NCBI GenBank assembly: GCA_017622495.1
Contig: JAGAQY010000055.1
Span: 1-64,000 of the forward strand
Origin: Bacteroidaceae bacterium
GTDB taxonomy: Bacteria > Bacteroidota > Bacteroidia > Bacteroidales > Bacteroidaceae
Length of the DNA: 64,000 bases
Reading direction: 5' to 3'
Made by a program: the position numbers and the translations under genes. Each line of letters opens with the position of its first letter. The first letter of the stretch is position 1. The notes below the pieces were generated by a model that was not told the origin of the DNA, did not search any database, and worked only from the letters and a program-made list of their open reading frames with translations. Below are positions 1 through 64,000 of the stretch, piece by piece.

Positions 1-159
1 CTGTCCCATCAGCCGAGATGTCAAGCGGAACAGCATGGAATCGGAGAAAGCGTAAACCTCGCCAGTATGGCTAGAGAAAAGGTGTAAATCTTTTCAGCTA
101 ATGAAGCAAAAAAGCGTCTACTGAAATCAGGAAAAGACACGCTGCTTCTCCAATTCTTC

Positions 160-240
160 AAATATCCACGGATATTTACTTACGTATCCACGAATATTTC
201 ATCACGTATCCGCGGATATTTCATTACGTATCCACGGTTA
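160..240. repeat. 22-bp-period tandem array, about 3.7 units
   Basis: The word TATCC recurs at 163, 185, 207 and 229, an exact 22-base spacing. The units read roughly as ACGTATCCACGGATATTTCA with a few substitutions. Each full unit contains a near-palindrome around ATCC(A/G)CGGAT. There is no variable spacer, so it is not a CRISPR array. I recognise nothing in positions 1-159; short open frames enter from the left edge but none can be assigned. Confidence 0.8.
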
Positions 241-330
241 CGCGAGTTTTTCTATACTGAAAACTTGCTTTTCGGACAAATACTTTGTGCTTTTAGGGAG
301 TAACCGTTGTGATTAGTTATGGGAATATCC

Positions 331-365
331 TAAAAAATGCCCTCCGCCGTAGGGGCGGAAGGCAT
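331..365 (-). terminator. Rho-independent terminator of ruvB
   Basis: On the minus strand a 12-bp stem (arms 354-365 and 337-348, one G-U pair) closes a 5-nt loop and is followed by a run of six T (336 down to 331). It lies just past the ruvB stop codon, so it most likely ends that transcript. Confidence 0.85.
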
Positions 366-392
366 GGTGTGGGGTTGCTTTTTGTGAATTGT

Positions 393-1418
393 TTAGTCGA
401 ACAAGCCACGTATGTTCTGGTAGACGCTCTTGCCGAGGTGCTTGTAGGCGAGCTCTGTGACTTCGCGGCCTCGGGGGGTACGCTTGAGGAAGCCCTCCTT
501 GATGAGGAAGGGTTCGTACACCTCTTCCAAGGTGCCGGAGTCTTCGCCGATGGCCGTGGCAATGGTGCCGAGGCCTACGGGGCCACCGCCAAACTTGTCG
601 ATGATGGTGCAGAGTATCTTGTTGTCAATCTCGTCGAGTCCGTAGCGGTCGATGTTGAGCGCTTCGAGCGCATACTGTGCTATGGAGAGATTGATTTCAC
701 CATTGCCCTCGACCTGTGCGAAGTCGCGCACGCGGCGCAGCAGGGCATTGGCAATACGGGGCGTGCCGCGGCTGCGGCGGGCTATCTCACCGGCTGCCTC
801 CTGGTCGCATGGCACACCGAGGATGTAGGCTGAGCGGCCGATGATGCGTGAGAGCACTTCGTTGTCGTAGTACTCGAGGTGCATGTTTATGCCAAAGCGG
901 GCGCGGAGCGGGGCGGTGAGCATGCCGCTACGTGTGGTGGCACCGATGAGCGTGAAGGGGTTGAGGTCTATCTGTATGCTGCGTGCCGAGGGACCCTTGT
1001 CAATCATGATGTCGATGCGGTAGTCCTCCATGGCCGAGTACAGGTACTCCTCCACCACGGGCGACAGGCGGTGTATCTCGTCGATGAAGAGCACATCGTT
1101 GGGCTCGAGCGAGGTGAGCAGACCAGCCAGGTCGCCGGGCTTGTCGAGCACAGGACCCGAGGTGAGCTTGAACCCTACGCCCAGTTCGTTGGCGATGATA
1201 TTGCTCAGCGTAGTCTTGCCCAATCCGGGAGGACCGTGCAGCAACACGTGGTCGAGCGCCTCGGCGCGTAAGCGGGCGGCCTTGACGAAGATACGCAGAT
1301 TGTCCACCACCTTGTCCTGCCCCGAGAAATCCTCGAAGTGGAGGGGACGCAGGGCATTCTCGTAGTCCTTGTCTTTGCTGCCAAACTGCTGTCGGCGTAT
1401 GTCGAAGTTTTCTTCCAT
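393..1418 (-). CDS. ruvB: Holliday junction branch-migration ATPase RuvB
   Basis: RuvB is the hexameric AAA+ motor that, with RuvA and RuvC, drives branch migration of Holliday junctions in recombinational repair. The 341-residue length is normal for the family. Walker A (GPPGLGKTT) lies at residues 62-70 and the Walker B DEIH at 113-116. The ATTRSG segment near residue 160 and the C-terminal winged helix ending in a GREVTELAY-type stretch are also typical. It is monocistronic on the minus strand with its own promoter (1447-1477) and terminator (331-365). No ruvA or ruvC is adjacent. The annotated ATG is the natural start, directly before the conserved [10 protein letters not shown]-terminus. 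Confidence 0.97.
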
Positions 1419-1446
1419 CTGCTATGCTTCTTTATTATAATAGGAG

Positions 1447-1477
1447 CAAAGGTAATACAAACATGTGGAAATGCAAA
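1447..1477 (-). promoter_or_regulatory. Bacteroidetes-type promoter of ruvB
   Basis: Read on the minus strand, TTTG (1477-1474) is followed by 19 nt and then TACCTTTG (1454-1447). This is a full match to the Bacteroidetes primary sigma consensus TTTG-N19/20-TAnnTTTG. Transcription would start a few bases further on, leaving a leader of roughly 20-25 nt before ruvB. Confidence 0.75.
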
Positions 1478-1519
1478 ACGTGTGTGAGGTGTTTTTGCTC
1501 TCGCCGTGGATATGCGTTA

Positions 1520-1660
1520 CTTATTCACTCGCTTATCCGTATCTTGATGGCTGCGCCAAGAAGATACTCTCGCTCGTTGTGAATAAATCAACGTCTTTGT
1601 AAGATTAAGCGAGCTTTCTCTCACAAAGTCGTTGCTTATTCACTCGCTTATCCGTATCTT
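1520..1660. repeat. 26-bp direct repeat with an inverted partial copy
   Basis: The same 26-base word beginning CTTATTCACTCGC occurs at 1520-1545 and 1635-1660. Between them, around 1560-1590, lies an imperfect copy in the opposite orientation. The second direct copy supplies the spacer and -7 box of the promoter for the downstream protease gene. Confidence 0.75.
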
Positions 1661-1662
1661 TG
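1632..1662 (+). promoter_or_regulatory. Putative promoter of the M16 protease gene
   Basis: TTG at 1632-1634, a 20-nt spacer and TATCTTTG at 1655-1662 fit the Bacteroidetes promoter consensus, 33 nt upstream of the ATG at 1696. The spacer consists of the 26-bp repeat described for this intergenic region. Confidence 0.6.
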
Positions 1663-1695
1663 CCGATTGAAACGGTGAAGTTAAATTGAAAACGA

Positions 1696-2922
1696 ATGAA
1701 GACATCCTATAATACTGCCGTCTTGCCCAATGGGCTGCGTATCATACATACGCAGTCGCCTACGTCTGTGGTCTATTGTGGCTACGCCTTTGATGTAGGC
1801 ACACGTGATGAAGGACCTGACGAGCAGGGTTTTGCCCACTTCGTGGAGCACATGCTCTTCAAGGGTACCGGGAAGCGCAGGGCGTGGCATATCCTCAACC
1901 GAATGGAGAATGTGGGGGGCGACCTCAATGCCTTTACTGACAAGGAAGAGACGGTGGTGTATTCGGCATTCCTGAAGAAGGACTTCGTGCGTGCCCTTGA
2001 ACTGCTCACCGATATCGTGTTTTGCAGCACATTCCCACAGCATGAGATCGACAAGGAGCGTGGCGTGATACTGGAGGAAATAGAGAGCTATGAGGATAAC
2101 CCTGCCGAACTCATATTTGACGACTTTGAGGACATCCTCTACCATGGCCACGCGCTGGGACACAATATCTTGGGTACGCCTCGTCATATCAAGCGCTTCG
2201 CTACGGACCGTGCGCTGCGTTTCGTGAAACGCTACTACCATCCTGCCAATGCGGTGCTGTTTGTGTATGGCAACATCCACTTTGACCGTATCGTCAGATG
2301 GGCCGAGCGATTGACGGCTGATATTCCCAGGGGTGAGGCCAATAGTGGGCGCGTGGTGCCTATGCCATGCGTAGGAGGACGTGTGGAGATGAAGCGTTGC
2401 ACGCATCAGAACCATGTGATGATTGGCTGCGCGGGGTATCCGGCATCGGACCAACGGCGCACTGGACTCTATTTGCTTAACAATATATTGGGTGGCCCGG
2501 GTATGAACAGCCGACTCAACATGGCTCTGCGCGAACACTCGGGCTTGGTATATAATGTAGAGAGTAGTATCACCAGCTATACAGATACGGGCGTGTTTAA
2601 GATCTATTTTGGCGTAGATGCCCACGATGTGGAGCGCGGTGTGGAGCTGGCTCTCGGGGAATTGCAACGCTTGTGTGAACGCCCCCTTAGCGCCTATAAC
2701 CTCACTGCTGCGAAGAAACAGCTTATAGGACAGGTGGGAGTGGCTTCTGACAACTTTGAGAATGCTGCTATCAGCATGGCCAAGACCTACCTGCACTATG
2801 GAACGTGTGAGGGTACCGAGGCCCTGTTTCGTAGGATAGAGGCGCTTGCGCCAACTGAACTCTGGGATATTGCCAATGAACTGTTTGCACCCACAAACCT
2901 TACTACATTAATATATAGATAG
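1696..2922 (+). CDS. M16 family zinc-dependent peptidase
   Basis: This is an insulinase/mitochondrial-processing-peptidase-like (pitrilysin family) metalloprotease. The inverted zinc motif HxxEH is present as HFVEH at residues 48-52, and the downstream glutamate ligand is probably in the DKERGVILEEIES stretch near residues 120-130. The C-terminal M16_C half contains the usual LNNILGGPGMNSRL segment around residues 265-280. The 408-residue length is typical of single-unit bacterial M16 enzymes that dimerise. I see no convincing signal peptide, so a cytoplasmic location is likely, perhaps processing or degrading peptides. It stands alone, followed by an untranslated gap before korA. Confidence 0.9.
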   Translation: MKTSYNTAVLPNGLRIIHTQSPTSVVYCGYAFDVGTRDEGPDEQGFAHFVEHMLFKGTGKRRAWHILNRMENVGGDLNAFTDKEETVVYSAFLKKDFVRALELLTDIVFCSTFPQHEIDKERGVILEEIESYEDNPAELIFDDFEDILYHGHALGHNILGTPRHIKRFATDRALRFVKRYYHPANAVLFVYGNIHFDRIVRWAERLTADIPRGEANSGRVVPMPCVGGRVEMKRCTHQNHVMIGCAGYPASDQRRTGLYLLNNILGGPGMNSRLNMALREHSGLVYNVESSITSYTDTGVFKIYFGVDAHDVERGVELALGELQRLCERPLSAYNLTAAKKQLIGQVGVASDNFENAAISMAKTYLHYGTCEGTEALFRRIEALAPTELWDIANELFAPTNLTTLIYR

Positions 2923-3057
2923 CGCTCGTTCCCGTTGAGTCTATGCCCTCGGAGAACAACTATTGAGGATGGGGAGCGAAATAATGGGGCAATGTGTTTT
3001 ATTATTCAGTAAAAATACCGAAATTTGCAACCGATATATTTAGATATTAAAAAGACA

Positions 3058-4905
3058 ATGAGTGAACAAATCATCGTAAAAGAGCGCGACGAGGTGATCG
3101 TGCGCTTCTCCGGCGACTCGGGCGACGGTATGCAGCTGGCGGGAAATATCTTTTCTACCGTATCGGCTACCGTAGGTAACGACATTTGTACCTTCCCCGA
3201 CTATCCGGCCGACATACGTGCCCCGCAAGGAAGCCTTACGGGCGTGTCGGGATTCCAAGTACATATCGGCTCGGGCAAGGTGTATACACCGGGCGACCTG
3301 TGCGACGTGCTGGTAGCCATGAATGCTGCTGCACTGAAGACACAGTACCGCTATGCCAAGCCCAACGCTACCATTATTATAGATACCGACTCGTTCGGCC
3401 CAGTCGACCTGAAGAAGGCCGCATTCGCCACCGAGGATCCCTTGGCAGAGATGAGCATCGATGCCGACCGCGTAGTGGCATGCCCCATCACACAGATGGT
3501 GAAGGACTGCCTCGCCGACAGCGGTATGGAACCCAAGGCGGTGCTCAAGTGCCGCAACATGTTTGCCCTCGGCCTCGTGTGCTGGCTCTTCGACCGCGAC
3601 CTCAACGTGGCGTTCAACTATCTGCGCGAGAAGTTTGCCAAGAAACCCGCATTGGCAGAGGCCAACATCAAGGTCATCCAAGCCGGCTATGACTACGGAC
3701 ACAACACCCACAGCTCGGCAACCAACGTATACCGTGTGGAGACCAAGCACAAGGTGCCCGGGCGCTATATGGACATCACGGGCAACAAAGCCACAGCATA
3801 CGGCTTCATCGCAGCTGCCGAGAAGGCGGGCTTGAAGCTCTACTTGGGCTCATACCCCATCACTCCGGCTACCGATGTGTTGCACGAACTCTCCAAACAC
3901 AAGTCGCTGGGCGTGACCACCGTACAGTGCGAAGACGAGATTGCCGGATGCGCTTCGGCTGTTGGCGCTTCGTTTGCAGGTGCTTTGGCTGTGACATCCA
4001 CCTCTGGACCCGGCATCTGCCTCAAGTCCGAGGCGATGAACCTCGCCGTCATCATGGAACTTCCGCTCGTAGTACTCGACGTACAGCGCGGAGGCCCTGC
4101 CACGGGATTGCCCACCAAGTCGGAGCAGACCGACCTGCTGCAGGTGCTCTTTGGCCGTAACGGCGAATCGCCCATGCCGGTATTGGCAGCTACATCGCCC
4201 ACCGACTGCTTCGATGCAGCCTACATGGCCTGTAAGATTGCCCTGGAGCACATGACTCCCGTGGTGCTGCTCACCGATGCCTTCGTGGCTAACGGCTCGG
4301 GCGCTTTCCGCCTGCCCAATCTGGCTGAATATGCAGCCATCAATCCTCCCTACGTGCCTGAAGAGCTGAAAGGTACATGGACTCCCTATCAGCGTCAGGA
4401 GGAGAATGGCGTGCGTTACTGGGCTGTGCCCGGACGCGAAGGATTCCAGCATATCCTCGGTGGTTTGGAGAAGGACAACAAGACAGGTGCCATCTCTACC
4501 GACCCCGAGAACCACGACCTGATGACCCGTCTGCGCCAGCAGAAGATAGATGCCATCCCCGTACCCGACCTTGTGGTAGAGGGAGACGCCGAGGATGCCG
4601 AGCTGCTCATTGTTGGCTTCGGTGGTACCTATGGACATCTCCATGCTGCCATGGACGAGATGCGTGCCACGGGCAAGAAGGTGGCTCTCGCCCACTTCAA
4701 GTACATCAACCCGCTGCCCAAGAACACTGCTGAGGTGCTGCGCAAGTATCCGAAGGTAGTGGTGGCCGAGCAGAACTCGGGCCAGCTGGCTGCGTGGCTA
4801 CGCATGAAGGTCGACGGATTCGTGCCTTGCCAGTACAACGAGGTAAAGGGACAGCCCTTTGAAGTCAGCACACTGGTTCAAAACTTGGCTCCCCTCTTGG
4901 ACTAG
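3058..4905 (+). CDS. korA: 2-oxoacid:ferredoxin oxidoreductase (2-oxoglutarate type), fused gamma-alpha subunit
   Basis: This is the alpha subunit of a pyruvate/2-oxoglutarate-ferredoxin oxidoreductase, which oxidatively decarboxylates a 2-oxoacid to the acyl-CoA and reduces ferredoxin. The N-terminal ~190 residues are a gamma-type domain (RFSGDSGDGMQLAG near residues 13-26). The pyrimidine-binding alpha domain follows (SYPITPATD, then the TSTSGPG and GPATGLPTKSEQ motifs). The fused 615-residue layout is usual in Bacteroidetes. I chose the ATG at 3058 because the protein then starts MSEQIIVKERDE; an upstream in-frame start at 3025 adds only an AT-rich, unconserved 11 residues. Its partner korB lies 0.7 kb downstream, separated by a repeat-flanked GxxExxY gene. 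Confidence 0.93.
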   Translation: MSEQIIVKERDEVIVRFSGDSGDGMQLAGNIFSTVSATVGNDICTFPDYPADIRAPQGSLTGVSGFQVHIGSGKVYTPGDLCDVLVAMNAAALKTQYRYAKPNATIIIDTDSFGPVDLKKAAFATEDPLAEMSIDADRVVACPITQMVKDCLADSGMEPKAVLKCRNMFALGLVCWLFDRDLNVAFNYLREKFAKKPALAEANIKVIQAGYDYGHNTHSSATNVYRVETKHKVPGRYMDITGNKATAYGFIAAAEKAGLKLYLGSYPITPATDVLHELSKHKSLGVTTVQCEDEIAGCASAVGASFAGALAVTSTSGPGICLKSEAMNLAVIMELPLVVLDVQRGGPATGLPTKSEQTDLLQVLFGRNGESPMPVLAATSPTDCFDAAYMACKIALEHMTPVVLLTDAFVANGSGAFRLPNLAEYAAINPPYVPEELKGTWTPYQRQEENGVRYWAVPGREGFQHILGGLEKDNKTGAISTDPENHDLMTRLRQQKIDAIPVPDLVVEGDAEDAELLIVGFGGTYGHLHAAMDEMRATGKKVALAHFKYINPLPKNTAEVLRKYPKVVVAEQNSGQLAAWLRMKVDGFVPCQYNEVKGQPFEVSTLVQNLAPLLD

Positions 4906-4922
4906 GATTGTTTATATAAACC

Positions 4923-5070
4923 ACAGATTACACAGATTTCTCAGATTATTTATTCATATTACCAATCCGTGCAATCCGCGAAATCTGTGGTAGGGAAAAT
5001 AAAAAACAAACAGCAGAGAACGTGTTATTCTCGATAATTAATCAGAGTAATCCGTGAAATCTGTGGTTAA
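4923..5070. repeat. Left copy of ~148-bp direct repeat flanking the GxxExxY gene
   Basis: It is about nine-tenths identical by eye to 5472-5618 (one indel, roughly eleven substitutions). Internally it is an inverted repeat built of ~9-nt units: a (C)ACAGATT series faces an AATCCGnG...AATCTGTGG series. An A-rich stretch and a further half unit follow. It begins immediately after korA, and its last half unit runs up to the GxxExxY start region. Confidence 0.85.
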
Positions 5071-5086
5071 CAAGAAAGTAAGCATC

Positions 5087-5464
5087 ATGACAGGCAACTT
5101 CATACATAAGGAAGAGACATATCAGATTATTGGTGCAGCTATGGCTGTGCACCAGTATCTGGGATGTGGCTTTACCGAGAAGGTCTATCAAGATGCATTG
5201 GAGATAGAATTTCAAGCGCAAGGTATTCCCTACAAGCGTGAAGAACCAATACATGTCTCATACCGAGGAGTACAATTGGATTCGCTATTTGTCCCTGACT
5301 TCATCTGCTTTGACCATATCATTGTAGAGCTGAAAGCTGTGAAGGAATTGGAGGACATCCACCGTGCACAAGCCATCAACTATGGTAAGGTAGCTGACGC
5401 TGAGGTCGCTTTGCTTGTCAACTTTGGAGAATCATCATTGCGCTACGAACGTTTTATAATATAG
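5087..5464 (+). CDS. GxxExxY family protein (PD-(D/E)XK nuclease-like)
   Basis: This 125-residue protein belongs to the GxxExxY family, named for the motif seen here as GCGFTEKVY near residues 24-32. The later ...VPDFICFDHIIVELKAVKEL segment resembles a PD-(D/E)XK nuclease core, with D in VPDF and E-L-K in VELKAV. The biochemical role of the family is not established, and I do not assign a substrate. The ATG at 5087 is preferred because an in-frame GTG at 5054 lies inside the flanking repeat. The gene sits between korA and korB within two ~148-bp direct repeats, which suggests it arrived as a cassette. It has no terminator of its own, so it is probably co-transcribed with its neighbours. Confidence 0.88.
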   Translation: MTGNFIHKEETYQIIGAAMAVHQYLGCGFTEKVYQDALEIEFQAQGIPYKREEPIHVSYRGVQLDSLFVPDFICFDHIIVELKAVKELEDIHRAQAINYGKVADAEVALLVNFGESSLRYERFII

Positions 5465-5471
5465 TAAAACT

Positions 5472-5618
5472 ACAGATTACACAGATTTCTCAGATTATTA
5501 TTCATATTACTAATCCGTGTAATTTGCGTAATCTGTGGTAGAGAAAATAAAAAACAAACAGCAGAAGACATGTTACTCTCAATAATTAATCAGAGTAATC
5601 CGTGAAATCTGTGGTTAA
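5472..5618. repeat. Right copy of the direct repeat flanking the GxxExxY gene
   Basis: This is the near-identical partner of 4923-5070, starting 7 nt after the GxxExxY stop and ending 15 nt before the korB ATG. The final ~30 bases are identical in both copies. Confidence 0.85.
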
Positions 5619-5632
5619 AAAAATAAGTATAT

Positions 5633-6634
5633 ATGAGTTATACAGCACAAGATTACAAGAAAGGTCAGCCGCGCTGGTGCCCCGGCTGCGGTGACCACTT
5701 CTTCCTCGCCGCCCTCCATAAGGCCATGGCCGAGATAGGCGTAGCTCCGCACAACATCGCTGTGATATCCGGTATCGGATGTTCGAGCCGCCTGCCCCAC
5801 TACATGAACACCTACGGTATGAATACCATCCACGGACGTGCTGCTGCCATTGCCACAGGCTGTAAGGTGGCCAACCCCGAGCTGTCTGTATGGCAGGTGA
5901 GCGGCGATGGCGACGGCCTCGCTATCGGTGGCAACCACTTCATCCATGCCAATCGCCGCAATATCAACCTCAACATGATATTGCTCAATAACCGCATCTA
6001 TGGCCTCACCAAGGGGCAGTACTCGCCCACGAGTCCGCGCGGCTTCGTCAGCAAGTCAAGCCCCTATGGTACAGTGGAAGACCCCTTCCGCCCTGCCGAA
6101 CTCTGCTTCGGTGCCCGCGGTCACTTCTTTGCCCGTGCCGTAGCGACCGATGCTCCTGGCACCGTAGAGATACTCAAGGCTGCCCACGCCCATAAGGGTG
6201 CTTCGGTGTGTGAGATACTGCAAAACTGCGTCATCTTCAACGATGGCACCCACGACAGCGTGTACAACAAGGAGGGACGTGCCAAGAATGCCATCTACCT
6301 GCGTCATGGCCAACCCATGGTGTTCGGTGTCAACAACGAGTACGGACTCATGCAGGAGGGCTTCGGCCTCAAGGTGGTAAAGATTGGTGAGAATGGTGTG
6401 ACTATCGACGACATCCTCGTACACGATGCTCACTGTGAGGACAACACCCTGCAGCTCAAGTTGGCGCTGATGGAAGGCCCCGACTTCCCCATTGCCCTCG
6501 GTGTCATCCGTGATGTGGAGGCTCCCACCTACGATGAGGCTGTGGAGGCGCAGATTGCCGAAGTGAAGGAGAAGAAGGCCTACCACACCTTTGAAGAACT
6601 GCTCCTCACCAACGACACTTGGGAGGTGAAGTGA
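5633..6634 (+). CDS. korB: 2-oxoacid:ferredoxin oxidoreductase (2-oxoglutarate type), beta subunit
   Basis: This is the thiamine-diphosphate-binding beta subunit that pairs with KorA. The N-terminal RWCPGCGDHF supplies Cys residues near 16-19. The TPP/Mg motif is visible as SGDGDGLAIGGNH near residues 88-100, followed by LNNRIYGLTKGQYSPTS. At 333 residues it matches family length. The start ATG at 5633 directly follows the right-hand direct repeat. No separate delta-type ferredoxin subunit gene (korD-like) is present in the window. The transcript should end at the strong terminator at 6779. Confidence 0.93.
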   Translation: MSYTAQDYKKGQPRWCPGCGDHFFLAALHKAMAEIGVAPHNIAVISGIGCSSRLPHYMNTYGMNTIHGRAAAIATGCKVANPELSVWQVSGDGDGLAIGGNHFIHANRRNINLNMILLNNRIYGLTKGQYSPTSPRGFVSKSSPYGTVEDPFRPAELCFGARGHFFARAVATDAPGTVEILKAAHAHKGASVCEILQNCVIFNDGTHDSVYNKEGRAKNAIYLRHGQPMVFGVNNEYGLMQEGFGLKVVKIGENGVTIDDILVHDAHCEDNTLQLKLALMEGPDFPIALGVIRDVEAPTYDEAVEAQIAEVKEKKAYHTFEELLLTNDTWEVK

Positions 6635-6741
6635 GTTTTTAAGTTTTTGAGTTATTAAGTTTGTAAGCTGATAAGTCCCCATCTGGACAGTAAACTCAAA
6701 AACTCAAAAACTCAAAAACTTATAAACTCAAAAACTCAAAA
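6635..6741. repeat. Inverted repeat of short (ACTCAAAA-like) units after korB
   Basis: The left arm (about 6635-6666) is a series of AGTTTTTGAGTT-like words. The right arm (6692-6741) is four to five copies of ACTCAAAA and variants, the reverse complement of the left. Between them is a unique core containing CCATCTGGAC (6679-6688). A similar core recurs in the elements at 12124-12235 and 55478-55570. The rest of the 497-nt gap to pckA holds the terminator at 6779, the promoter near 7035 and otherwise nothing I recognise. Confidence 0.75.
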
Positions 6742-6778
6742 GACCGCTGCGCTAATCTTACAACTCACATCTTACGTC

Positions 6779-6820
6779 GAAGCAGGCTCCAATGCAGCGG
6801 GGAGCCTGCTTCTTTTTTTG
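6779..6820 (+). terminator. Rho-independent terminator of korAB
   Basis: A perfect 12-bp stem (6779-6790 with 6801-6812) encloses a 10-nt loop and runs into a seven-T tract. It lies about 145 nt after the korB stop. Confidence 0.92.
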
Positions 6821-7034
6821 TTGTTCGCTTGGAGCCAATCTACGCGGTGGCAGTGTGTGGATTTGGTAGATGTACTGCGATGTTGTATGGAGTTGAATGT
6901 GAGGCCTGTGAAAATGTAAACTCCGCGTGGCACTTTTTTTGTGGGTGATACGCGAAGAATGTGTTGTGCAACATTTTTGTGTTCTTTAACATGAAAGTTT
7001 TATCTGTGGACTTCTTCTTCTGAAAAATCCTTGT

Positions 7035-7042
7035 TAAATTTG
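7035..7042 (+). promoter_or_regulatory. Putative -7 box of the pckA promoter
   Basis: TAAATTTG matches the Bacteroidetes TAnnTTTG -7 element about 90 nt upstream of pckA. No clean TTTG is present 19-20 nt earlier, so the assignment rests on one box only. Confidence 0.45.
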
Positions 7043-7131
7043 TATGCGGTTTGGAAGGGACGTTTCCCTGCCTATCAACAGAATGTGAAATAACAAGAGT
7101 ATTTAACCATAAATTTACAAAATTAATTAAA

Positions 7132-8736
7132 ATGGCAAACATTGATTTGAGCAAGTACGGAATCACCGGTGCAGTAGAGGTTTTGCACAATCCGTCTTAT
7201 GAAGTTTTGTTCCAAGAGGAAACAAAAGCAGGTCTTGAAGGTTTCGAGAAGGGTCAGGAGACCGAGCTCGGCGCCGTTAACGTGATGACAGGTGTTTACA
7301 CCGGCCGTTCACCCAAAGACAAGTTCTTTGTAATGGACGAGGTAAGCAAGGATACTGTATGGTGGACTTCTGATGAATACAAGAACGACAACAAGCCCGT
7401 TACAGAGGCTACCTGGGCAGTGCTCAAGGACCTTGCTGTAAAGGAACTCTCTGGCAAGAAGCTCTATGTAATGGATACCTTCTGCGGTGCCAACGAGAAC
7501 AGCCGTCTGAAAGTTCGCTTCATCATGGAGGTAGCATGGCAGGCTCACTTCGTAAAGAATATGTTTATCCGTCCTACTGAGGAGGAACTCGCTAACTATG
7601 GTGAGCCCGACTTCGTAGTATACAACGCTTCTAAGGCAAAGGTAGACAACTACGCTGAGCTCGGCCTCAACTCTGAGACTGCTGTAGTGTTCAACCTCAC
7701 CTCTAAGGAGCAGGTAATCCTCAACACATGGTATGGTGGTGAGATGAAGAAGGGTATGTTCTCAATCATGAACTATCTGCTTCCTCTCCGTGGCATGGCT
7801 TCAATGCACTGCTCTGCCAATGTAGGTCACGATGGCGACACCGCTATCTTCTTCGGTCTCTCTGGTACAGGTAAGACTACCCTTTCTACCGACCCCAAGC
7901 GTCTCCTCATCGGTGACGACGAGCACGGCTGGGACGACGAAGGCGTATTCAACTTCGAGGGTGGCTGCTACGCAAAGGTTATCAACCTCGACAAGGAGTC
8001 TGAGCCCGATATCTTCAACGCTATCAAGCGCGACGCTCTCCTCGAGAACGTAACCGTAGCTGCTGACGGCAAGATCGACTTCGCCGATAAGAGCGTTACC
8101 GAGAACACTCGTGTATCATATCCTATCTACCACATCGACAACATCGTGAAGCCCGTTTCTAAGGCTGGTCCTGCAAAGAAGGTTATCTTCCTCTCTGCCG
8201 ACGCCTTCGGTGTACTTCCTCCCGTATCTATCTTGAACCCCGCCCAGACACAGTACTACTTCCTCTCTGGCTTCACCGCTAAGTTGGCAGGTACAGAGCG
8301 TGGTATCACAGAGCCCACACCTACCTTCTCAGCTTGCTTCGGCGCAGCTTTCTTGAGCTTGCACCCCACAAAGTACGGTGAAGAGTTGGTTAAGAAGATG
8401 GAGGCTAACGGTGCTACCGCATACCTCGTAAACACAGGTTGGAACGGTACCGGCAAGCGTATCTCTATCAAGGATACCCGTGGCATCATCGACGCTATCC
8501 TCGATGGCTCTATCGACAAGGCTCCCACAAAGGTTATCCCTTACTTCGACTTTGTAGTGCCCACAGAGCTCCCCGGTGTTGACACCAACATCCTCGATCC
8601 TCGCGACACTTACGCTGACGCTGCTCAGTGGGAAGAGAAGGCAAAAGACCTCGCTGGCCGCTTCATCAAGAACTTCGCTAAGTTCACTGGCAACGAGGCT
8701 GGTAAGGCTCTCGTCGCTGCAGGTCCTAAGCTCTAA
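7132..8736 (+). CDS. pckA: Phosphoenolpyruvate carboxykinase (ATP)
   Basis: The ATP-dependent enzyme interconverts oxaloacetate and phosphoenolpyruvate. In anaerobic Bacteroidales it usually runs in the carboxylating direction toward succinate. The kinase-1 P-loop appears as GLSGTGKTT at about residues 241-249, followed by LIGDDEHGW, which carries metal-binding acidic residues. The 534-residue length is normal. I took the ATG at 7132 ([10 protein letters not shown]); an in-frame extension to 7051 is unconserved-looking leader. Codon use is strongly biased (many CTC, GTA, AAG), as expected of a highly expressed gene. It is monocistronic, with a TAnnTTTG box upstream and a strong hairpin at 8827. 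Its last 30 bases are duplicated downstream. Confidence 0.97.
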
Positions 8737-8809
8737 TGCGTAGCGGCAGAGCGTGGAACGCAGCAACGAACATTCACAGCTCGTCGCTGCAGGTCCTAAG
8801 CTCTAATGC
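8710..8809. repeat. 30-bp duplication of the pckA 3' end
   Basis: Positions 8710-8739, covering the last pckA codons and its stop, are repeated exactly at 8780-8809 with a 70-nt period. The 40 nt between them are not repeated. The second copy lies wholly outside the coding sequence, so it looks like the scar of a local duplication. Confidence 0.9.
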
Positions 8810-8826
8810 TATAGACAATATGAATG

Positions 8827-8868
8827 AATTACGGCTCACCTTCGGGTGGGCCGTAATTATTTTTTGGA
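8827..8868 (+). terminator. Rho-independent terminator of pckA
   Basis: A 14-bp stem (8827-8840 with 8845-8858) is capped by a TTCG tetraloop and followed by ATTATTTTTT. It lies downstream of the duplicated 3' end. Confidence 0.92.
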
Positions 8869-9024
8869 GATAATATAGCAGTTGTCCACTAACACTAAAA
8901 TCGGGTTGATGATATAACTGCAAAGCTGTACGTTGACGATGACGATAACAGGGCAGCAGAACTGCGGTTGAGACTCCCCCTCCGTGCAATAGGAAATGTT
9001 ACTGAGAGGAGCTTTCACCTACGG

Positions 9025-9112
9025 AAAATCGCACCTGCCATTCCGGAAAATCGCATGTCCCATTTTGCAAAATCGCACCTGCGTTTTCTGAAAATCGCAT
9101 GTGCGATTTTCG
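9025..9112. repeat. 22-bp-period AAAATCGCA array, copy 1 (four units)
   Basis: AAAATCGCA occurs at 9025, 9047, 9069 and 9091, exactly 22 nt apart, with unit tails alternating between CCTGC and TGT(C/G)C. The last 43 bases (9070-9112) are identical to 17350-17392, and the same word in reverse orientation forms the array at 53144-53229. The surrounding 586-nt gap between pckA and the ABC transporter contains no gene I can support. Confidence 0.9.
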
Positions 9113-9212
9113 GCCCCATTCCACCTTGGAGAATAATTTGTTCAACCACGTATTTCACGGATTTTTCGTCAATGCGGAATTCGAACAGAAATACATAGTC
9201 TGACGGAATATG

Positions 9213-9300
9213 AATCCGAGTAATCCGCGTAATCTGTGGTTAGAAAACAGCAAATATATTTGGTAGTGTCCTATATTCTCGTGTAGTCTGTGTTTAGAAA
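9213..9300. repeat. Solo fragment of the korA/korB-type repeat
   Basis: The stretch with AATCCG, TAATCCGCG and AATCTGTGG at 9213-9245 matches the right arm of the repeats flanking the GxxExxY gene, and a weaker version follows near 9272-9300. No GxxExxY gene is next to it, so this is a solitary copy. Confidence 0.65.
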
Positions 9301-9322
9301 AATGGTCGCAGAGGGATGTTTG

Positions 9323-11155
9323 CTATAGACTTTGCATGTCGTTGAGGCGCTTGTAGTAGCCGCCCTTGGCCAGTAGCTCTTCGTGCGTGCCGCGCTCTAC
9401 AATCTCGCCTTCGAGCATCACGCATATCTCGTCGGCATGGCGAATGGTGCTCAGGCGATGGGCAATGGCGATGGTGGTGCGCGACTTCATCAGGCGCTCC
9501 AAGGCTTCTTGCACCAGGCGCTCGCTCTCGGTGTCGAGTGCCGAGGTGGCTTCGTCGAGAATGAGTATAGGGGGATTCTTCAGTATGGCGCGGGCGATGC
9601 TCAGGCGCTGGCGCTGACCACCTGAGAGGCGGCAGCCGCGGTCACCGATCATCGTGTCGTAGCCCTGCTCGCTCTCCATGATGAAGTCGTGGGCATTGGC
9701 AATCTTTGCCGCCTCGATGACCTGCTCCATGGTGGCCCCTTCGACACCGAAGCTGATGTTGTTGAAGATGGTGTCGTTGAAGAGGATGGCCTCCTGGTTT
9801 ACATTACCGATGAGTGAGCGCAGGTCATGGATGGAGACGTCGCGGATGTCGGTGCCATCGATGCAGATGCTTCCTCCTGTGACGTCGTGGAAGCGGGGCA
9901 CAAGGTCTACAAGCGTAGACTTGCCCGAGCCCGACTGTCCCACAAGCGCAATCGTCTTACCCTTCTCAAGGGTGAGGTTGATGCCGCGCAGCACGGGAGC
10001 GCCGGGAGTATAGTGGAAGTCGACATTCTTGAACTCGATGCCCTGCTCAAACGAAGCAAGCGGGGCAGGTGCAGCAGGCTCCTTGATGGGATTCTCGGCA
10101 CTGAGAATCTTGTCCACACGCTCCCAGCAGCCCATACCGATGGGGATGTTGTAGAATGCCTTGGAGAGGTCCTTGATAGGGTTGAGGATATTGTAGAGCA
10201 TCACCAGGTAGTAGATGAAGGTGGCTCCCTCCATGCCCGACATGCCGTCGAGGATGATGTAACCTCCTGCCCACATCACGATGACGATGATGCAGGTACC
10301 CATAAACTCGCTGGCAGGGTGTGCGGCGCTCTGGCGTATGGTCATGCGCATCACTGCATTGCGATAGGTGTTGTTGATATGGGCAAAGCGCTCCTTCATC
10401 TTGCCCTCGGCGAGGAAAGCCTTGATGATACGCAGTCCGCCCAAGGTCTCATCGAGCTGTGCCAGCAGGGTGCCCCAGTAGTTCTGTGCCTCCTTAGACT
10501 TACGCTTGAGCTTACGGCTGATGGTGCCCATCACCCAAGCCAAGGCAGGCATAGCCACGAGCACGAAGAGCGTGAGCTCCCAGCTGAGGAAGAAGAGGGT
10601 GAACAGCGTCACGACGATGGCGATGGGGTTCTTGATGAGCATCTCCAGAGAGTTGGAGAGCGAGGTCTCGAGTCCGCTCACGTCGCTACTCATACGGGAT
10701 ATGATGTCGCCCTTACGTTCCTCGGAGAAGAAGCTGAGCGGCAATCCCATCACCTTATTATATACTTGTATGCGGATGTCGCGCACCACGCCTGTACGCA
10801 AAGGAATCAGCGTAGCTGCCGAGCCGAAGTAGCAGGCAGTCTTGAGCAGCGTCATCACAATCAATATCACTCCCGAGGCCATGAGCACCCACAGTGCACC
10901 GCGTGTCTCGATGAAGGTGTTCATGTAATAGTAGAAGTTGTTCTTGATGACATCGGCAATGTTGCCGTCGGCAAAGGTCATGTACTCGTATTGCGTGTCG
11001 CTCACCTGAAAGAGAATCTGCAGGATAGGGATGAGCAGGGCAAAGGAGAATACGTTGAGTATCTGTGCCAGCAGGTTGAGTGCGAGGTTGCCGAACAGGA
11101 ACTTCTTATAGGGCGGTATGAACCGACGGATGAGTGAGAGAAATTGTTTGATCAT
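9323..11155 (-). CDS. MsbA-like ABC transporter, ATP-binding/permease protein
   Basis: This is a half-transporter of the lipid/multidrug exporter type that works as a homodimer in the inner membrane. The N-terminal ~340 residues form the six-helix membrane domain. The nucleotide-binding domain follows with Walker A GQSGSGKST near residue 403, the LSGGQRQR signature near 507, Walker B ILILDEATSALD, and the H-loop in AIAHRLST. At 610 residues it is close to MsbA length. Its position downstream of a lipid A acyltransferase-like gene on the same strand suggests a role in flipping lipid A or a related lipid. Function as a drug or peptide exporter cannot be excluded from sequence alone. Confidence 0.9.
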   Translation of the reverse strand: MIKQFLSLIRRFIPPYKKFLFGNLALNLLAQILNVFSFALLIPILQILFQVSDTQYEYMTFADGNIADVIKNNFYYYMNTFIETRGALWVLMASGVILIVMTLLKTACYFGSAATLIPLRTGVVRDIRIQVYNKVMGLPLSFFSEERKGDIISRMSSDVSGLETSLSNSLEMLIKNPIAIVVTLFTLFFLSWELTLFVLVAMPALAWVMGTISRKLKRKSKEAQNYWGTLLAQLDETLGGLRIIKAFLAEGKMKERFAHINNTYRNAVMRMTIRQSAAHPASEFMGTCIIVIVMWAGGYIILDGMSGMEGATFIYYLVMLYNILNPIKDLSKAFYNIPIGMGCWERVDKILSAENPIKEPAAPAPLASFEQGIEFKNVDFHYTPGAPVLRGINLTLEKGKTIALVGQSGSGKSTLVDLVPRFHDVTGGSICIDGTDIRDVSIHDLRSLIGNVNQEAILFNDTIFNNISFGVEGATMEQVIEAAKIANAHDFIMESEQGYDTMIGDRGCRLSGGQRQRLSIARAILKNPPILILDEATSALDTESERLVQEALERLMKSRTTIAIAHRLSTIRHADEICVMLEGEIVERGTHEELLAKGGYYKRLNDMQSL

Positions 11156-11165
11156 GCTTTTTTGA

Positions 11166-11232
11166 AATTCTGAATTGTGAATTGTGAATTCTGAATTAAC
11201 CGGACGACTGTTGTCGTTTTCGTTATCGTCTT
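11166..11232. repeat. Short-unit repeats (GAATTGTGAATT-like) between two genes
   Basis: The 82-nt gap between the ABC transporter and the acyltransferase carries three overlapping GAATT(G/C)TGAATT words, then a run of TCGTTTTCGTTATCGTC-like words. No hairpin with a T tract is evident, so readthrough from the acyltransferase into the transporter is plausible. Confidence 0.55.
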
Positions 11233-11237
11233 CGTTT

Positions 11238-12113
11238 TTAAGAACGTTTCCACTTCCACCGCTTATGTGTCCAGAGCCACATGTGGGGCTGTGCCTTGAT
11301 GTCCTGCTCGAGCATACGCATATACTGTTTGCTGTAGCTGAACTCTTCGCCTTCGATGGGTTCGATGGGGTGGAGGGTTATCTCATAGTAGCCGCGGCGC
11401 ACACAACGCATGCTGCCGTAGATGAAGTGGGCACCCAGCTTTACGCCCATGACCTCGCCACCGGTGATGATGGCCGTATCCTGGTTGAGAAACTCCATCC
11501 ACTCCGGCTCGGGACGTCGCTGAGGACGCTGGTCGGCAATGAGTCCGAGCAGGGGTTGCTTGCCTTCGCGTATCATAGTGAGGATGGCACGCAGCGTCTG
11601 CTTCTGCGGTATGCCCACTGAGTTGAAGCGGCTACGCATACGATACATCAATTTGTCCATCGCCTTGTTGCTGAGCGGGTGGTATATCTGGCAGGCGGCA
11701 AGGTCGGGGTGTGTCCACATGGTGATGGAGATCACATACTCCCAGTTGCACTGATGCCCCAGATAGACAAAGAAAGGTTTGCCGTCGCCACGCAGCTGCT
11801 CTATAAGCTCGGGGTTGGTGAAGCGCAGGCGGCGGCGCATCTCCTCGTCGGATATGTGCATCAGCTTCACCGTTTCCAGCACGTAGTCGCAGAAGTGGCG
11901 GTAGAATTTCTTCTCAATCTCCCGAATCTCCTTCTCGGACTTCTCGGGGAAGGAGTTCACAAGGTTGTTGTGCACCACCTTGCGTCTATAGCCCACCACA
12001 TAATACACGATAGGATATATGAGGCTACTCAGCACATAGAGCACCCCATACGGCCAAATGGCTATCGCCTTTAGCGCAAAGGTAAGCAGGGCAAGTGTTA
12101 TCTTCTCTTTCAT
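11238..12113 (-). CDS. Lysophospholipid/lipid A acyltransferase family protein (LpxL/HtrB-like)
   Basis: This protein belongs to the LpxL/LpxM acyltransferase superfamily, which adds secondary acyl chains to lipid A at the inner membrane. A hydrophobic N-terminal segment (residues ~5-38) would anchor it. The catalytic HxxxxW/E-type block is visible as GHQCNWEY near residue 118, followed by the LIADQRPQRRPEPEW region near 190. The 291-residue length suits the family. It lies between a gamma-carbonic-anhydrase-like gene and an MsbA-like exporter on the same strand, which fits an envelope lipid module. The exact acyl donor and acceptor cannot be read from the sequence. Confidence 0.88.
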   Translation of the reverse strand: MKEKITLALLTFALKAIAIWPYGVLYVLSSLIYPIVYYVVGYRRKVVHNNLVNSFPEKSEKEIREIEKKFYRHFCDYVLETVKLMHISDEEMRRRLRFTNPELIEQLRGDGKPFFVYLGHQCNWEYVISITMWTHPDLAACQIYHPLSNKAMDKLMYRMRSRFNSVGIPQKQTLRAILTMIREGKQPLLGLIADQRPQRRPEPEWMEFLNQDTAIITGGEVMGVKLGAHFIYGSMRCVRRGYYEITLHPIEPIEGEEFSYSKQYMRMLEQDIKAQPHMWLWTHKRWKWKRS

Positions 12114-12123
12114 GTTTTTTTTT

Positions 12124-12235
12124 AGTCAACAGTCAACGGTCAATAGACTGGCTTCGCGGTGTGTGCCATCCGAATGGCGACTGTTCTCGGACTAGCCGAG
12201 CGTAAACATTGTCTGTTGACCGTTGTCCATTGACT
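12124..12235. repeat. Inverted repeat with (GTCAACAG)-type arms
   Basis: About 25 nt at the left (12124-12148, AGTCAACAGTCAACGG...) are the imperfect reverse complement of 25 nt at the right (12211-12235, ...GACCGTTGTCCATTGACT). The core holds GCCATCCGAATGGC (12165-12178) and a small CTCGG/CCGAG hairpin. Read on the minus strand the core gives CCATTCGGAT, close to the cores at 6679 and 55511. The right arm resembles the hairpin region at 28132-28156. Confidence 0.75.
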
Positions 12236-12236
12236 T

Positions 12237-12752
12237 TTATTCATTATACCACGAAGCATACATCTTGTAGTTGTGGGCAATCTTTTGGTTGATTTCCTTG
12301 CCCTGTTCGGGCGATACCATCTTGATGAACTTGGCCGGTACGCCTGCCCATAGCTCGTATGCCCCTACCTTGGTGCGGGCTGTCACCACACTGCCTGCAG
12401 CAACGATGGCTCCTTCGCCTATCTCGGCATCGTCGAGCAGTACGCTCCCCATGCCGATGAGGGCATAGTCGTGCACCTTTGCACCATGGATGGTGACGTT
12501 GTGCCCCACCGAGACGTGGTTGCCAATCTCTATAGTTGATTTCTGATACAGTGTGTGCAGTACCGAACCGTCCTGGATGTTTACACAGTCGCCTATCTTG
12601 ATGCTGTTGACATCGCCGCGCAGTACTGTGCCAAACCATATGCTGCAGTCGCGGCCCATCACTACATCGCCTATGATGGTGGCATTGTCGGCCAGGTAGC
12701 AGTCTTCGCCTATCTCGGGAGTGAATCCCCGAACTGATTTGATGAGTGCCAT
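12237..12752 (-). CDS. Gamma-carbonic-anhydrase-like hexapeptide-repeat protein
   Basis: This is a left-handed beta-helix protein of the gamma carbonic anhydrase/YrdA/CaiE group. Imperfect hexapeptide repeats run through most of its 171 residues (for example IGNHVSVGHNVTIHG and EIGEGAIVAAGSVV). Candidate zinc ligands are H66, H84 and H89; the 5-residue spacing of the last two is the family pattern. Activity as a true carbonic anhydrase is uncertain, because many close relatives have not been shown to be active. A good TTTG-N20-TACTTTTG promoter precedes it, and acyltransferase and ABC exporter genes follow on the same strand. Confidence 0.9.
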   Translation of the reverse strand: MALIKSVRGFTPEIGEDCYLADNATIIGDVVMGRDCSIWFGTVLRGDVNSIKIGDCVNIQDGSVLHTLYQKSTIEIGNHVSVGHNVTIHGAKVHDYALIGMGSVLLDDAEIGEGAIVAAGSVVTARTKVGAYELWAGVPAKFIKMVSPEQGKEINQKIAHNYKMYASWYNE

Positions 12753-12777
12753 ATTATTATATATGTATATGTCATTA

Positions 12778-12809
12778 CAAAAGTACTGGTTTTTTGGTCA
12801 AATGGCAAA
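12778..12809 (-). promoter_or_regulatory. Promoter of the gamma-carbonic-anhydrase-like gene
   Basis: On the minus strand TTTG (12809-12806), 20 nt, then TACTTTTG (12785-12778) is a full match to the Bacteroidetes promoter consensus. It abuts the stop codon of the upstream glycosyltransferase gene. It likely starts the transcript that also covers the acyltransferase and ABC exporter. Confidence 0.75.
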
Positions 12810-13802
12810 TTATGGTAGGTTAAATCTATTCCGTTGAAGGATAAAAGTAGACTCCTGCTTACTTAAATGTTTGTAATAGGCATATAGCTTTACAATAATC
12901 TGCATAGGTATCGCTGTTCGATATCGGCAATTAAGTTTGGTTTTTATGAGATCCTTTGCAAGATAGGGATATTTTTCAAAGAAATCATAGTTGTGCATAA
13001 TACTATGCTGTCCCGCCCTCATCAAAATACTTCCTGCTACATGCTCTAAAGGACTTCCCTTAAGATTGTCACGGTAGTGCTCGTATAAATCTAGCAGATT
13101 GGTTGTGGATGCTATGTGCCGTTTTCTCTTGTCTTGTGCACAGAACGAGTTGGGATTGTCCTTTCTGTAATGATATAGTGCTCGGGGAATATGTACAATG
13201 CTTTGCGCATAAAATATGATTTGCGACATGAGGTAGATGTCTTCATGCATACCTAGTAAGGGTATGTAGATGACATTATCGTCATAAAGGCTTTTGCGGA
13301 AACACTTGGTAACAGTGTATCCTCCAGTCTTGTAGTTGAACAGATTGATGATAAAATCGTTTTTCGTTGCCGCCGTATAATCTATTTCTTTCTTATAGCT
13401 TTTTCGGTTGCCATATTCTTTCACAAGATCAAAATAGACAAGGTCGGCATGAGTATCCTCAATAGCGGATAGTATGGTTTCTATAGCATCAGGTTCCAAC
13501 CAATCATCAGAGTCGGCAAATAGTATGTATTCTCCTACTGCATGTTCAAGCCCCGTCTCCCTTGCTTTGGGTAGCCCCTCGTTCTCCTTGTTTATGATAA
13601 GTATGTTGGAGCGTAAGTAAGGGAATTCATCTTCGATTATCTCAGTTAATATTTCTATGGATCGGTCTTTGGTTCCGTCATTGACGAAAATAAACTGTAC
13701 ATCAGTGTATGTTTGGCCTAATAACGAGCGAGTGAACTGTTCGATATACTTCTCAACTCCATATATGGGGACTATGACAGATAGGGTAACTCTTTTACTC
13801 AT
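12810..13802 (-). CDS. Glycosyltransferase family 2 protein
   Basis: A GT-A fold inverting glycosyltransferase that would transfer a sugar from a nucleotide donor onto a growing surface glycan. The N-terminus shows SVIVPIYG (residues 8-15) and FVNDGTKD (39-46). The metal-binding DSD lies at 97-99 in FADSDDW. The 330 residues include a C-terminal helical extension with no obvious membrane segment, so it is probably cytoplasmic or peripheral. It is the last gene of a four-gene operon, starting 3 nt after the Stealth gene stop. Donor and acceptor are not predictable from this sequence. Confidence 0.9.
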   Translation of the reverse strand: MSKRVTLSVIVPIYGVEKYIEQFTRSLLGQTYTDVQFIFVNDGTKDRSIEILTEIIEDEFPYLRSNILIINKENEGLPKARETGLEHAVGEYILFADSDDWLEPDAIETILSAIEDTHADLVYFDLVKEYGNRKSYKKEIDYTAATKNDFIINLFNYKTGGYTVTKCFRKSLYDDNVIYIPLLGMHEDIYLMSQIIFYAQSIVHIPRALYHYRKDNPNSFCAQDKRKRHIASTTNLLDLYEHYRDNLKGSPLEHVAGSILMRAGQHSIMHNYDFFEKYPYLAKDLIKTKLNCRYRTAIPMQIIVKLYAYYKHLSKQESTFILQRNRFNLP

Positions 13803-13805
13803 GAC

Positions 13806-14684
13806 TTACTTCTCATACTTAGACTGTTGGGGGAAGACTAACTCGAATGAGTGGAGGATGGTCTCATGCAAGCGTAAATATCTATCTTCGCTTAAGTGCA
13901 CGTCATTTATGCAAATCAGTTTTCGGGCAGGCTGCAAGAGGGCTTCCTTTACACTGCTTTCTGATGCCAAACCTACTGAAACATGCTTCTTTGATATTTT
14001 CTCGTTTACGATATGACCATTCAAATACATGTAATCGAGGTAGATATATTGATTAAGGTCATTCTCTGTCCTTATCCGAGTAAGAGATGCCAATATTTCA
14101 GATTCAGCCTTGCAATACAGTTCCTCACATACACTTTTTAGCATAGGTGAACATATATGCTGTGGACGAAGAAAACGGCACGAGGGACTGAGGCCTGACA
14201 TCTTCCGCGCAAGTCGGTCTGAGTTGCGACATATGCGTTTATACATATTGGAGGAGAACCAATGATGACTCATCCCTATCACCCCCTTCCCTTGGCGGAA
14301 GAAGTCTGTTTCACTGCACGGGAGCATAGGAAACATGTCGTCATTAAAGTATAAGAATTCTTCTCCAAGCCCCTCGATGCGATGCAAATGCATCTCTATA
14401 GGGTTGCAATTGAATGTGGGCAGATAGTCACGGGGAATGATGTCGCTATGCAATACGACCTTCACGGTCTGACGATTAATCCATTCGGGAATCTGGCTAT
14501 TATGGGATACTACCAAGAACACGTTTTTTATGAAGGGCATGTTCTTCTCTATTCCCCTGAACAGATATCGTAGTGTTCCCCAATCTCTAAACCGCTTTTC
14601 CAGTATGGGGGTATTCGTATGCTGCTCGTAATCTTGTTGCCAAACGGGATCAAGCCCATTGACATAGGTGATAACAATATCCAT
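13806..14684 (-). CDS. Stealth family (sugar-phosphate) phosphotransferase
   Basis: Stealth proteins transfer sugar-1-phosphates to make phosphodiester-linked capsule or surface polysaccharides. All the conserved regions can be seen in 292 residues: CR1 DIVITYVNG at 2-10; CR2 RDWGTLRYLFRGIEK from about residue 33 through the FNDDMF segment; a CR3-like RPQHICSPM stretch near 173; and CR4 ICINDVHL...FPQQSKYEK at the C-terminus. The protein is near the short end for the family but appears complete. It sits between LicD and GT2 genes with 3-nt gaps on both sides, so translation is probably coupled. A fragment of a second Stealth gene is found at 17119-17223. Confidence 0.9.
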   Translation of the reverse strand: MDIVITYVNGLDPVWQQDYEQHTNTPILEKRFRDWGTLRYLFRGIEKNMPFIKNVFLVVSHNSQIPEWINRQTVKVVLHSDIIPRDYLPTFNCNPIEMHLHRIEGLGEEFLYFNDDMFPMLPCSETDFFRQGKGVIGMSHHWFSSNMYKRICRNSDRLARKMSGLSPSCRFLRPQHICSPMLKSVCEELYCKAESEILASLTRIRTENDLNQYIYLDYMYLNGHIVNEKISKKHVSVGLASESSVKEALLQPARKLICINDVHLSEDRYLRLHETILHSFELVFPQQSKYEK

Positions 14685-14687
14685 AAG

Positions 14688-15509
14688 CTAATCGTTTCGT
14701 TTTCCAAACATTTCTTCGTAATACTCTCGACCATGAATGGAGCGCTTTATCTGCTCTACTGAGGGCAATTTGTTCCAATCGCCATATATCTTCGTGAGAT
14801 ATGCATTGGTATTGCCAGGGACAGGGAACATTTCGCCCTCGAACTCCATTGTTGATAGAGGGAATATGTCTTCAGCGTAAAAGGCACTTTTCCAGAACCC
14901 CGCACCAAGAATATAGTGATATTGCTTCTTGGGGTTTATCAGTCCTATCAGACGAGTAAACGGTATCAACAGTGCAAAACAAATCAATTCTACTAACCTG
15001 ATGCAAAAGCGTCGTAATAGTTTGTTCTTTATATATTGTGTAGGATGTTGCAAGTTCTGATAGAAGAATTTTCCCATATGCGCAGCAAATCGACTGGATT
15101 TCTCCATGGGGAAAATGTCAAAATAGATGCCTTTGTATTTGTAGTGCTGTGTGCGTACTCCTGTGAGGTGCTCCTTACTTTCCTTGCAGCAGAAGCGAGC
15201 GAATGGATTCACGTACTCGATATCGGTCTCCATGCACTGGAAAAAGTATTCATCGCTATCCCACTTTCTCATTACTCGCTTTAGCTTCTCGTAATCTTTT
15301 TTCATCATAGCGGTGTCAATGTCGTCATCCCATGGAATGAAACCTTTGTGACGAGCTGCACCTAATAGTGTGCCGGAACAAAGCCACCACTTTATATCAT
15401 TCTTTTGGCAAATGGCAGAAAATACTTTAAGCATTTCTACCATCTTCATCTGATCTCTTCTCAGAAGCGACCCTTCAGGGTTATATCGTCTTATGTCGGA
15501 TGGAATCAT
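14688..15509 (-). CDS. LicD family phosphotransferase
   Basis: LicD-family proteins attach phosphorylcholine or other phospho-groups to glycans and are nucleotidyltransferase-fold enzymes. The signature is clear: WWLCSGTLLGAARHKG at residues 41-56, followed by the metal-binding DDDID at 61-65. The 273-residue length is normal. The start ATG is 14 nt downstream of the GT4 stop, within the same operon. With the neighbouring Stealth gene this gives two different phosphotransferase types in one cluster, suggesting a glycan with phosphodiester decorations. The moiety transferred is not predictable here. Confidence 0.92.
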   Translation of the reverse strand: MIPSDIRRYNPEGSLLRRDQMKMVEMLKVFSAICQKNDIKWWLCSGTLLGAARHKGFIPWDDDIDTAMMKKDYEKLKRVMRKWDSDEYFFQCMETDIEYVNPFARFCCKESKEHLTGVRTQHYKYKGIYFDIFPMEKSSRFAAHMGKFFYQNLQHPTQYIKNKLLRRFCIRLVELICFALLIPFTRLIGLINPKKQYHYILGAGFWKSAFYAEDIFPLSTMEFEGEMFPVPGNTNAYLTKIYGDWNKLPSVEQIKRSIHGREYYEEMFGKRND

Positions 15510-15523
15510 TGGTTGATATGTCG

Positions 15524-16699
15524 CTAATTACTTGTTGTTGTCAATGTGTCAAACAGTAGTCTCCACTTTTCGGCAATGAAGTGTGGCGCATATTGAAGTC
15601 GTTTTTCTACAGCATTTTTTCTTATGGCATTCATCTCGTCCTGGCTCAAGGCGGCAATGTGCATCAATGTCTCGGCATAGGCTTGCTCGTCAAAAGGAGA
15701 AATTACAAAACCGCACTCCCCGTGAGGTGAAAGTATCTCCTTGATGCCGGATGTTGCACCGAAAGCGACTCCAATACAGCCTTGTGCTTGCGCCTCAGTC
15801 AATGCCAAAGGCCAGCCCTCGGACTCGGAGGTAAGGCATACGATAGATGCCTTTTCATAGTATCTGGCAACGTTTGACTGGTGTCCTTCAAAACTAATCC
15901 GTTCCAATCTCAATTCTTTGGCCATATCACAGAGCATCTTGTATGCTGGTCCGTCACCTACAATAGTAAGGCACCACTCGGGTAAGCTGGCTTGTATGGT
16001 AGACCATATCCGTAACAGCCTGTCTACCCTCTTTGACCAATTCTCTAATCGCCCGCAGAAGAGTATCATTTTTTCTTTCATGTAACAGACATGCTCGACG
16101 GGATATTCGGGATTTTCTATTACATGGATGTGGTTGTCTGCCTGATCAATGGCCAATGCTACCATCATCTCTCTCTTATAGGAATCACATAAAACGGTAT
16201 ATGCATCGCATTGGAGATAGTCATTCATTGTGCGCTGCATAGCCATTTGCATTGCCCGAGAGCCATCGGCAAATCGTTTTTTGTTGTAAAGATGCCACAT
16301 CAAGCTTCTCAATCCTCCCTTCTGTCTTCTATGAGTAATCACATAACGTTGCCAAAATGGTTCGCCATGGCACGCTAGAACTATTTTTACTCCAGTCCGT
16401 TCCTTGATTCTACGGATATTATGGATGGATTTTCCTACAGACACCAGTATGTCAATATTATCTGCCAAAAGAAGTTTCTCAATATGCCGGGAACGTACCG
16501 ACTGTATAGCTTGTGAGGGTATCAGCCGAATGGTTATCAGCCTATCAATGTCTTCCGGCATGAGGCTTGCAGCAATTCTTGTGGCATATACGAAGACTTC
16601 GTATCCATCCAAGGAAGACAGGTAGCGGGCTATATCTATTGTAATTCTCTCAGCCCCTCCCGCAGGAAATGAATTATGTATGAACGCAATCTTAGTCAT
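15524..16699 (-). CDS. Glycosyltransferase family 4 protein
   Basis: This is a retaining GT-B glycosyltransferase. The N-terminal loop FIHNSFPAGGAERIT (residues 5-19) and the C-terminal donor-binding part (FCGRLENWSKR, then the E-rich LTSESEGWPLALTEAQAQG near 300) are characteristic. I begin at the ATG at 16699, giving 391 residues starting MTKIAFIHN; a TTG three codons upstream is less likely. It is the first gene of the GT4-LicD-Stealth-GT2 operon. A TAnnTTTG box lies 33-40 nt upstream. The role is probably assembly of a surface saccharide; no polymerase or flippase is present in the window. Confidence 0.9.
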   Translation of the reverse strand: MTKIAFIHNSFPAGGAERITIDIARYLSSLDGYEVFVYATRIAASLMPEDIDRLITIRLIPSQAIQSVRSRHIEKLLLADNIDILVSVGKSIHNIRRIKERTGVKIVLACHGEPFWQRYVITHRRQKGGLRSLMWHLYNKKRFADGSRAMQMAMQRTMNDYLQCDAYTVLCDSYKREMMVALAIDQADNHIHVIENPEYPVEHVCYMKEKMILFCGRLENWSKRVDRLLRIWSTIQASLPEWCLTIVGDGPAYKMLCDMAKELRLERISFEGHQSNVARYYEKASIVCLTSESEGWPLALTEAQAQGCIGVAFGATSGIKEILSPHGECGFVISPFDEQAYAETLMHIAALSQDEMNAIRKNAVEKRLQYAPHFIAEKWRLLFDTLTTTSN

Positions 16700-16731
16700 G
16701 TGCCACAACCGTACAAAAGGATTGAATGATG

Positions 16732-16739
16732 CAAAATTA
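16732..16739 (-). promoter_or_regulatory. Putative -7 box of the glycan operon promoter
   Basis: On the minus strand TAATTTTG matches the TAnnTTTG consensus about 33 nt upstream of the GT4 ATG. A matching TTTG is not clear at the expected distance. The 16740-17118 stretch otherwise shows no gene. At 17058-17100 it carries a GC-rich GAGAGCCGAGTCGAG-type stretch that looks like an interspersed repeat or insertion scar. Confidence 0.45.
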
Positions 16740-17118
16740 AAGAAAAACTCTTGATTATAGGCTAGAATGAGGTGAAGAATTAGTATTCTTTGAAGAAAAA
16801 AGCCGACAGGTCAACTCTAGTGGATTACTATAAGTAAAAGATATCATAGAAATGCAAAGATGTTATATCTTCTTAGACTGTAGTTCCCGTGATTTTGAGC
16901 GAGAAGCATCTTTGGCTTGTATGTATAAAGAATTGCAATTCTAGCATAAACTGGCCGTTTCCCGATGAAATGGCGTTTTTTGAATTCTGAATGACGGGAA
17001 TGCTGCAGTATCAGGTGAAAAAAGTTTATTTTAGGGGTGGCAATGGCACAGCGCAGCGAGAGCCGAGTCGAGCTTGTTCAATCTCTGCCGAGCAAGCAGG
17101 CCATCTTAAAGCATAGCT

Positions 17119-17223
17119 TTATAGTGGCACAGTGAGAGTTATTTGGGTTTCATAGGCCGCCTTCTTGGCACGCCACACAGGGTCGCTGCCGTCGACCCAC
17201 AGATACACCAAGTCAATATCCAT
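17119..17223 (-). pseudogene. Remnant of a second Stealth gene (CR1 fragment)
   Basis: A 34-codon frame begins with ATG at 17223 and reads MDIDLVYLWVDGSDPVWRA before a stop at 17119. That is the Stealth CR1 motif (compare DIVITYVNGLDPVW in the intact gene at 13806), better conserved than in the intact copy. No CR2-CR4 sequence follows; instead there is GC-rich intergenic sequence. A TAATTTTG promoter-like box lies upstream near 17254-17261 on the minus strand. I interpret it as the 5' end of a Stealth gene cut off by deletion or insertion. Translation as a peptide cannot be excluded. Confidence 0.75.
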
Positions 17224-17349
17224 ATTCAGAGAATAATCAATTACAATTCGTGGGACAAAATTAGTGCAAAAAAATGATATGGCGAAGACAAAGCCTGTTT
17301 ACTTAGTCTGATTGGATTTTATTTCAGGTTTAGTAGAGAGGTGGCTCCG

Positions 17350-17392
17350 AAATCGCACCTGCGTTTTCTGAAAATCGCATGTGCGATTTTCG
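17350..17392. repeat. 22-bp-period AAAATCGCA array, copy 2 (two units)
   Basis: These 43 bases are identical to 9070-9112, with AAATCGCA words beginning at 17350 and 17371-17372 in the same 22-nt register. It lies just downstream of the AraC-type regulator gene. The same family recurs at 53144-53229. Confidence 0.9.
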
Positions 17393-17427
17393 ACCCTTGC
17401 CGCCGCGGAATGGCGGAAACTTGTCAA

Positions 17428-18291
17428 TTATCCTTTCTCCCTGATGAGCGCGCCTGGTGCCATACCCCAGTAGCGTTGGCATAGCTTGTTGAGCTTTTGT
17501 GGCGTATGGTGTATGGCGGCAGCCATCTGCTGGGGGGTCATGTGGGGGGTGGCGGCGAGTGTGAGCAATTGTTCGCGCATGCGTTCGTCGAGCCATTGCT
17601 TGGCGGTAGTGCCGTAGTGGCGCACAAACTTGTCCTGAAAGGAGTCGTACGACATACCCGAGAGGGCTGCCAGCTGGGCCACATTGCCGTCGGCCTCAAG
17701 ATAGTTATTTTCCACGAAGGCCTCAAAGTCGACTGCGCCCGATATGATAGGGCGCATGAATGCAGCGACCTCATCTTTGCGGTAATATGATTGCATGATA
17801 TGGAAGAAGTAGGAGTTCCACACCTGTGCCACACCACTGTTCTTCATCTTACGTTCTTGCAATTGGCGCGTAATCATGGCAGCGAAGTCGGCCATGGCAT
17901 CGCACAGGGGTAGGGTGGTGAAGGTGTAGCATCGCTTGGCGGCTTGGCTGCAGAAGTACCTGAGCATGTCATTGTCGGTGCGGATGATGGTGGTGGTGAA
18001 GGCAAAGAACAGCACCTCGCTCGCCTCGGTGACGGTAAAGGTGTAGCTGCCACCCTTAGGGATGAAGGTCATGGTGCCCGCAACGATGGACTTGTAGCTG
18101 TATAGCTTGCAGCTCAGCGTAATAGCGCCACGGCGCACCAATAGGATATAGTAGTACCGCGTATATGGATTGGTATACTCCTCTCCGGAAGCGAAGGTGG
18201 CCGTGGCAAATCCTGTGACGCTTCCGTCGGTTTTGGTTACTAACTGTATTGACTTTTTCCTTGGTAGGATATGTATGATTGGTGGTTTCAT
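17428..18291 (-). CDS. AraC family transcriptional regulator
   Basis: The C-terminal ~100 residues form the AraC/XylS double helix-turn-helix: SGMSYDSFQDKFVRHYG for the first half, then MTPQQMAAAIHHTPQKLNKLCQRYWG for the second. The N-terminal ~160 residues look like a cupin-type sensing domain with many beta strands. The ATG at 18291 gives 287 residues. A longer frame to a TTG at 18411 adds a hydrophobic, AT-rich leader that I consider untranslated. It is transcribed away from the giant surface-protein gene at 18528, with 236 nt between them. Control of that gene is plausible, but only position supports it. Confidence 0.85.
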   Translation of the reverse strand: MKPPIIHILPRKKSIQLVTKTDGSVTGFATATFASGEEYTNPYTRYYYILLVRRGAITLSCKLYSYKSIVAGTMTFIPKGGSYTFTVTEASEVLFFAFTTTIIRTDNDMLRYFCSQAAKRCYTFTTLPLCDAMADFAAMITRQLQERKMKNSGVAQVWNSYFFHIMQSYYRKDEVAAFMRPIISGAVDFEAFVENNYLEADGNVAQLAALSGMSYDSFQDKFVRHYGTTAKQWLDERMREQLLTLAATPHMTPQQMAAAIHHTPQKLNKLCQRYWGMAPGALIREKG

Positions 18292-18527
18292 GTGGTGTGT
18301 GCTATGTTCATGGGTGATACAGATAATAATCTTTATATGAACATGTTCTGTTTTTGTTATCCGTAAAATGGGTAATAGTATCCATAAAATGGAAATAAAA
18401 AAACAAGACAAAAGTAGTACTTTTCCGATGAAGAATGCCTACTTTTACAAAATATTTTAACTAAACTGCCTGAATAGACTATGAAATGTAAATAATATTA
18501 ACCTATTTATAACTAAAAACCAAAAGT

Positions 18528-21500
18528 ATGAAAACTAAAGTACAAGACAACGTCCCGAGGCGTGCATCACTGCCTCCCGGACAAGCGAACGCGAGAGCCG
18601 CGGGCCGCAGCATGCTGGCCATGGCTATGTTGCTGTTGCTTATGTGGTGTGTGCCGCAGAGGGCGATGGCGGATGACTTTAATGCAGGTTGGGTTAGTGT
18701 TGATTTCTCCAACCTACAGACCAAAGGATATGTGTCCGTTAAAGTTCCTTTGCGAGACAATAATAAGACAGATGAATGGGCAAAAAGTTCATATATATAT
18801 ATAAATGGGGAAACCGCTGATTATCAAGCTGTCGAGTTCTATAATAGTACAGAGCAAAAAGAATCAACTGATAAGGAAGGTACGTTTATAAGAAAAAATT
18901 GCGCATATATTGAGATTGTAAACGAAAAAGGTGAGGTTAAAGGAACCTCAGGCTCCATTACAGATTTCTTCTCAAAGTCAGGAACGACAACTACGGGTGA
19001 GGTGAGAATATATCCCACTGTAGAGCAATTGAAGACTGGAAATATCTCGATAAAAGTCAGGCTTCGTTGGGTAAGTAGAGGTTCAGCTGGAGATGGAGAA
19101 GTATTGACCGAACAGAAATCACAGTCCTACACCCTCCCCACTGCGCCCTCAATGAATTGGAACTACTCATCCAATCCCGGTTACCAAGTGGTCAATTTCA
19201 GTGGAAGCGAGGGAGATAAGTATACCATTACCGGAAAGTCCCAGACAGAAATTCAGTCGGGAGGTACTGTCAGTGTAGACTATGCAGTGCAGAATGAAGC
19301 CAGAACTGTTTCGATGACCTATTATAAAAAAATCTCAGACTGGCAATTTATCGATGTGGAGGCAGCCGATATCACCATCCCCGCCTATCAGCACCCGACC
19401 GACTTCAAGGCTACGCAGTTGGCCGACGGTGACGTGAAGGTCACTTGGAGTATCGCCTCGTATAGTGGCAGCGTGGTGAGTGGCGGCGACTTTGAGGTGC
19501 AGCGCAGCAAGGATGAGAAGTTTGCCACCGTAGAGACCGTAGGTACACTGGCCTTTGAGGGTGCCAAGAGCTATACCCTTACCGATGATGTATCGGAGAA
19601 GAACCTCAATGGCAAGTACTACTACCGCCTGCGCCGTACCAATGCTGCGGCATGGAACTGGGGCTATGTGAAGACAACCGGTATAAACTTGTCGATGAAG
19701 CACAAGGGAATAGCTACGGCCCGAGGCGAAAATACGGAGGATGGTCAGGTGAAGCTCACATGGACCTATGACAACGGCAATATCTGGAGCGACAACTCCA
19801 GCGTGATGGTGGTGCGCACCAATACCAACAAGGGTACCTCTACCACCTATGCCATTGCCGACGATATGGGTGTAACCTCCTATACGGAGACCTTGCCCAC
19901 TACCTGCGATGTGTATAGCTATACCATCTATGTGCAGCCGGGCAACTCGGTGTATGCCGCTCAAAGCCCTGTCATGGTAGAGAGCGACGGCAACTTGTAC
20001 TCCACATCGATGGGCTATGTGGCTACGGCCATTGCATCGAAGGGCTACTACAGCGACCGCGTATCGCTGGAGTGGGAGATTGAGGGGGGGTCGGTAGACC
20101 AGTTCTCGATCCGTGCCCGTGAGTATGGCAGCAATGGCGATTGGAAGCAGATAGAGCAGATAGAGGCCAATGTGGCATCGACCAGCTACCAGTATAGCGA
20201 CACCAAGGCGGTGCCGGGTGTCATCTACGAGTACCAGATTGTAGCTGTCAAGAACTGTGGCGGTGGCAACGATCAGGTACCCTATGAGGGCGAGATTATC
20301 GGTTTCCGTACGCCTACGGGCGACATCTACGGCCGCGTGACCTTCGAGAATGGTCAGGCTGTAGCCGGTGTAGAGGTGCGTGCCGAGATGGCCGAGGGTG
20401 AGGGCATTGCCGGTAAGGCTTACGTAGTAGATGGTAACGACTACCTCACCATAGACAACGCCCGCCTGCTGCAGGAGGCTACTGCCGCCGTCACATTGGA
20501 GGCATGGATACGTCCTGAGGCTGCGGGTACTATCATCAAGAAGGCTGGCATGTATGAACTCCTCTACAAGGGTGGTAAGATAGCCTTCAAGGTGGGCAGC
20601 CAGGAGGTGACCAGCGCCTCTTCGTTGTCAATCTACACCGACGAGCAACCCTATGTGCATGTAGCCGCTGTGGCCGATGAAGACTACCTCTATATATACC
20701 TCAATGGAGTGCAGGAGGCTCGCACGCAGCGTACCGCTACCGTGACAGGTAATGCCAATCAGGTGGTGATGGCCGCCGATGGCTATAAGGGCGCCATCGA
20801 TGAGGTGCGCATCTGGAATGTGGCACGCACAGCTGCCGACATCGAGCGCGACTATGGCCGCTACCTCGTGGGCAACGAGACAGGTCTGATGGCCTACTAC
20901 ACCTTCGACTATGCAGTCGAGAGCAGCTTCTTCGATATCTCCTATAATGGCATCAACTACAACCAGAGCCATGGCGTGGTGAGCGGCGCTACACTGAGCA
21001 GCACCGACATACCTACCCTGAGTCAGCTGGGACACAAGGGATATACCGGTGCCGATGGTGCGTATACCATACGTGCGCTGCCCTACAGAGGCAACGGTAC
21101 CAGCTACATGATTATCCCCCGACTGGGTATACACCAGTTTGAGTCGGAGAAGGAGCTGCGCCTGCTCAATGCACAGGCACAGAGCCATACGGTGAACTTC
21201 ACCGACAAGTCATCGTTCAAGGTGACAGGTAAGGTGATGTACAAGGGCGGTAGCATCCCCGTGGAGGGTGTAAGCTTCAATATCGACGGTACGCCTGCCA
21301 TGGGCAACAAGAACGAGATGCTGAAGACCGATGCCAAGGGTATGTTTGAGATCAGCGTGCCTGTGGGCCAGCACGAGGTGAAGGCAGTGTTGCAGAACCA
21401 CGAGTTTGAACTCAATGGCCGCATCACCAACAGCGACGGCACCGACCGCAACTACCAGGACGAGGTGAGCGGTATCGAGCTCTACGACATCACTACCGTG

Positions 21501-24500
21501 CGCTACGGTGGCCGTGTGGCCGGTGGTGCCGTGCAGGAGGAGTTCCCCTTAGGTCACTCGCTCTCGACCAACAACCTCGCCGATGGCGTGACCGTGACGC
21601 TCACCTACCAGAACGAATCATACATGATGACGACAGCTGCTCCCGACCAACCCTTGGTAGAGGGCCGGACAGAGAAGACCATTGCCCACCTCAATAGCAA
21701 GCACAAGACTACATCGGTATATCAGGGCAACACCGTGACCATTTATCCCGATGCTGAGACCGGTGAGTTTGAGGCTGATGTGCTCCCCATCAACTACAAG
21801 GTGACCGTCAATGTACCTGGCCACGATGACATGCCCGGCAGCGGCGAGGAGTTGAGTCTGAGCAACAGCTTCATCAAGGAGGATGTGGTGTATGACTATA
21901 CCGACGAGCAGGGCGTGGCACATAGCGATACCACACGCTATAACAAGAAGCAGCTCTTCATCAAGCGTTACACACCCACCATCGATGTGAAGCAGCTCGA
22001 GGGACCTGGTGGTCGCGCCATGGGCTACTTCGGCAAAAAGCAGATGGAGGTGGCACGCCTCGACAACACACTGAACGATACGGTGAACTTCATCGACGAC
22101 AAGGGTGGCTATACTCTGGGCATGCCCGTATTTGAGCAGGGCAGGACCATGGTGATGGGCATCAGCGTGTACGAAGAGTATATCTACAAGGATGAGCAGG
22201 GTAAGGCCAAGGCCGGCAAGGAATCTGACAAGGTACCCACGACCGACGCTGTGCTCTCGTTTACTGCCAGCGACCTGCCGTATGGCAAGCAGGAGGACCT
22301 CGAGGTGGACTTGGCCGGCTATGCAGAGTATCAGTTCAAGGTGACTGACCCCGAGTTTACTGCAGCGCAGCGCACCCTCGACATCACCATGAGCTATGGC
22401 GAGGACGGTACCTCGGTCAACTGGCGCGATGGCGGCCTTGATGTCATCGTACTGGGTGCCAAGAACAAGGGTACCGACTTCGTGACGGCTGGTCCCGACA
22501 AGGTGCTCTTCGTATTGCGCGACCCTCCCGGAAGTCATAGCTACTCCTATCTGGAGAAGGGAGCTACCTTCACCTCAACGGATACCTACAATGGTGTTGT
22601 CATCAATGAAGGTCAGGAGACAGCCGGAGGTTATCTGGGTAAAAAGACGGTACTCTTTACAGGTGTATCAAACGAAGAGACGAACGTGATCAACAATGTG
22701 CACGGAGGAATCATACATTCAGAAGAGATAGGCGGCACAGACAGCTGGACAAAGACTGTCACTACCACCACCCGATTCCAGACCAGTGCCGACCCCCTCT
22801 ATGTAGGTGCTAATGGTGATCTCTATGTGGGATATTCTACCAACATCACGGTAGGGCAATGCGACAATATGACCGTGGTAAGTAAGGATATATATAATGA
22901 CTCTCCCGATGAATATGAGGTGTATGAGGCCATCACCCCGATAGCAACATCAGATGCGTTGCTGGTAAAGACCAGTGGCATCAACCTGTCGCAGAGCTTC
23001 AATACCCTGTTTGCCTATCCCCAGATTCACATTGAGCAGGTGCTGATTCCCGAGCTCACTACGCTGCGCAACAGCCTGCTCTATCAAGAGAGTGACAATC
23101 TCGACTTCCAGGCTATGGCCGATCAGAGTGGTCAGGCGGTGTATGTATCGAAACTCGCTCCCGATGACCCGGACTATGGCAAGAACAACAGTGATGTTGA
23201 CCTCTTCGATGGAGAGAGCTACAAGATATACTTCCCCGAGAATGTCGAAGCTAGTGGACAGAGAGATACCATCCTAGTGCTCAACCAGTGGATTGACAGC
23301 TGGAAGGCTCGTCTGAGAGACAATGAAGAGCAGAAAGCCAATGCCTCTACCTTGGTTCAGAACTACTCGTTCCAGGCCGGTGCCGATATCGAGTATTCTG
23401 AGGGCTTCTCGTATACTACTGTCAAAACCGCAAACTTTAAACTCGGTCTGGGTGTAAAGGTGATAGCAGAATGGGGAGCAAAAATCAATGAAGCGGGTGT
23501 CGTATTCAATCTGGAAGAGACTATCACGACCGAGCATGGCGGAGAGTTTACCGATGAGGAGGAGAGTTCACACTGCAAGGGCTTCGTGCTGGCTGAATCG
23601 GGAGATGACGACTACCTGTCGGTGGATGTGTTGCGTGAAAATGGCTACAATAAGGGCGACCAGTATATTGAATACGACGATATCAATAGCCATAGCCAAA
23701 CCTTTTCAACCTTCATCTTCAAGACCAAGGGCGGTGCTACCTCATGTCCCTATGAGGGTGCTTATGTATCGAAGTATTTCGAGCCGGGACAGCATGTGCT
23801 GAGCGAGGCTACCATTCAGCTGGAGGTGCCCGAGATATCGGTAGAGAAGTCGTTCATAGAGAATGTACCCTCGGGACAGCCCGCATACTTCACCCTCTAC
23901 CTACGCAACAATTCAGAGTCGCAGGAGGATTGCTGGTACGACCTCATCATGGACGATGCATCGAACCCCAATGGTGCACAGCTCATTATGGACGGTGCGC
24001 CCATAGGCAACGGACGTGCACTTCTCGTGCCCGCAGGAGAAACCTTAGTAAAGACACTCGAAGTGCACAAGGGTACAGTAATGAACTACGACAACCTGCG
24101 ACTCAAGTTGCAATCGCAGTGCCAATCTGACCCCACCGATTTCCTCGACGACATCATGGACGATGTGGTGTTCTCGGTACACTACATACCGTCGGCTACG
24201 GATGTAAATATCTCGAAGCCGTCGAACAACTGGACCTACAACACCCAGCTGCCCACAGTCAATATCGAAGGCATAGAGAAGCACTACATGGAGGTGGTAC
24301 TCGACGGATTCGACGTGAATTACGACAACTTCCACCGCATCATGCTGCAGTATAAGCCTGCATCGGCATCGGACAACGACTGGACCACACTGATGAGCTA
24401 CTACAACGACCAGGCACTCTATGACCAGGCCATCGCCAACGGACAGAATGCCGAGATGATACTCGCTGCCGATGCAGGTACCATCAAGTACAAGTGGATG

Positions 24501-27500
24501 CTCGACGACCTGCAGGACCAGCGCTACGACCTGCGTGCTGTAGGTACAAGCATGATCAACAATGTAGAGTACGAGAAGGTATCGGAGGTGTACTCAGGTG
24601 TGAAGGACATGTACAACCCGCGCCTCTTCGGCAGCGCACAGCCTGCCAACGGCGTGCTCACCATCAATGATGAGATACGCCTCAACTTCAACGAAACCAT
24701 TGCTGAAGGATACCTCACCGACAACAATTTCCAGGTGACCGGCGTACGCAACGGTGCGCAGACCGACCATGCCGTATCGGTATACCTCGATGGCGTGAAC
24801 GACCGTCTCACCACTGAGTTTGCACGCAACTGGAACGAGAAGGACCTCACCATAGAGATGTGGATACTCGCCGACAAGGCACAGGAGGCCGTACTCTTCA
24901 GCCAGGGCAACAATGACAATGCCATCGAACTGGGACTCACTGCCGACAACCACCTGAAGGTGAAGGTAGGCAAGAAGGAGCTCACCAGCAACGAGGCCGT
25001 ACCCTACGAGCAGGGTACATGGGCACATGTGGCATTGGTATACCACAAGGAGGGTCGTGTATCGGCCTACTACAACTATGTAGAGTATATCGCTGAGGTA
25101 GCTGTCGACAGATATGCCGGCGAGGGTGCCTACTGCTTCGGCGGTGACATCAAGGGTGAGCGCCTCTTTGCCGGTAAGATGCACAATGCACGCATCTGGG
25201 ACAAGGCACAGACCTCGGGACGCCTGCAGACAGGCAGCATGACACTGCTCTCGGGTGCCGAGAGCAACCTCATGGCATACTACCCGATGAACGAGGCCAA
25301 GGGCTCCGTGCTCACCGACAAGGCACGAGGCGTCAACCTCGCCATGAACGGCAGCGAATGGGCACTGCCCGAAGGACGTGCACTGGCACTCAACGGTACC
25401 GACCAATATGTGAAGCTCGCTACTGGAGCTGCCGTGGTAGACTATCTGATGGATTATACCCTGGAGCTGTGGTTCAACGCTGCCGAAGGTCAGCAGAATG
25501 CAACGATCGTTTCGAACGGACGTGGCGACGGCACCGATATGGGTGGCTCGCGCGACCTCTTCAGCCTCGGCTTCGAGAACGGATTACTCACTTTCCGCAA
25601 CAATGGTGTGACAGCCATTGCCGAAGGCAACTGGGCCGACGGTAACTGGCACCACGTGGCACTCACCGTGAGCCGCACCAGCGGACGCGCACAGATACTC
25701 ATCGACGGAAAGCTCAACAGCTACTTCGACGCTACCGACCTGGGTGGCATAGCTGCGGCCTACATCACACTCGGTGCACGTACATGGATGCCAGCAGATA
25801 GCTATGAAGAGCAGGTAGACAACTTCTTCAAGGGCGAGATCGACGAGTTCCGCCTGTGGAACCTCTACAAGAACGAAACATTGGTAGACCTTGGCAACAC
25901 CGAAGGACTCGACGGCGAGGAGATGGGACTGATGGCATACTATCCCTTCCAGCACTACATCGAGTGGCAGGGAACCAAGGAACTGCAGTTTACACTCAAG
26001 GATATGAGGGTACAGTCCGATCCCGATATGGCCGTGGCCGATGCAATTGCCTATGGCGGCAATGTGGAGACCGCAAAGGCTGCTCCGGTAAGAGACAAGG
26101 GCCCCGTATCGAAACTCAACTACAACTTCGTAGTCAACAACGATGCCCTCATCATCACCCTCGACGAGTCGTGGGAGCGCATCGAGAAGACTATCGTGAC
26201 CTTTACCGTAGACGGAGTGCGTGACCTGCACGGCAACAAGCAGCTCAACCCCATCATCTGGAGCGCTTACATAGACCGCAACCAGCTCAAGTGGAGCGAG
26301 GCTGACATCACCGTGGAGAAGATGGTTGACGTGGAGAGGAGCTTCGTGGTAAAGGTAACCAACAATGGCGGTGCCATACAGAACTTCACCATCGAGAACA
26401 TGCCCACATGGCTCGATGTGAATCCGATGAGCGGCACCATCAATCCGCTGAGTTCGGCCGACATCACCTTTACCATCGATGCCGGACTCAACATCGGCAC
26501 CTACGATGAGGTAATCTACATGCGCAACGACAACAATGTGGTAGAGGCCTTGCCGCTGACCGTGAAGGTCAACGGGGAGAAACCTGAGTGGAGCGTCAAC
26601 CCCGCCGACTATAAGTACACGATGTCGGTATTCGGCAAACTGCTCATCAACGACGTGTACTCTGCCGACGAGGAGGATGTGCTGGCCGTATTTGACGGTG
26701 CTGAGTGCGTAGGCGTAGCCAACAACATGTACTCTAAGGTGAACGACATGTACTATGCTATGCTCACCATATACGCTAATGAGGTAAACAAGAAGGGACT
26801 CGAATTCCGTGTTTGGGATGCCAGCACAGGTGCTACCTATGTGGCTGTGCCGAGCCAGACCATCGACTTTGCCAACAATGGTGTGGTGGGTACATCGCTC
26901 AACCCCGTAATATTTACTGCCAAGGATATGAAGGTGCAGCGCATAGCACTGGCTGAGGGCTGGAACTGGATATCACTTGGCGTAAAGAACGACAACATGA
27001 ACGACCTCAACAAGTTGTTCAAGGGATACAAGTGGAGCTCCGGTGATCAGGTGAAACATGAGGATAGAGGATTTGCCTCTTACTCTACCACCGATGGTTG
27101 GGTAAGCAACGGCCTCACCGCACTCGACAATCTATCGATGTATCTGATGAAGTCGAACGAGGCACGTACACTCGACATTACCGGCGAACAGGTAGATGCC
27201 AAGACCAACCAGCTCACCATCATCGGCACACGAGAGGATGGCGCCAAGCGTTGGAACTACATCTCGTACCTGCCAGCCGAGAACCTCTCACTCAAGGAAG
27301 CACTCGCCGGATACGATGCTGTAGAGGGCGATATCATCAAGTCGCAGGATGCGATGGCCATGTACTCGGGTAACCTGGGATGGGTAGGTAGCCTCACCTA
27401 TATGGAGAGCGGCAAGGGATATATGCTGCAACGACAGGCAGCCAGCGAGGCTACCTTGCAGTACCCCACCATCACCTCAGTAGTACGCAAGGCACAGGCT

Positions 27501-28097
27501 ACACGCAGTGCTGACGAGGAAACTCTCACGAGCCGTGGCAACCGAAAGTATGCTGCCAACATGACCGTAGTGGCACAGCTCGCTGGCGTGGAGACAGCCC
27601 AAGGAGATATACTGGTAGCCTATATCGGTGGCGAACGCCGTGGCGAGACTGCTATCACCACACTACCTGGCAACGAAGACCTCTTCTTCCTCACCGTGGC
27701 TGGCGACAAGGCCGAGGCCATAGACCTCGTGCTCGAACGCAATGGACAGACCATAGGCTATGCCAATGGAATGCTCACCTACGGCAATAATGCTGCCATC
27801 GGTACCGTAGAGCAACCTATGAAGATTGATATGGCACTACCTGCCGACGGAGTACAGCTCTACCCGCTGCCCTTCGAGGAGGTACTCAACATACGCCTAG
27901 CAGCTGACGTGGAAGCTGATGTCAATATCACCGTGACAGACATGAAGGGTGTTACTGTTGCTCGCTGGACCGACTGCAACGTAGGTGGACAGGTACATGT
28001 GGTATGGACCGCAGGAAGCGCTACACCGACTGGCGTATATGTGGTAATTGTTGATGTAGACGGCAATGTAACATCACATAAGGTAGTGAAGAAATGA
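18528..28097 (+). CDS. Giant type IX-secreted multidomain surface protein (LamG, FN3-like, T9SS CTD)
   Basis: A 3189-residue exported protein. The N-terminal signal has an unusually long charged region, with a hydrophobic core at residues ~29-41 and probable cleavage after AMA at 48. By eye, in order: beta-sandwich FN3-like segments (~285-600); a carboxypeptidase-regulatory-like fold interrupted by a LamG-like domain (~632-790); a second such fold (~895-975); a long unassigned middle; two further LamG-like domains (~2085-2250 and ~2287-2470); a BACON-like unit (~2600-2690, with ENMPTWLDVNPMSG); two units shared with the lipoprotein downstream (~2698-2796 and ~3011-3105); and a type A T9SS sorting domain at the C-terminus (LYPLPFEEVLNI ... 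GVYVVIVD ... KVVKK). I infer a surface adhesin or carbohydrate-binding protein; no catalytic motif is seen. Confidence 0.85.
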   Translation: MKTKVQDNVPRRASLPPGQANARAAGRSMLAMAMLLLLMWCVPQRAMADDFNAGWVSVDFSNLQTKGYVSVKVPLRDNNKTDEWAKSSYIYINGETADYQAVEFYNSTEQKESTDKEGTFIRKNCAYIEIVNEKGEVKGTSGSITDFFSKSGTTTTGEVRIYPTVEQLKTGNISIKVRLRWVSRGSAGDGEVLTEQKSQSYTLPTAPSMNWNYSSNPGYQVVNFSGSEGDKYTITGKSQTEIQSGGTVSVDYAVQNEARTVSMTYYKKISDWQFIDVEAADITIPAYQHPTDFKATQLADGDVKVTWSIASYSGSVVSGGDFEVQRSKDEKFATVETVGTLAFEGAKSYTLTDDVSEKNLNGKYYYRLRRTNAAAWNWGYVKTTGINLSMKHKGIATARGENTEDGQVKLTWTYDNGNIWSDNSSVMVVRTNTNKGTSTTYAIADDMGVTSYTETLPTTCDVYSYTIYVQPGNSVYAAQSPVMVESDGNLYSTSMGYVATAIASKGYYSDRVSLEWEIEGGSVDQFSIRAREYGSNGDWKQIEQIEANVASTSYQYSDTKAVPGVIYEYQIVAVKNCGGGNDQVPYEGEIIGFRTPTGDIYGRVTFENGQAVAGVEVRAEMAEGEGIAGKAYVVDGNDYLTIDNARLLQEATAAVTLEAWIRPEAAGTIIKKAGMYELLYKGGKIAFKVGSQEVTSASSLSIYTDEQPYVHVAAVADEDYLYIYLNGVQEARTQRTATVTGNANQVVMAADGYKGAIDEVRIWNVARTAADIERDYGRYLVGNETGLMAYYTFDYAVESSFFDISYNGINYNQSHGVVSGATLSSTDIPTLSQLGHKGYTGADGAYTIRALPYRGNGTSYMIIPRLGIHQFESEKELRLLNAQAQSHTVNFTDKSSFKVTGKVMYKGGSIPVEGVSFNIDGTPAMGNKNEMLKTDAKGMFEISVPVGQHEVKAVLQNHEFELNGRITNSDGTDRNYQDEVSGIELYDITTVRYGGRVAGGAVQEEFPLGHSLSTNNLADGVTVTLTYQNESYMMTTAAPDQPLVEGRTEKTIAHLNSKHKTTSVYQGNTVTIYPDAETGEFEADVLPINYKVTVNVPGHDDMPGSGEELSLSNSFIKEDVVYDYTDEQGVAHSDTTRYNKKQLFIKRYTPTIDVKQLEGPGGRAMGYFGKKQMEVARLDNTLNDTVNFIDDKGGYTLGMPVFEQGRTMVMGISVYEEYIYKDEQGKAKAGKESDKVPTTDAVLSFTASDLPYGKQEDLEVDLAGYAEYQFKVTDPEFTAAQRTLDITMSYGEDGTSVNWRDGGLDVIVLGAKNKGTDFVTAGPDKVLFVLRDPPGSHSYSYLEKGATFTSTDTYNGVVINEGQETAGGYLGKKTVLFTGVSNEETNVINNVHGGIIHSEEIGGTDSWTKTVTTTTRFQTSADPLYVGANGDLYVGYSTNITVGQCDNMTVVSKDIYNDSPDEYEVYEAITPIATSDALLVKTSGINLSQSFNTLFAYPQIHIEQVLIPELTTLRNSLLYQESDNLDFQAMADQSGQAVYVSKLAPDDPDYGKNNSDVDLFDGESYKIYFPENVEASGQRDTILVLNQWIDSWKARLRDNEEQKANASTLVQNYSFQAGADIEYSEGFSYTTVKTANFKLGLGVKVIAEWGAKINEAGVVFNLEETITTEHGGEFTDEEESSHCKGFVLAESGDDDYLSVDVLRENGYNKGDQYIEYDDINSHSQTFSTFIFKTKGGATSCPYEGAYVSKYFEPGQHVLSEATIQLEVPEISVEKSFIENVPSGQPAYFTLYLRNNSESQEDCWYDLIMDDASNPNGAQLIMDGAPIGNGRALLVPAGETLVKTLEVHKGTVMNYDNLRLKLQSQCQSDPTDFLDDIMDDVVFSVHYIPSATDVNISKPSNNWTYNTQLPTVNIEGIEKHYMEVVLDGFDVNYDNFHRIMLQYKPASASDNDWTTLMSYYNDQALYDQAIANGQNAEMILAADAGTIKYKWMLDDLQDQRYDLRAVGTSMINNVEYEKVSEVYSGVKDMYNPRLFGSAQPANGVLTINDEIRLNFNETIAEGYLTDNNFQVTGVRNGAQTDHAVSVYLDGVNDRLTTEFARNWNEKDLTIEMWILADKAQEAVLFSQGNNDNAIELGLTADNHLKVKVGKKELTSNEAVPYEQGTWAHVALVYHKEGRVSAYYNYVEYIAEVAVDRYAGEGAYCFGGDIKGERLFAGKMHNARIWDKAQTSGRLQTGSMTLLSGAESNLMAYYPMNEAKGSVLTDKARGVNLAMNGSEWALPEGRALALNGTDQYVKLATGAAVVDYLMDYTLELWFNAAEGQQNATIVSNGRGDGTDMGGSRDLFSLGFENGLLTFRNNGVTAIAEGNWADGNWHHVALTVSRTSGRAQILIDGKLNSYFDATDLGGIAAAYITLGARTWMPADSYEEQVDNFFKGEIDEFRLWNLYKNETLVDLGNTEGLDGEEMGLMAYYPFQHYIEWQGTKELQFTLKDMRVQSDPDMAVADAIAYGGNVETAKAAPVRDKGPVSKLNYNFVVNNDALIITLDESWERIEKTIVTFTVDGVRDLHGNKQLNPIIWSAYIDRNQLKWSEADITVEKMVDVERSFVVKVTNNGGAIQNFTIENMPTWLDVNPMSGTINPLSSADITFTIDAGLNIGTYDEVIYMRNDNNVVEALPLTVKVNGEKPEWSVNPADYKYTMSVFGKLLINDVYSADEEDVLAVFDGAECVGVANNMYSKVNDMYYAMLTIYANEVNKKGLEFRVWDASTGATYVAVPSQTIDFANNGVVGTSLNPVIFTAKDMKVQRIALAEGWNWISLGVKNDNMNDLNKLFKGYKWSSGDQVKHEDRGFASYSTTDGWVSNGLTALDNLSMYLMKSNEARTLDITGEQVDAKTNQLTIIGTREDGAKRWNYISYLPAENLSLKEALAGYDAVEGDIIKSQDAMAMYSGNLGWVGSLTYMESGKGYMLQRQAASEATLQYPTITSVVRKAQATRSADEETLTSRGNRKYAANMTVVAQLAGVETAQGDILVAYIGGERRGETAITTLPGNEDLFFLTVAGDKAEAIDLVLERNGQTIGYANGMLTYGNNAAIGTVEQPMKIDMALPADGVQLYPLPFEEVLNIRLAADVEADVNITVTDMKGVTVARWTDCNVGGQVHVVWTAGSATPTGVYVVIVDVDGNVTSHKVVKK

Positions 28098-28105
28098 TAA
28101 CAGCC

Positions 28106-28140
28106 AACAGACAATAGGCTACAACAGCCTGTTGTCTGTT
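28106..28140. other. Intercistronic stem-loop after the giant gene
   Basis: A 15-bp stem with one mismatch (28106-28120 with 28126-28140) encloses a 5-nt loop, with no T tract after it. It sits in the 93-nt gap between the giant gene and the repeat lipoprotein. It could stabilise or process the mRNA rather than terminate it. The right arm and following bases resemble the right arm of the element at 12211-12235. Confidence 0.7.
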
Positions 28141-28190
28141 GATCGTTGAACATCGACAAAGAATAGTATAATTATTAAAACTGAAATTCA

Positions 28191-29666
28191 ATGAAATACC
28201 TCAATAGAATAGGCTTGATACTGGCAGCGCTGCTCACCGTGCAGTGCACCGAGGAGGGCGACAAGCTCTATCCCATAGTAGAAAACCCCGGTTGGACGGC
28301 CGTAGCTGAGGACTTCGTGACCGAAGTTCCCGATTGGAAAGCCGATGCCGCAGGCACAGCATCGGCACCTGAGTGGATACTCGACATGCAGGGCAACGAC
28401 ACTATGCCCGTATGGAGCGATCCCGACAAGAGCATATTCCCCACCAGTATGACAGCGGTGGTGAGACTCACTCCTTTCCTTGAACGATATGCCACCGAAA
28501 ACGATGTGATGGCTGCCTTCATAGGCGACGAATGCCGCGGTGTGGCCTCACGCATCGAGGTTGACGGCAAGTCACTCTACTTCGTACTCATCAAGGCTGC
28601 CGACGATGAGGCGGGCAACGTGGAGTTCCGTTACTACAACACCCATACGAATATGCTCTATCGTTCAGTAGCAGAAGAGGTGCCCTACGAAATAAATAAG
28701 GTGTATGGCACACCCGACGCACCCGAATATCCCGACTTCGAGCAGTCAGGACGTTACCCCCACGTGTTGGATGCAGTAGTGAGCGTAGACCTCGCTCAGG
28801 TAGGACTTAAACCTGCCGAGAACGACATGCTGATGGCCTTTGTTGACGGAGCGCCCCGTGCCATCGTACACAACGCCGCTAACCAGGTCTACACCCTCGA
28901 GGTGCGCACCAGAAGTACCGACGAGAAAGTGACCTTCAAGTACTACAGCGCAGCTGCCAATGCCGTATACCGTGCCGTAGAGGTAGCTAGCGTAGGCAAA
29001 GCATATGGTACGATGGAAGCACCTCAGGCTCTCACCCTCGTACCCGAGGTGAGCATGGCAGCCTATGTCGAAGTGCCCGAGATCCTGGCATCAATAGCTA
29101 CATCCGACGACAAGGTAGCCGCCTTCATCGATGGCATCTGCTGTGGCGTGGGCGAGCTACTCGAGGACCGCACCTACAAGATCATCATCAAGGGTCACGA
29201 AGGACAGGAGAGCAAGCTCACCTTTATGTACTACAACGCACGATGCAAGTATATGTACACCGCAGCCGAGTGTGTAGACTTTGGCAATGGCACGGAGGTA
29301 GGCAGCGTAGCCGATCCCTATACCATGCCGCTCGCCGTCGAGGGCAAGCACCCGCTTAAAATGACAGCTACATTCTGTATGGATGCCGACTTTGCCCGTG
29401 GCACAGCCGAAGGAGATCTCGTGGCAGCCTTTGTAGGCGACGAATGCCGCGGCGTAGCCACATCACTGGTAACGGCCGACGGTACACGCGTCTATTGCAT
29501 GGAAATTAATGGTAGCGTATCGGCCGACGAGAGAGTGAAAATCAAGTACTACTCGGCACGCAAGTCATACCTCTACGAAACAGAGGGCACATTCCGCTTT
29601 ACCGCCGACACGGCCTATGGAACCGAAGAGGCTCCCAAGCAGCTGGTACTGGTACATGTAATGTAA
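28191..29666 (+). CDS. Surface lipoprotein of four tandem ~100-residue repeats
   Basis: A 491-residue protein with a lipoprotein signal: hydrophobic residues 7-17, then Cys19 in TVQC, followed by TEEGD. This acidic stretch resembles the Bacteroidetes surface-export signal. The rest is four tandem repeats beginning near residues 85, 190, 287 and 389. Each has the pattern (N/D)D-x-(V/L)-(M/A)-AF-(I/V)-(G/D)-x-(E/A)-x-R-(G/A)-(V/I), a VEFRYYN-like strand, and a closing VYGTPDAP. Repeats 1 and 4 share GDECRGVA. Two units of the same kind occur near the C-terminus of the giant protein upstream. I do not recognise a named family. It probably forms an operon with the genes on either side, and the shared units suggest the two products interact or co-evolved. 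Confidence 0.85.
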   Translation: MKYLNRIGLILAALLTVQCTEEGDKLYPIVENPGWTAVAEDFVTEVPDWKADAAGTASAPEWILDMQGNDTMPVWSDPDKSIFPTSMTAVVRLTPFLERYATENDVMAAFIGDECRGVASRIEVDGKSLYFVLIKAADDEAGNVEFRYYNTHTNMLYRSVAEEVPYEINKVYGTPDAPEYPDFEQSGRYPHVLDAVVSVDLAQVGLKPAENDMLMAFVDGAPRAIVHNAANQVYTLEVRTRSTDEKVTFKYYSAAANAVYRAVEVASVGKAYGTMEAPQALTLVPEVSMAAYVEVPEILASIATSDDKVAAFIDGICCGVGELLEDRTYKIIIKGHEGQESKLTFMYYNARCKYMYTAAECVDFGNGTEVGSVADPYTMPLAVEGKHPLKMTATFCMDADFARGTAEGDLVAAFVGDECRGVATSLVTADGTRVYCMEINGSVSADERVKIKYYSARKSYLYETEGTFRFTADTAYGTEEAPKQLVLVHVM

Positions 29667-29690
29667 TAACCGCATAAAACAGACGATAAT

Positions 29691-30881
29691 ATGAACGCAA
29701 GATTGATAAAAACCGTAATGCTCGGTTTGATGGGTTGCTTCTGGATGCCCTGCGTGGCCGACAATGTGGAACCTGTAAGTAAGGCGGCAGCAGGAAATAC
29801 CGATGACCGCACCACAAACTACTGGTATGTGGAGGCTGGTGCCGGTGTGCAGACAATATTCTCCAGTGATGCACATCTGCTGGCTTTCGGCAAGCGCCTC
29901 ACTCCATCATACTCGCTTACATTCGGTAAGTGGGTAAACCCATATATTGGATTCAGACTGCAGACACAGGGATATGCCTTCAACGGATTCAGTACCACGG
30001 AGGGCCTTTACTTGGGCGACCCGTTGGTCAATGGCGGTATCTATGGTACCAATGACCCCGTAATCAATGAAGTGAATGTAAACCCTGACGGTACCTATCG
30101 CCACTACCTGCGCTATGTAGGGGTACATGCTGATGTGCAGTTCAGCCTGTTTAACATCTTTTTGGGGGTAGATGCCGAGAGACGATGGAATATCATACCG
30201 GCCATCGGACTGGGGTATACCCATGCCTTTGCTTATAGAGGTACGGCGCATAACAACTCCATGATGACAAGCTTTGCACTCATGGGCAAGTTCCGTATTA
30301 TCAACAGCCTCGATCTGAATATGGAGGTGCAATCGGCCCTCATGCCTGACCACTTTGACAGCCGTATCAGAGGACGTATGTGTGAACCTACATTGGCCCT
30401 TACCATGGGACTCACCTATCGATTCCGTACGAAGGCACCTGCAGCGCCTGCTGTCGTGTATGTGCCTAATGAGGTGATACGCGTAGAACACGACACACTG
30501 GTGATGACACGCAGCGTAGAGAAAATTGTGGAGAAGAGCCCGATAGAGGATGTTTTTACCATAGGGTCCATACACTTCAAGATTGGTAAAGTACTGCCCA
30601 TAGAGGGACAGGAACCCCAATTTGTCAATGTGGTGAAGTTCCTCAACGAGAACCCCAAGGCACGTATCCGACTCGACGGATATGCCGACAAGGAAACTGG
30701 TACCGATGAGGTGAACATGGAACTCTCTGTGTCGCGATCGACTGCTGTACGGAGCATCCTCATCAGCGACTATGGTGTGGATGCCAAGCGTATAGAAGCA
30801 CAGGCCCTCGGTGCTAATGCACAACCCTACGATATCAACGACCACAACCGCGTAGTGCTGATACAGGTTATAGTGGAATGA
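29691..30881 (+). CDS. OmpA family outer-membrane protein
   Basis: A 396-residue protein with a signal peptide (MNARLIKTVMLGLMGCFW...VAD, cleaved near residue 24). A ~220-residue beta-barrel-like region rich in alternating aromatic/glycine strands ends near the GLTYRFRTKAPA segment. A C-terminal OmpA-like peptidoglycan-binding domain covers residues ~285-396. That domain shows LDGYADKETG, LSVSRSTAVRSIL and the NRVV stretch, giving the Asp and Arg usually used for diaminopimelate binding. It follows the lipoprotein by 24 nt and is ended by the terminator at 30901. It may anchor the preceding surface proteins to the cell wall; this is inferred from context. Confidence 0.88.
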   Translation: MNARLIKTVMLGLMGCFWMPCVADNVEPVSKAAAGNTDDRTTNYWYVEAGAGVQTIFSSDAHLLAFGKRLTPSYSLTFGKWVNPYIGFRLQTQGYAFNGFSTTEGLYLGDPLVNGGIYGTNDPVINEVNVNPDGTYRHYLRYVGVHADVQFSLFNIFLGVDAERRWNIIPAIGLGYTHAFAYRGTAHNNSMMTSFALMGKFRIINSLDLNMEVQSALMPDHFDSRIRGRMCEPTLALTMGLTYRFRTKAPAAPAVVYVPNEVIRVEHDTLVMTRSVEKIVEKSPIEDVFTIGSIHFKIGKVLPIEGQEPQFVNVVKFLNENPKARIRLDGYADKETGTDEVNMELSVSRSTAVRSILISDYGVDAKRIEAQALGANAQPYDINDHNRVVLIQVIVE

Positions 30882-30900
30882 TTGAAAATGAACGATAACC

Positions 30901-30936
30901 AAAACGCCGGCGCAATCGATTGCGTCGGCGTTTTCT
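30901..30936 (+). terminator. Terminator of the giant-protein operon
   Basis: A long, nearly perfect palindrome (AAAACGCCG...CGGCGTTTT, 30901-30934, one G-T pair) starts 20 nt after the OmpA gene stop. It can form a strong hairpin with short A and T flanks, so it may act in both directions. Confidence 0.8.
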
Positions 30937-31001
30937 GTTGCCTGGCGCTTTGTGTTAACTTTTATTAACCACGCGTGATATAAGTGTATCAGTATTTTAC
31001 A

Positions 31002-31009
31002 TATTTTTG
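31002..31009 (+). promoter_or_regulatory. Putative -7 box for the three-gene exported-protein operon
   Basis: TATTTTTG matches TAnnTTTG 30 nt upstream of the ATG at 31039. The upstream -33 region is AT-rich, without a clear TTTG. Confidence 0.45.
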
Positions 31010-31038
31010 CAAAATCAATCGCTTAAAACACGAAATCT

Positions 31039-31779
31039 ATGAGAAAGTTATTTACACTAATCGGTGCTCTGCTGCTGTGGCACACGGCGGCGGTGGCGCA
31101 AAACTATCTGCACATCTGGACGGGCGACACGACCAAGATAGTGCGTTTGGCCGAACTCGACAGCGTGACTGTGAGGGATGCGGAGTTCTATAAGATTGAC
31201 TTGAGCAATGTGGACGGATTGCGCTTTACGGGAAACGTGGCCGATTACTTTGGGAGTGAATTCGAGTTTGATGTTACTCTGGCGAAGGGTGAAGGCACTA
31301 CCGTGTATATCCGGAATCTGGATCCCTTCTTCGCGCAGAGTGGCTTTACAGCTGATGGGGGATACAATATCCTTATGGGTGAACTGGTGGTTGCTGAAGA
31401 CGGTAATTCGGCAACAATCATTTGCCAATTGGACCAGCCGATAGGCTACGAAGACTTTGTCTTCCATAATCCCTTTAATCCCTTTGAAGGGGAAACTATT
31501 GAATTTACACTGATAGGGGGGGCGTTGATATGCGAAACTGGTTATGGTGTGTATACATATGCACAGAGCGCATGGCTTATGGTGTTCAATCCCTTTACGC
31601 TGAATAAAGTCGCCGGCACCGCTGCTCCAGCACGTAAGGCAAAGGCCATGGAGGCGAAGCCGCTGAAGATCATGAAGCAGCCTATTCCCATGATGGCACC
31701 TCGGAAGCAGGATGCCGCGACGACGAAAATGGGAGCACTGCAGCTGAAGCCCATGCCGGCCGACCAGACGATTAAATAA
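31039..31779 (+). CDS. Secreted protein of unknown function with N-terminal DSVTV motif
   Basis: A 246-residue exported protein that I do not recognise. A signal peptide ends at AVAQ (residue ~21). The mature start NYLHIWTGDTTKIVRLAEL, with LDSVTV at about residues 40-45, resembles a short N-terminal module common in Bacteroidetes secreted proteins. The middle is beta-rich with aromatic and glycine-containing strands. The last ~55 residues are Lys/Ala/Met/Pro-rich and probably unstructured. There is no lipobox and no T9SS C-terminal domain. It is the first gene of an operon with a small T9SS cargo and a BACON-SusD protein, both with a similar N-terminal module. Confidence 0.7.
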   Translation: MRKLFTLIGALLLWHTAAVAQNYLHIWTGDTTKIVRLAELDSVTVRDAEFYKIDLSNVDGLRFTGNVADYFGSEFEFDVTLAKGEGTTVYIRNLDPFFAQSGFTADGGYNILMGELVVAEDGNSATIICQLDQPIGYEDFVFHNPFNPFEGETIEFTLIGGALICETGYGVYTYAQSAWLMVFNPFTLNKVAGTAAPARKAKAMEAKPLKIMKQPIPMMAPRKQDAATTKMGALQLKPMPADQTIK

Positions 31780-31801
31780 CCTAACATAGGAGACAATGAC
31801 A

Positions 31802-32275
31802 ATGAAACGCAATATACTTATCGCTGCCCTCTGCCTCGTGGCTATGGGCATGCAAGCACAGTTGATCATCAAGCATGACGGTGAGAAGGTGAAGTTTGAT
31901 ACCGACAAACTGGTGAAGATGGTGTTTGCCACTTATGACTATTACGACAACAACGGTGACAACATACACTTCGTGCGCCAGTCGGGCGACACGCTCACCT
32001 TTGACATCGATGAAGTCTACGTTATGGGCTTTGCCGAGGACTTTACCCGTATAGACGAGGTGAAGCAGGCGGGTGAGCCTGCCATCGTATATGATGCGAA
32101 GGGGTATGCCGTATATGTGGTGAATGCCGAAGCGGGTACCATCGGCATCTTCACGGCCGACGGCCGTAGGGTGAAGAGTGTGCGGGGCACATCGGTCAGC
32201 GTGGCCGACCTCGCCGACGGACTCTATGTGGTGAGCTACAATGAGAAGTTGAACGCTAAAATAGTAAAGAAATGA
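31802..32275 (+). CDS. Small type IX-secreted protein with C-terminal sorting domain
   Basis: A 157-residue exported protein: signal peptide to about MQAQ (residue 19), then two strands of the IIKHDGEKVKFDTDKLVKM / DTLTFDIDEVYVM type. A type A T9SS-like C-terminal domain occupies about the last 65 residues (AIVYDAKG ... IFTADGRRV ... DGLYVVSYN ... KIVKK). The sorting domain is thus a large share of the mature protein. An ATG two codons earlier (31796) is possible. Its stop overlaps the next start by 4 nt (ATGA), so translation of the SusD-like gene is probably coupled. No function is assigned beyond secretion and surface attachment. Confidence 0.72.
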   Translation: MKRNILIAALCLVAMGMQAQLIIKHDGEKVKFDTDKLVKMVFATYDYYDNNGDNIHFVRQSGDTLTFDIDEVYVMGFAEDFTRIDEVKQAGEPAIVYDAKGYAVYVVNAEAGTIGIFTADGRRVKSVRGTSVSVADLADGLYVVSYNEKLNAKIVKK

Positions 32276-34560
32276 GAACCGCTATATATAATAAGGTAAT
32301 GCGCGTGGCGGCCCTCGCCATAGTGGCTGCACTGGCAGCACCCGCACTGCAGGCGCAAGAGGCTTTGCACCTGTTTTACAAGAATAAGACTCGCGAGACG
32401 ATAGAGATTAAGCCCGACACGAAGGTGGAGTTTTACAAGAAACCGTATTTGGAAGAAGTCGGATATGCAGATACACTATTTATGTCGGCAAGTGCAGGTC
32501 GCACACAGGGTTACGGATTAGTCCATTCTAATACTTCTTGGAATGTATCTGTTAATGCTACTTGGCTGATGACAAAAGTGAATAAGTTGCCTAATTATTA
32601 TTATGAACAAGGTGACGGTATCATGGAAAATCATTATCTGCTTTATGCGCAGCCTAATGAGACTGATAAAGAACGTATTGCCACACTTACAATTAGTGGT
32701 GAGCAGGGGGTGTCGGAACAACTTGTTGTAATACAACAACCATACTTGCTTTCATTGGAGCGTTCAAGTACTATCTATTATGCTGATGCCGTGATAGCCC
32801 GAAATGATACTGTCGCGTGGAGTGATACGCTGTATGAGGCGTATGTATATCCTAATCATGGTGTTAGAATTTTGCACTATCCTAATTGGCTGGTGCTTGA
32901 TACTATCATACATGGTGCAGACCAATGCAGGTTTGAGGATATCGAAAAAATAGGTGATGATGTATCTATAACTTCTTCTTCTGTTGGTAGTTGCCCTTAT
33001 ACATGCGGTGTATTTCATCTTTCACAAAACAATTCTTCTGCTGATCGAACAGGTAATATAATTTTTGAAGCCCACGGACAGACTGCTGTTCTCACCGTGA
33101 CTCAGAAGGGCCTGACTGAAGAGGCTATCGCCAGTGAGGCAAATGCTCTTGTCAAGCAAATGTGTCAGTTTGATGCTCTTGGGGGCGGGCGTCATGACGA
33201 CTTCGGATTCCCCGCACTGATGCTCGCTATGGATAGCCGTGGCATGGACTTGGTGTCTGAGGATGTCGGTTACAACTGGTTTTCGTATAATATGACTTAT
33301 GACGATTTGGAGAGTAACTATACATTTACCTCTTTGCGTTGGACTACATTGTATAACCATATCTTAGCAACCAATAAGGTGGTGGAAGACTATGGCGGGC
33401 GTGAGGGCGAGTCGCTCTTTCAATTCTACTTGGGTCAGGCATACACGTTGCGTGCCTTCAGCTACTTCTACCTGGCGCAGCTCTACCAGCAGACCTACGT
33501 GGGCAATGAAGACCAGCCTTGCGTACCTATCATCACAGAGAGCGATATGCGCGTGATCTATACCGAGGGCCGTGCACGCGCTACCGTGCGTGAGGTGTAC
33601 GACTTCATCCTTGCCGACCTCGACAAGGCGCTGCATTTGTTGCAGCAGACTGCCGTGGCTCGTCCCGGAAAGGGTCTTGTGAATGTCGATGTTGTCTATG
33701 GTCTCCGTGCCCGCATATATATGGTAATGAACAATTGGGTCGATGCCTTTTCGGATGCTTTTCGGGTAATTAATACTTCTGGAGCATCTCCTTATGATCG
33801 GGAGGAGGTGGCCAAGCCTACATTCAACGACATCAACCACGGCGCTTGGCTGTGGGGTATCGATGTGGAGGAGAATGACCGCACGGTAACCTCGGGAATC
33901 TGTAACTGGCCGTCACACATGGGATCGTTCTCATACGGCTACGCACAGGTGGGCGTATGGCGTATGGTGAACCGCTCGCTGTACGATGCTATCCCCACGA
34001 CCGATGTGCGCAAGGGATGGTTCCTCGATGCTGAAGCTACCTCGGCTAACCTCAATGCCGAGCAGGCAAGCTATGCACGTTCGTATGGCATGTATCCCTA
34101 TACGCAGGTGAAGTTTGCTCCCTACAAGGATGAACTGGGAACGAGCACGAATGCCAACGACATCCCGCTGATGCGCATCGAGGAGATGTATCTCATCGCT
34201 GCCGAGGCACAGGCTATGATGGGTAATTCTACAGGTGCAGCTGCTACCTTGCAAAATTTTGTCGCCACCTATCGCGACCCGGCATACACCTGTAAGGCTA
34301 CTACGGCCGAGGAGGTGCGCGAGGCGGTGTGGATGCAGCGCCGTATAGAGCTGTGGGGTGAGGGCCACTCATACTTTGACCTCATGCGCATGAAGAAGGG
34401 TGTGGACCGCCGCGGTGCCGGATTTGCTTCGGCTTATGTATACAACATCCCCGCAGGCGACGCAGCGCTCATCTATCCTATCCCCGACCGCGAGATGAGC
34501 AGCAACCCGCTGCTGATACAGAACCCCGTGGCAGAGCAGCCTGTGCCGGTTAGCGATTAA
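32272..34560 (+). CDS. BACON-SusD/RagB fusion protein
   Basis: A 762-residue exported protein. After a type I signal (cleaved near LQAQ, residue ~29) come a short EIKPDTKVEF module and two BACON-like Ig domains. The first is at ~65-160 (NTSWNVSVNATWLM, then TLTISGEQG). The second is at ~165-285, ending in TAVLTVTQKG. From about 290 it is a SusD/RagB glycan-binding TPR-type protein: YTLRAFSYFYLAQLY, VYDFILADLDKAL, YGLRARIYMVMNNW, MRIEEMYLIAAEA and RRIELWGEGHSYFDLMR. Typical SusD proteins are lipoproteins next to a SusC TonB-dependent transporter. Here no lipobox Cys follows the signal and no SusC gene is in the window. It could bind glycans or peptides for a distant transporter. Confidence 0.88.
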   Translation: MRTAIYNKVMRVAALAIVAALAAPALQAQEALHLFYKNKTRETIEIKPDTKVEFYKKPYLEEVGYADTLFMSASAGRTQGYGLVHSNTSWNVSVNATWLMTKVNKLPNYYYEQGDGIMENHYLLYAQPNETDKERIATLTISGEQGVSEQLVVIQQPYLLSLERSSTIYYADAVIARNDTVAWSDTLYEAYVYPNHGVRILHYPNWLVLDTIIHGADQCRFEDIEKIGDDVSITSSSVGSCPYTCGVFHLSQNNSSADRTGNIIFEAHGQTAVLTVTQKGLTEEAIASEANALVKQMCQFDALGGGRHDDFGFPALMLAMDSRGMDLVSEDVGYNWFSYNMTYDDLESNYTFTSLRWTTLYNHILATNKVVEDYGGREGESLFQFYLGQAYTLRAFSYFYLAQLYQQTYVGNEDQPCVPIITESDMRVIYTEGRARATVREVYDFILADLDKALHLLQQTAVARPGKGLVNVDVVYGLRARIYMVMNNWVDAFSDAFRVINTSGASPYDREEVAKPTFNDINHGAWLWGIDVEENDRTVTSGICNWPSHMGSFSYGYAQVGVWRMVNRSLYDAIPTTDVRKGWFLDAEATSANLNAEQASYARSYGMYPYTQVKFAPYKDELGTSTNANDIPLMRIEEMYLIAAEAQAMMGNSTGAAATLQNFVATYRDPAYTCKATTAEEVREAVWMQRRIELWGEGHSYFDLMRMKKGVDRRGAGFASAYVYNIPAGDAALIYPIPDREMSSNPLLIQNPVAEQPVPVSD

Positions 34561-34712
34561 CGGGGAACGATTAACGATTAACGTTTAACGGTTGACGAGG
34601 AACGAGTACTTTACGAAACGCCGATGCGAATAGTGTCGGCGTTTTTTGTCATCAGGTTGGTGCACTACACTCACAACTCATAACTCACAACTCATAACTC
34701 ATAACTCACAAC
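34561..34712. repeat. Short-unit repeats and terminator after the SusD-like gene
   Basis: Immediately after the stop are TTAACGATTAACG-like words (34572-34598). A hairpin with a 9-bp stem (34616-34624 with 34636-34644) follows, running into TTTTTT and giving a good terminator at 34616-34647. Next is a series of ACTCATAACTCACA-like words (34672-34710). The remaining part of the 323-nt gap holds the rpsL promoter. Confidence 0.75.
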
Positions 34713-34770
34713 GTCTGCCCCGAAAAAATGTTATATAACACATTTTCTTTTAAAAAAGTCGCAAGATTTG

Positions 34771-34801
34771 TTGGCTAATCGAAAGAAAGTGGCTAACTTT
34801 G
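34771..34801 (+). promoter_or_regulatory. Putative promoter of the ribosomal block (rpsL)
   Basis: TTG at 34771-34773, 20 nt, and TAACTTTG at 34794-34801 match the Bacteroidetes promoter consensus. This leaves a ~75-nt A-rich leader before rpsL. It is probably the main promoter of the str part of the operon. Confidence 0.65.
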
Positions 34802-34883
34802 CACCCCGAATATGAGGTGGACTGTGTCTGCACTCGATGAAAATGAACTATAATTAAACTATAAATAATTAAAAATTAACAAA

Positions 34884-35264
34884 ATGCCAACAATTCAACA
34901 GTTAGTTAGAAAAGGCAGACAGGTGCTTGCGGACAAGAGCAAGTCACCCGCGCTGGACAGCTGTCCTCAGCGTCGTGGTGTATGTACTCGTGTCTATACT
35001 ACCACACCTAAGAAGCCGAACTCAGCAATGAGAAAAGTAGCACGTGTGCGCTTGACAAACCAGAAAGAGGTGAACTCTTACATCCCCGGTGAAGGCCACA
35101 ACTTGCAGGAGCACTCAATCGTATTGGTACGCGGTGGTCGTGTGAAAGACCTCCCTGGTGTACGTTATCACATCGTTCGTGGTACTTTGGATACCGCAGG
35201 TGTAGCAAACCGTCTCCAGCGTCGTTCTAAGTACGGTGCTAAGCGCCCCAAAGCTAAGAAGTAA
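34884..35264 (+). CDS. rpsL: 30S ribosomal protein S12
   Basis: S12 lies at the decoding centre of the 30S subunit. The 126-residue protein shows the universal core: [31 protein letters not shown] and GHNLQEHS (Lys/Arg positions here determine streptomycin response in bacteria generally). It is the first gene of a contiguous ribosomal block and is not preceded by rpoC in this window. Start at 34884 lacks a Shine-Dalgarno sequence and has an A/T-rich leader, as usual in this phylum. A 198-nt spacer separates it from rpsG. Confidence 0.98.
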
Positions 35265-35462
35265 GCCGTAAGCTTACAACCAACAAAGCGGCTGCGCAGT
35301 GAATGCGCCGTCTGAGGTGAAGCCCTCAAACTTAAATTAGTATAATATTTACGTTTTGGTTTGTTGGATAAGCTATAAAGGTTGAGTAAATGTCCCGGCG
35401 GGGACGTTGAAGAAAACAAAAATGCAGCCCCAAACGAAAACAAAAAACTTTTCAAAAAAGAA
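35265..35462 (+). promoter_or_regulatory. rpsL-rpsG intercistronic leader with small hairpins
   Basis: The spacer is long for this operon. It can form several small stems: a GTAAGCTTAC palindrome near 35269-35278, a GCGCA/TGCGC stem near 35296-35307, a GAGG/CCTC stem near 35315-35328 and a GTCCC/GGGAC stem at 35392-35405. S7-type autoregulation in other bacteria acts in this interval; whether this leader serves the same role is inference. Confidence 0.4.
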
Positions 35463-35939
35463 ATGAGAAAAGCAAAACCAAAAAAACGTATGGTCCTTCC
35501 GGATCCCGTATTTAACGATACCAAGGTATCAAAGTTCGTTAACCATCTGATGTTTGATGGTAAGAAGAATATCTCTTACGAAATCTTCTACGAGTCACTC
35601 GACAAAGTAAAGGCCAAAATGGCTGACTCTGAGCTCTCTGCTCTCGAAATCTGGAAGAAGGCTCTCGACAACATTACTCCCCAGGTAGAGGTTAAGTCAC
35701 GTCGTATCGGCGGTGCTACCTATCAGGTACCTACCGAAATCCGTCCTAGCCGTAAGGAATCAATCAGCATGAAGAATATGATCCTTTACGCTCGTAAGCG
35801 TGGTGGCAAGACTATGGCCGACAAGCTGTCTGCTGAGATTCTCGATGCATTCAACAATCAGGGTGGCGCATTCAAGCGTAAGGAGGATATGCACCGCATG
35901 GCTGAGGCTAACCGTGCATTCGCTCACTTCAGATTTTAA
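35463..35939 (+). CDS. rpsG: 30S ribosomal protein S7
   Basis: S7 nucleates assembly of the 30S head and contacts tRNA at the E site. The 158-residue product starts [15 protein letters not shown] and contains the conserved [22 protein letters not shown] and [16 protein letters not shown] segments. The reading frame stays open upstream to 35382, but that part is leader without family similarity, so I start at 35463. fusA follows after 34 nt. Confidence 0.97.
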
Positions 35940-35973
35940 TATTGGGTAAGGACTTATATAATACGTTTTACAA

Positions 35974-38091
35974 ATGGCAAAACAAGATTTATCGCTGACG
36001 AGAAACATCGGTATTATGGCCCACATTGATGCCGGTAAGACTACGACATCAGAGCGTATCCTCTTCTATACCGGTCTGACTCACAAGATCGGTGAGGTAC
36101 ACGATGGTGCTGCTACCATGGACTGGATGGCCCAGGAGCAGGAGCGTGGTATTACCATCACATCGGCTGCTACTACCACTCGTTGGAAATGGAACAATAC
36201 TCAGTATAAGATTAACCTTATCGACACCCCGGGACACGTGGACTTTACCGCTGAGGTAGAGCGTTGCTTGCGTGTACTTGATGGTGCCGTTGCTGCTTAT
36301 TGTGCAGTAGGTGGCGTGGAGCCTCAGTCAGAGACTGTATGGCGTCAGGCTGACAAGTATAACGTGCCCCGTATCGCTTATGTAAATAAGATGGACCGTC
36401 AGGGTGCCGACTTCTACAGCGTGGTAAGCCAGATGAAGACTGTGCTCGGTGCTAACCCTTGCCCCGTAGTAATTCCTATCGGTGCTGAATTCAACTTCAA
36501 GGGTGTGGTTGACCTCATCAAGATGAAGGCTATCCTGTGGCATGATGAGACCATGGGTGCTGATTACTCGGTAGAGGAGATCCCCGCCGACATGATGGAT
36601 GAGGCTATCAAGTGGCGCGAGAACTTGCTCGACAAGGTGGCTGAGTTTGACGACGAGGTGATGATGAAGTACCTCGACGATCCCGACTCTGTGACCGAGG
36701 AGGAGATTATCAAGTGTGCACGTATCGGTACATTGAAGATGGAGCTCGTGCCTATGCTCTGCGGTTCTTCGTTCAAGAACAAGGGCGTACAGACTCTGCT
36801 CGACTATGTATGCGCATTCTTGCCTTCACCCCTCGATACTCCTATTGTAGAGTGCACTGATTCTTCTACAGGTGAACCGATGGAACTTAAGGCTCAGGAG
36901 GATGAGAAGACTACCGCATTGGCATTTAAGATTGCCGTTGACCCCTATGTAGGTCGCTTGGTATTCTTCCGCGTATACTCTGGTTGTGTAACTGCAGGTT
37001 CGTACGTTTACAACCCCCGCTCTGGTAAGAAGGAGCGTGTGTCGCGTATCTTCCAGATGTTCTCTAACAAGCAGACTCCCGTTGATTGCATCGCTGCCGG
37101 TGATATCGGTGCCGGTGTAGGCTTCAAGGATATCCGCACCGGTGACACACTGTGCGACGAGTCACTCTCTGTAATGCTCGAGTCTATGGACTTCCCCGAT
37201 CCCGTTATCGGTATCGCCGTTGAACCCAAGTCTCAGAAGGATGTGGATAAGCTCTCTAACGGCTTGGCTAAGCTTGCCGAGGAGGACCCCACATTTACTG
37301 TTAAGACAGACGAGCAGACAGGTCAGACTGTAATCTCGGGTATGGGTGAGCTTCACTTGGATATTATTATTGACCGTCTGAAGCGCGAGTTCAATGTAGA
37401 GTGTAACCAGGGACGTCCTCAGGTTAGCTACAAGGAGGCTATCTCGCAGACTGTTGAGCTCCGTGAGGTTTACAAGAAACAGTCGGGTGGTCGCGGTAAG
37501 TTTGCCGATATTATCGTTAAGGTTGGTCCCGTTGACGAGGATTGGACACAGGGCGGCTTGCAGTTTGTGAACGAGGTGAAGGGTGGTAACGTTCCCAGCG
37601 AATTTATCCCCGCCGTACAGAAGGGTTTCCAGACCGCTATGCGCAATGGTATCCTCGGTGGCTATCCTCTCGATTCACTCAAAGTTACTCTCGTGGACGG
37701 TTCGTTCCACCCGGTAGACTCTGACCAGCTGTCATTCGAAATCTGTGCTATCCAGGCTTTCAAGAATGCATGTGCTAAGGCTGCTCCTCAGATTATGGAG
37801 CCCATCATGCGCCTTGAGGTTGTTACTCCTGAGGAGAATATGGGTGACGTAATCGGTGACTTGAACAAGCGTCGCGGTCAGGTCGAGGGTATGGAGAGCA
37901 GCCGTTCAGGCGCTCGCGTAGTGAAGGCTAAGGTGCCTTTGGCGGAGATGTTCGGTTATGTAACCGCTCTGCGTAGTATCACCTCTGGTCGTGCTACTTC
38001 AACCATGACCTATGATCACCACGCTCCCGTGAGCCGCCAGATTGCCAAGGCTGTACTCGAAGAGTGCGGCGGACGCGCAGACCTCGTATAA
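35974..38091 (+). CDS. fusA: Elongation factor G
   Basis: EF-G is the GTPase that drives ribosomal translocation and, with RRF, recycling. The 705-residue protein has the G1 motif [10 protein letters not shown] at residues 16-25, G3 DTPGHVDF and G4 NKMD, then the five-domain EF-G layout with [10 protein letters not shown] and [16 protein letters not shown] in the C-terminal half. Highly biased codons fit strong expression. It sits in the usual place after rpsG, but no tuf gene follows. The next gene is rpsJ, with a 10-bp stem-loop between. Confidence 0.98.
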
Positions 38092-38103
38092 ATGAAAATG
38101 GAT

Positions 38104-38135
38104 TGGCCGATTAGCGAATGACTCTTAATCGGCCA
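38104..38135 (+). other. Stem-loop between fusA and rpsJ
   Basis: A perfect 10-bp stem (38104-38113 with 38126-38135) encloses a 12-nt loop 12 nt after the fusA stop. The sequence after it is AT-rich but without a T run. It may be an attenuator, processing site or S10-operon leader structure. Confidence 0.7.
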
Positions 38136-38172
38136 CTCCTTATTATATTATAATTATTAACTAAAAACACTA

Positions 38173-38478
38173 ATGAGTCAAAAAATTAGAATTAAACTGA
38201 AATCTTACGACCACAACTTGGTTGACAAGTCAGCTGAGAAGATCGTAAAGACAGTGAAGGCTACAGGTGCTATCGTTAGCGGTCCTATTCCATTGCCTAC
38301 ACACAAGAGAATCTTTACAGTAAACCGTTCGACCTTCGTAAACAAGAAGTCACGTGAACAGTTCCAACTCTCTTCTTACAAGAGACTCATCGACATCTAT
38401 AGCTCTACAGCTAAGACCGTTGATGCGCTCATGAAGCTGGAGTTGCCGAGTGGAGTGGAAGTAGAAATTAAAGTGTGA
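38173..38478 (+). CDS. rpsJ: 30S ribosomal protein S10
   Basis: S10 is part of the 30S head and, with NusB, of antitermination complexes. The 101-residue protein shows [23 protein letters not shown]-type N-terminal sequence and the [14 protein letters not shown] loop. It is the first gene of the S10-type cluster here, directly downstream of fusA. The ATG at 38173 has no Shine-Dalgarno. Confidence 0.98.
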
Positions 38479-38498
38479 TTATTTAAAAATTAACTGAA

Positions 38499-39116
38499 AT
38501 GCCAGGATTATTAGGAAAAAAAATCGGAATGACATCCGTTTTCAGTGCCGATGGTAAGAATGTTCCATGCACTGTTATCGAAGTAGGTCCTTGTACAGTT
38601 ACACAGGTAAAGAGTGTTGAGAAGGATGGTTATGCTGCCGTACAGGTAGGTTTCCAAGACAAGAAGGAGAAGCACACATCGGCTCCTCTGATGGGACACT
38701 TCAAGAAAGCTGGTGTAACTCCCAAGAGACACTTGGCCGAGTTCAAGAATTTTGAGACTGAGTACAACTTGGGTGACGTTATCACCGTAGATCTGTTCAG
38801 CGATACAGCTTATGTATCTGTAGTGGGCACATCAAAGGGTAAGGGCTTCCAAGGCGTTGTCAAGAGACATGGTTTTGGTGGTGTAGGCCAGACTACACAC
38901 GGTCAGCACAACCGCGCACGTAAGCCGGGTTCTATCGGTGCTTGTTCATACCCCGCAAAGGTATTCAAGGGCATGCGTATGGCCGGACACATGGGTAACG
39001 AGCGTGTTACAATCCATAACTTGCAAGTGCTTAAAGTACAACCTGAGAACAACCTCCTCGTAGTAAAGGGGTCTGTTCCTGGTTACAATGGTTCAATCGT
39101 AATTGTTGAGAAATAA
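38499..39116 (+). CDS. rplC: 50S ribosomal protein L3
   Basis: L3 binds 23S rRNA near the peptidyl-transferase centre. The 205-residue protein starts [12 protein letters not shown] and contains the conserved [15 protein letters not shown] and RKPGSIGA segments with the glutamine/histidine loop ([10 protein letters not shown]). Its stop codon overlaps the rplD start by one base. Confidence 0.98.
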
Positions 39117-39754
39117 TGGAAGTTAGCGTATATAACATTAAAGGTGAAGACACCGGAAGAAAGGTCGTTTTGAACGATGCTATCTTCGGCATTGAGCCCA
39201 ATGACCACGCCATCTACTTGGACGTAAAGCAGTATATGGCTAACCAACGTCAGGGTACTCATAAGTCAAAAGAAAGAAGTGAGATTTCAGGTTCAACACG
39301 CAAGCTCGGTCGTCAGAAAGGTGGCGGCGGCGCTCGTCGTGGTGATATCAACTCTCCCGTATTGGTAGGTGGTGCCCGTGTATTCGGTCCCCAGCCCCGT
39401 GATTATGGCTTCAAATTGAACAAGAAAGTGAAGGCTCTTGCACGTAAGTCTGCTCTTAGCTACAAGGTTCAGGAGAATGCACTTTTGGTAGTTGAGGATT
39501 TCAATTTCGAGGCTCCCAAGACCAAGCAGTACGTAGAATTGCTGCAAAATCTTAAAGTAGCTGATAAAAAGTTGCTTATGGTTTTGCCGGAAGCAAATAA
39601 AAACGTATATTTGTCAGCACGTAACATACAGCGCAAGGAAATGGCCGTTGCATCTGCAGTTAATACATATCAGGTATTGAACGCAGACGCTTTGGTTGTG
39701 ACTGAGAGTGCGCTTGCTGTTATCGAAGGAACTTTAATGAATAAGGAGGCTTAA
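39116..39754 (+). CDS. rplD: 50S ribosomal protein L4
   Basis: L4 lines the exit tunnel of the 50S subunit; in E. coli it also represses the S10 operon. The 212-residue product has the [20 protein letters not shown] tunnel-loop region and the [15 protein letters not shown]-terminal part. The ATG uses the last base of the rplC stop (TAATG), so translation is probably coupled. The last codons create an AAGGAGG ahead of rplW. Confidence 0.97.
39743..39749 (+). promoter_or_regulatory. Strong Shine-Dalgarno sequence before rplW
   Basis: AAGGAGG lies 7 nt before the rplW ATG. It is also the last coding part of rplD (codons for K-E), so codon constraint could explain part of it. Such sites are unusual in Bacteroidetes. 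Confidence 0.7.
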
Positions 39755-39756
39755 AA

Positions 39757-40047
39757 ATGGGTATTATCGTTAAACCTTTAGTAACTGAGAAGATGACTTC
39801 TATTACTGAGAAGTCAAATCGTTTCGGATTCATTGTAAGTCCTGAAGCAAATAAAGTGGAGATTAAGAACGAAGTAGAGGCTCTGTATAACGTAACGGTT
39901 GTAGATGTTAATACAATCCGTTATGCCGGTAAGAACAAGGCACGTTGGACAAAGTCTGGCCTTATCAAGGGTAGATCGAACGCTTACAAGAAAGCTATCG
40001 TAACACTCAAGGATGGCGACACAATTGATTTTTATAGCAACATTTAA
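39757..40047 (+). CDS. rplW: 50S ribosomal protein L23
   Basis: L23 sits at the tunnel exit and docks trigger factor and the signal recognition particle. The 96-residue protein has [27 protein letters not shown] and [10 protein letters not shown]. Start follows a perfect AAGGAGG at 7-nt spacing, and rplB starts 5 nt after its stop. Confidence 0.97.
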
Positions 40048-40052
40048 TAGAA

Positions 40053-40874
<822 letters not shown>

Positions 40875-40897
40875 TAACAAGTTAACTTGAGTAAATT

Positions 40898-41167
40898 ATG
40901 AGTCGTTCATTAAAAAAAGGTCCGTATATTAACGTATCGCTTGAGAAGAAGGTGCTCTCAATGAATGAAAGTGGCAAGAAGTCTGTTGTGAAGACTTGGG
41001 CCAGAGCTTCGGTGATTTCACCTGACTTCGTTGGACACACAATTGCAGTTCATAACGGAAAGAATTTTATCCCTGTTTATATTACCGAGAATATGGTAGG
41101 TCACAAGTTGGGCGAGTTTTCACCCACTCGTACATTCCGTGGTCACTCTGGTAACCGCAAGAAATAA
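40898..41167 (+). CDS. rpsS: 30S ribosomal protein S19
   Basis: S19 contacts the A-site finger and S13 in the 30S head. The 89-residue protein shows [33 protein letters not shown] and [16 protein letters not shown]. Family length and order are normal. Confidence 0.98.
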
Positions 41168-41203
41168 GCAGGCCATTGTAATGTATATAAATAAATAAGA
41201 ATA

Positions 41204-41614
41204 ATGGGAGCAAGAAAACATTTATCGGCTGAAAAGAGAAAAGAAGCCTTGAAGACCCAGTATTTTGCGAAGTTGAACAATGTGCCTTCATCACCCCGCA
41301 AGATGCGCCTCGTATGCGATATGATTCGCGGTATGGAGGTGAACCGTGCACTCGGTGTGCTGAAGTTCTCTACTAAGGCTGCTTCGGCAGATGTAGAGAA
41401 ACTGTTGCGCTCTGCTATCGCTAACTGGGAGCAGAAGAACGAACGTAAGGCCGAGGCTGGCGAATTGTTCGTTACCAAAATTTTTGTAGATGGTGCTGCT
41501 ACGCTCAAGCGTATGAGACCCGCACCCCAGGGTAGAGGCTACCGCATCCGCAAGCGCTCTAACCACGTGACTTTGTTCGTTGATACTAAAAGTACTAATG
41601 AAAATCAAGATTAA
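41204..41614 (+). CDS. rplV: 50S ribosomal protein L22
   Basis: L22 contributes the beta-hairpin that narrows the nascent-peptide tunnel. The 136-residue protein shows [20 protein letters not shown], the [12 protein letters not shown] segment and the [17 protein letters not shown] hairpin. The ~37-nt gap from rpsS is AT-rich without features. Confidence 0.97.
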
Positions 41615-41616
41615 AG

Positions 41617-42330
41617 ATGGGACAGAAAGTTAATCCAATAAGCAACCGTTTAGGTGTAATCAGAGGTTGGGATTCTAGTTGGTACGGACAGTATAGCGAC
41701 CGCTTAGTTGAAGATACCAAAATCCGTGAATATCTGAATGCTCGTCTGGCTAAGGCCAGCGTTTCGAGAATAGTAATCGAGCGTACGTTGAAACTTGTTA
41801 CTATCACTGTATGCACTGCTCGTCCAGGGTTGATTATCGGCAAGGGTGGACAGGAAGTTGACAAGCTGAAGGAAGAGTTGAAGAAGGTTACTGACAAGGA
41901 AGTTCAGATCAATATTTTTGAAGTAAAGAAACCCGAACTTGATGCCGTGATCGTAGCTAACAACATAGCTCGTCAGTTAGAGGGTAAGATTGCATACCGT
42001 CGTGCTATCAAGATGGCTATCGCCAACACGATGCGTATGGGCGCTGAGGGTATCAAGATTCAGATCTCAGGCCGTTTGAACGGTGCCGAAATCGCACGCT
42101 CTGAAATGTACAAGGAGGGTCGTACTCCTTTGCACACTTTCCGTGCCGATATCGACTACTGCCAGGCTGAGGCACTGACAAAGGTTGGTGTACTCGGTAT
42201 CAAGGTATGGATCTGCCGTGGCGAAGTATATGGTAAGAGAGACCTCGCTCCTAACTTCGTACAGTCAAAAGAGTCTGGTCGCGGTAACGGTGGTAAGAAC
42301 TTCAAGAAAAAGAAAAACAACAATCGTTAA
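41617..42330 (+). CDS. rpsC: 30S ribosomal protein S3
   Basis: S3 forms part of the mRNA entry channel and has a KH RNA-binding domain ([15 protein letters not shown], residues ~72-86). The 237-residue protein begins [13 protein letters not shown] and ends in a Lys/Asn-rich tail. It starts 2 nt after the rplV stop. Confidence 0.98.
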
Positions 42331-42344
42331 TTTGATTAAAGACT

Positions 42345-42770
42345 ATGTTACAACCGAAAAAGACAAAATATAGAAGAGTCCAGAAAGGCTCTGCGAAGGG
42401 TAACGCCCAGAGAGGTAACCAGTTGGCTTTTGGTTCGTTCGGAATCAAGTCAATGGGTACCAAATGGATTACCGGACGTCAGATTGAGGCTTGCCGTATC
42501 GCTGTAACCCATTACATGCAACGTCAAGGTCAGGTATGGATCCGTATTTTCCCGGACAAACCTATCACCAAGAAGCCTGCTGATGTACGTATGGGTAAAG
42601 GTAAGGGTAGTCCCGAAGGCTTCGTTGCCCCTGTAACTCCGGGTCGTATGATTATCGAAATTGATGGTGTGCCCTTCGACGTAGCTAAGGAGGCTTTGCG
42701 TCTCGGTGCTCAGAAGCTGCCTATCATCACTAAGTTTGTAGTACGTCGCGATTACGACTTCTCTAAGTAA
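42345..42770 (+). CDS. rplP: 50S ribosomal protein L16
   Basis: L16 helps organise the A site and peptidyl-transferase centre. The 141-residue protein shows [15 protein letters not shown], the [19 protein letters not shown] region and [15 protein letters not shown]. Order and length are standard. Confidence 0.98.
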
Positions 42771-42813
42771 TAATCTTGACACGAAATAACGGACTTATTA
42801 AAAAGTAGAGATT

Positions 42814-43011
42814 ATGAAAATTGCAGAAATAAGAGAAATTGCAACAAACGAGTTAGTTGAGAGACTCGCTACAGAGGAGGCTAACTACAAGAATATGGTG
42901 TTGAATCATGCTATCTCTCCGTTGGAAAATCCTGCGCAGATTAAGAAACAGCGCAGAATGATTGCGAGAATGAAGACTGAGTTGCGTTGGAGAGAGCTTA
43001 ACAACAATTAA
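42814..43011 (+). CDS. rpmC: 50S ribosomal protein L29
   Basis: L29 is a small helical protein at the tunnel exit next to L23. The 65-residue product has two helices with [24 protein letters not shown] between them, typical of the family. A 43-nt spacer follows rplP. Confidence 0.95.
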
Positions 43012-43022
43012 TATTGGTTCTC

Positions 43023-43280
43023 ATGGAAGAAAAAAGCTTAAGAAAAGAAAGAATCGGTGTTGTAGTGAGCGACAAGATGGACAAGACCATCGTAGTGGCT
43101 GCTAAGTATAAGGAAAGACACCCTATTTATGGTAAATTCGTGACTAAGACGAAGAAGTACCATGCTCATGATGAGAAGAACGATTGTCACCCCGGCGATA
43201 CCGTACGTATCCAGGAGACACGTCCCTTGAGCAAGACTAAGAGATGGAGAGTAGTAGAAATCATTGAAAGAGCTAAGTAA
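43023..43280 (+). CDS. rpsQ: 30S ribosomal protein S17
   Basis: S17 is a primary 16S rRNA-binding protein of the 30S body. The 85-residue OB-fold protein shows [35 protein letters not shown] and [19 protein letters not shown] use the ATG at 43023; an in-frame TTG three codons earlier is less likely. Confidence 0.97.
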
Positions 43281-43282
43281 TT

Positions 43283-43648
43283 ATGATACAGGTAGAATCC
43301 AGACTTACAGTATGTGACAACAGCGGCGCTAAAGAGGCTCTTTGTATCCGCGTTCTCGGCGGTACAAGAAGACGCTACGCTTCTGTTGGTGATGTGATCG
43401 TGGTATCCGTGAAGAGCGTTATACCTTCGAGCGATTTGAAGAAGGGTACCGTATCAAAAGCTTTGATTGTACGCACCAAGAAGGAGATTCGTCGTGCTGA
43501 TGGATCTTATATCCGCTTCGATGACAATGCTTGTGTTCTCTTGAACAATGCTGGTGAACTCAGAGCTAGTCGTATCTTCGGTCCCGTTGCACGTGAGCTT
43601 CGTGCCGTTAACATGAAGGTCGTTTCACTCGCACCGGAAGTACTCTAA
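43283..43648 (+). CDS. rplN: 50S ribosomal protein L14
   Basis: L14 lies at the subunit interface and forms intersubunit bridges. The 121-residue protein begins [19 protein letters not shown] and contains [14 protein letters not shown] and [15 protein letters not shown]. It starts 2 nt after the rpsQ stop. Confidence 0.98.
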
Positions 43649-43668
43649 TCTATAAAACAGGTAAAGTA

Positions 43669-43989
43669 ATGAGTAAGTTACATATTAAGAAAGGCGATAC
43701 GGTTTATGTAAATGCCGGCGAGAGCAAGGGTAAGACCGGTCGCGTATTGAAGGTGTTGGTAGAGAAGCAGCGCGCTATCGTTGAAGGCGTGAATATGGTT
43801 TCAAAGAGCACCAAGCCCAGCGCAAAGAACCCCCAAGGTGGTATTGTTAAACAGGAAGCGCCTATCCACATCTCTAACCTCAATGTGGTAGACCCCAAGA
43901 CAGGTAAGCCCACACGTATCGGCCGTAAGGTTGGTGCTGATGGTAAGTTGGTGCGTGTTTCTAAAAAATCAGGAGAGGAGATTAAGTAA
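43669..43989 (+). CDS. rplX: 50S ribosomal protein L24
   Basis: L24 is an early 50S assembly protein. The 106-residue KOW-domain protein shows [25 protein letters not shown]-type sequence at the N-terminus and [18 protein letters not shown] further on. Its stop overlaps the rplE start by one base (TAATG). Confidence 0.97.
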
Positions 43990-44546
43990 TGAGTAATACT
44001 GCAAGTCTTAAGAAAGAATATAACGAGCGCATTGCGCCCGCTTTGATGAAGCAATTCCAATATTCTTCTCCTATGCAGGTGCCTGTATTGAAGAAGATTG
44101 TAATCAACCAAGGTTTGGGTATGGCTACACAGGATAAGAAGATTATCGATGTCGCTATCAATGAGATTACCGCTATTACCGGTCAGAAGGCCGTAGCTAC
44201 CGTCTCTCGTAAGGACATCGCTAACTTCAAGCTGCGTAAGAAAATGCCCGTTGGTGTTATGGTAACACTTCGTCGTGAGAGAATGTATGAGTTCCTTGAG
44301 AAGCTCGTTCGCGTGGCTCTGCCCCGTATCCGTGACTTCAAGGGTATCGAAAGCAAGTTCGACGGTATGGGTAACTACTCTCTGGGTATCCAGGAGCAGA
44401 TTATCTTCCCCGAGATCAACATCGATAGCATCACTCGCATCTTGGGTATGAATATCACTTTCGTAACAACGGCTAAGACCGACGAAGAGGGTTATGCTCT
44501 TCTCAAGGAGTTCGGTTTGCCTTTTAAGAACGCTAAAAACGATTGA
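43989..44546 (+). CDS. rplE: 50S ribosomal protein L5
   Basis: L5 binds 5S rRNA and contacts the P-site tRNA. The 185-residue protein contains [34 protein letters not shown] and [26 protein letters not shown] stretch inside the rplX end lies 8-16 nt before the start and could help initiation. Confidence 0.98.
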
Positions 44547-44550
44547 TAGT

Positions 44551-44850
44551 ATGGCAAAAGAATCAATGAAAGCTCGCGAGGTTAAGCGCGCAAAGATGGT
44601 TGCTCGTTACGCTGAGAAGCGTGCCGCTCTGAAGGAAATCGTAAGAACAGGTGACCCCGTAGAGGCTTACGAGGCTGCACAGAAGTTGCAATCTATTCCC
44701 AAGAACGCTAACCCCATCCGTTTGCACAACCGTTGCAAGCTGACTGGTCGTCCCAAAGGCTATATCCGCATGTTCGGTATTTCACGTATCCAATTCCGCG
44801 AGATGGCTTCTAAGGGCTTGATTCCCGGTGTAAAGAAAGCTAGCTGGTAA
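44551..44850 (+). CDS. rpsN: 30S ribosomal protein S14, zinc-independent type
   Basis: S14 belongs to the 30S head. The 99-residue protein begins [17 protein letters not shown] and has [25 protein letters not shown]. It has a single Cys and lacks the paired CxxC zinc motifs, so it is the long, zinc-free form. I start at 44551, 4 nt after the rplE stop. Confidence 0.97.
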
Positions 44851-44880
44851 GAAATTTTCGAGATTGTTTAATAAATATTG

Positions 44881-44895
44881 TCAGGAGAGTCCTGA
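44881..44895 (+). other. Small hairpin upstream of rpsH
   Basis: TCAGGA and TCCTGA form a 6-bp stem around GAG, 20 nt before the rpsH start in a 65-nt gap. In E. coli S8 represses by binding near the L5/S14 region; a link here is only a possibility. Confidence 0.4.
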
Positions 44896-44915
44896 TTAAT
44901 TTAATTAAAAAAACT

Positions 44916-45311
44916 ATGACAGATCCAATTGCAGATTATCTGACGAGGTTGAGAAACGCAATCAGTGCAAAGCACAGAGTTGTAGAGGTTCCTGCCTCAA
45001 ATTTGAAGAAGGAGATCACCAAGATCCTCTTCGACAAGGGTTACATCTTGAACTACATGTTCGTAGAAGATGGTCCTCAGGGTACTATCAAGATTGCCTT
45101 GAAGTATGATGCCGCTAACAAGACTAGCGCAATCAAGAAATTGATTAGAGTATCTTCACCCGGTTTGCGTAAGTATACCGGCTACAAAGATATGCCGAGA
45201 GTTATTAATGGATTGGGTATTGCTATCTTATCTACATCCAAAGGTGTAATGACTGACAAGGAGGCTGCTGATCTGAAGATCGGTGGTGAGGTTCTTTGTT
45301 ACGTATATTAA
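44916..45311 (+). CDS. rpsH: 30S ribosomal protein S8
   Basis: S8 is a primary binder of the 16S central domain and a known translational repressor of the spc operon in E. coli. The 131-residue protein shows MTDPIADYLTRLRNA and the C-terminal GIAILSTSKGVMTDKEA segment. Length is normal. Confidence 0.98.
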   Translation: MTDPIADYLTRLRNAISAKHRVVEVPASNLKKEITKILFDKGYILNYMFVEDGPQGTIKIALKYDAANKTSAIKKLIRVSSPGLRKYTGYKDMPRVINGLGIAILSTSKGVMTDKEAADLKIGGEVLCYVY

Positions 45312-45312
45312 T

Positions 45313-45319
45313 AAGGAGG
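45313..45319 (+). promoter_or_regulatory. Strong Shine-Dalgarno sequence before rplF
   Basis: AAGGAGG lies in the rpsH-rplF gap, 7 nt before the ATG. It is non-coding, so it is a genuine initiation signal candidate rather than a codon effect. Confidence 0.85.
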
Positions 45320-45326
45320 ATTTGCT

Positions 45327-45881
45327 ATGTCTAGAATTGGTAAATTGCCTATCGCTATCCCTGCTGGTGTTACAGTAACACACAAGGATGATGTGGTTAC
45401 CGTTAAGGGACCCAAAGGTGAGTTGAGTCAATATGTAAATCCCCTGATCACTGTTACCATCAATCCCGGTGAGGTGATTGTATCTCGTAGCAGCGACGAA
45501 AAGCAGGAGCGTGCTTTCCACGGTTTGTATCGTGCTTTGATCAACAACATGGTTGTTGGTGTATCAGAAGGCTACAAGAAGGAGCTCGAGCTCGTAGGTG
45601 TAGGTTTCCGTGTTTCTAACACTGGTAACGTTATGGAGCTCGCTTTGGGCTTCACACACCCCATCTTCATGGTATTGCCTCCTGAAATCAAGGTTGAGAC
45701 CAAGACCGAGAGAAATAAGAACCCGCTGATTACATTGGAGTCTTGTGACAAGCAACTGCTTGGTGCAGTATGCGCTAAGATTCGCTCTTTCCGCAAGCCT
45801 GAACCGTATAAGGGCAAGGGTGTTAAGTTTGTTGGTGAGGTTATCCGTAGAAAGTCGGGTAAGTCGGCCGGCGCTAAGTAA
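45327..45881 (+). CDS. rplF: 50S ribosomal protein L6
   Basis: L6 lies near the GTPase-associated centre. The 184-residue two-domain protein begins MSRIGKLPIAIPAGV and ends with the RKPEPYKGKGVKFVGEVIRRKSGKS-type segment. Initiation is preceded by a perfect AAGGAGG. Confidence 0.98.
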   Translation: MSRIGKLPIAIPAGVTVTHKDDVVTVKGPKGELSQYVNPLITVTINPGEVIVSRSSDEKQERAFHGLYRALINNMVVGVSEGYKKELELVGVGFRVSNTGNVMELALGFTHPIFMVLPPEIKVETKTERNKNPLITLESCDKQLLGAVCAKIRSFRKPEPYKGKGVKFVGEVIRRKSGKSAGAK

Positions 45882-45906
45882 TTAACTCTTTAAAAGAAGT
45901 ACGATT

Positions 45907-46248
45907 ATGATTACAAAACAAGAAAGACGAATCAAAATTAAATATAGAGTACGTAATAAGATTTCAGGTACTCTGGAGCGTCCCCGTATGACCGTATTCC
46001 GCAGCAACAAGCAGATCTACGTTCAGATTATCGAGGACTTGAATGGCCGCACACTGGCTGCTGCTTCATCACTTGGCATGGAAAAGATGCCTAAGAAGGA
46101 GCAGGCTGCTAAGGTTGGTGAGCTTATCGCTCAGAAGGCTCAAGAGGCAGGTATCACTACTGTTGTATTTGACCGTAACGGATACCTCTATCACGGGAGA
46201 GTAAAAGAAGTGGCTGATGCCGCACGTAAAGGTGGACTTAAATTTTAA
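45907..46248 (+). CDS. rplR: 50S ribosomal protein L18
   Basis: L18 binds 5S rRNA in the central protuberance. The 113-residue protein has a basic N-terminus, [18 protein letters not shown], and the C-terminal [26 protein letters not shown]. Order L6-L18-S5 is standard. Confidence 0.97.
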
Positions 46249-46253
46249 TCATC

Positions 46254-46766
46254 ATGGCAGTAAATAGAGTTAAGATAACTAACGATATCGAGTTGAAAGA
46301 TAGACTCGTTGCTATCAACCGTGTTACTAAGGTAACAAAAGGTGGACGCACCTTCACATTCGCTGCAATCGTTGTAGTAGGTAATGAGAATGGCGTTATC
46401 GGTTGGGGCTTGGGTAAAGCCGGTGAAGTAACTGCTGCTATTGCCAAGGGTGTAGAAGCTGCTAAGAAGAACCTTGTACGTGTTCCCGTGTTGAAGGGCA
46501 CTATTCCCCATGAGGTAGAGGTACGTTTTGGTGGTGCTCAGGTATTCTTGAAGCCCGCCTCTACCGGTACCGGTGTGGTTGCCGGTGGTGCTATGCGTGC
46601 CGTTCTTGAGAGTGTTGGTGTTACTGACGTTCTGGCTAAGTCAAAGGGTTCTTCTAATCCTCACAACCTCGTGAAGGCTACTATCAAGGCCCTCGAGGAA
46701 CTGAGAGATGCAAGAACCGTAGCTCAGAACAGAGGTATCAGTTTGGAACGTGTATTTAAAGGATAA
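46254..46766 (+). CDS. rpsE: 30S ribosomal protein S5
   Basis: S5 affects decoding accuracy and mRNA entry. The 170-residue protein has [36 protein letters not shown] and the [13 protein letters not shown] segment. It starts 5 nt after rplR. Confidence 0.98.
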
Positions 46767-46771
46767 GGAGG
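46765..46771 (+). promoter_or_regulatory. Strong Shine-Dalgarno sequence before rpmD
   Basis: AAGGAGG spans the end of rpsE and the 13-nt gap, 8 nt before the rpmD ATG. Only its first two bases are in the rpsE stop codon. Confidence 0.85.
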
Positions 46772-46779
46772 AAACAGAA

Positions 46780-46956
46780 ATGGCAACTATTAAAGTAAAG
46801 CAAGTGAAAAGTAGAATCGGCGCTCCCGTAGATCAGAAGAGAACTCTCGATGCTCTCGGTTTGCGCAAGATGAACAAGGTAGTTGAGCATGAGGCTACTC
46901 CTTCGATTTTAGGTATGATCAACAAGGTTAAGCATCTGGTTGCTGTTGTTGAGTAA
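46780..46956 (+). CDS. rpmD: 50S ribosomal protein L30
   Basis: L30 is a small, non-universal 50S protein. The 58-residue product reads MATIKVKQVKSRIGAP and has LDALGLRKMNKVVEHE, typical of the family. A longer frame to 46750 runs back into rpsE and is not the gene. It has one of the few good Shine-Dalgarno sites in the cluster. Confidence 0.96.
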   Translation: MATIKVKQVKSRIGAPVDQKRTLDALGLRKMNKVVEHEATPSILGMINKVKHLVAVVE

Positions 46957-46982
46957 TTTATTTAAAACAAAAGATTACAGTT

Positions 46983-47429
46983 ATGAAATTAAATAGTTTA
47001 AAACCTGCTGAAGGCTCAACAAAGACGAGAAAGAGAATTGGCCGTGGTCCCGGTTCTGGCTTGGGTGGTACCTCTACCCGTGGTCATAAGGGTGCAAAGT
47101 CACGCTCTGGTTATTCTAAGAAGATTGGCTTCGAGGGTGGTCAGATGCCTTTGCAGCGTCGCGTGCCCAAGTTCGGTTTCAAGAATATCAACCGTGTTGA
47201 GTACAAGGCCATCAATATTGGCGTTATTCAGGCATTGGCAGATGAGAAGCAGTTGACAAAGGTTACTGTTGCTGACTTGATTGCTGCCGGTTTCGTATCG
47301 TCAAAGCATTTGGTAAAGATTCTTGGTAATGGCGAAATCACTTCAAAGCTTGAGGTAGAGGCTCATGCATTCTCTAAGAGTGCTGTTGCTGCTATCGAGG
47401 CTCAGGGTGGTAGTGCAGTAAAACTCTAA
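46983..47429 (+). CDS. rplO: 50S ribosomal protein L15
   Basis: L15 is a late assembly protein of the 50S subunit. The 148-residue product has the Gly/Arg-rich N-terminal extension (RKRIGRGPGSGLGGTSTRGHKG) and the globular C-terminal half. secY begins 3 nt after its stop. Confidence 0.98.
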   Translation: MKLNSLKPAEGSTKTRKRIGRGPGSGLGGTSTRGHKGAKSRSGYSKKIGFEGGQMPLQRRVPKFGFKNINRVEYKAINIGVIQALADEKQLTKVTVADLIAAGFVSSKHLVKILGNGEITSKLEVEAHAFSKSAVAAIEAQGGSAVKL

Positions 47430-47432
47430 TTT

Positions 47433-48824
47433 ATGCATCCATTATTAGTAGTACTAATTATCGTAGCTGTTCTTGCGCTTTTCGGTTACTGGAAGCGCAA
47501 GACAGTTATGGATATCTGGAAGATTGAAGACCTGAGGGCTAAGCTTTGCATCACCTTCGGTTTCGTATTGGTTTATCGCCTGGGTACTCAGATTGTGTTG
47601 CCCGGTATTGATCCCAACATGTTGGTTCAATTGCGCGAACAGACTGGTACAGGTCTTCTTTCTCTGCTTGATATGTTCTCCGGTGGTGCTTTCTCTAACG
47701 CCTCTATTTTTGCGTTGGGAGTAATGCCCTATATCTCTGCCTCAATTATTGTACAGCTTCTGGGTATGGTTATCCCCCAGTTCCAGAAGATGCAGCGTGA
47801 GGGTGAGAGTGGCCGTAGGAAGATGAATCAGATTACCCGCTATCTGACTATCGCTGTACTTATTGTACAGGGTTTTGCCTATATGCAGAACTTGCGATAT
47901 CAGGCAGCTGGTGCAATTAATCCTTCCATTAGTTGGGTAGGCTTCTTGATTACATCAATCATCATCTTGGCTGCCGGTAGTATGTTTATCCTCTGGATTG
48001 GTGAACGTATCACTGATAAGGGTCTTGGCAACGGTATTTCACTGATCATCTTGGTCGGTATTATCGCTCGCCTGCCTCAGGCTCTCGTTCAGGAATTCAC
48101 ATCTCGTACAGCTGAGACCGGTAATGGTGGCTTGATTATGTTCCTTATCGAACTGATTGTCCTTTATGCTATCATCTCTGGCGCTATCATGCTCGTTCAG
48201 GGTGTACGTAAAGTTCCTGTACAGTATGCTAAGCAGATTGTAAGTGGTAAGCAGTATGGTGGTGCACGTCAGTACATTCCTTTGAAGGTGAATGCTGCCA
48301 ATGTGATGCCTATCATCTTTGCGCAGGCCATCATGTTCATACCGTTGGCTTTTGTCAACTATGCAGCTCTTGAAAACGCTCCTGAGTGGGTTCGTCTGTT
48401 GCTCGATATGAACAGCTGGTTGTATAACCTCGTATTCGCTATCTTGATTATCGCGTTCACACTGTTCTATACAGCGATTACCGTTAATCCTACTCAGATG
48501 GCTGAGGATATCAAGCGCAACAATGGCTTTATCCCTGGCGTTAAGCCCGGTAAGCCTACTGCCGATTATCTTGATGTTATTATGTCTCGTATCACATGGC
48601 CGGGTGCTCTTCTCTTGGCTGTTGTGGCTATCCTCCCCGCTTTTGCATCTATGTTTGGTGTTAAGGCTGAGTTTGCACAGTTCTTCGGTGGTACATCACT
48701 CCTCATCTTGGTGGGTGTAGTACTCGATACTCTGCAGCAGATTGAGAGCCATTTGTTGATGAGGCATTATGATGGTTTGTTGAAGAACGGCCGTATCAAG
48801 GGACGTTCAGGTGCAGCCTATTAA
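47433..48824 (+). CDS. secY: Preprotein translocase subunit SecY
   Basis: SecY is the protein-conducting channel of the Sec translocon in the inner membrane. It has the usual ten membrane segments and motifs such as NMFSGGAFSNASIFALG, GESGRRKMN and ERITDKGLGNGIS. The ATG at 47433 yields 463 residues. The first ~22 (MHPLLVVLIIVAVLALFGYW) form an extra hydrophobic segment ahead of the usual IWKIEDLRAKL start of Bacteroidetes SecY. An internal ATG at 47508 would give a conventional-length protein beginning MDIWKIED. Which start is used is uncertain. The gene follows rplO by 3 nt and precedes map. Confidence 0.95.
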   Translation: MHPLLVVLIIVAVLALFGYWKRKTVMDIWKIEDLRAKLCITFGFVLVYRLGTQIVLPGIDPNMLVQLREQTGTGLLSLLDMFSGGAFSNASIFALGVMPYISASIIVQLLGMVIPQFQKMQREGESGRRKMNQITRYLTIAVLIVQGFAYMQNLRYQAAGAINPSISWVGFLITSIIILAAGSMFILWIGERITDKGLGNGISLIILVGIIARLPQALVQEFTSRTAETGNGGLIMFLIELIVLYAIISGAIMLVQGVRKVPVQYAKQIVSGKQYGGARQYIPLKVNAANVMPIIFAQAIMFIPLAFVNYAALENAPEWVRLLLDMNSWLYNLVFAILIIAFTLFYTAITVNPTQMAEDIKRNNGFIPGVKPGKPTADYLDVIMSRITWPGALLLAVVAILPAFASMFGVKAEFAQFFGGTSLLILVGVVLDTLQQIESHLLMRHYDGLLKNGRIKGRSGAAY

Positions 48825-48836
48825 GAATTATTGTAG

Positions 48837-49640
48837 ATGATATTTCTTAAGACACAGGATGAGATAGAACTACTTCGCCAAAGTAATCTCCTTGTCGGGA
48901 GAACTTTGGCGGAGATTGCCAAAATAATCAAGCCGGGTGTAACAACTCGCCAGCTCGATAAGGTGGCTGAGGAGTTTATCCGGGATCATGGTGCGGAACC
49001 CACTTTTAAGGGCTTCCCCCACTACGAACCTGGCTATCCCGCATTTCCCGGTACCTTGTGTACTTCGGTTAATGATATGGTTGTTCATGGCATACCCAAC
49101 GATATTGAACTGAAGGATGGTGACATCGTTTCGGTAGATTGTGGAACCTATATGAATGGTTTTTGCGGTGACTCTGCTTATACCTTTTGTGTAGGTGAGG
49201 TGTCTGAAGAGGTGAAAGAACTTCTTCGTGTGACCAAGGAAGCGCTCTATTTAGGTATTGAAAATGCTGTTCACGGCAAGCGCCTTGGCGATATAGGCTA
49301 CGCTGTACAGAAGCATTGTGAGTCGCATGGCTACGGTGTGGTACGCGAGTTTGTTGGTCATGGTATCGGTCGTGAGATGCACGAAGATCCTCAAGTGCCT
49401 AATTACGGTAACCGTGGGCGTGGTACACTGCTCAAACAGGGAATGTGTATCGCAATCGAACCGATGATAACTCAGGGGAATCGTAGGATCAAGTGGCACA
49501 ACGATGGATGGGGTGTTTCGACTGCTGATGGTAAGTGTGCCGCTCACTTTGAACACACAGTTGCTGTAGGCATGGGTAAGGCAGATATTCTGTCTTCATT
49601 CGAGTTTGTTGAGGAAGTATTACGTAATAAAGAGTATTAA
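48837..49640 (+). CDS. map: Type I methionine aminopeptidase
   Basis: The enzyme removes the initiator methionine from nascent proteins using a dinuclear metal centre. The 267-residue sequence shows [19 protein letters not shown] with its aspartate ligands, [12 protein letters not shown] (histidine), IAIEPMI (glutamate) and the final FEHTVAV glutamate. It lies in the secY-map-infA order typical of the spc-alpha junction. infA begins 1 nt after its stop. Confidence 0.97.
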
Positions 49641-49641
49641 T

Positions 49642-49860
49642 ATGGCAAAGCAGACAGCTATTGAACAAGATGGTACCATTGTAGAGGCATTGTCCAATGC
49701 AATGTTCCGCGTTGAGTTGGAAAACGGACATGAGATTACCGCTCACATATCGGGAAAGATGCGTATGCACTACATTAAAATTCTTCCCGGTGACCGTGTT
49801 AAGGTAGAAATGTCACCATATGACCTTACAAAAGGTAGAATCAGTTTCAGATATAAATAA
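49642..49860 (+). CDS. infA: Translation initiation factor IF-1
   Basis: IF-1 blocks the A site during initiation. The 72-residue OB-fold protein reads [20 protein letters not shown] and has [23 protein letters not shown] start at 49642; the frame upstream of it lies within map. Confidence 0.98.
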
Positions 49861-49874
49861 AACAAAATACGAAT

Positions 49875-49991
49875 ATGAAAGTAAGAGCATCATTGAAAAA
49901 ACGTTCCGCAGATTGCAAAATTGTTAGACGTCACGGAACTTTGTATGTTATTAACAAGAAAAATCCTAAGGAAAAGCAACGTCAAGGATAA
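49875..49991 (+). CDS. rpmJ: 50S ribosomal protein L36, zinc-free type
   Basis: The gene encodes only 38 residues, beginning [15 protein letters not shown] and ending NPKEKQRQG. The canonical L36 zinc ribbon needs three Cys and a His; here a single Cys remains (residue 14), so this is the zinc-independent form common in Bacteroidetes. It lies 14 nt after infA and 35 nt before rpsM, the normal location. Confidence 0.96.
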
Positions 49992-50026
49992 TTTTTTAGT
50001 AATTTTGCAGAAAATTTAGAAAATAT

Positions 50027-50407
50027 ATGGCTATAAGAATTGCTGGAGTAGACATACCTCAGAACAAAAGAGGTGAAATCGCACTGACCTATATCTATGG
50101 TATCGGTCGCAGCAGTGCAAACCAGATCCTTGAGAAGGCTGGTGTAGATAAGGATGTTAAAGTAAAGGACTGGACCGATGATATGGCTGCAGCTGTACGT
50201 GAAGTAATCGGTGCAGAGTTTAAGGTTGAAGGTGATCTTCGCTCTGAGGTTCAGTTGAACATCAAGCGCTTGATGGATATCGGTTGCTATCGTGGTGTCC
50301 GTCATCGTATCGGCTTGCCTGTTCGTGGTCAAAGCACAAAGAACAATGCCCGTACACGTAAGGGTCGCAAGAAAACTGTTGCTAACAAGAAGAAAGCCAC
50401 AAAGTAA
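50027..50407 (+). CDS. rpsM: 30S ribosomal protein S13
   Basis: S13 forms bridges to the 50S subunit and contacts P-site tRNA. The 126-residue protein shows [24 protein letters not shown] and the C-terminal [16 protein letters not shown] basic tail. Confidence 0.98.
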
Positions 50408-50431
50408 GAATTAAAAGTTGATATATAAACT

Positions 50432-50821
50432 ATGGCAAAAAAATCAGTCGTAACAAAGAAAAGAAATGTGAAGGTTGATGCAATAGGACAGCTTCATGTT
50501 CATTCATCATTCAATAACATTATTGTTTCGCTTGCTAACGGTGAAGGCGAGGTTATCTCTTGGTCTTCGGCAGGTAAGATGGGATTCCGTGGTTCTAAGA
50601 AGAACACACCCTATGCAGCTCAGATGGCAGCAGAGGATTGCGCTAAGGTTGCTTATGACCTTGGCTTGAGAAAAGTAAAGGCTTATGTGAAGGGTCCTGG
50701 TAACGGACGTGAGTCTGCTATCCGCTCGGTACACGGAGCAGGTATTGAGGTTATCGAAATTGTTGACGTTACACCGCTGCCCCACAACGGTTGCCGTCCT
50801 CCCAAGAGAAGAAAAGTATAA
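50432..50821 (+). CDS. rpsK: 30S ribosomal protein S11
   Basis: S11 lies on the 30S platform near the mRNA exit. The 129-residue protein shows [18 protein letters not shown] and [17 protein letters not shown] at the C-terminus. A 119-nt spacer separates it from rpsD. Confidence 0.98.
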
Positions 50822-50940
50822 TATAACCTATTCCCGACAGTTATTCCGCATTGTCTTTTTGGATTGTATTCTTCCTATCTGCAATCGCGGCTGTAGGCAC
50901 TGCTGAATGAACGTTGAGAATGCTTAATTGATCAAAGAAA
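50822..50940 (+). other. rpsK-rpsD spacer, possible S4 leader
   Basis: At 119 nt this is the longest gap in the alpha-type part of the cluster. It contains no reading frame of note and only weak stems. In E. coli S4 represses this operon through a leader structure; a similar role here is speculation. Confidence 0.3.
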
Positions 50941-51549
50941 ATGGCAAGATATACTGGACCAAAAACAAAGATTGCTCGTCGATTCGGTGAACCCATCTTC
51001 GGGCCTGATAAAATTTTAGCTAAGAGAAACTTCCCTCCTGGCCAGCATGGTAACAACAAGCGTCGTAAGACCTCTGAGTACGGTCTTATGTTGGCTGAGA
51101 AGCAGAAGGCTAAGTATACATACGGTGTATTGGAGCGTCAGTTCCGCAACCTTTTCGATGCAGCTGCTCGTAAGAATGGTATTACTGGTGTGCTTCTTCT
51201 TCAGGGTCTTGAGTCTCGTCTCGACAACGTAGTGTATCGTTTGGGTATCGCTCCCACACGTGCTGCTGCTCGTCAGCTCGTTTCTCACAAGCACATCGTG
51301 CTTAACGGCAAGGTGGTAAACATTCCTTCTTGTGCTGTTAAGCCCGGTGATGTAGTAGGTGTTCGCGAGAAGTCTAAGTCTCTTGAGGTTATTGAGGCTT
51401 CTTTGGCTGGTTTCAATCACAGCAAGTATCCTTGGATTGAGTGGGATGAGTCAGCTAAGGCAGGTAAGTTCCTCCACGTTCCTGCTCGTGAGGATATCCC
51501 TGAGAATATCAAGGAGCAACTGATTGTAGAATTGTACTCTAAAAATTAA
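50941..51549 (+). CDS. rpsD: 30S ribosomal protein S4
   Basis: S4 nucleates 30S body assembly. The 202-residue protein begins [19 protein letters not shown] and has the S4 RNA-binding domain [24 protein letters not shown] near residues 95-120. The N-terminal zinc-type Cys cluster of some S4 proteins is absent. Confidence 0.98.
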
Positions 51550-51559
51550 TAATTTATTC

Positions 51560-52552
51560 ATGGCGATATTAGCATTTCAAAAACCTGATAAAGTTATCAT
51601 GTTGGAGGCCGACTCGAAGTTTGGTAAGTTCGAGTTCCGTCCCCTTGAGCCCGGTTTCGGTATTACTATCGGTAATGCCCTCCGTCGCATTCTCCTTTCT
51701 TCTTTGGAAGGCTTTGCTATCAATACCATTAAGATTGATGGTGTTGAGCATGAGTTTGCTACGGTACCTGGTGTAAAGGAAGATGTTACCAACATCATCT
51801 TGAATCTGAAGCAAGTTCGATTCAAACAGATTGTAGAAGAAGTTGAAACGGAGAAAGTAAGTATCACCGTTGAGAACGCCACAGAATTCAAGGCTGGTGA
51901 TATAGGTAAGAGCCTGAGTGGATTTGAAGTGTTAAATCCTGAATTGGTTATTTGCCACTTAGATTCCAACGCTACAATGCAGATAGAGTTGTCTATCAAC
52001 AAGGGCCGTGGTTATGTTCCTTCTGAGGAAAACCGTGTGTTCTGCACAGATGTTAACACCATCCCGGTAGACTCTATCTATACACCTATCCGTAATGTCA
52101 AGTACCAGATTGAGCAGTATCGTGTAGAGCAGAAGACTGACTACGATAAGCTCGTACTTGAAATTTCTACCGATGGTTCCATTCACCCGAAGGATGCCTT
52201 GAAGGAGGCTGCCAAGATCCTTATCCACCACTTCATGTTGTTCTCTGACGAGAAGATTACTCTCGAAAATACAGAGTTCGACGCTAACGAAGAGTTTGAT
52301 GAGGAAGTACTGCATATGCGCCAGCTCTTGAAGACCAAGTTGACCGACATGAATCTCTCTGTTCGTGCTCTCAACTGCTTGAAGGCTGCTGAGGTAGATA
52401 CCCTTGGCCAGCTCGTTCAGTTCAACAAGACTGACCTCCTCAAGTTCCGTAACTTCGGTAAGAAATCGCTCACAGAGCTTGATGATTTGCTCGAGAGTCT
52501 GAATCTGTCGTTTGGAACTGATATATCAAAATACAAATTAGATAAAGAATAA
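51560..52552 (+). CDS. rpoA: DNA-directed RNA polymerase subunit alpha
   Basis: The alpha subunit dimerises to seed RNA polymerase assembly and contacts activators and UP elements. The 330-residue protein has the N-terminal dimerisation domain ([19 protein letters not shown] near residues 30-50). The helical C-terminal domain covers ~250-330 ([33 protein letters not shown]). It follows rpsD by 10 nt and precedes rplQ by 5 nt. Confidence 0.98.
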
Positions 52553-52557
52553 TTGAA

Positions 52558-53043
52558 ATGAGACATAACAAGAAATTCAATCATCTGGGTCGTACTGCAT
52601 CCCACAGAAGTGCAATGCTCGCAAACATGGCATGCTCTCTGATCAAGCACAAAAGAATCACTACGACTCTCGCAAAGGCCAAGGCACTGAAGAAGTACGT
52701 TGAGCCTCTGATCACCAAGTCAAAGAACGACACTACCAATTCTCGTCGTGTAGTATTCAGCTACCTGCAGGACAAGTATGCTGTAACCGAACTCTTCAAG
52801 GAGATTGCCGTTAAGGTTGGCGACCGTCCCGGTGGCTACACCCGTATCATCAAGCTCGGTTCACGTATGAGCGATGCAGCTCCTATGGCATTCATCGAAC
52901 TCGTAGATTACAACGAGAATATGGCTAAGGTTGCTAAGAAGGCTACCCGTACTCGTCGTTCTAAGAAGAGTGCAGCAGCTGCTCCGGCTGTTGAAGCTCC
53001 TGCTACCGAGGCTCCTGCCGCTGAGGAAGCAAAAGCCGAATAA
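52558..53043 (+). CDS. rplQ: 50S ribosomal protein L17 with Ala/Pro/Glu-rich tail
   Basis: L17 lies at the tunnel exit region. The core (residues 1-~125) is standard: [17 protein letters not shown] and [17 protein letters not shown]. The remaining ~35 residues are low-complexity, rich in Ala, Pro and Glu ([18 protein letters not shown]), giving 161 residues against roughly 120-130 in most bacteria. Such tails are seen in Bacteroidetes L17 and are probably disordered. It is the last gene of the block and is followed by a strong terminator. Confidence 0.96.
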
Positions 53044-53064
53044 TTCATTTATAGCTATATTACG

Positions 53065-53100
53065 AGTGAGGCGCAACGTGAGTTGCGCCTCACTTTTTTT
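53065..53100 (+). terminator. Terminator of the ribosomal block
   Basis: A perfect 12-bp stem (53065-53076 with 53083-53094) with a 6-nt loop runs into TTTTTTT 22 nt after rplQ. Confidence 0.93.
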
Positions 53101-53143
53101 GTTTTTATGAAAATAACATTTCAATCAGGAAAGCACAACGCGC

Positions 53144-53229
53144 AAAATCGCACCTGCGATTTTGCGAAATGGCAGGTGCGATTTTCGAAAAACGGACATG
53201 CGATTCATGAAAATGGCAGGTGCGATTTT
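53144..53229. repeat. 22-bp-period AAAATCGCA array, copy 3 (mainly inverted)
   Basis: One AAAATCGCA at 53144 forms a palindrome with TGCGATTTT at 53155. TGCGATT(TT) then recurs at 53177, 53199 and 53221, exactly 22 nt apart. Unit bodies read GGCAGG(T) before TGCGATTTT, the reverse complement of the CCTGCC seen at 9025. The 390-nt gap here also holds the rplQ terminator and the promoter at 53308. Confidence 0.9.
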
Positions 53230-53307
53230 AAGGCTCGATCACTTTGTGTTAGTTTATTATGGTATGTTGCTCAATTTTAGTCTCTGCGACGAAAACATGG
53301 GCAAAAG

Positions 53308-53339
53308 TTTGTGTAATAGCGGATTTTTAGCGAATTTTG
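53308..53339 (+). promoter_or_regulatory. Putative promoter of the M49 peptidase gene
   Basis: TTTG (53308-53311), 20 nt, GAATTTTG (53332-53339) is one base off the Bacteroidetes consensus and lies about 95 nt upstream of the chosen start. Confidence 0.55.
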
Positions 53340-53433
53340 TCGTTTGAATAGTCGCCAAAGGATCTATGTTTATATGGCGAATCTTAAGAATGGCGGCATA
53401 GCGCGAACAAAACAACTAAAAAAGTATAGATTA

Positions 53434-55476
53434 ATGAAAAGACAATTGACAATGTTAGCTATGGCAACAGCACTTTGCGTATCTTGCAACAATGGCAAGC
53501 AGGCCGAAGCTGAGGCAAAATTTGACTACACCAACGAATCATTTGCCGATATCCAGATGCTTCGTTACGAGGTGAAGGGATTTGACGAACTGACCCTCGA
53601 CCAGAAGAAACTCGTGTATTACCTCCAAGAGGCTGCCCTGCAGGGACGCGACATCCTGTTCGACCAGAACGGACGCCACAACCTCGTCATCCGCAAGATG
53701 CTGGAGACGGTGTATACCGACTATCAGGGCGACAAGACGACTGAGGATTGGAAGAACTTCGTGACCTACGTGAAGCGTGTATGGTTCTCGAACGGCATAC
53801 ACCACCACTACAGTGCCGATAAATTTGTGCCCGGCTTCTCACCCGAATTCTTCAAGCAGGCCCTGCTCGCAGTGGATGCCGCCAAGCTGCCCTTGGCTGA
53901 GGGACAAACCGTAGAGGATCTCTGCGATGAGGTGTTCCCCGCTATCTTTGACCCTGCTGTGATGGCCAAGCGCGTAAACCAGGCCGATGGTGAGGACCTC
54001 GTGCTGACCTCGGCAAGCTACTACTACGATGGCGTGACTCAGGCCGAGGCCGAGGCTTTCTACAACAACCTGAAGGACCCCAAGGACGAGACGCCCGTGA
54101 TGTATGGCATGAATAGCCGCCTCGTGAAGGAGAACGGCAAGGTGGTGGAGAAGGTATGGCATACCGAAGGCCTCTATGGCGAGGCACTCTCAAAGGTGAT
54201 ATACTGGCTCGAGAAGGCGCTCACCGTAGCTGAGAACGACGAGCAGAAGGCAGTCATCGAGAAGCTCATCAAGTATTACCGCTCGGGCAGCCTCGAGGAC
54301 TTTGACGACTACTGCATCGCTTGGGTGGGCGACCTCGACTCACGCATCGACTTTGTCAACGGTTTCACCGAGAGCTATGGCGACCCGCTCGGCATGAAGG
54401 CTTCGTGGGAGTCTATCGTCAACTTCAAGGATCTGGAGGCTACCAAGCGCACCGAGACCATCAGCAGCAATGCGCAGTGGTTTGAGGACAACTCGCCCGT
54501 AGACAGCCGCTTCAAGAAGGAGAAGGTGAAGGGCGTGACCGCCAAGGTTATCACCGCAGCCATCCTTGCCGGTGACCTCTATCCCTCTACAGCTATCGGC
54601 ATCAACCTGCCCAACTCAAACTGGATACGCAGCGCACACGGCTCCAAGTCGGTGACCATCGGTAACCTCACCGAGGCATACAACATGGCTGCACTGGGTA
54701 ACGGCTTCAACGAGGAATTTGTATACAGCGATGTGGAGCGCAAGCTGCTCGAAGAGTACGATGCCCTCACCGGCGACCTCCATACCGACCTGCACGAATG
54801 CTTGGGCCACGGCTCGGGCAAGTTGCTCCCCGGTGTAGACCCCGATGCGCTGAAGGCTCACGGCTCGACCATCGAGGAGACCCGTGCAGACCTCTTCGGA
54901 CTCTACTACCTGGGCGACCCCAAGATGGTGGAACTGGGACTGCTCCCCAACGCCGAGGCATACAAGGCTGAGTACTACGGACAGATGATGAACGGACTGA
55001 TGACGCAGCTCGTGCGCATCGAGCCGGGTGCTACCGTAGAGGAGGCCCACATGCGTAACCGCCAGCTCATCGCCCGCTGGGCCTATGAGCACGGCAAGGC
55101 CGACAACGTAATCGAACTGGTGAAGCGCGATGGCAAGACCTTCGTGAAGATCAACGACTACGAGAAGCTGCGTGGCCTCTTTGGCGAACTCCTTGCCGAG
55201 ATTCAGCGCATCAAGTCGGAGGGCGACTACGAGGCTGGCCGTCAGCTCGTAGAACAGTATGCCGTACAGGTAGACCAAGAGCTGCACAAGGAGATCCTTG
55301 CCCGCTACGAGGCACTGCACCTGGCTCCCTACAAGGGCTTCATCAACCCCGTATACACAGCCGTGACCGATGCTGAAGGCAACATCACCGACGTCACCAT
55401 CTCGTATGACGAGAGCTACGACGACCAGATGCTGCGCTACAGCCGCGACTATGCTACGTTGCCGTACCGTAATTAA
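53434..55476 (+). CDS. Dipeptidyl-peptidase III (M49) lipoprotein
   Basis: An M49 family zinc metallopeptidase that removes dipeptides from the N-terminus of oligopeptides. The family motif HExxGH has its one-residue-longer form here, HECLGH at residues 454-459, followed by the second motif EETRAD at 481-486. I start at the ATG at 53434, giving 680 residues with a lipoprotein signal (LTMLAMATALCVSC, Cys near residue 19). The frame is open to 53344, but that part has no signal character. The lipobox points to a membrane-attached periplasmic or surface location, consistent with peptide use by a proteolytic gut or oral anaerobe. It is not in an obvious operon. Confidence 0.93.
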   Translation: MKRQLTMLAMATALCVSCNNGKQAEAEAKFDYTNESFADIQMLRYEVKGFDELTLDQKKLVYYLQEAALQGRDILFDQNGRHNLVIRKMLETVYTDYQGDKTTEDWKNFVTYVKRVWFSNGIHHHYSADKFVPGFSPEFFKQALLAVDAAKLPLAEGQTVEDLCDEVFPAIFDPAVMAKRVNQADGEDLVLTSASYYYDGVTQAEAEAFYNNLKDPKDETPVMYGMNSRLVKENGKVVEKVWHTEGLYGEALSKVIYWLEKALTVAENDEQKAVIEKLIKYYRSGSLEDFDDYCIAWVGDLDSRIDFVNGFTESYGDPLGMKASWESIVNFKDLEATKRTETISSNAQWFEDNSPVDSRFKKEKVKGVTAKVITAAILAGDLYPSTAIGINLPNSNWIRSAHGSKSVTIGNLTEAYNMAALGNGFNEEFVYSDVERKLLEEYDALTGDLHTDLHECLGHGSGKLLPGVDPDALKAHGSTIEETRADLFGLYYLGDPKMVELGLLPNAEAYKAEYYGQMMNGLMTQLVRIEPGATVEEAHMRNRQLIARWAYEHGKADNVIELVKRDGKTFVKINDYEKLRGLFGELLAEIQRIKSEGDYEAGRQLVEQYAVQVDQELHKEILARYEALHLAPYKGFINPVYTAVTDAEGNITDVTISYDESYDDQMLRYSRDYATLPYRN

Positions 55477-55477
55477 T

Positions 55478-55570
55478 AGTGAAAAGTGAAGAGGGAAAAG
55501 TGAAGAGTTGCCATTCGGACATCTAACTTTTCCCTCTTCCCTTTTCCCTTTTCCCTCTTCCCATTTCACT
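55478..55570. repeat. Inverted repeat with (GTGAAGAGGGAAAA)-type arms
   Basis: The left arm (55478-55507) of AGTGAAAAGTGAAGAGGG-like words faces a right arm (55527-55570) of TTCCCTCTTCCC words ending in ATTTCACT. The core contains CCATTCGGAC at 55511-55520. A long imperfect hairpin can form between the M49 gene and the AlkD-like gene. Confidence 0.78.
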
Positions 55571-55574
55571 CATT

Positions 55575-56174
55575 ATGCAATCCACCATCCGCGAAATAAA
55601 GTCCAAGTTCCGTCTCTTCATGAACGGTGTCATCTCGCAGAGCTTGCGAGAGAAGGGTTTGCAGTACCGTCTCATCTTCGGCATAGAGTTGCCGCGTATT
55701 AAGGAGATAGCAGCCCAGTATGAACCCAACCACGAGCTGGCGCAAGCCCTGTGGAAGGAGGATATCCGTGAGTGCAAGATACTCGCTGCCTACCTGCAGC
55801 CTGTAGAGAGCTTCTATCCCGAGATTGCCGACATCTGGATGGAGCAGATTCACAATACCGAGTTGGCCGACTACGTCTGCATGGCCCTCTTCCGCCGCTT
55901 GCCCTATGCCTCCCAGAAGGCCTTCCAGTGGATGGCCTCGGAGAACCGCATGGAGGTGTACGTGGGCTTTCGGCTGATGACGCATCTGTTTGCCCTGTTG
56001 GGCACAGAGATGAACGATCGCAGCCGTGATGAATTTCTCGACCAAGCTACAGCAGCTATGCAAAACGATGACTATATCGTGAAGCAGGCAGCCCGCTCGG
56101 CTTTGGAACGTTATGCCTCTTGCGGTGAGGAGCAAAGCGCTGAGGTGGGGCACCTGTTGGGCGAGGGTGCTTAA
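55575..56174 (+). CDS. DNA alkylation repair (AlkD-like) HEAT-repeat protein
   Basis: A 199-residue all-helical protein resembling the DNA_alkylation/AlkD family, whose members are HEAT-like glycosylases for alkylated bases. Segments that fit are LRIPRIKEIA-like (here ELPRIKEIAAQY, residues ~38-49), ELAQALWKEDIRECKILAAYL, and a C-terminal KQAARSALERYA. The catalytic Asp/Trp arrangement of AlkD is not evident by eye, so enzymatic activity is uncertain and it may be a non-catalytic relative. It is shorter than the ~230-residue typical AlkD. It sits after an inverted-repeat element and before the fur promoter. Confidence 0.72.
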   Translation: MQSTIREIKSKFRLFMNGVISQSLREKGLQYRLIFGIELPRIKEIAAQYEPNHELAQALWKEDIRECKILAAYLQPVESFYPEIADIWMEQIHNTELADYVCMALFRRLPYASQKAFQWMASENRMEVYVGFRLMTHLFALLGTEMNDRSRDEFLDQATAAMQNDDYIVKQAARSALERYASCGEEQSAEVGHLLGEGA

Positions 56175-56215
56175 AACTGACGAAACGCGGCAAGGCGCTG
56201 TCGCTAAATCTCAAT

Positions 56216-56273
56216 AAAATGCAATAAATTATTGGTGTATATTGCATTTTCCCAATAAATTTATTTATCTTTG
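56216..56273 (+). promoter_or_regulatory. fur promoter with overlapping inverted repeat
   Basis: A perfect 10-bp inverted repeat (AAAATGCAAT at 56216-56225, ATTGCATTTT at 56241-56250) lies just upstream of a TATCTTTG -7 box at 56266-56273. A smaller CAATAAATTATTG palindrome sits inside it at about 56222-56234. The fur ATG is 20 nt downstream. This placement is what an autoregulatory operator would have. Confidence 0.55.
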
Positions 56274-56293
56274 CTTGCTACTTTACGTGTGGT

Positions 56294-56788
56294 ATGGACA
56301 ATAGCATCAAAGAAACTGTTCGTGGAACCTTTGAGCAGTATTTGCAGAACAAAGGTTTGCGCAAGACGCAGGAGCGTTTTGCCATCCTCGATGCAATCTA
56401 TTCCATAGAAGGGCACTTCACTATGGAGGAATTGGCCGACATTATGGCAGCCAACAAATTTCACGTAAGTCGAGCTACCCTGTATAATACAATGGAACTG
56501 CTCACCGATGCTCGTCTGGTTGTCCGTCATAAATTCGATAACAGCTCACAGTACGAGAAATCATACAATATGAGTACTCACTTCCATCGTATATGTATGG
56601 CGTGTGGCACAGTGGCCGAGGTTCATGACGATAAGTTGCGCGAGGTGATAGAGAATACGCACAGCCGTGGATTTACCATAGCGCACACCTCTTTATATAT
56701 ATATGGCGTGTGCTCGAAATGTGCAGCAGCACGCCGTCGTAGAGAAAAGAAATTGAAAGAACAGAAAAAAAATACTAGTAAATCATGA
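56294..56788 (+). CDS. Fur family metal-dependent transcriptional regulator
   Basis: A 164-residue DNA-binding repressor of the Fur/PerR/Zur group. The winged-helix part covers residues ~20-90 (TQERFAILDAIYSIEGHF, then HVSRATLYNTMELL). The dimerisation domain shows HFHRICMACG with C101/C104 and GVCSKC with C140/C143, the structural zinc site. Which metal or peroxide signal it senses cannot be told from sequence. A Lys/Arg-rich tail ends it. Its stop overlaps the purA start by 4 nt (ATGA), so the two are very likely co-translated. An inverted repeat over the promoter suggests autoregulation. Confidence 0.93.
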   Translation: MDNSIKETVRGTFEQYLQNKGLRKTQERFAILDAIYSIEGHFTMEELADIMAANKFHVSRATLYNTMELLTDARLVVRHKFDNSSQYEKSYNMSTHFHRICMACGTVAEVHDDKLREVIENTHSRGFTIAHTSLYIYGVCSKCAAARRRREKKLKEQKKNTSKS

Positions 56789-58053
56789 AAGTAGATGTAT
56801 TGTTAGGTCTCCAATGGGGCGATGAGGGAAAAGGAAAAGTAGTAGACGTACTGACTCCGCGTTATGACGTGGTGGCACGCTTTCAGGGCGGTCCGAATGC
56901 AGGTCATACACTCGAGTTTGAGGGTCAGAAGTATGTGCTCCGTTCCATCCCTTCGGGAATCTTCCAGGGCGACAAGGTTAACATTATAGGCAATGGCGTG
57001 GTCCTCGACCCCGCATTGTTCAAGGCTGAGGCCGAGGCCCTCGAAGCTTCGGGTCATCCGCTCAAGGAGCGTCTCCATATCTCCAAGAAGGCGCACCTCA
57101 TTATGCCTACCCACCGTGTGCTCGATGCGGCTTACGAGGCAGCCAAGGGCGATGCCAAGGTTGGTACCACTGGTAAGGGCATTGGCCCCACCTATACCGA
57201 CAAGATCAGCCGCAATGGTATTCGCGTAGGCGATATCCTTGGCGACTTTGACACAATCTATGCCAAGGCAAAGGCACGCCACGAGGATATCCTCAAAAGC
57301 ATGAACTTCGAGTACGACATCACCGAGATAGAGAAGGAGTGGATGGCCGGTATCGAATATCTCCGTCAGTTCCCCTTGGTAGATAGCGAACACGAAATCA
57401 ATGCCCTGCTCAAAGCTGACAAGAGCGTGCTCTGCGAGGGCGCTCAGGGTACGATGCTCGATATAGACTTTGGCTCATACCCCTTTGTGACCTCCTCGAA
57501 CACCGTTTGTGCCGGTGCTTGCTCGGGTCTCGGCGTAGCCCCCAACAAGATTGGCAACGTATATGGCATCATGAAAGCCTACTGCACTCGTGTAGGTAGT
57601 GGTCCCTTCCCTACAGAGCTCTTTGACGAGACAGGCGACAAGCTCTGCACCCTCGGTCATGAGTTCGGTTCGGTTACAGGTCGTAAGCGTCGTTGCGGAT
57701 GGATCGACCTCGTAGCGTTGAAGTATTCAATCATGATTAACGGTGTTACCCACCTCATCATGATGAAGAGCGACGTGCTCGATACCTTTGAGACCATCAA
57801 GGCTTGCGTGGCTTACCGTATCAATGGTGTAGAGACCGAGAACTTCCCCTACTCAATCGAAGGCGAGGTAGAGCCCATCTATGCCGAACTTCCCGGTTGG
57901 CAGTGCGACATGACCAAGATGACCTCTGAGGACGAGTTCCCCGAGGAGTTCAACAACTACATCTCGTTCCTCGAAGAGGAGCTTGAGGTGCCCATCAAGA
58001 TTGTGTCTGTAGGCCCCGACCGCGACCAGACGATTGAGAGATATACGGAATAA
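56785..58053 (+). CDS. purA: Adenylosuccinate synthetase
   Basis: PurA condenses IMP and aspartate with GTP to give adenylosuccinate, the first step from IMP to AMP. The 422-residue protein has the N-terminal WGDEGKGK at residues 11-18, GGPNAGHT, GTTGKGIGPTYTDK and the GSGPFPTEL and TGRKRRCGW segments of the family. Its ATG lies within the fur stop region, which places it under the same promoter. The overlap with a metal regulator is unusual to my knowledge, although the enzyme itself is ordinary. Confidence 0.97.
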   Translation: MKVDVLLGLQWGDEGKGKVVDVLTPRYDVVARFQGGPNAGHTLEFEGQKYVLRSIPSGIFQGDKVNIIGNGVVLDPALFKAEAEALEASGHPLKERLHISKKAHLIMPTHRVLDAAYEAAKGDAKVGTTGKGIGPTYTDKISRNGIRVGDILGDFDTIYAKAKARHEDILKSMNFEYDITEIEKEWMAGIEYLRQFPLVDSEHEINALLKADKSVLCEGAQGTMLDIDFGSYPFVTSSNTVCAGACSGLGVAPNKIGNVYGIMKAYCTRVGSGPFPTELFDETGDKLCTLGHEFGSVTGRKRRCGWIDLVALKYSIMINGVTHLIMMKSDVLDTFETIKACVAYRINGVETENFPYSIEGEVEPIYAELPGWQCDMTKMTSEDEFPEEFNNYISFLEEELEVPIKIVSVGPDRDQTIERYTE

Positions 58054-58085
58054 TACGGAGATAAAGTAGTTAAGAGGAGAAAGGT

Positions 58086-58140
58086 GGAGATAAATGCCAA
58101 TTGTTATACGCGTGTATGTTAAGTATTGGCTTTTATCTCC
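58086..58140. other. Long stem-loop between purA and the zinc protease gene
   Basis: A 16-bp stem with one mismatch (58086-58101 with 58125-58140) encloses a 23-nt loop containing ATACGCGTGTAT. Outer words (GTTAAGAGGAG near 58069 and CTCCTTAAC near 58177) pair as well, making a nested inverted repeat of more than 100 nt. It is another of the operon-boundary palindromes in this window. Confidence 0.75.
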
Positions 58141-58203
58141 CTAAAACGAAGCAAAGCGAAGTATAACTACCTATTACTCCTTAACTCCAAAGAAATAGAA
58201 ACT

Positions 58204-58884
58204 ATGAGCCTTATCTGGATAATCTTTTTTGGAATTTCCCTGCTCAGCTACATTGTGCAGGCCAACTTGAACCGCAAGTTCAAGAAATTCTCCAAGATAC
58301 CGTTGGCCAACGGCATGACAGGCCGTGATGTGGCAGAGAAGATGCTGCGCGACAATGGTATCTACGACGTGCAGGTGACCTGTGTGAGAGGTCATCTCAC
58401 CGACCATTACAACCCTGCTAACCATACCGTAAACCTCAGTAGCGATGTCTACTCATCATGTAGCGTGGCTGCAGCGGCCGTAGCCGCTCATGAGTGTGGT
58501 CATGCTGTACAGCATGCAGCTGCCTATGCTCCACTGAAGATGCGCTCGGCCTTGGTGCCCGTGGTGTCCTTCTCCTCACAGTGGGTGACGTGGATATTGT
58601 TTATTGGTATTGCAGTCATCGAGCGTTTCCCTGTCGTGATGCTGGCCGGTATCGCCCTGTTCGCACTCAGCACCCTGTTCAGCTTCATCACGCTGCCCGT
58701 GGAAATCAATGCTAGCCAGCGTGCACTTGCTTGGCTCAGCCGCTCGGGCATCACCAACTCGTATAATCATCGTGAAGCCGAGAGTGCCCTGCGCTCTGCT
58801 GCCTATACGTATGTAATAGCAGCCCTCAGCTCACTCGCCACATTGGTATATTATATAATGATATATTTGGGACGCAGAGACTAG
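58204..58884 (+). CDS. Membrane zinc metallopeptidase (YugP-like)
   Basis: A 226-residue integral membrane protein of the neutral zinc metallopeptidase family (PF04298-type, B. subtilis YugP). It has an N-terminal membrane segment (residues ~2-20). The catalytic HExxH-like motif HECGH is at residues 96-100 within AAVAAHECGHAVQH. Two membrane helices follow near 120-170, then LPVEINASQRALAWL with the usual glutamate ligand. I start at the ATG at 58204 (MSLIWIIFF), because the upstream frame is within the palindromic gap. The physiological substrate is not known. Confidence 0.88.
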   Translation: MSLIWIIFFGISLLSYIVQANLNRKFKKFSKIPLANGMTGRDVAEKMLRDNGIYDVQVTCVRGHLTDHYNPANHTVNLSSDVYSSCSVAAAAVAAHECGHAVQHAAAYAPLKMRSALVPVVSFSSQWVTWILFIGIAVIERFPVVMLAGIALFALSTLFSFITLPVEINASQRALAWLSRSGITNSYNHREAESALRSAAYTYVIAALSSLATLVYYIMIYLGRRD

Positions 58885-58946
58885 TCCCGTAGATTGAATG
58901 AACTATTTTTTTATTAACTATAATTATTAACTAAATTACACAAACC

Positions 58947-61900
58947 ATGAAGAAAATTACTTTATTGGCGATGAGTCTTATGATGACTCTGTTTGTGAAA
59001 GCTCAGTATGGCGTTGACATTACAAGTCAGCTGACCAATTCTGACTTTGAGGACGGCTCTACCGGTTGGTCTATTACTGGTGGATTTGCAACAATTGCTA
59101 CCGCTGCGACGAATGGGTATCACGGTACAAGTTTTATGGAGGATTGGACTGCAGCTCCTGGTACTCTTGCAGACCTTGACTGTTCGCAGACAATCTCTGT
59201 TGAGAACGGTCTGTATGTAGTGACTGCGTTGGCCCATGCAATTCAGCAGGACAACTCATCACTTGACATCGTTGGTATTGATATCTATGCTAACAAGGAC
59301 GCTGTTCCTGTAAAGACAATCTCTGCTACAGAGTACAAAGTGTCTACCGTTGTTGAGGATGGTAAGCTCAAAGTGGGATTCCGTGGCGTTGGTACCAATG
59401 CAAACTGGATTGCTTGGGACTACGTACGTATCACTCAGTACACAGCTGAAACAATTGAGGCTGCTCAGGTGATGTATGCTAAAGACGAGATGAATGCTCT
59501 TGCTGCTATTGCCGATGAACTCGCTGCTGGTAAGATTCAGGCTTCTTTGGCACAGGCTATGGCTGAGTCTGCCGCTGCTGTTGAGACCGTGACAACTTGG
59601 GAGGCTGCAAAGGCTCTTTGGGACACTTTCAAGGCACAGGTAGAAGAGGCAAAGGCAAGCACTGAGGCTTACATCGCTTTGCAGGCAAAGATTGAACAGG
59701 CTTACGAGTGGCAGGAGAAGGGTCTCTCTGACGGTGTAGATGAGTTTGAAGCAGCTCTTTCTGCTGCTGAGGCAAGCTACGAAGAGGCTACACTTAATGT
59801 AGAGGAAGCCCATGCTGCTGCAGTTACACTGGACAACGCTATCTATGATTTCTTCTTGCTCAATGCAGATGGTGAGATTGAGTATGATATGACCGACCTC
59901 CGCGTGACTAATCCTACAGTTCGCACTACCAATGCGGGTTGGACATATAATCCAGAAGATGCAAAGGCTACAACAAGCTATAATATTGCGGAGTTCTATA
60001 ATAAGGACTTTGATATGTCACAGACTATCGAGGACCTTCCCAACGGTATGTATGTGGTGTATATGACTGGTTACTATCGTGCTACAGGTAACGATAATAA
60101 TGTAGGTTTCAATGCTCACGAGGATGGCTCTGAGATTATCTCAGCAGAACTCTATGCTAACGAGAAGTCTGTTAAACTGCAGTGCTTGTATGAGAACGAC
60201 ATAAATGTTATCAATGCTGCAGATCCTTCTGATAGAACTATTGCTGGCTACAACAACTTTGCTAATAGCATGGCCGAGGCTGAAATTTGCTTTGATAAGG
60301 GCTTCTATACTAACAATAAGGTTGCTGTTATTGTAACAGATGGTAAACTTACTTTCGGTATCCGCGACAAAAATCATGGCGGTGGCAGTTGGACTGCATT
60401 CCGTGACTTCCGATTGGGTTATCTTGGAAACTTCCCAAGTGTAGTTCTTGCAAATACTTTGATTGAAGCTCAGGCTTGGCTCGATGAACATGTAGAGATT
60501 CTTCCTGAAGTTGCATACTCTCAGTTGTCTGACGCTATTATGTATGCTGAGGATTATACTGCTCTCGGATCAGACGAAGCAGAGGTTTTGGCTGCAATGG
60601 CAGAGTTTGAGGCTCAGTATGCTAGCGTGAAGAATGTGGTTGCTTTGATTAACGAACTCACAAAACTTGTAGGACAGGCAGAGGAGTTGGTGGCACTTGA
60701 GTATCCTGGTGTTGCTGCTTTCTCAGTAGCATACGAGGCTGCTGCCGCTATTATTGATGCAGGCACAGGTCTTGAAATTCCTGAAGATCAGACTGCAGAG
60801 GCTTATTTGCAAGAGGCTATTGCTGCCTTCAATGCTGCAATCCTTGCTTACTATGAGTCTCAGGTAGCTTCTCCCGAGAATCCTGCTGACTATACTTATC
60901 GTATAGCTTTGCCGAACTTTGCTCCTATCAAGAACTATACTATCCCTGCACCTTGGGTTGTTGCTAACGTTCAGGCTTCTGGTGACGTTTGGGTAGGTAC
61001 AGGTCAGCCAGATGCTGCTGGCGACGGAACTACTGGTCTTTCATGCCTTAACTCTTGGTCAAATAACTTTACATCTATGGATGTTCACCAAGACATTGAA
61101 GGTCTGCCCAATGGCGTTTACTCTGTTTCTGCCCGTGCTATCACACAGGGTCTTGGACAGCAGCACGCATATGCTACAAGCTCTGTAGGTACTGTTGTAT
61201 CTGAGGATATGACCATCGTTGGTTGGGATTCTTATGAGTGGGAGACCTTGACAACTGCTAAGGTTGTTGTTATCGATGGTAAGTTGCGTATTGGTTTCGC
61301 ATCAGTAAGTGCAGGTGACGTTAACGGTTGGTATCAGGTAACAGACTTCCAGTTGAAGTATTACGGTGAGGCATCTGAAGATGACTTGAAGGCTGCTTGG
61401 GAGACTTCTTTGGAGCGTGCCGAGGAGATGGCTAACCTCTTGCTTAAGGGCGACTCTAAGGACGTTTTGGCTGCTATTGACGCCGCTAAGCCTTTGGCAG
61501 CTGAGGGTAAGTATGTTGACGCTTGTCAGGCTTTGAATCCCTCTGTTGCTGCTTGCGACAGCGTATTCAATGCTGTTCAGAAATTCTATGATGGCAACTT
61601 CAAGGCTATCCAGGATCTTGCAGCAAGTTTGGACTATGCAGTGAATGGCGCTTCAGCTCAGGTTCTTGGCTTTGCTTCTATTACAGCAGGTCAGCTCCTT
61701 GCTGCAGAGGATGCTACTCACACAATTCTTGATCCGTTGAACGAGAAGTTGGGCGGCTACCTCGCATACGCAACTTACTTGGTTGAGGCTGAGAATACCT
61801 TGGCTACTATCAAGGGCGTGAAGGATGAGCACAAGACCTTCGTTAAGGATGAAGTGATTACTCCTCAGGTGGCTGATTTGATAGCTCAACTCCGCACAGC

Positions 61901-62741
61901 TGATGATTGCAACGATCTGCTGGCTAAGCTGCAGAAGGCTATGAAGGCTCTCGAGGGTACTACCTATGTGAACCTCCCTGTAGGTGACTTGACTGAAGAC
62001 TTGGTAGCTAACCCCACAATTGACGATAGCAATGCTACCGGTTGGACTGTAGTGAAGGGTACTGGTAATGGTCCTACAATCACAGGACAGCACTATGATG
62101 GTACAACAAGCAATAGATATCTTGATTCTTGGAATGGTGCAGCTGGCTCGTTGAACTTTACTGCATATCAGGAAATCGTTGGCTTGCCCGACGGTACATA
62201 TCAGTTGACCGTAGCTGCTCGTACTGACGGTGACAATGCTTGGATCTTTGCTGCTCCCGAGGCTTTGGCTGCTGATACAGCTAAGTGGGCTGCTAGCACA
62301 GAGTGGGCTATGATTAAGAACAACGGTGCTATCTATGGCGAAATCTGGTATGAGGATAGTCTTGCATGGGTAGCTGCTAATGGCGCTATTGAAGCTCCTT
62401 ACTTCAATGCAAACAATGGTACAGGTTGGGGATGGTCATACGACACCATCAATGTTGTGGTTACTAACCACTATTTGGCTATCGGTATCACTGCAAACTC
62501 TGCTCTCACATGCAAGGATGCATTTACAGGTACATGGATGGGTGCTGACGACTGGAAGCTTGTTCTCGTAGAGAAGGCTGCTACTCAGAGCGACTATAAT
62601 CCGTTTGCTGGCATTGAAAACGTTGAGGCTATTGTTCCTGCTCAGTTGGGTATCTATGACCTCTTCGGCCGTCGTGTTGAGACACCTACTGCTACTGGCA
62701 TCTATATCGTAAATGGCAAAAAGACATTTATTAAGAAGTAA
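58947..62741 (+). CDS. Large type IX-secreted repeat protein with helical linkers
   Basis: A 1264-residue secreted protein. The signal peptide ends at about VKAQ (residue 20). Four jelly-roll-like units lie near residues 25-168, 315-500, 652-810 and 1013-1212. Each has a (N)xxx...GW opening and a (D/E)LPNGxY(V/S)V-type strand (LPNGMYVV, LPNGVYSV, LPDGTYQL) followed by VxDGKLxxG(F/I). Ala/Glu-rich helical segments separate them, for example ~169-310 and ~810-1000. The C-terminus (GIYDLFGRRVETPT ... GIYIVNGKKTFIKK) is a type A T9SS sorting domain. The units look like carbohydrate-binding folds, so a surface adhesin or glycan-binding role is inferred. It stands alone with a terminator at 62762. 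Confidence 0.82.
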   Translation: MKKITLLAMSLMMTLFVKAQYGVDITSQLTNSDFEDGSTGWSITGGFATIATAATNGYHGTSFMEDWTAAPGTLADLDCSQTISVENGLYVVTALAHAIQQDNSSLDIVGIDIYANKDAVPVKTISATEYKVSTVVEDGKLKVGFRGVGTNANWIAWDYVRITQYTAETIEAAQVMYAKDEMNALAAIADELAAGKIQASLAQAMAESAAAVETVTTWEAAKALWDTFKAQVEEAKASTEAYIALQAKIEQAYEWQEKGLSDGVDEFEAALSAAEASYEEATLNVEEAHAAAVTLDNAIYDFFLLNADGEIEYDMTDLRVTNPTVRTTNAGWTYNPEDAKATTSYNIAEFYNKDFDMSQTIEDLPNGMYVVYMTGYYRATGNDNNVGFNAHEDGSEIISAELYANEKSVKLQCLYENDINVINAADPSDRTIAGYNNFANSMAEAEICFDKGFYTNNKVAVIVTDGKLTFGIRDKNHGGGSWTAFRDFRLGYLGNFPSVVLANTLIEAQAWLDEHVEILPEVAYSQLSDAIMYAEDYTALGSDEAEVLAAMAEFEAQYASVKNVVALINELTKLVGQAEELVALEYPGVAAFSVAYEAAAAIIDAGTGLEIPEDQTAEAYLQEAIAAFNAAILAYYESQVASPENPADYTYRIALPNFAPIKNYTIPAPWVVANVQASGDVWVGTGQPDAAGDGTTGLSCLNSWSNNFTSMDVHQDIEGLPNGVYSVSARAITQGLGQQHAYATSSVGTVVSEDMTIVGWDSYEWETLTTAKVVVIDGKLRIGFASVSAGDVNGWYQVTDFQLKYYGEASEDDLKAAWETSLERAEEMANLLLKGDSKDVLAAIDAAKPLAAEGKYVDACQALNPSVAACDSVFNAVQKFYDGNFKAIQDLAASLDYAVNGASAQVLGFASITAGQLLAAEDATHTILDPLNEKLGGYLAYATYLVEAENTLATIKGVKDEHKTFVKDEVITPQVADLIAQLRTADDCNDLLAKLQKAMKALEGTTYVNLPVGDLTEDLVANPTIDDSNATGWTVVKGTGNGPTITGQHYDGTTSNRYLDSWNGAAGSLNFTAYQEIVGLPDGTYQLTVAARTDGDNAWIFAAPEALAADTAKWAASTEWAMIKNNGAIYGEIWYEDSLAWVAANGAIEAPYFNANNGTGWGWSYDTINVVVTNHYLAIGITANSALTCKDAFTGTWMGADDWKLVLVEKAATQSDYNPFAGIENVEAIVPAQLGIYDLFGRRVETPTATGIYIVNGKKTFIKK

Positions 62742-62761
62742 TTCCTTGTAAGGTATAAACA

Positions 62762-62799
62762 AAAGAGTCGCGTCCGCTTGTCGGGCGCGACTCTTTGTG
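62762..62799 (+). terminator. Terminator of the 1264-residue protein gene
   Basis: A 15-bp stem with one G-T pair (62762-62776 with 62782-62796) and a 5-nt loop, flanked by A and T residues, follows the stop by about 20 nt. Confidence 0.85.
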
Positions 62800-62908
62800 T
62801 TTTGTAGACTTGTACATTTAATTGTCAATTGTCAGTTAACTTGGTTGAAGTTTGCTGCGCTCACAGAGTAATTGCAAGTGTTCTTGCATTACGTTCGCTT
62901 TCGCAAAC

Positions 62909-62958
62909 TTTGTCAATTGTCATTTTTTTTCTAATTTTGTACTCGAATACAAAATTAG
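62909..62958 (+). promoter_or_regulatory. hisS promoter overlapped by a perfect inverted repeat
   Basis: TTTG (62909-62912), 19 nt, TAATTTTG (62932-62939) is a full consensus promoter. A perfect 11-bp inverted repeat (62931-62941 with 62948-62958, 6-nt loop) covers the -7 box and ends 9 nt before the hisS ATG. Because of the symmetry, the -7 box also reads on the other strand. Confidence 0.7.
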
Positions 62959-62967
62959 AAAAATAGT

Positions 62968-64000
62968 ATGGCAACAAAACCCGGTATACCAAAGGGAACG
63001 CGCGACTTCTCTCCTGCCGAAATGGCGAAGCGCAACTATATATTCGATACTATCCGCGAGGTGTTCTACATCTTTGGCTTCCAGCCCATTGAGACCCCTG
63101 CTATGGAGAACTTCTCCACGCTGATGGGCAAGTATGGCGAGGAGGGCGACAAGCTGCTGTTCAAGATTCTCAATTCGGGCGACTGCCTCAACAAGATTGA
63201 CGACGATGAACTGCTTGAGCGCAATGCACTGAAGTTTGCAGCCAAGGTGTGCGAGAAGGGTCTCCGCTACGACCTCACCGTGCCTTTTGCCCGCTACGTG
63301 GTGGCTCACCGCGACGAGTTGTCATTCCCCTTCAAGCGCTTCCAAATACAGCCCGTGTGGCGTGCCGACCGTCCGCAGAAGGGCCGCTACCGCGAGTTCT
63401 ACCAGTGCGATGCCGATGTGGTGGGCAGCGACTCACTGCTCAACGAGGTGGACCTCGTGCAGATGATCGATGCCGTGTACCTCAAGTTTGGCATTCGCGT
63501 GAGCATCAAGATGAACAACCGCAAGATCCTCACCGGCATAGCAGAGATTATCGGTCAGGCCGACAAGATTGTGGATATCACCGTAGCTATCGACAAGCTC
63601 GACAAGATAGGGCTCGACAACGTCAATGCCGAGCTGGCCGAGAAGGGCATCCCTGCCGAGGCCATCGAGACCCTGCAGCCCATCATCCAGCTCAGTGGCG
63701 ACAACCGCTCCAAGCTGGCCACCCTGCGCACCGTGCTCGCCACCAGCGAGATTGGTCTCAAGGGAGTCGACGAGATGGAGTTTGTGCTCAACAGCCTTGA
63801 ACATCTCGACATCAAGAACGAGGTGGAGGTAGACCTCACCCTCGCTCGCGGACTCAACTACTACACCGGTACCATCTTCGAGGTCAAGGCACTCGACGTG
63901 CAGATAGGCAGTATTTCGGGTGGTGGCCGTTACGATAACCTGACGGGTATCTTCGGTATGCCCGGCGTGTCGGGCGTAGGCATCTCCTTCGGTGCCGACC
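62968..64000 (+). CDS. hisS: Histidyl-tRNA synthetase (3' end beyond the window)
   Basis: This class II synthetase attaches histidine to tRNA-His. The first 344 codons are in the window. The product begins [16 protein letters not shown]. Motif 2 is seen in [26 protein letters not shown]. The histidine-binding signature [15 protein letters not shown] lies near residues 291-305, and [10 protein letters not shown] follows. The complete family length is about 420-460 residues, so roughly 80-110 residues are missing off the right edge. The ATG at 62968 follows a clear promoter by 28 nt. Confidence 0.96.

Follow-up and report, generated by a model that had tools for sequence, protein, structure and literature searches.

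Period-22 arrays of imperfect palindromes as candidate miniature intergenic elements in a Bacteroidaceae genome and its relatives

The 22-bp iterons of plasmid origins and the tandem 22-bp transposase sites at the ends of Tn7 and Mu each set several protein sites at a spacing of two helical turns. Among chromosomal repeats, REPs serve as targets for insertion sequences, including those of the IS3 family (PMC1525189), and CGTC-tagged repeats have been reported in Bacteroidetes (PMC3733652). The BrickBuilt MITE of Porphyromonas gingivalis is built from a 23-nt repeat with the consensus AGAYCATARTATCCTCTCRTRTG, present in up to 18 full repeats (PMC4596501), and Prevotella intermedia carries PINSR, a 188-bp repeat in 177-184 copies (PMC4755523).

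The arrays described here resemble each of these systems in part. Like REP/BIME clusters, they are short intergenic palindromes in clusters that act, judged by position, as insertion sequence targets and fall into subfamilies with alternative stem bases; they differ in their strict 22-bp tandem register, in consisting of some four units whose outer ends match, and in the many unrelated classes found within one genome. They share with BrickBuilt their occurrence in Bacteroidales, intergenic placement, contiguous tandem repeats of near-equal length, MITE-like inverted ends, and long predicted stem-loops, whereas the BrickBuilt consensus is unrelated, its period is 23 rather than 22 nt, its inverted ends lie on a separate leader and tail, and it forms one class in one species group (PMC4596501). 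PINSR is likewise a lineage-specific intergenic repeat, possibly of a related group, but it is a single 188-bp sequence, and it is not known to have a 22-nt register (PMC4755523). In contrast to iterons and the Tn7 and Mu end sites, the arrays are chromosomal, with palindromic units and inverted outer ends. A plasmid or phage origin found no support, as there was no match in plasmid or phage collections (a separate search gave two viral-contig matches), and CRISPR was ruled out, as unique spacers are absent and only 2 nt separate class A palindromes. No description of such arrays was found in a search of open-access papers.

Three arrays of one sequence class, termed class A, lie in the window, the 64-kb stretch analyzed from a draft metagenome-assembled genome (3.18 Mb, 76 contigs, 87% complete). 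The first, at 9025-9112 on the forward strand, has four 22-bp units whose outer halves, AAAATCGCAC and GTGCGATTTT, form inverted ends, and AAAATCGCA starts in it at 9025, 9047, 9069, and 9091. The second, at 17349-17392 on the forward strand, has two units equal to the last two of the first array, with an exact 43-bp identity between 9070-9112 and 17350-17392. The third, at 53144-53231 on the reverse strand, has four units in 22-nt register, with TGCGATT at 53155, 53177, 53199, and 53221; its unit at 53144-53163 (AAAATCGCACCTGCGATTTT) consists of CC flanked by two perfect 9-bp arms. The first-pass annotation had given all of these word positions and the 43-bp identity correctly. TRF detects both of the longer arrays as period-22 repeats. 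Allowing up to one mismatch, AAATCGCANNTG matched 16 times in the window compared with 4.1 ± 2.4 times in dinucleotide shuffles, and 16 was reached in 0 of 100 shuffles, so the count exceeds chance. The flanking genes bear out the intergenic placement previously claimed for all three arrays: the first is located between convergent PEPCK and ABC-transporter genes, the second begins 36 nt after the stop codon of an AraC-type gene and has behind it about 16 nt of a GC-rich tail that also occurs with a copy on contig C27, and the third separates rplQ from an M49 peptidase gene. In genome G005 of the same genus, rplQ and the next gene occur in the same order with the array absent, at a junction that is not exactly alignable. 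No recognized insertion sequence adjoins any of the three.

The earlier view of one repeat family at three loci holds insofar as the family is real, but it is too narrow: a fourth period-22 array of different sequence (TATCCRYGGATA) lies at 159-246 on the forward strand, with four 22-bp units in a class A-like architecture (TRF period 22, 3.4 copies, 84%), and many unrelated classes follow the same 22-bp rule. An unbiased lag scan covering 1.09 Mb of genome sequence yielded 38 arrays at a lag of 22, whereas lags of 18, 19, 20, 23, 25, and 26 yielded 1, 0, 1, 0, 2, and 1, respectively; these counts are not genome densities and overestimate them, since array-rich contig starts were sampled heavily. 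The arrays represent a dozen or more unrelated sequence classes that share a single architecture of about four 22-bp palindromes, among them TATCCRYGGATA, GTCACCGCGGTGAC, AGTACTCGAGTACT, TTCGCGAA, TTCTACCTGCAAGCAGAA, TCGGGTGTACCCGA, GCCGATGCGCATCGGC, TACATATATGTA, CAGAGCCGTCCG, and GTGAGACTCGAGTCTCAC. In other genera of the family, lag-22 arrays numbered 6 in 260 kb and 2 in 140 kb (both from single-contig, complete genomes) and 5 in 80 kb, and at the same threshold the other lags tested gave no array; fewer of the lag-22 arrays were clearly palindromic, some being only weakly so. None was found in the 20 to 60 kb sampled from some other genera or in 100 kb of Escherichia coli. Tandem repeats of period 7 and its multiples (14, 21, and 28) are also very common in the host genome, where period 7 alone accounts for 112 TRF rows in 830 kb, for example, at window positions 34547-34712.

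The first-pass annotation had proposed searching the whole genome, and AAATCGCANNTGC occurred 21 times there, with no occurrence of a reversed control. Further class A copies are located on contigs C18, C20, C27, C46, and C55, for a total of seven to eight loci. The 9025 array (contig C50) and a copy at G000:C27:75986-76071 are identical at 85 of 86 bases and have unrelated flanks; this alignment shows that whole class A blocks have been copied to new sites. At several loci, a class A array has a GC-rich tail of about 97 bp (GCCCCTGCCGCCGCGGCATCGGGTACTGGATATTCCCGCG...) behind it (L042 at about 7880-7985, L090, L101, and L100). The ends of contigs C18 and C46 (L040 end and L043 start) are alike at 93% over 598 bp, with five and four class A units, respectively, and may be paralogs or two strain versions of one place. 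A degenerate class A pattern was matched in 9 of 18 other members of the genus (G001, G004, G005, G006, G010, G012, G013, G016, and G018), with controls at 0 to 1 per genome. Neither of the two refutations named in the first-pass annotation came true: the 22-nt spacing is conserved in copies elsewhere in the genome and in other species, the units being in register in all nine genomes except G016 and most often numbering four to five, and the copies are not fragments of one known transposon end. Among 399 genomes of the family, about 380 of them outside the genus, a perfect class A palindrome was found outside the genus once, as an isolated hairpin. The exact tandem pattern had only two matches (Treponema and Acinetobacter) in 84,980 species genomes, where one or two were estimated by chance, and class A therefore looks restricted to the genus on these searches.

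The class A unit comprises an imperfect palindrome of 20 bp and 2 further nt, of the form AAAA[AT][CG]G[CG]A-NN-mirror, and an array usually has four. Across 96 distinct units from 30 array loci in this genus, the half-site consensus is AAAA-[A/T]-[C/G]-G-[C/G]-[A/C]; A occupies position 4 in all but one of 192 halves, position 5 is evenly split between A and T (94 each), and position 6 is C in 105 and G in 86. The search pattern favored the consensus form, and the base count was therefore redone on units failing the pattern by two or more; in these 90 unselected halves, position 5 was A or T in 86, position 6 was C or G in 89, and position 8 was C or G in 84. At position 5, the bases in the two halves of a unit were complementary in 60 of 90 cases compared with 43 expected, and no excess complementarity was seen at positions 6 and 8. 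In some class A units, the two halves disagree at the variable positions, and such units would be expected to make poor hairpins by themselves. The variation among unit bodies noted in the first-pass annotation is real, but its "few forms" are combinations of half-sites, and the palindromic nature of the units had been overlooked. Across classes, the palindromy score was 0.72 compared with 0.55 when the 22 columns were permuted, with p<0.05 in 27 of 43 arrays.

The symmetry extends to the array as a whole. In 34 arrays chosen by hand, the outer half-sites agreed in inverted orientation at 7.9 of 10 positions compared with 6.4 of 10 for other left-right pairs, and the value was higher in 30 of the 34 (p=2e-5). 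In class A arrays, 23 of 38 outermost halves were of the TCGC type, compared with 27 of 122 inner halves. The 10-nt flanks immediately outside class A arrays matched at 2.1 of 10, which is the chance level, and the array is therefore a bounded block with inverted ends, as expected of a miniature element. Because the 22-bp rule holds in many unrelated classes, the ends are matched, and some arrays have been copied as blocks, we place first, with somewhat better than even confidence, the reading that the arrays are a miniature, noncoding, interspersed intergenic element that is BIME- or MITE-like and built on a 22-bp rule. The arrays carry terminal inverted repeats as MITEs do; membership in that group is unproven, since neither a target duplication nor a parent transposon was found.

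The main rival, which follows the protein-binding idea of the first-pass annotation, holds that these are arrays of operators or nucleoid-protein sites, with four dimers in a row along one face of the helix; each class would belong to one member of a protein family, and the arrays would be kept for regulation or chromosome structure. Cooperative binding of this kind is possible and compatible with the array geometry, since the units are twofold symmetric at a strict two-turn spacing, and, as far as the DNA alone can tell, two-turn phasing and palindromy would fit protein dimers. Class A half-sites also have fixed A4, G7, and A9 next to positions where only A/T or C/G matters. Evidence used for this reading and for the element reading alike comes from the TACATATATGTA array at G000:C29:7143-7252, which has orthologs in G018, G006, and G001, is decayed in G012 and G013, and is absent from G008, G007, and G011, where its gene neighbors are conserved. 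Between species, several of its units have exchanged AT for GC at the center, with both sides altered, a conservation of symmetry that looks like coevolution with a binder; 10 pair cells stayed complementary through two-sided change compared with 20 gained or lost by one-sided change, where the counts are cells and not independent events. The comparison shows an array that has persisted in place with symmetric change; at this locus it is inherited vertically rather than mobile, which speaks against the element reading. An array on contig C50 outside the window (L045:6273-6360) is also in place in G005. Among the empty sites compared, which are too diverged, there was neither a clean empty-site junction nor an array target-site duplication. 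The genes beside class A (PEPCK, ABC transporter, AraC, rplQ, and M49 peptidase) are unrelated, however, and matched outer ends and block copying would not be expected of operators. We know of no protein that binds the arrays, and we consider the operator reading possible but rather unlikely.

A second alternative, that the arrays are REP/BIME elements mobilized by a RAYT (REP-associated tyrosine transposase), draws on their palindromic, intergenic, clustered organization and their use as insertion sequence targets, as known for REPs (PMC1525189). The genome also has a single gene resembling an HUH transposase (L046, G000:C62:37391-37681), which matches NF047646 at 43 bits; this is below the family cutoff of 80 bits, and no array is nearby. 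The gene has a long C-terminal extension, and similar matches occur in G001 and G006. RAYT genes were not found in G005, G010, G012, and G018, which carry class A and are incomplete genomes. Inspection of class A, the class scored, found no GTAG or CGTC tag at a unit end, nor was there a RAYT gene flanked by arrays, a feature of the GTAG kind only. Without tag or RAYT, membership among REPs fails, and mobilization by a RAYT is improbable.

The arrays have also been considered as RNA elements, in which a transcribed array would form hairpins for termination, processing, or stability. In single-strand folding with DNA parameters, a result that also favors the element reading, all 12 arrays tested surpassed the shuffle mean (z from -2.6 to -7.9), several with the whole block predicted as a single long hairpin, and some arrays lie between codirectional genes near a stop codon. 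Mismatched pairs on the coding strand, however, comprised 21 G-T and 15 A-C, with no clear preference for G-T, and convergent gene pairs, the expected place for terminators, hold only 1 of 21 classified arrays, so that gene orientation does not support a terminator role. Rfam contained no family matching the arrays; its sole match was the S4-Bacteroidia ribosomal protein leader (RF03139) at window positions 50862-50893. Together, these observations make an RNA role hard to credit.

Insertion sequences do lie close to many arrays. The 3' end of an IS3-type element, termed Q1, occupies positions 1-139 of the window on the forward strand, ends in CAGGAAAAGACA, and stops about 20 nt before the 159-246 array, outside it. 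Identical or near-identical copies are present on contigs C61, C73, C14, C15, C12, and C63, and the assignment comes from the upstream reading frame on C12, which matches rve_3 and NF033516; a group II intron, first suspected for this contig-end repeat, was dropped. In six of seven copies, the Q1 end is followed about 18-24 nt on by a period-22 array; five of these arrays belong to one class and the sixth to a different one. Right ends of a second, IS3-like element, Q2, adjoin arrays in four of four cases, representing four different classes, and its other end adjoined none by the same test. Together, Q1 and Q2 lie beside arrays of at least five classes, with the AGTACT class beside both. An ISAs1-like MITE of about 300 bp with ends CAGGGAAAACGCATTATAA (L233, G000:C41:49603; L161, 12773-13093) shows 10-bp target duplications (TAAAACAAAG and AAAGAATTAA) and in several places has an array 18-20 nt away; the family names for Q2 and this MITE were given from the element ends together with a short reading frame rather than from a family search. 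These associations by position suggest that the arrays are landing sites of insertion sequences, and no transposase flanked by arrays was found in the part of the genome that was read. That the arrays are themselves end pieces of neighboring insertion sequences, a reading prompted by their frequent proximity to insertion sequence, MITE, and contig ends, is largely refuted and very improbable, as the same insertion sequence adjoins several classes, a single class adjoins two different insertion sequences, and the three class A arrays in the window have none recognized alongside.

For the preferred reading, a miniature intergenic element, one element corresponds to a block in which imperfect 22-bp palindromes, usually four, stand in tandem and the outermost half-sites are mutually inverted. 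The outer halves would serve as ends worked on in trans by a recombinase or transposase. Each palindrome may be a twofold site for a protein dimer or may extrude as a hairpin, and 22 bp, at two helical turns, would make every site face the same way along the helix. Because one insertion sequence adjoins several unrelated array classes, insertion sequences may recognize the geometry that these have in common. More tentatively, and with doubts outweighing our confidence, we suggest a type of miniature element found across the family and set by length and symmetry (about four 22-bp palindromes with matched ends) rather than sequence, whose geometry insertion sequences would recognize, as would a host or mobile protein able to measure 22 bp. 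If the element reading is right, many intergenic stretches in this family of bacteria, which is common in the gut, would belong to one undescribed type of element. This would account for the landing places of some insertion sequences and for some of the contig breaks in the draft assemblies, and it would offer a natural system for asking how a protein gauges exactly two helical turns when the sequence it meets can change freely.
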